Assembly (NCBI GenBank): GCA_024403995.1
Contig: JAKSQT010000016.1
Span: forward strand, 1 to 37,743
Reading direction: 5' to 3'
From: Ruminococcus sp.
GTDB taxonomy: Bacteria > Bacillota > Clostridia > Oscillospirales > Ruminococcaceae
DNA length: 37,743 nucleotides
The stretch's first letter is position 1. Every line of letters starts with the position of its first letter. The notes below the pieces were generated by a model. The model saw only the letters and a list, made by a program, of their open reading frames with translations, did not search any database and was not told the DNA's origin. Shown piece after piece: positions 1-37,743 of the stretch. The position numbers were made by a program, and so were the translations under genes.

Positions 1-1
1 G

Positions 2-1540
2 GTATGGAAGGGACTTGAAACTCCCGGAGGCTATGCATTCCTCCAGATCTGGGGCTCTGCACGTTACAACACTGCTATGCAGCTCATCGCCCTCGTTTTC
101 GACAAGTACAAGAATGACGGCAAGCCTTCCGAATACAGCGAATGGGCACAGGATCAGATGCACTACATCATGGGCGACAACCCGATGAACCGTGCTTATA
201 TCGTAGGCTACAACGACAATGCTGTCAAGTATCCTCACCACCGTGCAGCATCAGGACTTCTCGAAGCAGAAGACCCTCGTGAGCACAGACACATCCTCTG
301 GGGTGCTCTTGCAGGCGGCCCCGGCGGAGATGATAAACATACCGACGTTACTTCCGACTGGGTAGGCAACGAGGTTACAATCGACTATAACGCTGCATTC
401 GTTGGCGCTTGTGCAGGTCTTTACGAGTATTTCGGCACACCTGACATGGCTCCTACACCTGATTTCCCTCCTGAGGACGAAAAGCGTGGAAGCGCAGGCG
501 GCGAAGGCGGAGCTAAGGGCTACTGGGTAGAAGCCGCAGGTATCGACGATCCGCACGATGACGCAGGCGTAACAAAGGTATCCTTCAAGGTCATGACAGG
601 CGAAACAAAGCCTGCCGACAAGATCTCTGTACGTTATTACTATGACCTCAGCGAGGTTTCAAATATCGACGGACTTACAGTAAGCGAGCTTTATGACCAG
701 TCTTCTACCGAAGTTGAAGGCGCAGACGGCGTTCTTGAAAAGAAGCTTATCAAGTATGACAAGATGCCGAACGTTTACTATGCTGAAATAACATGGGACG
801 GCTACTGCATCGCTAACTCAGGCAAGAAGTATCAGTTCCTCGTTGGTATGTACTACGGCGATACATGGAATCCGAAGAATGACTGGTCTTATGAGGAACT
901 CGAAGTTTATACTCAGGACGATGCATTCTTTGCAAACGGCGTTGAAAAGAGAAATGACCACATCTGCGTTTACGCTGACGGCGTTCTCGTAGGCGGTATA
1001 GAGCCTGACGGTTCTGTTCCGGCGGAAGCTCCTGTTGAAACAACAACCAAGAAGACCACAACTACAAAGATCACAACAACAAAGACTACAACTGCAAAGC
1101 AGTCAACAACACAGACTTCAACAACTACAAAGGCTGCATCTACAACAACTACAACAGGCGTTACAACACCGGTTTCAAGACCAACTTCCGATACTACAAC
1201 AGTTTATGTTCCTTCATATGATTATGAAGGCAACACAACAACTACTGCAAAATCAAGTCACGGTCCTACAGAGGGCGGACCGAGTTCATCAACAAAGGCT
1301 ACTCTCGTCGGCGATGCAAACTGCGACGGCAAGATCAACCTTGCTGATACAGTTATGATAATGCAGGCTCTCGTAAACTCGCCTAAGTACGGTCTTAACG
1401 GCTCGGATAAGTCTCATATCACAGAACAGGGATGGGCAAATGCTGACTGTGCAGGCAACGGCGACGGCGTAACAAACCTCGACGGCCTCGCTATCCAGAA
1501 GTTCCTCCTCGAACTTATCCCATCACTTCCGGAAACATAA
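2..1540 (+). CDS. Dockerin-bearing GH9 cellulase, 3' part (GH9-CBM3c-linker-dockerin)
   Basis: The reading frame is open from the window edge, so the start is missing; about 512 residues are visible. The first part (to about 460) is the end of a family 9 glycoside hydrolase catalytic domain: it contains TPGGYAF, MGDNP, the HHRAA motif (236-250) and NEVTIDYNAAF, whose Glu (codon 371-373) aligns with the GH9 catalytic acid. A CBM3c-like module follows (about 520-930), with ISVRYYYDLSEV and WNPKNDWSYE. A Thr/Lys-rich linker (about 1030-1300) leads to a C-terminal dockerin (about 1303-1540). The first calcium loop is DANCDGKINLAD; the second, in ADCAGNGDGVTNLD, is spaced unusually. Theme-B GH9-CBM3c enzymes are usually processive endoglucanases. 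The dockerin implies that the secreted enzyme docks on a cohesin scaffold. Signal peptide and N-terminus are outside the window. Confidence 0.95.
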   Translation, partial: VWKGLETPGGYAFLQIWGSARYNTAMQLIALVFDKYKNDGKPSEYSEWAQDQMHYIMGDNPMNRAYIVGYNDNAVKYPHHRAASGLLEAEDPREHRHILWGALAGGPGGDDKHTDVTSDWVGNEVTIDYNAAFVGACAGLYEYFGTPDMAPTPDFPPEDEKRGSAGGEGGAKGYWVEAAGIDDPHDDAGVTKVSFKVMTGETKPADKISVRYYYDLSEVSNIDGLTVSELYDQSSTEVEGADGVLEKKLIKYDKMPNVYYAEITWDGYCIANSGKKYQFLVGMYYGDTWNPKNDWSYEELEVYTQDDAFFANGVEKRNDHICVYADGVLVGGIEPDGSVPAEAPVETTTKKTTTTKITTTKTTTAKQSTTQTSTTTKAASTTTTTGVTTPVSRPTSDTTTVYVPSYDYEGNTTTTAKSSHGPTEGGPSSSTKATLVGDANCDGKINLADTVMIMQALVNSPKYGLNGSDKSHITEQGWANADCAGNGDGVTNLDGLAIQKFLLELIPSLPET

Positions 1541-1542
1541 TT

Positions 1543-1774
1543 TATCGGCACTTCTGCAATACGTCCGCTTTTTTCGGGGCAAACCTTTCTGAGGAAAGGT
1601 TCTTCCCCGAACCCCTTTCCAAAGACTTTTAATATAATGGTGGATGTCACACCTGACATATGTCAGGTATGACATCCACTAATACTGAAAGTTTTAGGAA
1701 GGGAGTCTGAGGGAGAACCCTTTTTCAAAAGGGTTTCCCTCAGAAAAACGGATGTATCACAGGAAGTGCCGATA
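1543..1774. repeat. Large nested palindromic element (family P1, copy A)
   Basis: The outer arms begin TATCGGCACTTC at 1543 and return as GAAGTGCCGATA ending at 1774. About 26 bp per arm match, with a few differences. Inside are three hairpins: a core at about 1575-1610 (CGGGG...TTCCCCG) shared with copies at 4918 and 34195, a 38-nt near-perfect palindrome at 1641-1678 centred on CATATG, and CTGAGGGA...TCCCTCAG at about 1707-1743. The whole element is close to one self-complementary unit and fills the gap between the cellulase gene and spoIIR. It could fold as RNA and end transcription, but that is inference. No ORF or transposase is present in it. Confidence 0.8.
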
Positions 1775-1835
1775 ATTTTGTATCGGGTGAATAATGCGGA
1801 AAATTCGGTCTATACTCATTTATGAGGTGACTGAA

Positions 1836-2504
1836 ATGAAAAAGCATTTATTCTCTTTGATGTCGGCGGCGCTGATACTGACGATACTTATATCAAACAT
1901 AGGCTCGCTTATCGCTGACGGGCTGGCTTTTGACGGACTGCGGCAGAATGTTCTGAGACTGCATATCCTTGCCAATTCCGACAGTGAATTTGACCAGAAC
2001 ATGAAGCTGAAAGTGCGTGATGCACTGCTTGACAGCGGCATACTTTCGGGAGCGCATGACCTTGACGAAGCCGAGGAAAATGCCACAAACAAACTGCGTG
2101 ACATTGAGACTCTCGCTGAAATAACCCTTGAAGAATACGGCTGTTATTATCCCGTCAGGGCAGCAATTGAGGATATCGGTTTTGATGAGCGTGAATACGG
2201 TGATATAACAATGCCCGCAGGGAAATATCGTGCTCTGCGTATTGAAATAGGTGAGGCAAAAGGGCATAACTGGTGGTGTGTGATGTATCCGCCGCTTTGT
2301 CTGCCTGCCGCCAGCGATGTGACCGACAATAAGAAAACCGAGGACGAATATTTTACCGAAAAAGAACGTGACATAATGAAAAAGCCGAAAAAGTACAGGC
2401 TGAAACTTGCGCTGTGGGAAAAAATAAAGGAATTTACTTCTAAAAAAGACGGCGAATGTGATGACAGCACTGTACAAAATGACAAAAATCAGAAAAAAGC
2501 TTGA
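1836..2504 (+). CDS. spoIIR: Stage II sporulation protein R
   Basis: The product is 222 aa. It has an N-terminal hydrophobic segment (about residues 5-25, signal peptide or anchor), then the SpoIIR core VLRLHILANSDSEFDQ and LKVRDALL, and later HNWWCVMYPPLCLP. In sporulating Firmicutes SpoIIR is made in the forespore and signals across the septum to activate the SpoIIGA protease, which processes pro-sigma-E. The start at 1836 is chosen over an upstream ATG at 1794 because GAGGTGA (1824-1830) is well placed and the homologous region begins there. The C-terminus is a charged Lys/Asp/Glu tail. Its presence suggests that sporulation capacity is, or was, retained in the lineage. The stop codon lies inside the -35 box of the next operon. 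Confidence 0.92.
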   Translation: MKKHLFSLMSAALILTILISNIGSLIADGLAFDGLRQNVLRLHILANSDSEFDQNMKLKVRDALLDSGILSGAHDLDEAEENATNKLRDIETLAEITLEEYGCYYPVRAAIEDIGFDEREYGDITMPAGKYRALRIEIGEAKGHNWWCVMYPPLCLPAASDVTDNKKTEDEYFTEKERDIMKKPKKYRLKLALWEKIKEFTSKKDGECDDSTVQNDKNQKKA

Positions 2505-2529
2505 CAAATCGTGCAGAACAGTGTATACT
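2501..2529 (+). promoter_or_regulatory. Sigma-A promoter of infC-rpmI-rplT
   Basis: TTGACA (2501-2506) and TATACT (2524-2529) are separated by 17 bp. The -35 box overlaps the TGA stop of spoIIR (2502-2504). Transcription should begin near 2536. Confidence 0.85.
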
Positions 2530-2535
2530 TTATGA

Positions 2536-2695
2536 GTAAACAAAGCAGAACTATGCGTTCTCACCGTCGGGCAATGCTGAAACGGTCAATATGTTAATAA
2601 ATACATGGCAAGCGCCATGTGAATTATCGATGTATTGTATGAGTGCGGATATTTTCTGCACTCATTTTTGTTTTATATTAATCGCTTGGAGGTGC
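2536..2695 (+). promoter_or_regulatory. Structured infC leader, candidate L20-type leader with attenuator
   Basis: About 160 nt separate the predicted transcription start from the infC ribosome binding site. Visible hairpins are GAAC/GTTC in the first part, ACATGGC (2603-2609) with GCCATGT (2614-2620), and a terminator-like stem further on. In Bacillus the infC-rpmI-rplT operon is repressed by L20 binding its leader and promoting termination. Position, length and the terminator fit that model. I could not align the sequence to the known L20 leader consensus, so the class is inferred from context. Confidence 0.6.
2640..2674 (+). terminator. Attenuator in the infC leader
   Basis: TGAGTGC (2640-2646) pairs perfectly with GCACTCA (2658-2664) and is followed by TTTTTGTTTT. 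It lies just upstream of the infC Shine-Dalgarno (2688-2692), so it would act as a premature terminator controlling the operon. Confidence 0.8.
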
Positions 2696-2701
2696 ATGAC
2701 G

Positions 2702-3220
2702 ATTAGCAAACAGGAACTGCAGATCAACGAAGAAATAAGAGATAAGGAAATTCTCGTAATCGACGCTGACGGAACTAAGCTCGGTGTATTATCAGCTAAA
2801 GAAGCACAGCAGATGGCTTATGAAAAAGATCTTGACCTCGTAAAAATCGCTCCGCAGGCAACACCGCCTGTATGCCGTATTATGGACTACGGAAAGTATT
2901 GCTTTGAACAGCAGAAGCGTGAAAAGGAAGCCAAGAAAAACCAGAAAGTTGTCGCAATCAAGGAGATCAGAATGTTCTCCACAATTGACACTCATGACTT
3001 TGAAACAAAGGTCAATCAGGCTGTAAAATTTTTAGAGGGCGGAGACAAACTCAAGGTATCAGTCAGATTCCGCAAAAGAGCTATTGCCCATCCACAGCTC
3101 GGCGATGAGCTGCTTGAGCGTTTCAAGGAAGCAGTTTCGGCTGTCGGCACTGTGGAAAAGCCGGCTAAGATGGAAGGACGCAGCATCGTAATGTTCGTCT
3201 CACCAAAGGCCGCTAAGTAA
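2702..3220 (+). CDS. infC: Translation initiation factor IF-3
   Basis: IF-3 binds the 30S subunit, prevents early 50S joining and checks start codon and initiator tRNA. The protein (172 aa from this start) has the N-terminal domain [17 protein letters not shown], the linker rich in Lys/Glu, and the C-terminal domain with VKEIRM-like and [12 protein letters not shown] segments. The start is set at ATT (2702): GGAGG at 2688-2692 leaves 9 nt to ATT, but only 3 nt to the in-frame ATG at 2696. Known infC genes of E. coli and bacilli use ATT for autoregulation. First gene of the operon with rpmI and rplT. Confidence 0.95.
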
Positions 3221-3233
3221 GGAGGATCATAAA

Positions 3234-3437
3234 ATGGCAAAGGTTAAGGTTAAAACTCACTCAGGCGCAAAAAAGCGTTTTAAGATTACAGGAACCGGTA
3301 AGGTTAAGTATCAGCACACAAACAAGAGACACAGACTCACTCAGAAGGATACAAAGCGTAAGAGAATTGCTCGTAACGCAGGCGTTGCTGACTGCACAAA
3401 CGCTCCTACAATCAAGAAGCTCGTTCCTTATCTTTAA
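3234..3437 (+). CDS. rpmI: 50S ribosomal protein L35
   Basis: This is a small, very basic protein of 67 aa, close to the usual 64-66. It begins [20 protein letters not shown] and contains [11 protein letters not shown], typical of L35. AAGGAGG lies 8 nt before the ATG. It follows infC by 13 nt and precedes rplT, the standard bacterial order, and it should be co-transcribed with both under the shared leader. Confidence 0.97.
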
Positions 3438-3508
3438 TTCGTAAGCGGACATATCCGCAGGGAACAATAATCGGTTTTCGGTAATTTCATTTTTGGAGGT
3501 AAAAGACT

Positions 3509-3862
3509 ATGGCACGTATTAAAGGTGCAATGATGACTCGCAAGAGAAGAAATAAGACTTTAAAGCTTGCTAAGGGCTACTGGGGCTCAAAGAGCAAACA
3601 CTTCAAGATGGCTAAACAGGCTGTCATGAAGTCAGGCAACTATGCTTACGTTGGAAGAAAGCAGAAGAAGAGACAGTTCAGACAGCTCTGGATCACAAGA
3701 ATTTCTGCTGCTGCTAAGATCAACGGCATGAACTACTCTACATTCATGAACGGCTGCAAGAAGGCTGGCATTACTCTTAACAGAAAGATGCTCTCTGAGA
3801 TCGCTATCACAGACGCTGCTGGCTTCACAGCTATCGTTGAGAAGGCTAAGGCTGCTCTTTAA
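3509..3862 (+). CDS. rplT: 50S ribosomal protein L20
   Basis: The product is 117 aa, the normal family length. It begins [20 protein letters not shown] and has the conserved [12 protein letters not shown] and [17 protein letters not shown]-like blocks. L20 binds 23S rRNA early in 50S assembly and, in Firmicutes and enterics, represses its own operon by binding the leader mRNA. A strong TGGAGG precedes the ATG. Last gene of the operon; a terminator follows at 3873. Confidence 0.97.
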
Positions 3863-3872
3863 TCTGAATTAT

Positions 3873-3906
3873 AAACACGCTTTTATTAAATTAAGAGCGT
3901 GTTTTT
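3873..3906 (+). terminator. Rho-independent terminator after rplT
   Basis: AAACACGCT (3873-3881) pairs with AGCGTGTTT (3896-3904), and a T-run ends at 3906. Confidence 0.9.
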
Positions 3907-3994
3907 ATTAATCCGCATATTCCTCGGTATATCGCATATTATACTGAGTAACTATAATGTGCAGCACTGCTGTTCATGCTGTGCATTTCAGATT

Positions 3995-4095
3995 GATCTT
4001 TCAGGGGACGTCGGGGACGCCGTCCCCTACAAAAAGTTGACGCAGGATAGCCTGAATGTAGGGGCTGGCGTCCTCGACAGCCCTTGTTTGACGAA
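3995..4095. repeat. GC-rich GGGGACG hairpin pair between rplT and the methyltransferase gene
   Basis: Within an otherwise AT-leaning gap there is a GC-rich patch with two hairpins. GGGGACG (4004-4010) pairs with CGTCCCC (4021-4027). GGGCTG (about 4061-4066) pairs with CAGCCC (about 4078-4083). The gap is open in the methyltransferase frame but does not resemble the family, so I read it as non-coding. The GGGGACG/CGTCCCC style resembles interspersed repeats I know from clostridial genomes. No second copy occurs in this window. Confidence 0.45.
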
Positions 4096-4132
4096 ATATA
4101 TTCGCCTTTTGGATAGTATCGGGGGTGCAGTT

Positions 4133-4915
4133 TTGGAAAATATTATAACATCAAAAGATAATCCCGTTATCAAGCTGTATCAGAAGCTTTCTTCCTCGAA
4201 AAAAGAAAGACTTCAGTACGGCTTATTCGTGTTGGAGGGCGTGAGGATAGTTGAGGATGCTGTCCGTGAAAATGCCGGTATTTCGCATCTTATCTTTACG
4301 AAAAATGCATTTGAAAAACTCGGCGCAGACTGGGTTCAGGCTGATTTGAGAGATACAAAAATACTTGTTATTTCAAATGAACTTGGAAACAGAATCGCTT
4401 CGACCGAAAATACGCAGGGCGTGTTCGCAATATGCCGCATTCCTGTGGAGAAAAAGCTGAATTTTGCCGATAACGGGCGATATGTCGTTCTCTATGGCTT
4501 GCAGGACCCCGGAAATGTTGGCATGATAATCCGTACTGCTGATGCTCTCGGCATCAACGGCATTATCCTTTCGGGAACTTGTGAGCTTTATAGTCCGAAA
4601 GTGATACGCTCGACTATGGGTTCTGTTTTCCGTATGGATATCATGACTGAAAATGATACCGACAGGCTGTTTGAGATGCTTGCGGAAAACGGCGTGGAGT
4701 CATCGGCTGCCGTTATTGACAAGGACGCTGAAAAGGTTACAGGCTTCAATTTTATGGGCAGACAGGCTGTATTCATCGGTAATGAGGGAAATGGTCTGCC
4801 ACGGGATGTGTCCATGCGGTGTACTCGCAGGATAACCATTCCGATGAACGGAAATATAAATTCTCTGAATGCCGCTATGGCTGCGGGAATTTTAATGTGG
4901 GAACTGAAAAAATAA
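4133..4915 (+). CDS. TrmH/SpoU-family RNA 2'-O-methyltransferase
   Basis: The product is about 260 aa. The N-terminal part (ITSKDNPVIKLYQKL, FVLEGVRIVEDA) is the SpoU substrate-binding domain. The C-terminal SPOUT domain has LQDPGNVGMIIRTADALGI (motif 1), FIGNEGNGLP (motif 2) and INSLNAAMAAGILMWE (motif 3). Such enzymes methylate ribose 2'-OH in rRNA or tRNA using S-adenosylmethionine; which base is not evident here. The start is TTG at 4133 with GGGGGTG just upstream. A longer reading from 3899 would add about 78 residues unlike the family. It could equally be labelled RlmB-like. Confidence 0.88.
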   Translation: MENIITSKDNPVIKLYQKLSSSKKERLQYGLFVLEGVRIVEDAVRENAGISHLIFTKNAFEKLGADWVQADLRDTKILVISNELGNRIASTENTQGVFAICRIPVEKKLNFADNGRYVVLYGLQDPGNVGMIIRTADALGINGIILSGTCELYSPKVIRSTMGSVFRMDIMTENDTDRLFEMLAENGVESSAAVIDKDAEKVTGFNFMGRQAVFIGNEGNGLPRDVSMRCTRRITIPMNGNINSLNAAMAAGILMWELKK

Positions 4916-4917
4916 TG

Positions 4918-4955
4918 CCCGGGGAAGAACCTTTCCTCAGAAAGGTTTGCCCCGG
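4918..4955. repeat. P1 core hairpin (copy B, core only)
   Basis: A single hairpin, CCGGGGAAGAACC...GGTTTGCCCCGG, lies 3 bp after the methyltransferase stop. Its core matches the hairpins at about 1575-1610 (opposite orientation) and 34209-34243. It lacks the outer arms of copies A, C and D. No T-run follows on the plus strand, so it is not an obvious terminator. Confidence 0.7.
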
Positions 4956-4998
4956 AAAAAAGGAAATGTGAAAATAAGGTAAACAGGGGGCTGATTTT

Positions 4999-6243
4999 AT
5001 GAATGAGACTAAGTACTGGCTCTGGCTGTCAATGGTTTTCGGTGTCGGAAGCCGCCGTATCTGGGAGGTAATGTGCCTTTTTCCGAATGCTCACGAGGCG
5101 TTCATGGCTCTCTCGGAGGGGAATGTAAACATCGTTCTAAGTGAAAAAGAACGTGAAAAATGCAAATCTGTCAAAATCGAAAAGGCTGAAAGCGATATTG
5201 CCGAGTACTCACGCAAAAATATTGGCGTGATAGGCTATTCAGACGCAGTATATCCGGTTCAGCTCAGGCATCTTTTTAATCCGCCTGCGGTGCTGTATTA
5301 TACAGGCAATTCTTCATGCCTTGTTTCTTCAAGGACGCTGACAGCCGTTGGTACCCGCAATGCATCAGATTACAGTCTGAGGGTGTGCAGGGAGGTATGC
5401 AGTGAGCTTGCCTTGAAAAATGTTGTTATCATAAGCGGTTTTGCCGTAGGTATCGATATCACATCGCACCTTGCTGCTGCTGACAGCGGCAAACCTACGG
5501 TCTGCGTACTTGGCTGCGGTGTTGATGTTGCCTATCCTAAGCCGAATATGCAGTTCAGGGAAAAAATTCTTGACGCAGGCGGAATTTTTATTTCAGAGTA
5601 TCCGCCTGAGACTTCTCCGCTGCCGAGAAATTTTCCGGGGCGCAACCGTATTCTTGCCGCTCTCGGCAGAGTTGCCGCAGTTTTCGAGGCATCGCTCAAA
5701 AGCGGTTCGCTCCTGACGGCAAATCTCGCCTCAGAGGAGGGCAGGGAGATATTCGTTGTTCCGCCTGCCGATATCTTTGACAGCCGCTACGGAGGCAATA
5801 TTCAGCTTCTTGAAGAAGGTTCGCTGCCACTCTACCGTGCTAATGATATCCTTGACTGCTTCAAAATCGGCAGTCCGGTCGATATGGAGATACGTGACAC
5901 GCTGAATACTATGTTTTCAGGCAGGGAGTCAGGTATAATCCGTGAGGGCAGAAGTGCAAAAATTATCAAAAATAAAGACATCAATGTCCGCCCACAAAAG
6001 ACAGAACATACAAAACATCATTCACAAAATGCAAAAAGTGAACCTGATATCCAGCAGTATGGTTCACTTCCTATGCTCCAGCAGAACATTATCAGGGAAT
6101 TAAGCGCAGGAAAGCTCCATATCGATGAAATAGGCAGTAAACTCGGCATAAATACGGCTGAACTGCTTTCCGAGCTTACAGAGCTTGAGATACTCGGAAT
6201 TATAATTTCGCTTCCGGGAAAAATGTTTGAATTATGCCAGTAA
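4999..6243 (+). CDS. dprA: DNA processing protein DprA (Smf)
   Basis: DprA binds incoming single-stranded DNA and loads RecA during transformation; many non-competent bacteria also keep it. The 414-aa protein has an N-terminal helical region, then the Rossmann-like core with AVGTRNASDY (about 116-125), SGFAVGID (146-153), VDVAYP, SEYPPE and FPGRNRILAAL. A C-terminal winged-helix domain follows (about 355-410, HIDEIGSKLGINTAELLSEL). The segment normally reading VPG...GTN is VPPADIFDSRYGGN here, a mild variant. It lies 12 nt before topA, the order found in Bacillus. AGGGGG precedes the ATG. Confidence 0.95.
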   Translation: MNETKYWLWLSMVFGVGSRRIWEVMCLFPNAHEAFMALSEGNVNIVLSEKEREKCKSVKIEKAESDIAEYSRKNIGVIGYSDAVYPVQLRHLFNPPAVLYYTGNSSCLVSSRTLTAVGTRNASDYSLRVCREVCSELALKNVVIISGFAVGIDITSHLAAADSGKPTVCVLGCGVDVAYPKPNMQFREKILDAGGIFISEYPPETSPLPRNFPGRNRILAALGRVAAVFEASLKSGSLLTANLASEEGREIFVVPPADIFDSRYGGNIQLLEEGSLPLYRANDILDCFKIGSPVDMEIRDTLNTMFSGRESGIIREGRSAKIIKNKDINVRPQKTEHTKHHSQNAKSEPDIQQYGSLPMLQQNIIRELSAGKLHIDEIGSKLGINTAELLSELTELEILGIIISLPGKMFELCQ

Positions 6244-6255
6244 GGGGAAAATATA

Positions 6256-8337
6256 ATGTCAGATTTAGTAATAGTTGAGTCGCCTGCAAAGGCAAAAACA
6301 ATTCAGAAATATCTTGGTTCGGGTTATGAGGTAATTGCTTCTATGGGACATATCCGTGACCTTCCGAAATCGAAAATGGGCGTTGACAAGGAGCATGACT
6401 TCCAGCCGCAGTATACCGATATGAAGGGCAAAGAGGACGTTATCAAGGAACTGAAAAAACGTGCCAAGAAATGCGATAAGATATATCTCGCAACCGACCC
6501 TGACCGTGAGGGTGAGGCTATATCATGGCATATAGCGCAAATGCTTAAACTTGATATGAATGAAAACAACCGTGTTGCGTTCAATGAAATAACAAAAACA
6601 GGCGTTACAAACGGCATGAACGATCCGCATAAGATCGACATAGACCTCGTTAACGCTCAACAGGCAAGACGTATCCTTGACCGTCTGGTCGGATATGAAC
6701 TCAGCCCGTTCCTCTGGAAAAAGGTCAAGCGTGGACTGTCCGCAGGTCGTGTACAATCAGTCGCTGTCCGCCTTGTTGTTGACCGTGAAAACGAGATACG
6801 CAAATTCGTTCCGAAGGAGTACTGGTCTATCGATGCGACATTCACAGCTCCGTCATCACGCCGTGTATTCGATGCCGCACTCGTCGCTGTTGACGGCGAA
6901 AAGCTCGAAATACCGAACCAGACCGATGCTGACAATATCCTTAAACGTCTCGAAAATGCAGAATATTTCGTAAAATCAGTTAAAAAACGTGTTACAAAGA
7001 AACAGCCGTCGCCGCCGTTCATCACCTCGACTTTGCAGCAAGAGGCCTCCAAAAAGCTCAGTTTCGCCGCAAAACGTACCATGAAAGCCGCTCAGGAGCT
7101 TTATGAAGGTGTTGACGTTGAGGGCGTGGGTGCAGTTGGTCTTATCACCTACATGAGAACCGACAGCCTGCGTATCTCCGACGAGGCAAAAGCCGCTGCT
7201 GCCCAGTATATTGAGACTGTCTACGGCAAGGAATATCTGCCGCCAGAGCCGAGAACCTTCAAATCCAAAAGCAATGCTCAGGATGCTCACGAGGCTATAC
7301 GTCCGTCAACTCCCGACCTTACGCCGGAAAGAGTCAAGAGCAGCCTTTCCTCAGACCAGTATCGTCTCTATAAGCTTATCTGGGAGCGCTTTATAGCAAG
7401 CCAGATGGCAAATGCCCTCCTTGACACAGTTTCCGCCGATATCGAGGCAAACGGCTGTACTTTCAGAGCATCAGGCTACTCCGTCAAGTTCGACGGCTTC
7501 ATGAAGCTCTACGTTGAAACAAGCGATACCGACGAAGGCTCGAAGAAAATGCTGCCCGAACTCAAAGTGGACGACAAGCTGAAACTCAAATCCATCGCAG
7601 GAAATCAGCATTTTACACAGCCGCCTGCACGTTTTACCGAGGCTTCGCTTATCAAGGCGCTCGAAGAAAACGGCATCGGCAGACCGTCTACCTATGCACC
7701 GACTATCACCACGATTACGTCACGCCGCTACGTTGAGCACGAGGGAAAAGCCCTTAAACCGACAAATCTCGGCGAGGTCATCACTGATCTGATGAAAGAC
7801 CATTTTAATAAGATAGTTGACGCTAAATTCACCGCTGATATGGAAAATAATCTCGATGAGGTCGAAAACGGCTCAAAGGACTGGGTGAGCACTCTCCACG
7901 AATTTTACGACGATTTCTCCGAAACGCTCAAAAAAGCCGAGGAGGCTATGGACGGCAAAAGAGTGAAAGTGCCCGACGAGGAGACCGATGAAATATGCGA
8001 GCTTTGCGGCAAGAATATGGTCATCAAGTACAGCAAATACGGCAAATTCTATGCCTGCCCCGGCTTCCCTGACTGCCGCAATACAAAGAAGATCGTCGTT
8101 GAAGCCGACGGAAAATGCCCACGCTGCGGTAAACGTATGCTGCTCAAAAAATCCAAGAAGGGCAGAAGTTTCTACGGCTGCGAGGGATACCCCGACTGCA
8201 GCTTCATGACATGGAACGTCCCGACTAAGGAGGAATGCCCTCAGTGCGGAAAAAATCTCTTTACAAAGGGCGGTAAATCGGGAAAACTCGTCTGTGAAAA
8301 TGAAGGCTGCGGCTATGAAAGAGAGCTGAAAAAATGA
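6256..8337 (+). CDS. topA: DNA topoisomerase I (type IA)
   Basis: TopA relaxes negative supercoils by nicking and passing one strand. The protein is 693 aa, normal for Firmicutes. The N-terminal TOPRIM domain has VIVESPAKAKTI (Glu8) and the metal-binding TDPDREGEA (80-88). The nucleophile is Tyr299 in GLITYMRTDS. The C-terminus has three four-cysteine zinc fingers: CELCGK...CPGFPDC, CPRCGK...CEGYPDC and CPQCGK...CENEGC. It sits between dprA and trmFO, and its stop overlaps the trmFO start by 4 bp (ATGA), which suggests translational coupling. Confidence 0.98.
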   Translation: MSDLVIVESPAKAKTIQKYLGSGYEVIASMGHIRDLPKSKMGVDKEHDFQPQYTDMKGKEDVIKELKKRAKKCDKIYLATDPDREGEAISWHIAQMLKLDMNENNRVAFNEITKTGVTNGMNDPHKIDIDLVNAQQARRILDRLVGYELSPFLWKKVKRGLSAGRVQSVAVRLVVDRENEIRKFVPKEYWSIDATFTAPSSRRVFDAALVAVDGEKLEIPNQTDADNILKRLENAEYFVKSVKKRVTKKQPSPPFITSTLQQEASKKLSFAAKRTMKAAQELYEGVDVEGVGAVGLITYMRTDSLRISDEAKAAAAQYIETVYGKEYLPPEPRTFKSKSNAQDAHEAIRPSTPDLTPERVKSSLSSDQYRLYKLIWERFIASQMANALLDTVSADIEANGCTFRASGYSVKFDGFMKLYVETSDTDEGSKKMLPELKVDDKLKLKSIAGNQHFTQPPARFTEASLIKALEENGIGRPSTYAPTITTITSRRYVEHEGKALKPTNLGEVITDLMKDHFNKIVDAKFTADMENNLDEVENGSKDWVSTLHEFYDDFSETLKKAEEAMDGKRVKVPDEETDEICELCGKNMVIKYSKYGKFYACPGFPDCRNTKKIVVEADGKCPRCGKRMLLKKSKKGRSFYGCEGYPDCSFMTWNVPTKEECPQCGKNLFTKGGKSGKLVCENEGCGYERELKK

Positions 8338-9662
8338 GTCACACTGTAAGTGTTATAGGTGCGGGACTGGCAGGCTGTGAGGCAGCATGGCAGCTCGCTC
8401 AGGCAGGAATTTCCGTGAAACTCTATGAAATGAAGCCTGAAAAATATTCGCCTGCCCACAAGTACAGCGGTTTTGCGGAGCTTGTATGCTCAAATTCGCT
8501 CAAAGCCGCACGTCTTGAATCCGCCGCAGGTCTGCTCAAACATGAAATGGAAATGCTCGGTTCGCTTACTGTGCCCTGTGCCAAGGCAAATTCCGTTGAG
8601 GCTGGCGGCGCTCTTGCGGTTGACCGTGAGAAATTTTCCGATGCTGTCACCGAAAAAATCAGGTCGCATAAGAACATCGAGGTCATCGGCGGTGAGGTTA
8701 CTGAAATTCCCGAAGGTACGGTAATTATTGCCACAGGTCCGCTTACATCGGGGGCTATGGCTGAAAAAATTCGTGAGCTTTGCGGCGAGGGACTCAGTTT
8801 CTACGATGCTGCAGCTCCTATCGTGACCGCTGAAAGTCTCGATATGGACAAAGCTTTTTATGCATCACGCTATGACAGAGGTGATGCTGATTATGTAAAC
8901 TGCCCAATGAACAAAGAGGAATACCTTGAATTCCATACCGCTCTTGTCGGTGCGGAGAGGGTTCAGCTTAAAGACTTCGAGACTCACCCTTTCAGCGTTT
9001 ACGAGGGCTGTATGCCTATCGAGGAGCTTGCTTCACGTGGCGTTGATACCATGAGATTCGGCCCGATGAAGCCTGTGGGCATAGATGACCCGAAAACAGG
9101 CAGGAGACCGTATGCAGTAGTTCAGCTCCGCCGTGAAAACAGCGAGGGTACGCTTTTTAACCTTGTCGGCTTCCAGACAAACCTGAAATTCGGTGAGCAG
9201 AAACGTGTCTTTTCGATGATACCGGGACTCGGAAATGCCGAATTCATGCGGTTTGGCGTGATGCACAGGAATACATTCATAAACAGCCCGGTACTTCTGA
9301 ATTCCGACTTCTCAATGCGTGAGCACCCTGAAATTTACTTTGCAGGTCAGATAACAGGTGTTGAGGGCTATATGGAGTCGGCGGCAAGCGGCATTATCGC
9401 AGGCATGGCTTGTGCCCGAAAACTTCTGGAACTTGAACCGATTGTCCTCCCACGAGAGACAATGACAGGTGCGCTTTCAGCTTATATAAGTGACACATTC
9501 AACAACGGAAAATTCCAGCCTATGGGCGCTAATATGGGTATTCTTCCCGACATCGGACTAAAGATAAGAGATAAAAAAGAAAAATATATGGCTTATGCTG
9601 AAAGAGCCGTTGAGGCTCTCGAAAAGGAGCTGAAAAGAGTTGGCAGTGAAAGTTATTGTTGA
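8334..9662 (+). CDS. trmFO: Methylenetetrahydrofolate-tRNA uracil-5-methyltransferase (TrmFO/Gid)
   Basis: TrmFO makes 5-methyluridine at position 54 of tRNA using FAD and methylene-THF. The 442-aa product starts with the dinucleotide-binding motif VIGAGLAGCEAAW, then LYEMKP, FAELVCSNSLKA and, near the C-terminus, FAGQITGVEGYMESAASG, all hallmarks of the family. The dprA-topA-trmFO order is the one seen in Bacillus. The gene overlaps topA by 4 bp and overlaps the plsX start by 23 bp. Confidence 0.97.
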   Translation: MSHTVSVIGAGLAGCEAAWQLAQAGISVKLYEMKPEKYSPAHKYSGFAELVCSNSLKAARLESAAGLLKHEMEMLGSLTVPCAKANSVEAGGALAVDREKFSDAVTEKIRSHKNIEVIGGEVTEIPEGTVIIATGPLTSGAMAEKIRELCGEGLSFYDAAAPIVTAESLDMDKAFYASRYDRGDADYVNCPMNKEEYLEFHTALVGAERVQLKDFETHPFSVYEGCMPIEELASRGVDTMRFGPMKPVGIDDPKTGRRPYAVVQLRRENSEGTLFNLVGFQTNLKFGEQKRVFSMIPGLGNAEFMRFGVMHRNTFINSPVLLNSDFSMREHPEIYFAGQITGVEGYMESAASGIIAGMACARKLLELEPIVLPRETMTGALSAYISDTFNNGKFQPMGANMGILPDIGLKIRDKKEKYMAYAERAVEALEKELKRVGSESYC

Positions 9663-10647
9663 TGCTTTCGGAGGGGATAATGCCCCTCTGGAGGTCGTTT
9701 ACGGCTGTGCAAGAGCAGTCCGTGAGCTTGGTGTGAATATCATTCTCACAGGCAGTGAAACCAAAATTAAAAAGTGCGCCGAGGAGAATTCAATATCTCT
9801 CGACGGCATAGAAATAGTGCATACAGATGATGTTTTTGATATACATGAAGAACCGAAGGAAATTATAAAATCGGGAAAAAATTCCTCGATGGCACTCGGT
9901 CTGAGCCTTCTTGCAGAGGGTAAGGGCGATGCATTTGTCTCCGCAGGAAGTACAGGTGCTCTGGTCATGGGTGCGACCTTCATCGTCAAGCGTATCAAAG
10001 GCATTAAGCGTATCGCTCCGTCACCCGTCATGCCTGCCGCAAAGGGAAGCATTCTCCTAACCGACGCAGGCGCAAATACCGAATGCCGTCCGGAAATGCT
10101 CGTCCAGTTCGCTATGATGGGCTGTGCGTACATGGAAAAGGTCATGGGCATTCAAAATCCGAAGGTCGGACTGCTGAATATCGGCGCTGAGGAGACAAAG
10201 GGACGTGACCTTGAGATCGAGACCTATAAGCTTTTAGAGAAGTCGGGGCTGAATTTTGCAGGAAATATCGAGGCGAGAAATATGACCGACGGCGATGTTC
10301 AGGTTATCGTAACCGATGGTTTTACGGGAAATATTGCCCTTAAACTCTATGAGGGCATGGGCTCGTTCTTTGCAGGCAAGATGAAGTGGATCTTTTCGGG
10401 CGCAGGCAAGATAGGTGCACTGTTTTCAATTAAAAAAATCAATCAATTCCGTAAGCAGATGGACTACAAAGAGGTCGGCGGCTCGGCTCTCCTCGGCGTG
10501 AAAAAGCCCGTTATCAAGGCTCACGGAAGCTCCGACAGGACAGCGTTTTTCAATGCCGTAAGACAGGCAAAGAGATGCGTTGAGGGCAATGTTACAGGCG
10601 AAATCGAAGCCTATGTTGCTAAACTTGCCGCTGATGAAAAGGAGTAA
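9640..10647 (+). CDS. plsX: Phosphate acyltransferase PlsX
   Basis: PlsX converts acyl-ACP to acyl-phosphate, the donor for PlsY in phospholipid synthesis. The product is 335 aa and begins AVKVIVDAFGGDNAP; it has VSAGSTGALVMGA, LTDAGANTECRPEMLVQFA, LLNIGAEETKG and VIVTDGFTGNIALK. The start is TTG at 9640, placed by AGGAG at 9625-9629; GTG at 9646 is the alternative. The gene begins inside the end of trmFO, so translation is probably coupled. plsX sits directly before rnc; the fabD, fabG and acpP genes often found in between are absent. Confidence 0.97.
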   Translation: MAVKVIVDAFGGDNAPLEVVYGCARAVRELGVNIILTGSETKIKKCAEENSISLDGIEIVHTDDVFDIHEEPKEIIKSGKNSSMALGLSLLAEGKGDAFVSAGSTGALVMGATFIVKRIKGIKRIAPSPVMPAAKGSILLTDAGANTECRPEMLVQFAMMGCAYMEKVMGIQNPKVGLLNIGAEETKGRDLEIETYKLLEKSGLNFAGNIEARNMTDGDVQVIVTDGFTGNIALKLYEGMGSFFAGKMKWIFSGAGKIGALFSIKKINQFRKQMDYKEVGGSALLGVKKPVIKAHGSSDRTAFFNAVRQAKRCVEGNVTGEIEAYVAKLAADEKE

Positions 10648-10650
10648 AAA

Positions 10651-11340
10651 ATGAAAAAAATCGAAGAATTTGAGCAGATCATCGGCTATACATTCAAGGA
10701 TAAGGAGCTTATCCACCATGCGCTGTCCCATTCGTCGTATGCCAACGAGAGAAAACGTGCGAACGGCAGCAACGAGAGACTGGAATTTCTCGGTGACAGC
10801 GTGCTTTCCATCGTAGTTTCGGACTATCTCTACAAAAATCTCAACGTGCCCGAGGGTGACCTCACAAAGCTCCGTGCATCGCTCGTCTGCGAAAAATCCC
10901 TCCACGTTTTTGCAAAGAAGATACAGCTCGGTGAATTTCTTCTTCTTGGAAAAGGCGAGGAAAATACAGGCGGCAGAGAGCGGCCGTCCATTCTTGCCGA
11001 TGCTTTCGAGGCTGTTATCGCCGCAATTTACCTTGACGGCGGCATGGCTCCGGCTGCAAAGCATATCCTGCGCTTCATGCCGGAGGATATCAAAGTGTCC
11101 AAAAAGCCTGTTTTCGACGATTTCAAGACGCTTTTGCAGGAAATCGTCCAGAAAAATCCCGAGGAAAAGGTGGAATATGTCCTCATCGGTGAGGAAGGTC
11201 CCGACCATAACAAGCGCTTTGTCGTTGAGGTGTGCCTGAATTCGCAGGTCATCGGCAAGGGCAAGGGCAAAAGCAAGAAGGAAGCCGAACAGCTTGCCGC
11301 AAAGGAAGCGCTCGAACTTATGGGCTATGAAACACAGTAA
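10651..11340 (+). CDS. rnc: Ribonuclease III
   Basis: RNase III cleaves double-stranded RNA, including rRNA precursors. The 229-aa protein has the signature NERLEFLGDSVL (41-52; Glu45 and Asp49 are catalytic) and a second acidic pair, Asp117 and Glu120, in SILADAFEA. A C-terminal double-stranded-RNA-binding domain follows (about 157-226), ending with GKGKSKKEAEQLAAKEAL. It starts 3 nt after plsX and lies upstream of smc and ftsY, a conserved Firmicutes neighbourhood. Confidence 0.98.
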   Translation: MKKIEEFEQIIGYTFKDKELIHHALSHSSYANERKRANGSNERLEFLGDSVLSIVVSDYLYKNLNVPEGDLTKLRASLVCEKSLHVFAKKIQLGEFLLLGKGEENTGGRERPSILADAFEAVIAAIYLDGGMAPAAKHILRFMPEDIKVSKKPVFDDFKTLLQEIVQKNPEEKVEYVLIGEEGPDHNKRFVVEVCLNSQVIGKGKGKSKKEAEQLAAKEALELMGYETQ

Positions 11341-12316
11341 TATCTCGATTTATATACCGCACGTCGGCTGTCCGCATATGTGCAGTTTCTGCAACCAGAA
11401 TACCATCAGCGGTGCGGAGCATCTTCCTGACGGCGATGAGGTGCGTGATATCTGCCGCAGGGCACTTGCAGAGGTGAGTTCGCCCGAAAATACCGAAATA
11501 GCGTTCTTTGGCGGCAGTTTTACGGCTATTCCCCGTGATTATATGCTTGAACTGCTGACCGCCGCTTCGGAGTTTGTGGGTGAAGGAAAATTCAGCGGCA
11601 TCCGCTGTTCCACACGTCCCGACTGTATTGACGGCGAGGTGCTCGGAATACTGAAAAAGTACGGTGTTTCGGCAATTGAGCTTGGGGCACAGTCCATGAA
11701 TGACACTGTTCTTGCTGCAAATGAGCGTGGCCATTCGGCGGCTGATGTGGTGAATGCGAGCCGCCTTATCCGTGAGTACGGTTTTGAGCTTGGCTTGCAG
11801 ATGATGACCGGACTCTATATGAGCAGTATTGATGATGATATGGATACTGCCCGGAAAATAGCCGGAATTAAGCCTGATACAGTTCGTATTTACCCTGTTG
11901 TCGTGCTGAAAAATACTAAACTTGGTCAGCTTTTTATTGACGGCAAGTACGATATGATACCGCTTGACGATATGGTGCGGTTCTGTGCCGAACTGATGAT
12001 TTTCTTCGGTAATTCGGGGATAAACGTCATAAAGTGCGGTCTCCATGCCTCTGAATTTGTGGAGACGGATATGGTCGCAGGCTACTATCATCCTGCATTC
12101 CGTGAACTGTGCGAGATGTATATTTATCGCCGTGAAATAGCCGAAAAGTGCGAGGGTATCAGCGGTGATGCGACGATTGAGGTGTGCCCGAAATGCATCA
12201 GCAAAGCGGTCGGACAGAAAAAGGCAAATGTTCTTTATTTTAAGGATAAAGGTATTAACATAAAAATTGTCGGAAATGACGAGGTTCCGATTTATAAATG
12301 CAGGCTGCGTAGTTAA
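11327..12316 (+). CDS. Radical SAM protein, Elp3-like, without acetyltransferase domain
   Basis: The 329-aa product has Cys15, Cys19 and Cys22 in VGCPHMCSFCNQ, a CX3CX2C cluster that would bind the 4Fe-4S of a radical SAM enzyme. FFGGSFTAIP (SAM-binding GGE-like region) and ELGAQSMND follow. The sequence resembles the catalytic half of Elp3-type proteins, but the GNAT acetyltransferase domain of true Elp3 is missing. Short proteins of this type are often found near rnc and smc in Clostridia. The substrate is unknown; tRNA modification is a guess from the family. The start at 11327 overlaps rnc by 14 bp; the Shine-Dalgarno is weak, so translational coupling is likely. Confidence 0.85.
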   Translation: MKHSNISIYIPHVGCPHMCSFCNQNTISGAEHLPDGDEVRDICRRALAEVSSPENTEIAFFGGSFTAIPRDYMLELLTAASEFVGEGKFSGIRCSTRPDCIDGEVLGILKKYGVSAIELGAQSMNDTVLAANERGHSAADVVNASRLIREYGFELGLQMMTGLYMSSIDDDMDTARKIAGIKPDTVRIYPVVVLKNTKLGQLFIDGKYDMIPLDDMVRFCAELMIFFGNSGINVIKCGLHASEFVETDMVAGYYHPAFRELCEMYIYRREIAEKCEGISGDATIEVCPKCISKAVGQKKANVLYFKDKGINIKIVGNDEVPIYKCRLRS

Positions 12317-12520
12317 AAAGGGCGAAGCCCATACTGCGGTGGTCTGGGGAGCTGCACACTCCTCAGCCGAGGGTGGGGCAGAGGAGAGTCCGTAAACCAT
12401 TGCTTCGCTCGGTTTACTGCTTTTCAGGGAAACTCCGTTTCCTTCGTACACCACTTGCCAAAGAGGTCTGCACCTTTCTGGACTCCGGTGTATATGGCTA
12501 TGACGTTTATTATATTTTTT
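12317..12520 (+). other. Hairpin-rich spacer upstream of smc
   Basis: About 200 bp with no credible gene. It is GC-richer than other spacers and full of short inverted repeats: GGGCGAAGCCC just after the preceding stop, CTCCTC...GAGGAG at about 12358-12386, GTAAACC (12392-12398) with GGTTTAC (12411-12417), and GGGAAAC/GTTTCC at about 12427-12442. No T-run makes an obvious terminator. It could be a decayed repeat element or a structured leader for smc. Confidence 0.4.
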
Positions 12521-12532
12521 GGAGGTGAGCGA

Positions 12533-15500
12533 TTGTACCTTAAATCACTGGAAATACAGGGCTTTAAGTCCTTTCCCGATAAAATAGGTCTGACCTTTGA
12601 CAAAGGTCTGACGGCGGTAGTCGGACCTAACGGCAGCGGAAAAAGTAATATCGGCGACTCGGTGCGCTGGGTTCTCGGAGAGCAGTCTACCAAGACTCTC
12701 AGAGGAAACAAAATGGAGGACGTTATTTTTTCCGGTACTGTTGCAAGAAAACCTATGGGATTTGCCGCTGTTACGCTGAATATCGACAATTCAGACAAGA
12801 CTCTCCCTGACCTCGGGGAGGAGGTAGCTGTCACAAGAAAACTCTACCGAAGCGGCGAGAGCGAGTATATGATAAACGGAAAATCCTGCCGTCTGAAGGA
12901 CATTAACGAGCTTTTCATGGATACAGGTCTCGGACGTGACGGTTACTCTATTATAGGTCAGGGACGTATCGCTGAAATTGTAGGTGCAAAAAGCAACGAA
13001 AGGCGTGATATTTTCGAGGAAGCCGCAGGTATCTCGAAATTCCGCTATAAAAAGGTCGAGGCTGAACGCAAGCTTACTGCCGCACAGGAAAATCTCGTCC
13101 GTCTCACCGATATTTTAGCTGAACTTGAAAGCCGCATCGGGCCGCTGAAAACTCAGTCCGAAAAGGCTCAGAAGTTCGTGAAACTGGCTGAACAGCGCAA
13201 AAAACTGGAGATTTCCGTGTGGGTGAATCGTCTTGATGAGCTTAAATCAAAGCTTGCTTCGCTCGACGAAAAAATTCTCATCAGCCGCAACGAATACGAA
13301 AATGTTGAGAATGACATTCAGCGTGAGGAGCAGAAAATTCAGGACGCCATCCGAAAAATGCAGGAAAGTACCATAAAACAGGACGAGATACGCAAAAAAA
13401 TGCTTGAGGAGGAGCAGTCCGCCTCGGATATGAAGTCGGAGATCGCCGTTTTTGAGAACGATATCCGCCATTGTAATGAGGCTATCGAAACTGCACGGCA
13501 GAATATCTCGGATGCCGACGGCGTGAGAAAAAAGCTCGAAAAAGAGCGTAAAACTGCCGAAAATAAAATATCAGAACTTGAAAATAAGCGTTCTGAACTT
13601 GAAAAAATCATCGCTCAGACAGAACAGGAATTTGCCGATGCAGAGGCTGAAAACGCTGAACTTGGCGAAAATGCTGACAAAACAGGCAGTGAAGTAAACA
13701 GTTTATACATTAAACAAAGTGAATATAAATTTGCTTGTGAATCCGCTGAAAAAACCATCGCAGAACAGCGCCGCAAGCTTGAAGAATTGCAGGAAAATAA
13801 CTCCGATATCGGCAAAAAACTTGAAGAATATCAGAACCGGTCCGCCGAAAATCAGGAGGCACTCAGGCTGAATTCCGAGAATGCCCAGTCGCTCGCAAAC
13901 AAGCTCAGCGGCATGGAAAAACTCTGCAAATCACGCAGAGAAAGCTTTGAACAGGCAAAAAATGAGTTTGAGAAGGTAATCTATGAGCTGAAGGACAGAC
14001 AGCAGAGACGAAAGATCCTCAGCGACCTCGAAAACAATATGGAAGGCTTCACGGGCAGTGTCAAGCAAGTCCTCAAAGCCGCAAAACAGGGCAGACTCGG
14101 CGGAATTTTGGGTACTGTCGCCCAGAATATCGGCGTTGAACAGCAGTATGCCGTTGCCGTGGAGACAGCTCTCGGCGGCGCTATGCAGAATATCATCGTC
14201 GAAAATGAGGACATCGCAAAACGCTGTATCCGCTTCCTCAAGGAGCAGAAGGGCGGACGTGCGACTTTTCTTCCGATAACCTCTGTAAAAGGCTATGAAT
14301 TGCGTGAAAACGGGCTTGAAAACTGCGAGGGCTTTGTGGCAAATGCAAGCCGCATCGTAACATATGACAGCAAATTCAGCGGCATTATCGCCTCGCTTTT
14401 AGGACGTATCGTAATTGCCGAGGATATCGATTCTGCCACTGTTATAGCCAAAAAATACGGCTACAAATTCAAGATAGTAACTCTCGACGGTCAGGTCATC
14501 AACGCAGGCGGTTCGTTCACCGGCGGTTCGGCTCAGCGCTCAGGCGGCATTATCACTCGTAAGAACGAGATCGATGTGCTTGATGCGGAAATTGCCGAAT
14601 TATCGAAGAAAAAGGACGTTCTCAGCGCAAATTCCGAAAAGCTCCGTGCCGAAAGTACTAAGCTCAGCTACGACACCGAATCGCTGAAAGAGGAGATAAG
14701 CCGCTGTGATGCCGAGAAAATAAGGCTCAATGCAGAGCTTTCAAGCCTTGCGTCACTTATTGAGCAGATGTCCGCACAGTCCGAAAATTCGGGAAAACTC
14801 GTAGATGATGCGATGCAGACCATTGCTCAGTCTCAGCAGACTATTGCCGATTCCGAAAAGGCTCTGGCTGACGTTGAAAAGCAGATCGTCGATGCAGAGC
14901 TGAAGATCGCTCAGAGCAACGAGATACGTGAAAAGCTACGTCTGAAACGTGCCGGACTTTCGGAAAAACTATCGGGTCTCAAAATTCGTGGAATGGAGCT
15001 TGCAAAGGATATTCAGGCTCAGGAAGGCGAAATTTCCCATGCAGAGCGCAGTCTCGAAGAACTGAAATACAGCGGTCACCGCTATGAGGAGGACATCTTC
15101 CGCCAGAAGGAGATAATTTCGGAGAAAGAAGCCGCAATTGCCGATATTAAGGCAAAACTCGACAGCTTCAAGGGCAATGTGAAAGCCTATAACGATGAGA
15201 TAACCAGATATCAGACTGTCCACACAGAGCAGACACGTCTTGTCAATGAGATGCAAAAAGGCCTCAAGGAGATAAACGTTGCAAAGGAAAAGCTCTCGGC
15301 TGAGATAACAAGGCTCGATGAACGCCGTGAAGCGGTTCTTCATGAGTCCGACGGCATTATACATCAGCTCTCGGAGACATATCAGCTCACACGTTCAGAG
15401 GCTGTTCAGCTTGCAGATAAGCTTGATGATGTGTCCGCAGCACAGAGACAGCTTGCGGAAGTTAAAAACAGCATCCGTGCCCTCGGAAGCGTCAATGTCG

Positions 15501-16105
15501 ATGCTATCGAGGAGTACCGTGAGGTGTCAGAGCGATATGAATTCATGTCCGCACAGATCGAGGATGTCAGAAAATCCAAGAGCGAACTTGAACGCATAAT
15601 CGTTGACCTTACAGGTGAAATGTGCCGAATTTTCGCAGAAAGTTTCCGCAGGATAAATTCAAACTTCAAGGAGATCTTCGTGGAGCTTTTCGGCGGCGGT
15701 TCGGCTGAACTCATCCTGACTGAGCCTGATAATGTACTTGAATCGGGTATTGAAATAAGCGTTGCTCCTCCCGGAAAGGTCATAAAAAACCTTATTTCCC
15801 TTTCGGGCGGCGAGCAGTCTTTCGTGGCAATTGCCATATATTTCGCTATTTTACGCCTTCGTCCCGCACCGTTCTGTATCCTTGACGAGATAGATGCGGC
15901 GCTTGACGAGGTCAATGTAAGAAAATATGCACAATATCTTAAAAATTTTACCGACACTACTCAGTTTGTCCTTGTAACTCACCGACGCAGTGCAATGGAG
16001 GAAGCTAATGTCCTCTACGGCGTTACCATGCAGGAGGACGGTATTTCCAAGCTCCTGAAAATGGAACAGGTGGACTTCCAGGGCGAGGCTGAATCTGAAA
16101 CTTAG
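12533..16105 (+). CDS. smc: Chromosome segregation protein SMC
   Basis: SMC dimers with ScpA and ScpB organise and segregate the chromosome. The 1190-aa protein has Walker A GPNGSGKSN at about 31-39, a long coiled coil, a hinge (about 500-660, with GILGTVAQNIGVEQQYAVAV and GRATFLP), a second coiled coil, then the ABC signature LSGGEQS and Walker B FCILDEIDAALDE (about 1114-1126). The signature reads LSGGEQS rather than the common LSGGERA. The start is TTG at 12533 behind GGAGGTGA (12521-12528); the longer reading adds 26 non-homologous residues. It is followed closely by ftsY, as in Bacillus. Confidence 0.97.
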   Translation: MYLKSLEIQGFKSFPDKIGLTFDKGLTAVVGPNGSGKSNIGDSVRWVLGEQSTKTLRGNKMEDVIFSGTVARKPMGFAAVTLNIDNSDKTLPDLGEEVAVTRKLYRSGESEYMINGKSCRLKDINELFMDTGLGRDGYSIIGQGRIAEIVGAKSNERRDIFEEAAGISKFRYKKVEAERKLTAAQENLVRLTDILAELESRIGPLKTQSEKAQKFVKLAEQRKKLEISVWVNRLDELKSKLASLDEKILISRNEYENVENDIQREEQKIQDAIRKMQESTIKQDEIRKKMLEEEQSASDMKSEIAVFENDIRHCNEAIETARQNISDADGVRKKLEKERKTAENKISELENKRSELEKIIAQTEQEFADAEAENAELGENADKTGSEVNSLYIKQSEYKFACESAEKTIAEQRRKLEELQENNSDIGKKLEEYQNRSAENQEALRLNSENAQSLANKLSGMEKLCKSRRESFEQAKNEFEKVIYELKDRQQRRKILSDLENNMEGFTGSVKQVLKAAKQGRLGGILGTVAQNIGVEQQYAVAVETALGGAMQNIIVENEDIAKRCIRFLKEQKGGRATFLPITSVKGYELRENGLENCEGFVANASRIVTYDSKFSGIIASLLGRIVIAEDIDSATVIAKKYGYKFKIVTLDGQVINAGGSFTGGSAQRSGGIITRKNEIDVLDAEIAELSKKKDVLSANSEKLRAESTKLSYDTESLKEEISRCDAEKIRLNAELSSLASLIEQMSAQSENSGKLVDDAMQTIAQSQQTIADSEKALADVEKQIVDAELKIAQSNEIREKLRLKRAGLSEKLSGLKIRGMELAKDIQAQEGEISHAERSLEELKYSGHRYEEDIFRQKEIISEKEAAIADIKAKLDSFKGNVKAYNDEITRYQTVHTEQTRLVNEMQKGLKEINVAKEKLSAEITRLDERREAVLHESDGIIHQLSETYQLTRSEAVQLADKLDDVSAAQRQLAEVKNSIRALGSVNVDAIEEYREVSERYEFMSAQIEDVRKSKSELERIIVDLTGEMCRIFAESFRRINSNFKEIFVELFGGGSAELILTEPDNVLESGIEISVAPPGKVIKNLISLSGGEQSFVAIAIYFAILRLRPAPFCILDEIDAALDEVNVRKYAQYLKNFTDTTQFVLVTHRRSAMEEANVLYGVTMQEDGISKLLKMEQVDFQGEAESET

Positions 16106-16115
16106 GAGGATAATT

Positions 16116-17588
16116 ATGGGATTAATTCAGAAAATTGCCCAGGGACTCAAAAAAACCAAGGATTTCCTGTTCGGCGGTATCCAGCGTGTGCTCAATAAGT
16201 TTACTGTCATTGACGACGAACTTTTCGAGGAACTCGAAGAACAGATGATAATGAGTGATATCGGCGTTGAAACTTCCGAGCAGATATGCGAACAGCTCCG
16301 CAAGAAGATCAAGGAACGTGGAATTACCGACCCGAAGGAGATAATGGAGCTTATCCACGAGGTTATCTCCGAAATGATGGGCGACGATACAGGCCTTGAC
16401 CTCAGCGTTTCACCTGCCGTTATCATGGTTATCGGCGTAAACGGCGCAGGCAAGACAACAACTATCGGCAAACTCAGCCACCAGTTCAAGGAGGAGGGCA
16501 AGAAAGTCCTCGTTGCCGCCGCTGATACGTTCCGTGCCGCCGCTATCGAACAGTTACAGGTCTGGACTGAGCGTGCAGGTGTCGATATCGTCAAGCATAC
16601 CGAGGGTTCTGACCCGGGTGCTGTTGTGTATGATGCTCTCGATGCCGCTCAGGCAAGAAAGTGCGATGTTGTAATTATCGATACCGCAGGCAGACTTCAC
16701 AATAAGAAGAACCTTATGGAGGAACTTGCAAAAATCAACCGAATTATCGACAAAAAAGCTCCCGAAAGCTCCCGTGAGGTGCTCCTCGTTCTTGATGCCA
16801 CAACAGGTCAGAATGCCGTAAGTCAGGCTCGCCTTTTCAGCGAAACTGCGCCAATTACGGGTATCGTTCTCACCAAGCTCGACGGTACGGCTAAGGGCGG
16901 TATCGTTATCTCGATAAAGAATGAACTCGGCATTCCTGTCAAGATGATAGGCGTAGGCGAAAAAATCGACGATTTACAGCCGTTTGACAGCCGTATGTTC
17001 GTTGATGCACTGTTCTCGTCAATGCCTGAACGTGAAAGTGATGAAGATGATGACGAGAAGCCGGAAATTGCAGATGAATCGGATGAGATCGAGTCTGAAA
17101 CAGAGGATAATGAACCTGAAACTGCCGAAGCTGAGCCTGAAACTGTTGAAAATGAGCCGGAGACTGAGGTAATTGAACCTGAAACTGTTGAAAATGAGCC
17201 GGAGACTGAGGTAATTGAACCTGAAACCGTTGAAGCTGAGCCTGAGACAGAGGTAATTAAACCTGAAACTGTTGAGACTGAGCCTGAGACAGAGGTAATT
17301 GAACCTGAAACCGTTGAAGCTGAGCCTGAGACAGAGGTAATTGAACCTGAAGCTGTTGAGACTGAGCCTGAAACAGAGGTAGTTGAAACTGAAGCTGTTG
17401 AGACTGAGGAAAATGAGACTCCGGCTGACAGTATGCCTGACAACGAGCCTGTTGAAAACGTTGAAAACTCCGAGGCTGAAAGTGAAGAAGCCGCTGAAAA
17501 TACAGAGGAAGAACCTGAAAAGAAGAAAAAGCGTGGTTTCTTCAGCAGACTTTTCGGCAGAAAGGGCAAGGATGACGATGATAAATAA
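16116..17588 (+). CDS. ftsY: Signal recognition particle receptor FtsY with C-terminal acidic repeat domain
   Basis: FtsY receives SRP-ribosome complexes at the membrane. Residues 1-303 are a complete NG domain: N domain with [21 protein letters not shown]1 [10 protein letters not shown] (107-116), [16 protein letters not shown] (189-193), [10 protein letters not shown] (253-262) and [12 protein letters not shown]. Residues 304-468 are a Glu/Pro/Thr-rich acidic tail with about six 14-residue repeats ([14 protein letters not shown] type, residues 340-423). The last 22 residues are basic/amphipathic, [17 protein letters not shown], then DDDDK. FtsY normally carries an acidic A domain and such a membrane-targeting helix at the N-terminus, so the order here is reversed. 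The gene is 10 nt after smc; GGAGG precedes the ATG. Confidence 0.97.
17133..17411 (+). repeat. 42-bp tandem repeat inside ftsY
   Basis: Six in-frame 42-bp units start at 17133, 17175, 17217, 17259, 17301 and 17343, followed by a partial unit from 17385. Each encodes a variant of EPETVE-x-EPETEVI. Units 3 and 5 are almost the same, as are parts of 4 and 6, so a longer two-unit period may have been duplicated. Unit number is likely to vary between strains. Confidence 0.9.
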
Positions 17589-18159
17589 GCTTGTAATGGC
17601 TACAAACAACGCAAATAAGCTGCGTGAAGCCCGTGAGATACTTGCGCCGCTTGGCATTGAAGTGCTCTCTCAGCGTGAGGCAGGGGCAGACTGCGAGCCT
17701 GACGAAAACGGCGTGACTTTTGCGGAAAATGCCGTAATAAAGGCAAAAGCTGTTTATGATACTGTTCATATGCCGACCATTGCCGACGACAGCGGTCTCT
17801 GCGTTGATGCTCTTGACGGCAGACCGGGCGTGTATTCCGCAAGATATGCCCCGAAAGGTCAGGAATGTGCAAAACTCCTTGACGAAATGAAAGATATCCC
17901 CGACGATGAGCGTTCGGCGGCTTTCTGCTGTACCATCGCATATATCGACGAAAACGGCACTCATACAATGAACGGCGAATGCAGGGGAAAGATCGGCTTT
18001 GAACAGAGGGGGACAAACGGCTTCGGCTATGACCCTGTGTTCCTTTACGGCGAAAAAACTCTCGCTGAAATGTCAGCCGACGAAAAAAATGATATCAGCC
18101 ACAGAGGTGCGGCACTTCGCTGTCTGTACCAATTCCTTAAAGAAAGAAACGGTGATTGA
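17578..18159 (+). CDS. rdgB: XTP/dITP diphosphatase (RdgB/HAM1)
   Basis: The enzyme hydrolyses ITP, dITP and XTP to monophosphates and keeps deaminated purines out of DNA and RNA. The product (193 aa) has [48 protein letters not shown]-type and [11 protein letters not shown] motifs, diagnostic of the family. Two in-frame ATG codons (17572 and 17578) are both inside the end of ftsY; AAGGG at 17562-17566 and AAGG at 17568-17571 do not settle the choice. The next gene begins right after its stop. Confidence 0.95.
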
Positions 18160-18462
18160 ATGTTAACAAGCAAACAGAGAGCATACCTCAGAGGTATCGC
18201 TTCAACATATGACACTATCTATCAGGTCGGCAAGAGCGGCGTGACCGATGCTATGTGCAGCGATATCGCAGAAGCACTCCGCAAAAGAGAGCTTATCAAG
18301 CTGAAAGTTCTCGATAATTCGGGATGGACGGCAAGGGAAGCCGCTGATGCCATTGCTGAAAAGACAGGCGCTGATGTCGTTCAGGTCATCGGCAGCAAGT
18401 TCGTGCTTTTCAAGCGCAACGAGAAAGAACCTGTCATCGAAAATATCCCGAAGGCTAAGTAA
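18160..18462 (+). CDS. yhbY: YhbY-family (CRM domain) ribosome-assembly RNA-binding protein
   Basis: The 100-aa product begins LTSKQRAYLRGIAS and has the CRM-domain loop VGKSGVTD (about 23-30) and VQVIGSKFVLFKRN near the end. YhbY proteins bind pre-50S particles. The order yhbY-nadD-yqeK-rsfS matches the yqeI-yqeL cluster of Bacillus. The start follows the rdgB stop directly, so the two are probably coupled. Confidence 0.93.
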   Translation: MLTSKQRAYLRGIASTYDTIYQVGKSGVTDAMCSDIAEALRKRELIKLKVLDNSGWTAREAADAIAEKTGADVVQVIGSKFVLFKRNEKEPVIENIPKAK

Positions 18463-18463
18463 A

Positions 18464-19057
18464 ATGCGTATCGGCATATACGGCGGCAGCTTCAACCCTG
18501 TCCACAACGGGCACATCCACCTTGCAAATACCGCTGTAAGGGACTTTTCTCTCGACAGGCTTTTCCTGATGCCGTCGAAGATATCGCCGCACCGTTCATC
18601 CGATGAGTATGTATCAGAGGAGGACAGGCTCGCTATGCTCAGATTTGCGTGTGAGGACTGCGAAAAGCTCAGTGTTTCGGACTATGAGCTGAAAAGCGAC
18701 CGTGTGAGCTACTCGATTTACACTGTTGAGCATTTCCGTGAGCTTTATCCCGATGATGAGCTGTTTCTGCTTGTGGGGAGCGATATGCTGCTGTCCTTTG
18801 AGAAATGGTTCAGGTTTGAGGATATTCTTTCTGCCGTGACGCTCTGTGCGGTATCACGAAATGACGGAGACCTCGCTGAATTGAGGAAAAAGGCTGATGA
18901 GCTTTCACAGTACGGCAGAGTGCTGATATCATCTTCGCCGGCGGTTGAGGTGTCGTCGTCGGATATCAGAAAAAAAATTGAAAAAAAACTTGATTTTGCT
19001 TGCTATCTGAACGAAAATGTAGTACAATATATAAGGCTGAAAGGTTTGTATCAATAA
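18464..19057 (+). CDS. nadD: Nicotinate-nucleotide adenylyltransferase
   Basis: NadD joins nicotinate mononucleotide and ATP to give deamido-NAD in NAD synthesis. The 197-aa protein has the nucleotidyltransferase motif GGSFNPVHNGHIHLA (HxGH at about 14-18) and SSSDIRKK near the end in place of the usual SST-IR. LVGSDMLLSFEKWF is a typical internal block. ATG at 18464 is 1 nt after the yhbY stop, with GAAGG upstream. Confidence 0.96.
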   Translation: MRIGIYGGSFNPVHNGHIHLANTAVRDFSLDRLFLMPSKISPHRSSDEYVSEEDRLAMLRFACEDCEKLSVSDYELKSDRVSYSIYTVEHFRELYPDDELFLLVGSDMLLSFEKWFRFEDILSAVTLCAVSRNDGDLAELRKKADELSQYGRVLISSSPAVEVSSSDIRKKIEKKLDFACYLNENVVQYIRLKGLYQ

Positions 19058-19144
19058 AATAATCAACGCCGAAGGCGCAGACCGACGGAAAAATTCTCCG
19101 TCCACAAAAATAACAATAAACCGGACAATTATGAGGTGAACGAA

Positions 19145-19717
19145 TTGTATTATGATCTCGACGAAAAGAAGAATTACCTGAAAGAGCATCTTTCGCCGAA
19201 ACGCTATCAGCATTCGCTGAATGTTGCGGCAGAATGCAGAAAACTTGCCGAAAAATATGGTGAGGACACCGACAAAGCATATTTTGCAGGACTTCTTCAT
19301 GACGTTTGCAAGGAAATGCCCGAGGATGAGCAGAGAAAACTTGCAGACAATGACGTTTTTGCCCCATGCCGTGAGGAGCTTGAAACACGTTCGCTGCTCC
19401 ATGCGGTCGCAGGTGCATACTTTGTCAAGACGAATTTCGGCGTTGAGGACATTGATATCCTCAATTCCATAAGATTTCATACTGTCGGAAGGGCAGGAAT
19501 GTCACGACTTGAGGAGATAGTCTATCTCGGCGACCTTGTTTCAGCAGACAGAGACTACAAGGACGTTGACAAAATGAGAAAAATAGTCTATACCGACCTG
19601 AATGACGCTATGCTTGAAGCATTTATCTTTGCCATCAAGTCTGTCATAAAAAAAGGCGGTCTTGTTCCGCCGTGTACATTAGAGGGATATAATTTCTATA
19701 CCCGTCTCAAAAAATAG
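19145..19717 (+). CDS. yqeK: HD-domain diadenosine tetraphosphatase, YqeK family
   Basis: YqeK-type HD hydrolases split Ap4A symmetrically into two ADP. The 190-aa product shows RYQHSLNVA, then FAGLLHDVCKEMP with the metal-binding His-Asp pair, and SIRFHTVGRAGMS; all fit the family. GAGGTGA (19133-19139) fixes the start at TTG 19145; the GTG at 19136 is part of that Shine-Dalgarno. The TAG stop overlaps the first base of a 46-bp palindrome. Confidence 0.93.
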   Translation: MYYDLDEKKNYLKEHLSPKRYQHSLNVAAECRKLAEKYGEDTDKAYFAGLLHDVCKEMPEDEQRKLADNDVFAPCREELETRSLLHAVAGAYFVKTNFGVEDIDILNSIRFHTVGRAGMSRLEEIVYLGDLVSADRDYKDVDKMRKIVYTDLNDAMLEAFIFAIKSVIKKGGLVPPCTLEGYNFYTRLKK

Positions 19718-19762
19718 GCAATACCGTACAAAGTCGTCAGACGTGCTTTGTGCGGTGTTGCC
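19717..19762. repeat. Miniature copy of the P2 palindrome (46 bp)
   Basis: GGCAATACCGTACAAAG (19717-19733) faces CTTTGTGCGGTGTTGCC (19746-19762); the two 17-bp arms differ at only two positions, which become G-U pairs in RNA. Its reverse complement equals the first 38 bp of the full P2 element (34313 onward), then closes with a short arm. It starts on the last base of the yqeK stop codon. Confidence 0.85.
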
Positions 19763-19793
19763 ATAAGACGATAAATCCAAAGAGGGGATTTGA

Positions 19794-21443
19794 ATGAACA
19801 GCAGAGAACCAATGGAAGATAACAACACATTTAAACCCAAAAAGATAAAAAAGCTCGATACTCCGCCAACTCAGCAGTATCACGGAAGATATGAGGCTGA
19901 TACGACGGAATATAAGGGCAGATATGAAGCCGAAACGCCGCATTACCGTGGACGATATGAGGCTGAACCAAAGGATGAGACTGAAATTTACTCCGCAGAG
20001 CCTGTCCGCCCGTATCAGGGAAGATATGCCTCGGATGTCGATAATTCGTATAAAACAGACAGCGTGACGGAAAATGCCGATTTCTACCGTGCCCGTCATG
20101 ATGCATCATCACTGAAGCCTGCCGTTGAGCTTGAACCGCCGTGTCCGCCTGATTATGACGATATGCCTGACTCCTCAGAGATAATGGCTGACAGGATCGC
20201 CGCATCAAGGAGACACAGAAGCAATGGCGGCAATAATAATCATGAAAAAAAGAGAAGCAAGAAAAAAAGTACGGTAAAGGATACGCTGATATCCGTCGGT
20301 TCTGTCGTTGTGAGCCTTGTCATTATCGGCGCACTTCTTCTGAATATGCCGATATTATGGTTCAAAAAGACTGGTCAGCCCGACAGGCGTGTTTCCGTGA
20401 TACGCTACTTTAAGGAGTGGCAGCCTACCGTTGATATCGAGGGCGAACTCCATGAAAATACTATGGATCTCAAAGTCAAGACGGAAGTGGTTGAAAGCGA
20501 GATAAATGACGGCCTTGACCTTCCTCAGCTCATTGAAGGTCAGTATTCCGTGCTTTTCATAGGCTTTGACGAAAGCGAACAGCTTACCGATGTTATGTGG
20601 GTATGCGAGTTTGACATCGCCGCCGCAGAACTGAATATCCTGCAAATTCCCCGTGACCTTGCTGTGCCTGACTTTACAAACAGTCCGACAACAAAGTTCA
20701 ACAGTATCTATATGCAGGGCGATTATTACGTTGACCCGCCTATACAGCGTGTTGTTGATGCCGTTCAGCAGAATTTCGGCATCCCGATAGATGCATATGT
20801 TACTACGACCTGTTTCGATATTGCCGATATGGTCGATCTTGTGGGCGGTATCCCGATGGAGATAGAACAGGAGATAATGTACGAGTCCGACAAGATAATC
20901 CCACAGGGCAAGGTAACGCTTACCGGCGAACAGGCTGAATGGTTTGTGCGTTTCAGGCGTGAATGGGCAGAGGGCGACCTCGGACGAATGAAAAATCAGC
21001 GTAAATTCATGGCGGCTGCTATGCAGAAGCTGCTCAGCATCGTCAAGGACGAGGGCAGACTCAAGCTTTACAGCTACCTTAAAGATATTTATAAGCATAA
21101 ATGGATAGCAACCGACATGAGCGTTGACGACCTCAGCAAGCTTGCGGATTTTGCCTCGACACTGACAATGGACAGCGTAAGGGTGAATATGGTTCCGGGC
21201 GAGGGTGCGAAATATCCTGCCGAGGACGGTTCGACATATGATATTTATTCCGTTCACAAATATGCAACGGTAACGATGCTCAACAAGTTCTACAGACCGT
21301 ATCAGGAGCCGCTTTCGCTTGATGACACGTCGCTTATTGAGTATGTCAAGGATTATCAGAACCGTGCATATGACGATACAGGCATGACGCTCAGCGAGGT
21401 CGAGGATGCGGATGAGCCTATGCGTAAGGATGATATACAATAA
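19794..21443 (+). CDS. LytR-CpsA-Psr (LCP) family protein with N-terminal GRYEA repeats
   Basis: LCP enzymes attach teichoic acids or other glycopolymers to peptidoglycan outside the cell. The 549-aa product has a cytoplasmic N-terminus (1-160), one membrane segment (about 166-184, VGSVVVSLVIIGALLL) and an LCP domain (about 250-420) with LFIGFDES, ILQIPRDLAVPD, TKFNSIYMQGD, LVGGIPMEIE and FRREWAEGDLGRMKNQ. The N-terminal part has four GRY repeats (GRYEADTTEYK, GRYEAETPHYR, GRYEAEP, GRYASD). AGAGGGG precedes the ATG. It lies between yqeK and rsfS, an insertion relative to Bacillus. Confidence 0.9.
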   Translation: MNSREPMEDNNTFKPKKIKKLDTPPTQQYHGRYEADTTEYKGRYEAETPHYRGRYEAEPKDETEIYSAEPVRPYQGRYASDVDNSYKTDSVTENADFYRARHDASSLKPAVELEPPCPPDYDDMPDSSEIMADRIAASRRHRSNGGNNNHEKKRSKKKSTVKDTLISVGSVVVSLVIIGALLLNMPILWFKKTGQPDRRVSVIRYFKEWQPTVDIEGELHENTMDLKVKTEVVESEINDGLDLPQLIEGQYSVLFIGFDESEQLTDVMWVCEFDIAAAELNILQIPRDLAVPDFTNSPTTKFNSIYMQGDYYVDPPIQRVVDAVQQNFGIPIDAYVTTTCFDIADMVDLVGGIPMEIEQEIMYESDKIIPQGKVTLTGEQAEWFVRFRREWAEGDLGRMKNQRKFMAAAMQKLLSIVKDEGRLKLYSYLKDIYKHKWIATDMSVDDLSKLADFASTLTMDSVRVNMVPGEGAKYPAEDGSTYDIYSVHKYATVTMLNKFYRPYQEPLSLDDTSLIEYVKDYQNRAYDDTGMTLSEVEDADEPMRKDDIQ

Positions 21444-21478
21444 ATCACAGGAAAATTTCATGAGAAAGAAGGAAATAT

Positions 21479-21838
21479 ATGAATCAACAGGAAAAAATCG
21501 AACTTATAATAAAAACTCTTGACTCCAAGCGTGGAGAAGATATACAGCTTCTGAAAATCGGCGATCTTACCATTCTTGCAGACTATTTCGTTATTGTAAA
21601 CGGTACGAGCAATACCCATGCAAGAACACTTGCCGATGAAGTTGAATTTCAGCTTTCACAGCGTAAAATAGAGCCTGAAAGACGTGAGGCTGATACGGGA
21701 AATACATGGATAATCCTCGACTACGGCGATATCCTTGTACACGTTTTCTATAAGGAAACACGCAGCTTCTATAAGCTTGAAGGTGTATGGGCTGACGGCG
21801 AACAGGTCGATATCAGCGGACTTATCACAAAAGAATAA
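21479..21838 (+). CDS. rsfS: Ribosomal silencing factor RsfS
   Basis: RsfS binds L14 and blocks subunit joining when nutrients are scarce. The 119-aa protein has DIQLLKIGDLTILADYFVI, NGTSNTHARTLADEVE, WIILDYGDILVHVF and FYKLEGVWADG-type motifs that define the family. It ends the yhbY-nadD-yqeK block and is 18 nt upstream of leuS, so the two are probably one transcript. Confidence 0.96.
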   Translation: MNQQEKIELIIKTLDSKRGEDIQLLKIGDLTILADYFVIVNGTSNTHARTLADEVEFQLSQRKIEPERREADTGNTWIILDYGDILVHVFYKETRSFYKLEGVWADGEQVDISGLITKE

Positions 21839-21856
21839 TTCAAAGAGGTAATAAAA

Positions 21857-24295
21857 ATGAGCAAATACGATTTTAAAGCCATCGAACAGAAATGGCAGAA
21901 ATACTGGGAGGAACACGAGACCTTCAAGACAGATGTATGGGATTTCAGCAAGCCTAAGTTCTATGCTCTCGATATGTTCCCTTATCCGTCAGGCGTAGGT
22001 CTGCACGCAGGTCATCCTGAGGGATACACGGCTACAGACATCGTTTCAAGAATGAAGCGTATGCAGGGCTACAACGTTCTCCACCCGATGGGATATGACT
22101 CATTCGGTCTCCCTGCCGAGCAGTATGCCGTAACTACAGGCAACCACCCGAACGGCTTCACACAGAAGAATATCGGCACATTCTCAAATCAGCTCAAGGA
22201 ACTCGGCTTTGACTATGACTGGTCAAAAATGACGGCAACTTCCGATCCTGAATTCTATAAGTGGACACAGTGGATATTCAAGCAGCTCTATAAGGACGGC
22301 TATGCAAAGTACATCGATATGCCTGTAAACTGGTGCGAGGAGCTTGGTACAGTTCTCTCGAACGATGAAGTTATCGACGGTAAATCGGAGCGTGGCGGCT
22401 ATCCTGTTGTAAGAAAGAACATGAAGCAGTGGGTAATTGACCAGCCTGCATTCGCCGAAAAGCTCCTTGAAGGTCTTGACGAGATCGACTGGCCCGAGTC
22501 TACAAAGGCTATCCAGCGCAACTGGATAGGAAAATCCACAGGCGTTGAGGTCGAATTTGAGATAGTCGGCGGCGGAAAGTTCTCCATATTCACCACCTGC
22601 ATCGAGACGATTTACGGTATCACATTCATGGTTCTCGCTCCTGACGGTGCAATCACCGAGAGTCTCCTTGACCGTGTACAGAACAGGGATGAGGTTCAGG
22701 CTTATATCGACGAGACCAAGAAGAAAAATGACATGGACAGAACCGAGCTGAACAAGACAAAGTCCGGCTGTGAGCTCAAAGGCGTTACCTGTATCAACCC
22801 TGTAAACGGCAAGGAAGTACGTATGTTCATCGGCGATTTCGTTCTTGCAAGCTACGGTACAGGCGCAGTTATGGCTGTTCCGAGCCACGACCAGAGAGAC
22901 TTTGAGTATGCCATCGCTCATAATATAGACATGATTCAGGTAATCGACGGCGACGAAAAGCTTGGCAAAGTTGACGTTTCAGAAGCCGCTTTCGAGAAGC
23001 AGAGCTATCTCGGAAAGGGCTATAAGCTTATAAATTCAGAGGAATTCACAGGTCTTACCGTTGAGGAGGCTAAGGAAGCTATCACCTCAAAGCTCGAAGG
23101 CATGGGAATCGCAAAGCGTACAGTAAACTATCACTTCCGTGAGTGGATATTTGCACGTCAGCGTTACTGGGGCGAGCCTGTTCCTGTTGTTCACGGCGAG
23201 GACGGTCAGATTCATGCTCTTGACGATGAAGAACTGCCGCTGATTCTGCCTGAGCTTGACGACTACAAGGGCAAAAACGGCAAAGCACCTCTCGAAAATG
23301 CCGAGGAGTGGAAGAAATACGACAAAAACGGCATAAAGGGCACTCGTGAGACCTCAACAATGCCGGGCAGCGCAGGTTCAAGCTGGTACTACTTCCGCTA
23401 CATAGATCCGCATAATGACAAGGAATTTGCAAATCAGGAGCTTCTGAAGCACTGGATGCCTGTTGACCTCTATATCGGCGGCCCTGAGCACGCAGTAGGT
23501 CATCTTATATATTCACGTATCTGGAACAGATACCTCTATGACAAGGGCTTGGCACCTACAAAAGAGCCGTTCAAAAAGCTTGTGCATCAGGGTATGATAC
23601 TCGGCGAAAACGGCATCAAAATGGGTAAGCGTTTCCCTGAATTTGTTGTAAATCCGTCTGATATCGTAAGGGATTTCGGCGCAGATACTCTCCGTCTCTA
23701 TGAGAAGTTCATGGGACCACACGAAGTCAGCAAGCCGTGGAGCCAGCAAGGTGTTGAAGGCGCAAGACGTTTCCTCAACCGTGTATGGAGCTTCTTCACC
23801 GAGCCTGAGAACCTCACTGACGACAATGACGGCGCACTCACAAAAGTGTACCACCAGACTGTCAAGAAGGTCACTGACGACTTTGAGATACTTGCATTCA
23901 ATACAGCTATCAGCCAGATGATGATATTCGTCAACGCTGTCTATAAGAACGGCAAATGCCCGAAGGAATACGCTGAAGGACTTATCAAGATGCTGTCATG
24001 CATAACTCCGCACGTCGGCGAGGAGATATGGAGCCTTTTCGGTCACGAGGATACAATTGCATTTGAAAGCTGGCCGACTTATGACGAAAAGGAGCTTGTT
24101 GAGGAGACAGTTGAGATAGTAGTTCAGGTTAACGGAAAGCTCAAGGCTAAGCTGAATGTTGCAGTTGATGCAGACAAGGATGCTGTTATTGCTATGGCTA
24201 TGGCTGACGACAAGGTCAAGGAAGTCACCGACGGCAAAAATATAGTAAAACAGATATATGTACCAAATAAACTTGTTAATATTGTTGCAAAATAA
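21857..24295 (+). CDS. leuS: Leucyl-tRNA synthetase
   Basis: Class I synthetase of 812 aa that charges tRNA-Leu. The HIGH motif is HAGH (50-53) in FPYPSGVGLHAGHPEGYTA, and WIFKQLYKDG and MPVNWCEELGTVLSNDEV are typical. The CP1 editing domain keeps YGTGAVMAVPSHDQRDFEYA, including the key Asp, but the Thr-rich motif usually TTRPDT is TTCIET (246-251). The KMSKS motif is KMGKR (588-592) within GIKMGKRFPEFVVNPSDI. These may be normal for a clostridial clade. AGAGG precedes the ATG. Confidence 0.97.
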   Translation: MSKYDFKAIEQKWQKYWEEHETFKTDVWDFSKPKFYALDMFPYPSGVGLHAGHPEGYTATDIVSRMKRMQGYNVLHPMGYDSFGLPAEQYAVTTGNHPNGFTQKNIGTFSNQLKELGFDYDWSKMTATSDPEFYKWTQWIFKQLYKDGYAKYIDMPVNWCEELGTVLSNDEVIDGKSERGGYPVVRKNMKQWVIDQPAFAEKLLEGLDEIDWPESTKAIQRNWIGKSTGVEVEFEIVGGGKFSIFTTCIETIYGITFMVLAPDGAITESLLDRVQNRDEVQAYIDETKKKNDMDRTELNKTKSGCELKGVTCINPVNGKEVRMFIGDFVLASYGTGAVMAVPSHDQRDFEYAIAHNIDMIQVIDGDEKLGKVDVSEAAFEKQSYLGKGYKLINSEEFTGLTVEEAKEAITSKLEGMGIAKRTVNYHFREWIFARQRYWGEPVPVVHGEDGQIHALDDEELPLILPELDDYKGKNGKAPLENAEEWKKYDKNGIKGTRETSTMPGSAGSSWYYFRYIDPHNDKEFANQELLKHWMPVDLYIGGPEHAVGHLIYSRIWNRYLYDKGLAPTKEPFKKLVHQGMILGENGIKMGKRFPEFVVNPSDIVRDFGADTLRLYEKFMGPHEVSKPWSQQGVEGARRFLNRVWSFFTEPENLTDDNDGALTKVYHQTVKKVTDDFEILAFNTAISQMMIFVNAVYKNGKCPKEYAEGLIKMLSCITPHVGEEIWSLFGHEDTIAFESWPTYDEKELVEETVEIVVQVNGKLKAKLNVAVDADKDAVIAMAMADDKVKEVTDGKNIVKQIYVPNKLVNIVAK

Positions 24296-24322
24296 CGATT
24301 TTGCTAAAATAGAAAAAAAGGC

Positions 24323-24351
24323 TTGACATCTACCCTGTAATGTGGTAAAAT
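24323..24351 (+). promoter_or_regulatory. Sigma-A promoter of rpsU
   Basis: TTGACA (24323-24328) and TAAAAT (24346-24351) with a 17-bp spacer. The predicted transcript begins near 24358. Confidence 0.85.
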
Positions 24352-24357
24352 ATTGTT

Positions 24358-24479
24358 ATATTAAGTTTTGTATATCTGCTGTTTTTTCAGGGTTATGCTA
24401 ACTGACACCCACAGGTGTTTAGTATAGATGTAACGGAAAATTTTTCCGTACAACCTCTGAACAAGGGAGGGAAAAATAA
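24358..24479 (+). promoter_or_regulatory. Structured leader of rpsU
   Basis: The leader is about 120 nt. One extended stem-loop pairs ATGCTAA with TTAGTAT and, inside it, ACACC with GGTGT around CCCACA (about 24396-24425). A second hairpin is ACGGAAAA/TTTTCCGT (about 24433-24449). CCTC at about 24453-24456 can pair with the GAGG of the Shine-Dalgarno (AGGGAGG, 24464-24470). The layout suggests control of translation initiation, perhaps by S21; this is inference. Confidence 0.5.
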
Positions 24480-24653
24480 GTGGCAGAAATTCGTGTTGGC
24501 AAGAACGAATCATTAGATACAGCTCTCAAGAGATTCAAGAGAAGCTGCGCTAAGGACGGCGTTATTGCTGAATATCGTAAGAGAGAGCACTACGAGAAGC
24601 CTTCTGTAAAGCGTAAGAAGAAGTCTGAGGCAGCTCGTAAGCGTAAGTATTGA
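24480..24653 (+). CDS. rpsU: 30S ribosomal protein S21
   Basis: This is a 57-aa basic protein read from GTG at 24480: it begins [18 protein letters not shown], followed by [20 protein letters not shown] and [18 protein letters not shown] at the end, which is the S21 pattern. AGGGAGG (24464-24470) is 9 nt upstream of the GTG. S21 helps the 30S subunit bind mRNA. It has its own promoter, leader and terminator. Confidence 0.96.
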
Positions 24654-24679
24654 TTTACGTTGCTTAATTATGTTGATAA

Positions 24680-24702
24680 AAGCGGGCTTAGGCTCGCTTT
24701 TT
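24680..24702 (+). terminator. Rho-independent terminator after rpsU
   Basis: AAGCGGGC (24680-24687) pairs with GCTCGCTT (24692-24699) around TTAG, with one G-U pair, followed by a T-run to 24702. Confidence 0.88.
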
Positions 24703-24721
24703 CATTTATCTGAGAGAATTC

Positions 24722-24908
24722 AGGCAGCACCGCACAAAGCACGGCTGACGACTTTGTACGTCATAAACCTGTACCCCAAGGTCACTTCCTTCGGGCGCTC
24801 TTTCCCGTCATATTACACAGAAATTTCTTGCCATATGACAGTATGCCTGCGAAATTTCTATGCAATCTGACTGCGTTTCTGCCGCACAATCTTTGTGCGG
24901 TGTTGCTT
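24722..24908. repeat. P2 palindrome-ended element, full copy 1 (187 bp)
   Basis: The left end AGGCAGCACCGCACAAAG and the right end CTTTGTGCGGTGTTGCTT are near-perfect inverted repeats. The interior aligns with copy 2 at 34311-34486 almost throughout (shared GACTTTGTACGTCATAAAC, CACAGAAAT, GACAGTATGCCTGC and CTGCGTTTCTGCCGCACAAT). It carries no credible ORF. With the rpsU terminator it fills most of the 348-bp gap before yqeG; 24909-25001 holds nothing I recognise. Confidence 0.88.
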
Positions 24909-25001
24909 TAAATTTGCATATAAAATAGAAGAAAAAATGTAGATTTCGGGGAATTACAGGGGTATCGGGAAAAACTGATATCCTGAATAAATAAACAGGA
25001 G

Positions 25002-25547
25002 TTGAAACCGGATTTGGGAATACGCCATAAAATAACACTGACCGACGTTGACTATGCTTTCAGGCAGACCGTTGACATTACGCCGCAGTTTCTCAAAAAG
25101 CACGGCATAAAAGGACTTATCCTTGATGTTGACAACACGCTTGCAAAGCATGACGACCAGACACCTGCCGCAGGAATAACAGAATGGCTTGATGATATGC
25201 GGAAAAATGACATAAAACTCATCATCGTCTCAAATAATCACCCCGAACGTGTAAGACCGTTTGCGGAGCCGCTTGGACTTGATTTTGTGAGTGAAAGCGG
25301 CAAACCTCTGAGAAAAGGCTATACAGAGGCACTAAAACGAATGAACCTTACCGCAGAGGAGACTGCGGCTGTAGGAGATCAGCTCTTCACAGATGTATGG
25401 GGAGCTAAATTTTCAGGAATAAAAATATTATACGTCCGTCCTATGGAGATGGAAGGCAGAAAAGAACGTTTCATACGCTTCAAGCGGTTAATGGAAAAGC
25501 CGTTCCTGCCGCACAGCTTTATGGAGGACAAGAGGAGGAAAACATGA
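25002..25547 (+). CDS. yqeG: YqeG-family HAD phosphatase
   Basis: This 181-aa HAD IIIA-type protein has GLILDVDNTLAKHD (about 38-51; Asp nucleophile in DVDNT), LIIVSNN (motif II Ser) and AAVGDQLFTDVWGA (motif IV). YqeG proteins are assigned phosphatidylglycerophosphatase activity in some lineages; the substrate here is not proven. The start is uncertain: AGGAG (24997-25001) touches the TTG at 25002, and the next TTG at 25014 is 12 nt away; family N-termini favour the first. It overlaps aroQ by 4 bp. Confidence 0.88.
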   Translation: MKPDLGIRHKITLTDVDYAFRQTVDITPQFLKKHGIKGLILDVDNTLAKHDDQTPAAGITEWLDDMRKNDIKLIIVSNNHPERVRPFAEPLGLDFVSESGKPLRKGYTEALKRMNLTAEETAAVGDQLFTDVWGAKFSGIKILYVRPMEMEGRKERFIRFKRLMEKPFLPHSFMEDKRRKT

Positions 25548-25975
25548 TAAAGAAAATACTTGTTATCCACGGCCCGAACCTCAACCTTTTAGGCGAGCGT
25601 GAGCCGGGAATTTACGGAAATACCTCGATCGACGTGCTGAATGAGAATATCATCGAACGTGCAAAGGATCAGGGGCTTGAATGCGAGATATTCCAGTCCA
25701 ACCACGAGGGTGCTATAATTGATAAGCTCCACGCCGCACGCCTTGAATTTGACGGCGTTATCATCAACGCAGGCGCATACACACACTACAGCTACGCTAT
25801 CAGGGATGCCATCGCTGCAATAAAGATCCCGTGCATCGAAGTGCATATCAGCAACGTTTTCGCCCGTGACGATTTCCGTGCAAATTCAGTCATAGCACCG
25901 GTCTGCAAGGGCAGCATAAGCGGCTTTGGTTTCGGAAGCTATTACCTTGCTGTACAGGCACTTTCCGAGCTTTGA
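25544..25975 (+). CDS. aroQ: Type II 3-dehydroquinate dehydratase
   Basis: Third step of the shikimate pathway, making 3-dehydroshikimate. The 143-aa protein has VIHGPNLNLLGEREPGIYG (Tyr24 is catalytic), NAGAYTHYSYAIRDA, VHISNVFARDDFRANS and GSISGFGFGSYYLA, as in the dodecameric type II enzymes. ATG overlaps the end of yqeG (ATGA). Gene order aroQ-pepP-efp is the same as in Bacillus. Confidence 0.97.
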   Translation: MIKKILVIHGPNLNLLGEREPGIYGNTSIDVLNENIIERAKDQGLECEIFQSNHEGAIIDKLHAARLEFDGVIINAGAYTHYSYAIRDAIAAIKIPCIEVHISNVFARDDFRANSVIAPVCKGSISGFGFGSYYLAVQALSEL

Positions 25976-25985
25976 TGAGGTGCTT

Positions 25986-27053
25986 ATGACAAGATTTGAA
26001 AGATTATTTGAAAAATTTTCCGGTGCAGACTGCGCTCTCATAACATCCGACATCAACAGGCGCTATTTTACGGGCATGAAGTCATCGGCAGGAATTATCC
26101 TTGCATTTCCGCAGAAAGCCTATCTTCTCATAGATTTCAGGTACATCGAAAAGGCAAGGGCAGTCGTTGCTGATGCCGAGGTCATTGAACTGAAGAAACT
26201 CTGCCCTCAGCTTACGGAACTGCTTGCAAAGCATAATGCACACAGCATGGCGATCGAGTCGGAGAGCATGACGGTAAAGGAACTGAATACCTATCGCCAT
26301 TTTTTCAAGGATATCACGATAATTGATGACGATTCGCTCAGCAATGCCATATCCGCAATGCGTATGGTCAAGGACGAACAGGAGATCGAGTGCATAAGAA
26401 TGGCACAGAATATCGCCGAAAGGTCGCTTGAACAGCTTCTGCCGTTTATCAGGGCGGGCAGGACAGAACGTGAAATAGCCCTTGAACTCAACCGCCTTAT
26501 GTTTGTAAACGGTGCGGAGGATATCTCGTTTGATACGATAGTGCTTGCAGGTGCAGATACATCAATGCCTCACGGCGTACCGTCAGACAAGAAGGTCGGG
26601 GAAGGCGAATTCGTGCTCATGGATTTCGGCGCTGTTTACAACGGCTATCACAGCGATATGACGAGAACTGTCTGCGTTGGCAAGCCGTCGGAGGAGATGG
26701 AGAAGGTCTACAACATCGTCCTTGAGGCACAGCTTGCAGGCATTGCTGCTGCAAAGGCAGGCATTGTGGGATGTGAGCTTGACAAGGTCGCCCGTGATAT
26801 CATCGATAAGGCAGGCTATGGTGAATGTTTCGGACATTCTCTCGGTCACGGAGTCGGACTTGAGATACATGAAAAGCCGAATGCATCACCTAACTATAAG
26901 CTTCCGCTCAGCGAAGGAGCAGTTGTAACGGTTGAACCGGGTATCTATATCGCAGGAAAATTTGGTGTCCGCATTGAAGATTTCGTCATTCTTACCGAAA
27001 ATGGTTGTGATAACATCACAAAATTTGATAAAAACCTGATAAGTTTGAATTAA
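25986..27053 (+). CDS. pepP: M24-family Xaa-Pro aminopeptidase/dipeptidase
   Basis: The product is 355 aa, with a creatinase-like N-terminal domain (1-125) and a pita-bread metallopeptidase domain. The five metal ligands are visible: Asp213 and Asp224 (LMDFGAVYNGYHSDMTRT), His288 (GHSLGHGVGLEIHE), Glu317 (VEPGIYI) and Glu331 (RIEDFV). It should release the residue before proline; aminopeptidase versus dipeptidase cannot be told from sequence alone. ATG at 25986 follows GAGGTG (25977-25982). It stands between aroQ and efp as in Bacillus; efp also has its own promoter. Confidence 0.93.
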   Translation: MTRFERLFEKFSGADCALITSDINRRYFTGMKSSAGIILAFPQKAYLLIDFRYIEKARAVVADAEVIELKKLCPQLTELLAKHNAHSMAIESESMTVKELNTYRHFFKDITIIDDDSLSNAISAMRMVKDEQEIECIRMAQNIAERSLEQLLPFIRAGRTEREIALELNRLMFVNGAEDISFDTIVLAGADTSMPHGVPSDKKVGEGEFVLMDFGAVYNGYHSDMTRTVCVGKPSEEMEKVYNIVLEAQLAGIAAAKAGIVGCELDKVARDIIDKAGYGECFGHSLGHGVGLEIHEKPNASPNYKLPLSEGAVVTVEPGIYIAGKFGVRIEDFVILTENGCDNITKFDKNLISLN

Positions 27054-27067
27054 TCTTATTTTAGGTA

Positions 27068-27096
27068 TTGCAATAATTCTCAATTTGTGGTAAAAT
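27068..27096 (+). promoter_or_regulatory. Promoter of efp
   Basis: TTGCAA (27068-27073) and TAAAAT (27091-27096) are 17 bp apart. The leader to 27194 is about 90 nt and has a small hairpin GCATTGATTTTCAGTGC. Confidence 0.7.
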
Positions 27097-27194
27097 AGAG
27101 TATCAAATAATATTTAGAAATTGCCCCGCCATTTTTCGCATTGATTTTCAGTGCAGGTTTCAGGTGAGGGAGCAATAATACGGAGGTATTTATA

Positions 27195-27755
27195 ATGATA
27201 TCAGCAGGAGATTTCAGAAACGGCGTTACCTTTGAGCTTGACGGTCAGGTCGTTCAGGTTATTGAATTTCAGCACGTTAAGCCTGGTAAGGGTGCCGCTT
27301 TTGTAAGAACTAAGTATAAGAACGTTATTACAGGTTCAGTTGTTGAAACTTCTTTCAACCCAACAGCTAAGTTCCCAACAGCTTTCGTTGAGAGAAAGGA
27401 TATGCAGTACAGCTATACTGACGGCGATCTCTACTACTTCATGGATCAGGAAACTTTTGAACAGGTTCCGATCAGCGCTGACAAGCTCGGCGACAGCTTC
27501 AAGTTCGTTAAGGAAGAAATGATCTGTAAGGTTCTTTCATATAAGGGCAGCGTTTTCGGCGTAGAACCACCAAACTTCGTAACTCTCCAGGTTACACAGA
27601 CTGATCCTGGCTTCAAGGGCGATACAGCTACAAACGCTACAAAGCCGGCTGTTGTTGAAACAGGCGCAGAGATCAAGGTTCCTCTCTTTATCGATGAAGG
27701 CGAAATGATCCAGATCGATACAAGAACAGGCGAATATATGTCAAGAGCTAACTAA
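27195..27755 (+). CDS. efp: Elongation factor P
   Basis: EF-P rescues ribosomes stalled at proline runs. The 186-aa product has the KOW-like domain I with [17 protein letters not shown]; Lys32 at the loop tip is the position modified in other bacteria. OB-fold domains II and III follow, ending [26 protein letters not shown] lies upstream of the ATG. Confidence 0.98.
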
Positions 27756-27828
27756 GGAAATAATCGCACAAAGCGTTTATATCAATAACATTCTAAATTA
27801 TTCATAATTTCCGGAAGGGGGAGCTGTT

Positions 27829-28329
27829 ATGAAGCTTACCGAAAAAATGTCTTATTTACAGGGACTGCTTGACGGTCTCGAAATTGATAATTCAACAAAA
27901 GAGGGAAAGGCTCTGCTTCAGATGTCTGAGGTAATGTCTGAGCTTGTTCTCTATGTTGAGGATCTTCAGTCACAGATAGACGAGCTTACAGAGCTTTGCG
28001 ATATTCTTGATGAGGATCTCGGTGCTGTCGAGGACGATTTCTATGAGGACGAGGACTTCGAGTGCGGTGACTGTGAAAACTGCGACGAGGAAGACGAAGA
28101 ATGGGAAGAACTCGATGATGAAGACGAAGACGATGATTTTGATGACGATGAGCTTTATGAGATCACTTGTCCTACCTGCGGAGATACTATCCTTCTGGAT
28201 GAGCGTATCATTGAGGACGGTTCAATGAACTGCCCTAACTGCAATGAGCTTCTCGAATTCGATTTTGATGAACTTACTATCGAGGACATCGAAAGCATCA
28301 ACGAAGAAAAGGAAGAAGAAAAAGAATAA
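27829..28329 (+). CDS. Acidic zinc-ribbon protein, CD1247 N-terminal-domain type
   Basis: The 166-aa product is highly acidic. Residues 1-65 look like a helical domain (TEKMSYLQGLLDGLEID, then a heptad-like ELVLYVEDLQSQIDEL). A Glu/Asp-rich stretch (66-110) contains CGDCENC (79-85), and a C-terminal zinc-ribbon has CPTC (114-117) and CPNC (135-138). I recognise this as the clostridial family often found after efp. Function is unknown to me. GGAAGGGGGAG precedes the ATG, and it probably shares the efp transcript, 73 nt downstream. Confidence 0.8.
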   Translation: MKLTEKMSYLQGLLDGLEIDNSTKEGKALLQMSEVMSELVLYVEDLQSQIDELTELCDILDEDLGAVEDDFYEDEDFECGDCENCDEEDEEWEELDDEDEDDDFDDDELYEITCPTCGDTILLDERIIEDGSMNCPNCNELLEFDFDELTIEDIESINEEKEEEKE

Positions 28330-28335
28330 TTTTTC

Positions 28336-28364
28336 AGCGGTCAGAGTTTTCTGACCGCTTTTTT
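28336..28364 (+). terminator. Rho-independent terminator of the efp unit
   Basis: AGCGGTCAG (28336-28344) pairs perfectly with CTGACCGCT (28351-28359), followed by a T-run to 28364. Confidence 0.93.
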
Positions 28365-28376
28365 GTTGTGGTGAGG

Positions 28377-28490
28377 CAAAACGGCGGTACACATATAGAA
28401 ACTTTATGCTTATTATTGAGGGAAACCCTTTTGAAAAAACGTTTTTCCCCGATAAAGAGCAGAAACTTCTATATGAGTACCGCCGTTTTG
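28377..28490. repeat. P1-family palindrome, copy C
   Basis: Long arms (CAAAACGGCGGTAC at 28377 and GTACCGCCGTTTTG ending 28490) pair over about 34 bp with few mismatches; CATATAGAA and TTCTATATG are inside. The centre (TTATTATTGAGGGAAA...CCCCGATAAAGAG) matches copy D at 34170-34253 but lacks the GGGGAAGAACC hairpin. It lies between convergent genes and may act as a two-way terminator. Confidence 0.82.
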
Positions 28491-28496
28491 GGCAGT

Positions 28497-29924
28497 TCAC
28501 AGGTTTATTTTGAACCAGAATGTTGAGCCTTTTCCAAGAGTGCTCCTTACGCCGTAGTCATAGTCATGGAGCTTGAGTACGGCTTTGACAATTGAAAGTC
28601 CGAGTCCCGTGCCGACTACTTCACGCTTGTGGTTTTCGGAGCGGTAGTATTTGTCGAAAATAAGCTTTATCTTGTCCTCCTCGATGCCCTGACCGGTGTC
28701 GGATACTTCGATCAGAACGCCGTCAGGCTTGTTTATCTGCCTGACATAGACTTTTTTGTCCTCGCCTGTATAGTTTATTGCATTGTTTATCAGGTTATAG
28801 ATGACCTGTTCAATTTTCACCACGTCACAGCAGACCGTGCGTTCCTCGTCGGGGGCAAACTCGATGGTATAGCCTTTTTTCTCGGAAAGTCCGGCAAATC
28901 TGTCGATTATCTCGGAAAGTTTTGAAGATATGCCGAATTCGGACGGTGTTAGCTTCTGTTTGCCGCTTTCGAGCTTGGAAAGGTCAAGGATATCGTTGAC
29001 CAGAAGTGCAAGGCGGTCAGTCTCGTTTATGATTATTTCCAGATGTTCGTTGCGCTTTACGGGATTATCGCCCGAAAGGTCACGTATCATTTCGGCATAG
29101 GCTTTCAGCATGGTCAGCGGAGTTCTCAGGTCATGCGAGACATTGGCTATAAGGTCACGCTGCATGGTATCGACTTTTGAAAGCTCCTTTTCGGCATAAG
29201 TAAGGGTATCTGCAAGCTTTTTGGCTTCAAGATAGCCTCTGCCGTCGAATTTTGTGTTGAAATTGCCCTTTGCAAGCTCCTCGGCGGAACGTGTTATCCT
29301 GTCGATAGGGGCGGAAAGGTGTGCAGAAAGGTACATTGAAATGAAAAAAGCGGCTATAATAAGGATGATAGTAATTATCATGAGCTGCTGCTTGATTATC
29401 ATTACAGTTGAGCCGACGGGGACGAGTGCCGAATTGACAAGAAGATATCCGTCAGGCTTATCGGCATCACCAAGGGTACAGCCGTAAATCAGCATATCAT
29501 AGCCGCTGCGTGGATTTTTCACACGGTCTCTGATGATATGCTTATCGCTCTGGCTGATCTCCTGAATATAGGAGAAAGTCTTGTTTTCCCTGCCGTGGAT
29601 AAGGCAGTCGCCGAGAACTTCTTCTGAAAAGACTGTACGGCAGTGGCGGTCGAGGACCTCAACGCACAGGTCATTTTTCATGGCAATGTCAGTGATGAGG
29701 TCATAGAAATTCTCGTCACGAATGCTTTCAAACGACTGTGATATCTGCGCCGCACTCTGTTCAGCGCCGTGGACTTTCATTCTCTCGTAGAATTTCTGGA
29801 GAAACAATATCTGGAAAAGCCAGAGGAGAAAGAATACCATAAGAGTGAACATGACAAAATATATCCAGACCTTGAATTTCAGCGGCAGGCGGCTTTCGGC
29901 GCTCCTGATTTTTTTAAGCTTCAA
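28497..29924 (-). CDS. Membrane histidine kinase of a two-component system
   Basis: The 475-aa product has two membrane segments (about 20-42 and 178-198) flanking an extracytoplasmic sensor region. A HAMP domain (about 198-250) leads to HisKA with NVSHDLRTPLTML (phospho-acceptor His264) and then HATPase_c with VIYNLINNAINYTG (N box), VSDTGQGI (G1) and GTGLGLSIVKAV (G2). The signal is not evident. It overlaps the response regulator gene by 11 bp and shares its promoter. It faces the efp unit across a palindrome. Confidence 0.95.
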   Translation of the reverse strand: MKLKKIRSAESRLPLKFKVWIYFVMFTLMVFFLLWLFQILFLQKFYERMKVHGAEQSAAQISQSFESIRDENFYDLITDIAMKNDLCVEVLDRHCRTVFSEEVLGDCLIHGRENKTFSYIQEISQSDKHIIRDRVKNPRSGYDMLIYGCTLGDADKPDGYLLVNSALVPVGSTVMIIKQQLMIITIILIIAAFFISMYLSAHLSAPIDRITRSAEELAKGNFNTKFDGRGYLEAKKLADTLTYAEKELSKVDTMQRDLIANVSHDLRTPLTMLKAYAEMIRDLSGDNPVKRNEHLEIIINETDRLALLVNDILDLSKLESGKQKLTPSEFGISSKLSEIIDRFAGLSEKKGYTIEFAPDEERTVCCDVVKIEQVIYNLINNAINYTGEDKKVYVRQINKPDGVLIEVSDTGQGIEEDKIKLIFDKYYRSENHKREVVGTGLGLSIVKAVLKLHDYDYGVRSTLGKGSTFWFKINL

Positions 29925-30588
29925 ACTTGTATCCCATTCCTCTCAGGGTTACAATGAATTTTCTGTATTCACCGAGGCTGTTTCTGAGCATTTTTATATG
30001 GGTATCAACGGTTCTGTCATCGCCGAAAAAGTCATATCCCCACACTTCTTCAAGGAGCTTGTCACGAGTGAGGGCGATATTCTTGTTTTTGACGAGATAG
30101 AAAAGAAGGTCGTATTCCTTTGGAGTCATAGATACTTTTTCGTTGTTGACATAGACTTCTCTGCCCGAAACATCGACAGTAAGTCCCTCGAACGAATATT
30201 TGTCGAGCTGAGCAGTCTCCTCGTGTTTTACGCTTCTTTTGAGGACGACCTTGACTCTTGCCATAAGTTCCTTTGGTGAAAACGGCTTTACAACATAGTC
30301 ATCAATGCCTATCTCAAAGCCGAAAAGCTTGTCATATTCCTCGCCTCGTGCAGAGAGCATGATAACGGGGATATTCTTGGATTTATGTATTTCCTTGCAG
30401 GCTGAATAGCCATCGAGCCTCGGCATCATGACATCCATGATTATAAGGTCGTAGTCGTTGGAATGGCAGAGACTTACAGCCTCCATGCCGTTTTCGGCTT
30501 CAGTGACCTCATAGCCCTCAAATTCGGCATATTCACGGACAACCTTTCTTATATTAACTTCATCATCTACTATTAAAATATGAGCCAT
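29914..30588 (-). CDS. OmpR/PhoB-family response regulator
   Basis: The 224-aa regulator has a receiver domain (1-115) with acidic Asp8 and Asp9, phospho-acceptor Asp52 in LIIMDVMMPRLDG, and Lys in VKPFSPKEL. A winged-helix DNA-binding domain (about 130-224) has MTPKEYDLLFYLVKN, DRTVDTHIKMLRNSLG and TLRGMGYKFE. GGAGGTAAT lies upstream on the minus strand. It is the first gene of the pair with the kinase. Targets are unknown; a palindrome over its own promoter hints at autoregulation. Confidence 0.96.
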   Translation of the reverse strand: MAHILIVDDEVNIRKVVREYAEFEGYEVTEAENGMEAVSLCHSNDYDLIIMDVMMPRLDGYSACKEIHKSKNIPVIMLSARGEEYDKLFGFEIGIDDYVVKPFSPKELMARVKVVLKRSVKHEETAQLDKYSFEGLTVDVSGREVYVNNEKVSMTPKEYDLLFYLVKNKNIALTRDKLLEEVWGYDFFGDDRTVDTHIKMLRNSLGEYRKFIVTLRGMGYKFEA

Positions 30589-30614
30589 AATATTACCTCC
30601 TGAATCTTATTTAA

Positions 30615-30635
30615 CTGTATTATAACATAATACAG
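30615..30635 (-). promoter_or_regulatory. Operator-like palindrome over the -10 box of the response regulator promoter
   Basis: CTGTATTAT-AAC-ATAATACAG is a perfect 9+9 inverted repeat. On the minus strand it contains TATAAT (30624-30619), about 30 nt upstream of the response regulator start. The -35 region at the right spacing (TACACT, 30647-30642) is a poor match, so the promoter may need an activator. Confidence 0.65.
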
Positions 30636-30695
30636 GGCAAAAGTGTATATTACGTGAAACTTTCTTGTACATTTCAGATAATTTTATAAATTCTG

Positions 30696-30709
30696 TTATG
30701 TTAACATAA
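30696..30709. promoter_or_regulatory. Second palindrome in the divergent promoter region
   Basis: TTATGTTAACATAA is a perfect 14-bp palindrome, 9 bp upstream of the -35 box of the rightward promoter. It shares the AACATAA half with the palindrome at 30615-30635. It may be a regulator site; AT-rich chance palindromes are also possible. Confidence 0.45.
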
Positions 30710-30717
30710 ATTATCTG

Positions 30718-30746
30718 TTGACATTTATAGTAATTTTTGCTATAAT
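30718..30746 (+). promoter_or_regulatory. Consensus sigma-A promoter of the GGDEF-EAL/pfkA unit
   Basis: TTGACA (30718-30723) and TATAAT (30741-30746) with a 17-bp spacer, a full consensus match. The 5' untranslated region to 30813 would be about 60 nt. Confidence 0.9.
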
Positions 30747-30795
30747 ATAATAAGAGCAGCTATATACTTATTTATTATCGTCTAAGTACTATATT

Positions 30796-30865
30796 AAAAG
30801 GAGGCGGTTGCTATCAAAAAGACCAATCACGTTGCTGCAGCTGTTATAATAATCGCAGCAACCGC
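30796..30865 (+). promoter_or_regulatory. Strong Shine-Dalgarno with two competing hairpins at the phosphodiesterase start
   Basis: AAAAGGAGG ends at 30804, 8 nt before ATC at 30813. GCGGTTGCT (30804-30812) is a perfect inverted repeat of AGCAACCGC (30857-30865). GTTGCTGC (30831-30838) is a perfect inverted repeat of GCAGCAAC (30855-30862). The two stems share a 3' strand and cannot form together; the first covers the bases between the Shine-Dalgarno and the start. Confidence 0.55.
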
Positions 30866-33026
30866 TCTTGTTAATGCTTTCTGCGTGAAATACCCCGATT
30901 ACAGGGATATGACACTCATCATCTACACTTCGACATTGATATTCGGCTCGCTAATACTTGCGTTTGTCTTCAATATACGTCATTCAAAGAACAATACCCT
31001 CGATGAACCGCAGCTCATCAAGATAATTGACAGCATGAACACTGAAATGGTGGTCTGGTCGGTCGATTTCTCCTATCTTTATATGAACAAAAAACTGCGT
31101 GAGGTACTTGGTCTGCCTGACACCGCTCCCGACCACAAGGCGGCTTTATGGAGAGCATTCGGACTTAACAATCCGTCCGAACAGCTCCTCACGGAAATTG
31201 CCGAGAGCAGTTCCTATGAAGCGCATTTCAAGGGCGCTGACAATATGCTGACATCCATAGTCTGGAGCACATCCCTCGCACGCAAGCGCAAAAAAAGCAA
31301 TATCTATATCAGTACAGGCTTCAATATCACCGAACTGAAAAAGATGAGAGTCAACCTCGCAAGTGCCAACGACTTCTTCAATTCGTCAATGGAACTTGCG
31401 GAGATCGGCGTAATTATGAGCGTGGACAAGCGTAATTTCCGGGCTTCTCCCGAACTTGTGAAAATGCTCAGTCTTAAATCAGCAAGTGTCACCGCATCTC
31501 AGTTCCGTGCAATGATACACCCGAATGACCGTATTCTTTTCGACGGCGCTCTGAAATCGATGGACTCGCACGATATCAGAAGCATCGAAATGCGTATCAA
31601 GTCAAGCGACGGAATTTACCGCTGGTATTCCTACCGATATAAATCGATAGAAGGCACGGACAACACCCTCCCGCTTTTCGGCGGAGCAATCCTTGATATC
31701 ACCGAGGAGCACGAAAAGGATATCCTCATCGAGCGCCTTGCCTACATCGACGAGGTGACAGAGATCGCAAACCGCAATAAACTGCTGAATGTCGGTCAGG
31801 AGATATACGATTCGAGCAGAATACTTAACTGTTCGTTCTGGATGATCGTTCTTGACATTGACCGTTTCCACATCATCAACGATACCTGCGGCTATGCGAA
31901 CGGCAATTCCGTACTCAAGGATTTTGCCCATCTTCTCTATAAATTTGTCACGCCAAGCGGTCTTGCAGCAAGAATAAGCGGCGACAATTTTGCCCTTCTT
32001 CTCCGTGACTACGGCGACGATGAACTGCCGATGTCAACTGTCAGGTCGATTCAGGAGGAATTTGCAAAGCTTGCCGTTGACGGACTTGCCTCGGTCAGCC
32101 TTACTTGTTCCGCAGGTTATTCAAAGCTGCCCCGTGACGGAAATTCCTTCCTCGATATTATGGAACACGCAGAATTTGCCCTTAAATCTGCTTCGGGCGT
32201 TCAGAGCAGCATAAGTGCGTATGAGCCGAGTATGCATGACTCGATAATCGGCAATACTGCGCTTGAAAAGGCACTCGCCCTCGCAATTGATAACAATGAA
32301 CTCCAGCTTTTCTATCAGCCTAAGATTGACCTCTCAAACAATAAGATCATGGGCGTTGAGGCACTTATTAGATGGATAAAGCCTGACGGTACGATCGTGA
32401 ACCCTGACGTTTTCGTACCGATAGCCGAAAGTTCGCATCTTATCGGCAAAATCAGTGATTTCGTCCTCAATGAGGGCTGCCGTCAGAATAAGCTGTGGCA
32501 GAAAATGGGCTATCCAAACATCGTGATGTCGATTAATTTCGCATCCTCCGACTTCTATCAGACCGACCTCAAAGAAAAGGTCTTCGAGGCTCTTGCAAGG
32601 GCAGGACTTGAGGCGAAATGGCTTGAAGTCGAACTTACAGAAACTCTCGCACTTAGTGACGTGGATTTCGCAGTCTCACAGATGAACAAGCTCCGTGATC
32701 TCGGCGTAAAGCTTGCTATGGACGACTTCGGAACAGGCTATTCGTCACTCAGTTATCTCCAGATCCTACCAATCACGCTTCTCAAACTCGATCGCTCCTT
32801 TATCACGGACATCGAGCATGATAATATCGCCTTCGAGATCGTTTCCTCTGTTATCCGCATCGCAAAGTCGAAAAAAATCGAGACTATCGCTGAAGGCATC
32901 GAAAACAGCAATCAGGAAACTATACTCAGAAAGGCAGGCTGTAACTACGCTCAGGGCTATCTCTACGGAAAACCAATGCCTCCGCAGGAGATACAGAAGC
33001 TCTTTGACAAGTACGCCGGAAAATAA
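30813..33026 (+). CDS. Membrane PAS-GGDEF-EAL protein, probable c-di-GMP phosphodiesterase
   Basis: From the proposed ATC start the product is 737 aa. Two N-terminal membrane segments (AAAVIIIAATALVNAF and LIIYTSTLIFGSLILAFVF) are followed by PAS-like regions. The GGDEF domain is degenerate (RISGDNF, codons 31971-31991, for RxGGDEF), so it is probably not a cyclase. The EAL domain keeps EALIRW, SINFA, ELTET, DDFGTGYSSL, KLDRSFI, AEGIE and QGYLYGKPM, so it should hydrolyse c-di-GMP. GTG at 30885 is the first standard start but has no Shine-Dalgarno and would cut off the first membrane segment. pfkA follows by 19 nt. Confidence 0.88.
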   Translation: MKKTNHVAAAVIIIAATALVNAFCVKYPDYRDMTLIIYTSTLIFGSLILAFVFNIRHSKNNTLDEPQLIKIIDSMNTEMVVWSVDFSYLYMNKKLREVLGLPDTAPDHKAALWRAFGLNNPSEQLLTEIAESSSYEAHFKGADNMLTSIVWSTSLARKRKKSNIYISTGFNITELKKMRVNLASANDFFNSSMELAEIGVIMSVDKRNFRASPELVKMLSLKSASVTASQFRAMIHPNDRILFDGALKSMDSHDIRSIEMRIKSSDGIYRWYSYRYKSIEGTDNTLPLFGGAILDITEEHEKDILIERLAYIDEVTEIANRNKLLNVGQEIYDSSRILNCSFWMIVLDIDRFHIINDTCGYANGNSVLKDFAHLLYKFVTPSGLAARISGDNFALLLRDYGDDELPMSTVRSIQEEFAKLAVDGLASVSLTCSAGYSKLPRDGNSFLDIMEHAEFALKSASGVQSSISAYEPSMHDSIIGNTALEKALALAIDNNELQLFYQPKIDLSNNKIMGVEALIRWIKPDGTIVNPDVFVPIAESSHLIGKISDFVLNEGCRQNKLWQKMGYPNIVMSINFASSDFYQTDLKEKVFEALARAGLEAKWLEVELTETLALSDVDFAVSQMNKLRDLGVKLAMDDFGTGYSSLSYLQILPITLLKLDRSFITDIEHDNIAFEIVSSVIRIAKSKKIETIAEGIENSNQETILRKAGCNYAQGYLYGKPMPPQEIQKLFDKYAGK

Positions 33027-33045
33027 CATAACGGAGGTATTCACT

Positions 33046-34128
33046 ATGAAAAGAAGAATTGGAATTCTTACAAGCGGCGGCGACTGCCCCGGTCTGAACG
33101 CAACAATAAGAGGCGTGGCAAAAGCCTGTTATGAGCGCTTCGGCGAGGAAAACGTCGAGATCGTAGGTATTTCCAACGGTTACTACGGACTTATCAACAA
33201 CCTCTGCAAGGAAATGTCACCTTCAGCTTTTTCGGGCATTCTCACTCAGGGCGGCACTATCTTCGGCACAAAACGTCAGCCGTTCAAGATGATGCAGGTC
33301 ATCGGTGAGGACAATATCGACAAGGTAAAGAACATGAAGGAGACATACAAGAAACAGAAGCTTGACTGTCTGCTTACCCTCGGCGGCAACGGGACTCACA
33401 AGACCTCAAAGCTGCTCGCTGACGAGGGACTCAACATCATCGGTCTCCCCAAGACCATTGACAATGATATTTTCGGCACGGATGTAACATTCGGCTTCCA
33501 TACCGCAGTTGACATCGCAACCGATGTTATTGACCGTCTCCACACGACAGCCGCAAGCCATTCACGAATCCTTGTATGCGAAATTATGGGCAACAAGGCA
33601 GGCTGGCTGACACTCAATGCAGGTATCGCAGGCGGTGCTGATGTAATCATTATCCCTGAAATTCCGTATGATATCGACAAGGTGTGCGACTCTGTAATGG
33701 CAAGAACTGCTTCGGGAAAAATGTTCTCGATACTCGCTGTTGCAGAGGGCGCATTCGATGTCAACGAGGCTCAGATGAAGAAAAAAGAACGTGCAAAGAA
33801 ACGTGCAGAGGCTGGCATAATCACTGCAACAAGCCGTATCGCCGCACAGGTTCAGGCTAATACGGGCATCGAGGCTCGTGTCTGCGTTCCGGGACATATG
33901 CTCAGAGGCGGTGCTCCGAGTGCATATGACAGAGTGCTCTCAACTCAGTTCGGTGTTCATGCCGCATATCTCATAGCTCAGGAAAAATACGGCAGGACTG
34001 TTGCTAAAATAGGCAACAAGATAACCTCGAACAAGCTTGAGGATATCGCAGGCAAGACAAAATTCGTCGATGTGGACAACCATCTCGTTATCGCAGCAAG
34101 GGATATCGGAGTATCATTCGGCGATTAA
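33046..34128 (+). CDS. pfkA: 6-phosphofructokinase (group III-like)
   Basis: Phosphorylates fructose 6-phosphate in glycolysis. The 360-aa protein has ILTSGGDCPGLNATIRG (N-terminal P-loop-like region), LGGNGTHKTSKLL (113-117 GGNGT), GLPKTIDNDI (135-141) and EIMGNKAGWL. At the positions that separate donors, Gly follows Asn (as in ATP enzymes), while Lys replaces Gly in PKTIDND (as in PPi enzymes). Enzymes with this Gly/Lys pair are generally ATP-dependent, but the donor needs testing. ACGGAGG precedes the ATG at 33046. Probably co-transcribed with the phosphodiesterase gene. Confidence 0.93.
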   Translation: MKRRIGILTSGGDCPGLNATIRGVAKACYERFGEENVEIVGISNGYYGLINNLCKEMSPSAFSGILTQGGTIFGTKRQPFKMMQVIGEDNIDKVKNMKETYKKQKLDCLLTLGGNGTHKTSKLLADEGLNIIGLPKTIDNDIFGTDVTFGFHTAVDIATDVIDRLHTTAASHSRILVCEIMGNKAGWLTLNAGIAGGADVIIIPEIPYDIDKVCDSVMARTASGKMFSILAVAEGAFDVNEAQMKKKERAKKRAEAGIITATSRIAAQVQANTGIEARVCVPGHMLRGGAPSAYDRVLSTQFGVHAAYLIAQEKYGRTVAKIGNKITSNKLEDIAGKTKFVDVDNHLVIAARDIGVSFGD

Positions 34129-34151
34129 TAAGCATTCATAACATTAATTCA

Positions 34152-34289
34152 CGGGCAGATATAACGGCGATACTTATTATTGAGGGAAAGCCTTTTGGAA
34201 AGGGGGTCGGGGAAGAACCTTTTCTCAGAAAGGTTTGCCCCGATAAAGAGTAAAGATTTCTATAAGAGCACCGCCGCTAATTCTGCCCG
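34152..34289. repeat. P1-family palindrome, copy D
   Basis: CGGGCAGA (34152-34159) and TCTGCCCG (34282-34289) close the element. Inside are ACGGCG and CGCCGC arms, GAGGGAAAGCCTTTT, and the GGGGAAGAACC...GGTTTGCCCC hairpin (about 34209-34243). Arms match copy C; the inner hairpin matches copies A and B. TTTTT follows at 34291-34295, so it may end the pfkA transcript. Confidence 0.8.
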
Positions 34290-34310
34290 CTTTTTATGAT
34301 ATATTCACTT

Positions 34311-34486
34311 AAGGCAACACCGCACAAAGCACGTCTGACGACTTTGTACGTCATAAACTTGTATCTTTTCCGTCATCTTGCACAGAAATTCTTTGCCATA
34401 CGACAGTATGCCTGCAAAATTTCTGTACAATCTGACGAAAAATCTAACTGCGTTTCTGCCGCACAATCTTTGTGCGGTGTTGCCTT
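34311..34486. repeat. P2 palindrome-ended element, full copy 2 (176 bp)
   Basis: AAGGCAACACCGCACAAAG (34311-34329) and CTTTGTGCGGTGTTGCCTT (34468-34486) are a perfect 19-bp inverted repeat; the flanking TTAA extends it slightly. The interior aligns with copy 1 and, at its left end, with the window-edge copy at 37689. No ORF of note. Confidence 0.92.
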
Positions 34487-34759
34487 AAATTAATTGACAG
34501 AGTAATATTATAAATAAATATAATGAACAGCAACTTTTGAAAACTCATAATCCAGGCAAGTTGACTTTTCAGGAGCGATTTTTCAGGTCAAATTAACCGA
34601 ACCGCAATATATGACAGCAGCGATCTGACTTCTTTTGCTGTATTTCGCACATTTTTTTATTAACTTTAATTTAATCACTGTATAAAATTATGTTTTTCTA
34701 TTAAAATTAAGCTCTCTTTTATTAAAATATAAAAATTTGTATTTATGTAAGAAAAACCC
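34487..34759. other. AT-rich gap upstream of the phosphohexomutase gene
   Basis: The pfkA-phosphohexomutase gap is 693 bp; beyond the two palindromes about 270 bp remain. They are AT-rich, with no convincing ORF. TTGACA at 34494-34499 and TATAAT at 34519-34524 are 19 bp apart, a weak promoter candidate whose transcript would lead to no gene I can see. Confidence 0.5.
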
Positions 34760-34788
34760 TTTTCAAATCGCAAAAAATGTGATATAAT
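34760..34788 (+). promoter_or_regulatory. Promoter of the phosphohexomutase gene
   Basis: TATAAT (34783-34788) is preceded, 17 bp upstream, by TTTTCA (34760-34765), a 4/6 match to the -35 consensus. The 5' untranslated region is about 27 nt and includes GGGAGG. Confidence 0.65.
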
Positions 34789-34821
34789 ATTTGTATATTT
34801 CTTTGGGAGGTATTTTTCATT

Positions 34822-36537
34822 ATGACAGAAACAGAGCTTTATAGCCTCTGGTGCGAAAACGCAAAGGATGATGCAGACCTTCAGCGTGAACTCGCAGAGA
34901 TAAAAGGGGATACCGAGGCTATATCCGACAGATTCTATCGTGATCTGGAATTCGGAACAGGCGGTCTCAGAGGCGTTATCGGCGCAGGTACAAACAGAAT
35001 GAATATCTACACTGTAAGACGTGCCACACAGGGCTTTGCTGATTATCTCAATCAGGAATACTCAAACCCAAGTGTTGCTATCTCTTATGACAGCCGCATC
35101 AAATCAGACGTTTTCTCAAAGGCGGCAGCAGAAGTTTTCGCTGCCAACGGAATCAAAGTTTACATATATTCAGAGCTTATGCCGACTCCATGTCTTTCTT
35201 TTGCAGTACGTGCACTGAAATGTCAGGGCGGCATCATGGTGACTGCAAGCCACAATCCTGCCAAGTACAACGGCTACAAGGCTTATGGTGAGGACGGCTG
35301 CCAGATCACTCTGCGAGGCGCTGAAATTATTATTGAAAAGATCAATTCACTCGATATGTTCACAGGCGTAAAGACTGCTTCATTCGATGAAGAAGTTTCA
35401 AAAGGAAATATTTCTTTCATCGGCGAGGACGTTATCGAGGACTTCTATAAGCACGTTCTCAACGAGGGCATCAACACAGACCTGTGTGCATCAAGCGGTC
35501 TGAAGGTTGTATATACCCCTCTTAACGGCACCGGCAACAAGCCTGTCCGTGAGATACTGAAGCGTATCGGCATTACTGACGTTACAGTTGTTAAGGAACA
35601 GGAAAATCCCGACGGAAACTTCACGACCTGTCCGTATCCGAACCCTGAAATCCGTGAGGCTCTTGAAGTAGGTCTGAAATACTGTGCAGAAGTACAGCCT
35701 GACCTTCTCCTTGCAACCGATCCTGACTGTGACCGTGTAGGTATTGCCGTACCTGACGGAAAAGGTGGATTTGCTCTGTTTTCAGGCAACGAGGTCGGCG
35801 CAATGCTTCTTGAATACATCTGCGACCAGAGCGTGAAAAAGGGCATTATGCCGAAAAATCCTGTAACAGTCAAGACAATTGTTACAACTGATATCGTAAA
35901 TCTTATTGCTGAGGCTTACGGCGTTGAGGTCATCAATGTTCTCACAGGCTTCAAGTTCATCGGCGAACAGATAGGTCTCCTTGAGGCTAAGGGCGAGGAG
36001 AACAGATATATCTTCGGTTTCGAGGAAAGCTACGGCTATCTTTCAGGCGGCTATGTACGTGACAAGGATGCTGTAAATGCGTCAATGCTCATCTGCGAAA
36101 TGGCTGCATATTACCGCACACAGGGTATTACTCTCTTACAGGCACGAGAGAATATGTACAAGAAATACGGCGTATTCTACCAGACACTCTACAGCTTTAC
36201 ATTTGAAGGCGCAAGCGGCATGAAGCGCATGGAGGAGATAATGACAGGTCTCCGTACAAATCATCCTGCGCAGATCGGCGGTCTTAAAGTTGAGCGTTTC
36301 GAGGACTATAAGGCAGGAATTTCAAAGAATATCCTCACAGGTGAGACAACTGAACTGACTCTGCCTAAGTCAAATGTTCTTGCATTCTATCTTGAAAACG
36401 GCTGCAAGGCAATTGTACGTCCATCGGGAACAGAGCCTAAGATAAAGACATATCTCACAGCAAAAGCTCCTACACATGAAGAAGCTGAGGTTATCGAGAA
36501 AAATCTCTATGCTGACTTTACACAGAGCATGAAGTGA
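34822..36537 (+). CDS. Phosphoglucomutase/phosphomannomutase (alpha-D-phosphohexomutase)
   Basis: Interconverts hexose 1- and 6-phosphates through a phosphoserine. The 571-aa protein has FGTGGLRG (44-51), the active-site MVTASHNPAKYNGYK (Ser143), the metal loop TDPDCDRVG, the sugar loop GFEESYGYL and the phosphate-binding RPSGTEPKIKTYL near the C-terminus. Length and motifs fit the bacterial PgcA-like group. It has its own promoter and terminator. Glucose versus mannose preference cannot be read from sequence. Confidence 0.95.
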   Translation: MTETELYSLWCENAKDDADLQRELAEIKGDTEAISDRFYRDLEFGTGGLRGVIGAGTNRMNIYTVRRATQGFADYLNQEYSNPSVAISYDSRIKSDVFSKAAAEVFAANGIKVYIYSELMPTPCLSFAVRALKCQGGIMVTASHNPAKYNGYKAYGEDGCQITLRGAEIIIEKINSLDMFTGVKTASFDEEVSKGNISFIGEDVIEDFYKHVLNEGINTDLCASSGLKVVYTPLNGTGNKPVREILKRIGITDVTVVKEQENPDGNFTTCPYPNPEIREALEVGLKYCAEVQPDLLLATDPDCDRVGIAVPDGKGGFALFSGNEVGAMLLEYICDQSVKKGIMPKNPVTVKTIVTTDIVNLIAEAYGVEVINVLTGFKFIGEQIGLLEAKGEENRYIFGFEESYGYLSGGYVRDKDAVNASMLICEMAAYYRTQGITLLQARENMYKKYGVFYQTLYSFTFEGASGMKRMEEIMTGLRTNHPAQIGGLKVERFEDYKAGISKNILTGETTELTLPKSNVLAFYLENGCKAIVRPSGTEPKIKTYLTAKAPTHEEAEVIEKNLYADFTQSMK

Positions 36538-36543
36538 TCATTC

Positions 36544-36568
36544 AAGGCGGACTACGGTTCGCCTTTTT
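36544..36568 (+). terminator. Terminator after the phosphohexomutase gene
   Basis: AAGGCGGAC (36544-36552) pairs with GTTCGCCTT (36557-36565) around TACG, with one G-U pair, and a T-run reaches 36568. Confidence 0.9.
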
Positions 36569-36610
36569 GATAGGGAATATTGTTAAATGAAAAAAAATAT
36601 CATATTTTGC

Positions 36611-36639
36611 TTGACTTTATTTTTACAATGTGATATAAT
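36611..36639 (+). promoter_or_regulatory. Sigma-A promoter of rpmE
   Basis: TTGACT (36611-36616) and TATAAT (36634-36639) with a 17-bp spacer. Confidence 0.88.
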
Positions 36640-36645
36640 AATTTG

Positions 36646-36720
36646 GTAATGTATGAATGCACTACTGTCTAAGGTAACTGATGGGCTGCACGGATACAAA
36701 AATCTGTGAAAGAGGTGACA
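36646..36720 (+). promoter_or_regulatory. rpmE leader, candidate L31-type leader
   Basis: About 75 nt between the predicted start and the rpmE ribosome binding site. TGCACTACTG...GATGGGCTGCA (about 36656-36690) and GGATACAAAAATCT could form short stems. Leaders upstream of L31 genes have been described as autoregulatory in Firmicutes; I could not check this one against a model. Confidence 0.4.
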
Positions 36721-36723
36721 ATC

Positions 36724-36927
36724 GTGAAAGAGGGAATCCATCCGAATTTTGTTAAGACAACAATTACCTGCCACTGCGGTAACGTAATCGAAAGAATGTC
36801 TACAAAGGAAAATATCAAGGTTGAAATCTGCTCAAAGTGCCATCCATTCTATACCGGCAAGCAGAAGCTTGTTGATACAGGCGGACGTGTAGACAGATTC
36901 AAGAAGCGTTTCAATCTCGATAAGTAA
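36724..36927 (+). CDS. rpmE: 50S ribosomal protein L31 (zinc-binding type)
   Basis: The 67-aa product reads [19 protein letters not shown], then [20 protein letters not shown] and [20 protein letters not shown], the L31 pattern. The CHC and CSKC cysteines make it the zinc-binding form. The start is GTG at 36724 with AGAGGTGA (36711-36718) upstream; the GTG at 36706 lies before that site. Confidence 0.96.
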
Positions 36928-36934
36928 TTATTAT

Positions 36935-36960
36935 AAGCCACTCATTCCGAGTGGCTTTTT
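36935..36960 (+). terminator. Rho-independent terminator after rpmE
   Basis: AAGCCACTC (36935-36943) pairs perfectly with GAGTGGCTT (36949-36957), followed by a T-run to 36960. Confidence 0.93.
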
Positions 36961-36978
36961 CCTTCTTATTATAATATT

Positions 36979-37611
36979 ATGAATTATTTTACAATTTCTG
37001 AAAAAGCCGAAGACTCGTTCATCGAGAAAAAATCAGAGTTTATCGGATATATTGCCCCTGTTTCCACAAACGATGAAGCCGTTGAGTTCGTCAATTCAGT
37101 CAAGGCACGTCACCGCAAAGCAAAGCACAATGTCTATGCCTATATTCTGCGTCAGGACAATATTTCCAGATATTCCGACGACGGCGAACCGCAGGGAACG
37201 GCAGGTGTACCTGTCCTTGACGTTCTGCAAAAGCGTGGACTGACGGATGTATGCGTAGTTGTCACACGTTATTTCGGAGGTATTCTTCTCGGCGGCGGAG
37301 GTCTTGTCCGTGCCTATTCTCATGCCGCAAGCCTTGCCTGTGATGCCGCACATATCATGAATATGTGCCTGTGCCATCGCCTTAAAATAGTATCAGACTA
37401 TGGTATGTACGGCAAAATTTCCTATATTCTGCCGAATTTCGAGACTATAACAGTCAGTTCCGACTTTTCTGACGATGTGACACTCGAGATACTTGTGCTG
37501 TCAGAAAAACTTGATGCGCTGAAAAATGAACTCATCGAAATAACCAATGCTTCTGTTGAAATTGTGGACTGTGGTGAGCTTTTTGAGGATTTTTCATCTG
37601 TCAAAAAATAA
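36979..37611 (+). CDS. yigZ: YigZ/IMPACT-family protein
   Basis: The 210-aa protein has the family signatures KHNVYAYIL, RYSDDGEPQGTAGVPVLDVL and VVVTRYFGGILLGGGGLVRAYS (split around the Gly-rich core), then a small C-terminal domain. Its biochemical role is not established; IMPACT proteins are linked to translation control in eukaryotes. No Shine-Dalgarno is visible before ATG 36979; a TATTAT/TATAAT run lies only 4-12 nt upstream, so the mRNA could be leaderless or read through from rpmE. Confidence 0.92.
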   Translation: MNYFTISEKAEDSFIEKKSEFIGYIAPVSTNDEAVEFVNSVKARHRKAKHNVYAYILRQDNISRYSDDGEPQGTAGVPVLDVLQKRGLTDVCVVVTRYFGGILLGGGGLVRAYSHAASLACDAAHIMNMCLCHRLKIVSDYGMYGKISYILPNFETITVSSDFSDDVTLEILVLSEKLDALKNELIEITNASVEIVDCGELFEDFSSVKK

Positions 37612-37688
37612 TTAAAGGGTTTTTCCGTTCAGAATAGTATAAGTATATAGACGCTCATTTTGAAGCCTTACATTTATGAATGTATTTT

Positions 37689-37743
37689 GGGCAACACCGC
37701 ACAAAGCACGTCTGACGACTTTGTACGTCATAAACTTGTATCT
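37689..37743. repeat. P2 element, copy 3, cut by the window edge
   Basis: The last 55 bp repeat the left end of copy 2 almost exactly (GGCAACACCGCACAAAGCAC through TAAACTTGTATCT). The rest lies outside the window. It follows the yigZ stop by about 78 bp. Confidence 0.92.

Follow-up and report, generated by a model that had tools for sequence, protein, structure and literature searches.

An A-domain-like acidic arm on the C-terminal side of the GTPase in the SRP receptor FtsY of Ruminococcus

The ftsY gene of a Ruminococcus genome raises the question of what a long acidic extension behind the GTPase, tipped by a basic-aromatic motif resembling the beginning of Escherichia coli FtsY, contributes to an SRP receptor. 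The gene lies in the window, i.e. the whole stretch of 37,743 nucleotides that was analysed (contig JAKSQT010000016.1, assembly GCA_024403995.1), and its features are collected in Table 1. The match to TIGR00064, which exceeds the equivalog cut-off, covers residues 33-300, the Pfam domains SRP54_N and SRP54 were found at residues 18-82 and 100-300, and by sequence comparison the GTPase residues are conserved. Judged by model score and domains, the protein is FtsY, the SRP receptor, which guides freshly synthesised proteins to the cell membrane. The gene is flanked by an SMC gene on one side and on the other side by genes for Ham1/RdgB, YhbY, a cytidylyltransferase-like protein, an HD-domain protein, LytR, RsfS and leucyl-tRNA synthetase. 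For the Ham1/RdgB gene, in-frame ATG codons were also found at 17572 and 17596. The open reading frame, its coordinates and the domain limits given in the original prediction were all correct, but the protein does not end with ...GRKGK as claimed there; the last residues had been left out, and GKDDDDK follows.

Table 1. Features of the ftsY gene and its product in the window
Feature	Position	Strand	Basis
ftsY coding sequence, 490 amino acids, stop included	16116..17588	+	TIGR00064, 371.8 bits against a cut-off of 260.7
NG domain, residues 1-303	16116..17024	+	Pfam SRP54_N and SRP54; AlphaFold2 fold up to helix 292-300
N-terminal helices aN1 (residues 3-28), ordinary FtsY membrane helix, N-terminal position retained	16122..16199	+	AlphaFold2 helices 3-10 and 12-28; alignment with E. 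coli FtsY from residue 194; hydrophobic moment of residues 2-18
Acidic disordered linker, residues 304-468	17025..17519	+	D/E content; pLDDT; majority-residue share 0.38
42-bp tandem repeat, 6.6 copies, encoding the repeated EPETV..EPETEVI units of the linker	17132..17408	+	Tandem Repeats Finder
Basic-aromatic C-terminal tip, residues 469-483	17520..17564	+	Alignment of 17 tails; share 0.92 without motif filter; synonymous codon variation
Terminal GKDDDDK, residues 484-490, variable acidic cap	17565..17585	+	Share 0.49
Overlap of the ftsY 3' end with the likely start (17578) of the next gene, Ham1/RdgB	17578..17588	+	Start codons; Pfam Ham1p_like

The extension following residue 303 comprises 187 amino acids, 79 of which are aspartate or glutamate, and the repeat unit of its linker consists of 14 residues containing E, P and T. 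In the AlphaFold2 model, run with 21 sequences, the NG fold begins with helices 3-10 and 12-28 (aN1) and closes with helix 292-300. Structure was also sought after residue 303 and none was predicted, with block-mean pLDDT values of 33-47 for residues 301-490; within this region the tip showed no helix at block-mean values of 40-47, a result that does not decide for or against lipid binding.

A BLASTP comparison with E. coli FtsY resulted in three non-collinear matches, which represent the same parts in permuted order. Residues 2-301 matched residues 194-494 of the E. coli protein with an identity of 49%, the acidic residues 298-479 matched residues 8-199 with an identity of 29% and an E value of 2e-4, and residues 469-483 matched residues 3-18 with 12 of 16 positions identical. 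These matches bear out the claim that the acidic region and a motif strikingly similar to the E. coli FtsY start are located C-terminally. Both proteins comprise an acidic low-complexity domain tipped by KxKKRGFFS.L, an NG core and aN1, tip and acidic domain are combined on one arm of NG, and both arms are acidic and poorly conserved. In E. coli, however, the arm precedes NG, whereas in the window protein the start codon lies at aN1 and the arm follows NG. The likeness of the two acidic parts is compositional.

The claim that a membrane-targeting motif had been moved did not hold, as the amphipathic helix aN1 is still N-terminal: residues 2-18 align with the E. coli helix at the border of the A and N domains, and their hydrophobic moment was equalled by just 0.8% of the shuffles. 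Since aN1 remains in place, the tip is an added second motif. Amphipathicity of the tip did not appear in this measure, its moment not being above that of the shuffles (62% for a 12-residue piece, 8% for GFFSRLFG). The controls from E. coli fail as well (31% for MinD, 41-46% for pieces of FtsY aA1), and therefore the comparison is uninformative for pieces of 8-16 residues.

A second resemblance leads to the C-terminus of E. coli MinD, KKGFLKRLFGG, which shares the FF/FL..LF spacing and the K/R flank with the window tip. The tip fits the pattern of MinD-type membrane-targeting sequences, i.e. a short, basic-hydrophobic C-terminus with a K/R flank and hydrophobic residues at i, i+1, i+4 and i+5 (GFFSRLFG compared to GFLKRLFGG), and according to PMC6158289 the helix of Bacillus subtilis MinD is a transplantable C-terminal anchor. 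The window tip differs from MinD in its position on an SRP GTPase behind an acidic linker of more than 150 amino acids, and the likeness implies no coupling to ATP-driven dimerisation. A search for MinD in the genome of the window gave no match over the family cut-off, the best match being a ParA/Soj-like protein. A ParA/Soj-like ATPase of this genome (L239) ends with PKKKRRGIFSFNKNSGKE, another basic-aromatic C-terminus.

A C-terminal extension as such has a precedent in archaeal FtsY, for which PMC2905702 describes a C-terminal repeat region (R region, with EPVP/EPVV/EPTP repeats) and assigns no function to it. Likened by description alone, both extensions are C-terminal, repetitive and E/P-containing and follow NG. 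The archaeal region is, however, proline-rich, and no basic-aromatic tip is mentioned in that description of it, whereas the repeat of the window is bacterial and acidic. Within the order, most of the relatives read are NG-only proteins, which comprise the same NG core starting directly with aN1 and lack both the acidic extension and the tip. FtsY of the Lachnospiraceae type (L176, L184, L189, L197, L198, L205) starts with nearly the same KKRGFFSRL letters as the Ruminococcus tail; there the letters are N-terminal and fused directly to aN1, and no acidic domain is present.

The mapping of acidic and tip parts over the FtsYs of the family, as suggested in the original prediction, revealed C-terminal arms beyond the genus, in some related gut bacteria. 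In the family sample of 197 genomes, 33 FtsYs with an open frame of at least 345 amino acids were examined among the matches listed. Twenty of these carry a C-terminal extension of at least 80 amino acids, so that the sample contains such forms in at least 11 genera including that of the window, while the other 13 showed merely an upstream frame or an N-terminal arm. Besides the KKKGFFSRLF type, the tips comprise GKFGFLFKEITFGKKKK in a group of six genera (in one of them, g37, as KLNWLFKDIKLSKK), GFFDFFRRKKK and SFFDFFRRKKKK, WLFMEIGG plus WFSFGKK, and, in a distant group of named loci, KKKGFFGRLFG and RRGLFGFFNRHS. Two long extensions end without a basic tip (YGSIDKFYL in L164, YGSVGKFYF in L193), and another terminal motif may exist there. 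Despite these different letters, the composition of the ends is alike: in 59 distinct extensions of at least 80 amino acids, the last 35 residues contain 9.0 F/W per 100 amino acids compared to 1.7 elsewhere and 23 K/R compared to 3.6, and 58 of the 59 have at least two F/W in this part. The same holds true for the 26 extensions from outside the genus (F/W of 9.5 compared to 1.4; 25 of 26 with at least two F/W), though their tip sequences differ. In some Ruminococcus FtsYs (L021, L041, L314), further copies of the motif, e.g. KKKGFFGKLFGG and KQRFFSKFA, occur inside the acidic linker besides the terminal one, as if duplicated.

Not only FtsY, but also other proteins of the family end in this manner. 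A profile built from the alignment of 17 Ruminococcus tails found similar C-terminal tips on SecA-like proteins (L042, L050, L057, L060) of other genera, with a tail of the KKGFFxKLFG type after a short linker; these partial sequences score near the SecA and SecA2 models alike and lie below both cut-offs. The same kind of tail ends a polyphosphate kinase (L044, L053), the diadenylate cyclase CdaA (L047) and the PRC-barrel sporulation protein YlmC/YmxH (L062). In the genome of the window, a PqqD-domain frame of 132 residues (L037:1150-1545) ends with KKGGFFSKLFHK, a weak match to the profile (E 0.04). Further matches were not C-terminal, lying near the N-terminus (L056, L059) or inside longer frames (L046, L049, L054, L055, L061, L063). 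At E<=0.005, the profile matched 19 of 194 family genomes outside the genus, with an FtsY as the best match in two of the 19, compared to 2 of 148 other genomes of the phylum sample. Judged from their letters, such tails may share an attachment to the membrane. Apart from these proteins, a frame of 161 residues in two Ruminococcus genomes (L299, L304; L299 without a Pfam match) ends with KNKGFFSKLFGR, and a related frame of 177 residues (L303) with KNKGFLSKLFGRKG.

Lipid is not the only conceivable partner of such a tip. Other candidates are the SecYEG/YidC translocon, the ribosome or rRNA, and the acidic linker of the same molecule, which the tip would bind in cis as an intramolecular switch. 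The close vicinity of a strongly basic tip and a strongly acidic linker would fit the latter, PMC5533587 links the A domain of E. coli FtsY to contact with the translocon, and the missing helix in the AlphaFold2 model also favours a partner other than lipid. However, similar tips end proteins without a known role at the ribosome or translocon, such as polyphosphate kinase and CdaA, and they resemble lipid-binding tails. Moreover, what the different clades keep is the basic-aromatic character and not the sequence, a pattern more in keeping with lipid than with a protein. We therefore regard a non-lipid partner as rather unlikely.

The permuted order of the parts also raises the question of their history. 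The original prediction had proposed a swap of domain order, and a true swap would mean that an ancestral N-terminal A domain with aA1 was transposed to the C-terminus, or lost after a duplication, so that the parts would be homologous to those of the N-terminal arm. Trees of the NG domain were calculated after removal of loci repeated under other identifiers (L036, L058, L074, L097), one locus whose frame ends early in the repeats (L132), truncated rows and identical NG domains. In the tree of 151 rows, the extended proteins do not form one clade and 8 state changes were counted, and 7 changes were counted in a tree of 52 rows picked by hand from these. With the 52 rows, forcing all C-extended proteins into one clade costs 303.7 log units (AU test, p 8e-67), and forcing the GFFxRLF type alone costs 254.8 (p 4e-82). 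A single clade of all C-extended forms was thus rejected by the trees and the AU test, and the C-terminal arrangement does not trace simply to one ancestor. As the trees are unrooted, gain and loss of the arm are not separable.

N-terminal arms do exist in the neighbourhood. One clade near the C-extended ones (L089, L098, L162, L204) has a basic-aromatic N-terminal arm of 50-65 amino acids starting with MGLFDRWKKK, MGLFSRKKN or MGLFDKFKKKK, and consequently both arm positions are found in one family. The survey beyond the family covered one phylum, that of the window, to which two E. coli proteins were compared; its sample comprised 149 genomes, 139 of them with an FtsY at E<=1e-80. Among 29 other frames of at least 345 amino acids examined there, none had a C-terminal extension of at least 30 amino acids (the largest were 25 and 22); several showed the E. 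coli order with an N-terminal arm beginning MFRKLFGRGKKKK, MFKKLFGRKKKEK or MLRRLFGSRNAKK, and others a mere upstream open frame. Altogether, 209 distinct complete proteins include 18 with an N-terminal arm (at least 20 amino acids) and 59 with a C-terminal arm (at least 80 amino acids), in a non-random set chosen partly by length and with a rough composition heuristic for the N-terminal arm that mislabels some frames (at least L190 and L191 of the 18 look spurious). None of the 209 combines an N-terminal arm with 30 or more amino acids at the C-terminus.

For a true swap speak the permuted BLASTP matches with the 12 identities in the tip, the N-terminal arms with MFRKLFGRGKKKK-like starts elsewhere in the phylum, and the neighbouring clade with its N-terminal arm. 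On the other hand, the match of the acidic parts is compositional, the C-extended forms are spread over the tree with differing tips, and aN1 stayed in place. Most of the near relatives read are proteins of 301-325 amino acids with neither arm. The observation of permuted parts stands, but the relocation of an A domain already present is not the most economical history for them: the majority of near relatives lack such a domain, and the extended forms do not group as a single clade. We consider a true swap very unlikely.

Within the genus, the tail was followed in a set of 40 related genomes, 24 from the same genus and 16 from other families of the order. Among the 24, a complete FtsY with the tail was found in 17, an FtsY interrupted by the contig end in 3, an acidic end of 21 amino acids without the tail in 1, and fragments only or no FtsY in 3. 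The 16 genomes of the other families showed no such extension (10 were read, 6 judged from open frames of 290-321 amino acids). At E<=0.001, the profile matched 107 of 125 genomes of the genus, a count that may include a few tails on other proteins; of 30 matched loci fetched, 29 could be read as FtsY C-termini, while the frame of the remaining one is cut to 47 amino acids. Among the 18 genomes missed, the FtsY stops 15-23 residues behind NG in 5, has a basic-aromatic tip that has diverged further in 3, is cut by a contig end in 3 and has a frame that stops short of the NG end in 1; in the other 6, no match exceeded the FtsY cut-off. The tip is accordingly not essential everywhere, since five genomes of the genus have an FtsY that ends just behind NG.

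In the 17 complete extended proteins of the genus, taken without motif filter, the mean share of the majority residue was 0.92 for NG and 0.92 for the tip, whereas the linker reached 0.38 and the last seven residues 0.49. With 21 rows, after addition of four further genus proteins (two from the family sample and two that the profile had missed), the values in the same order were 0.91, 0.88, 0.35 and 0.46. These unfiltered rows are the ones relied on, as an earlier count on 32 proteins had chosen its rows by the motif itself and was partly circular. On the DNA level, the residues K, G, L and R of the tip each use several synonymous codons in 37 distinct tail-coding sequences, which were chosen by a pattern fixing K, G, F, F and F, so that some of the invariance is circular. 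As the synonymous codons vary, selection acts on the tip peptide.

These values also bear on the idea that extension and tip are nearly neutral, i.e. that repeat expansion added an acidic tail whose tip has a minor or condition-specific role, for example in solubility or turnover. The free variation of linker length and repeats and the five armless genomes of the genus would agree with it. Since the tip is conserved like the GTPase in the unfiltered proteins, and basic-aromatic tips recur in other clades, we give this idea little credence. An artefact or a DNA-level signal deserves practically none: although the linker is a DNA tandem repeat and the last ftsY codons overlap with a likely start of the following gene, a misassembled, fused or separate gene is ruled out by the profile matches across the genus and by the presence of the tail in R. 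flavefaciens ND2009, MC2020 and SAb67, whose records carry no metagenome-assembled label, and conservation through the overlapping start by the synonymous codon variation in the tip, as the overlap touches the variable end alone.

The most satisfactory explanation, which we consider probable, is that the window FtsY is an SRP receptor with an A-domain-like module C-terminal to the GTPase, which would serve as the functional counterpart of the A domain. According to PMC5533587, E. coli FtsY contacts the membrane in a Dynamic mode through its first 14 residues (aA1) and in a Stable mode through aN1; the acidic A domain restrains the Stable mode, and SRP binding drives the change. By analogy, the tip would make weak, dynamic contacts with anionic lipid and keep free FtsY near the membrane, the acidic linker would stop a premature binding of aN1, and on meeting SRP aN1 would engage the membrane stably. 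The N- and C-termini of SRP GTPases are described as closely apposed, and most SRP receptors as reduced to NG (PMC2572998). Because the termini of the NG core adjoin, an arm could be built on either of them. The conservation of the tip like the GTPase core and not of the linker, the likeness to aA1 and MinD tails, the enrichment of F/W and K/R in the ends, the absence of both-armed proteins and the similar tails on other proteins suggest this C-terminal counterpart of the A domain. The moment of the tip not exceeding that of the shuffles, the lack of an AlphaFold2 helix, the Ruminococcus genomes without the arm and the two extensions without a basic tip (L164, L193) count against it, the first of these with the caveat that the E. 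coli controls fail as well.

A broader reading, which can be put forward only tentatively, is that an acidic, lipid-tipped FtsY arm is independent of its position and has grown several times on the C-terminus. In the Oscillospiraceae, it might use a shared tail of the KKGFFxRLF type that may also send SecA-like proteins, polyphosphate kinase, CdaA and others to the membrane, as a small local code for peripheral attachment.

In the literature searched, which mostly excluded subscription papers, no paper was recognisable as a description of a C-terminal A-like domain in bacterial FtsY. The A domain is treated as the N-terminal part of the receptor in PMC5533587 (2017), where its precise roles are called unclear. 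The present findings draw attention to a short C-terminal tail motif that recurs on unrelated proteins of the family. Furthermore, nature provides a ready comparison for the function of the arm and the importance of its position, as receptors carrying it C-terminally occur next to close relatives that lack it or have a stub of 15-25 residues.
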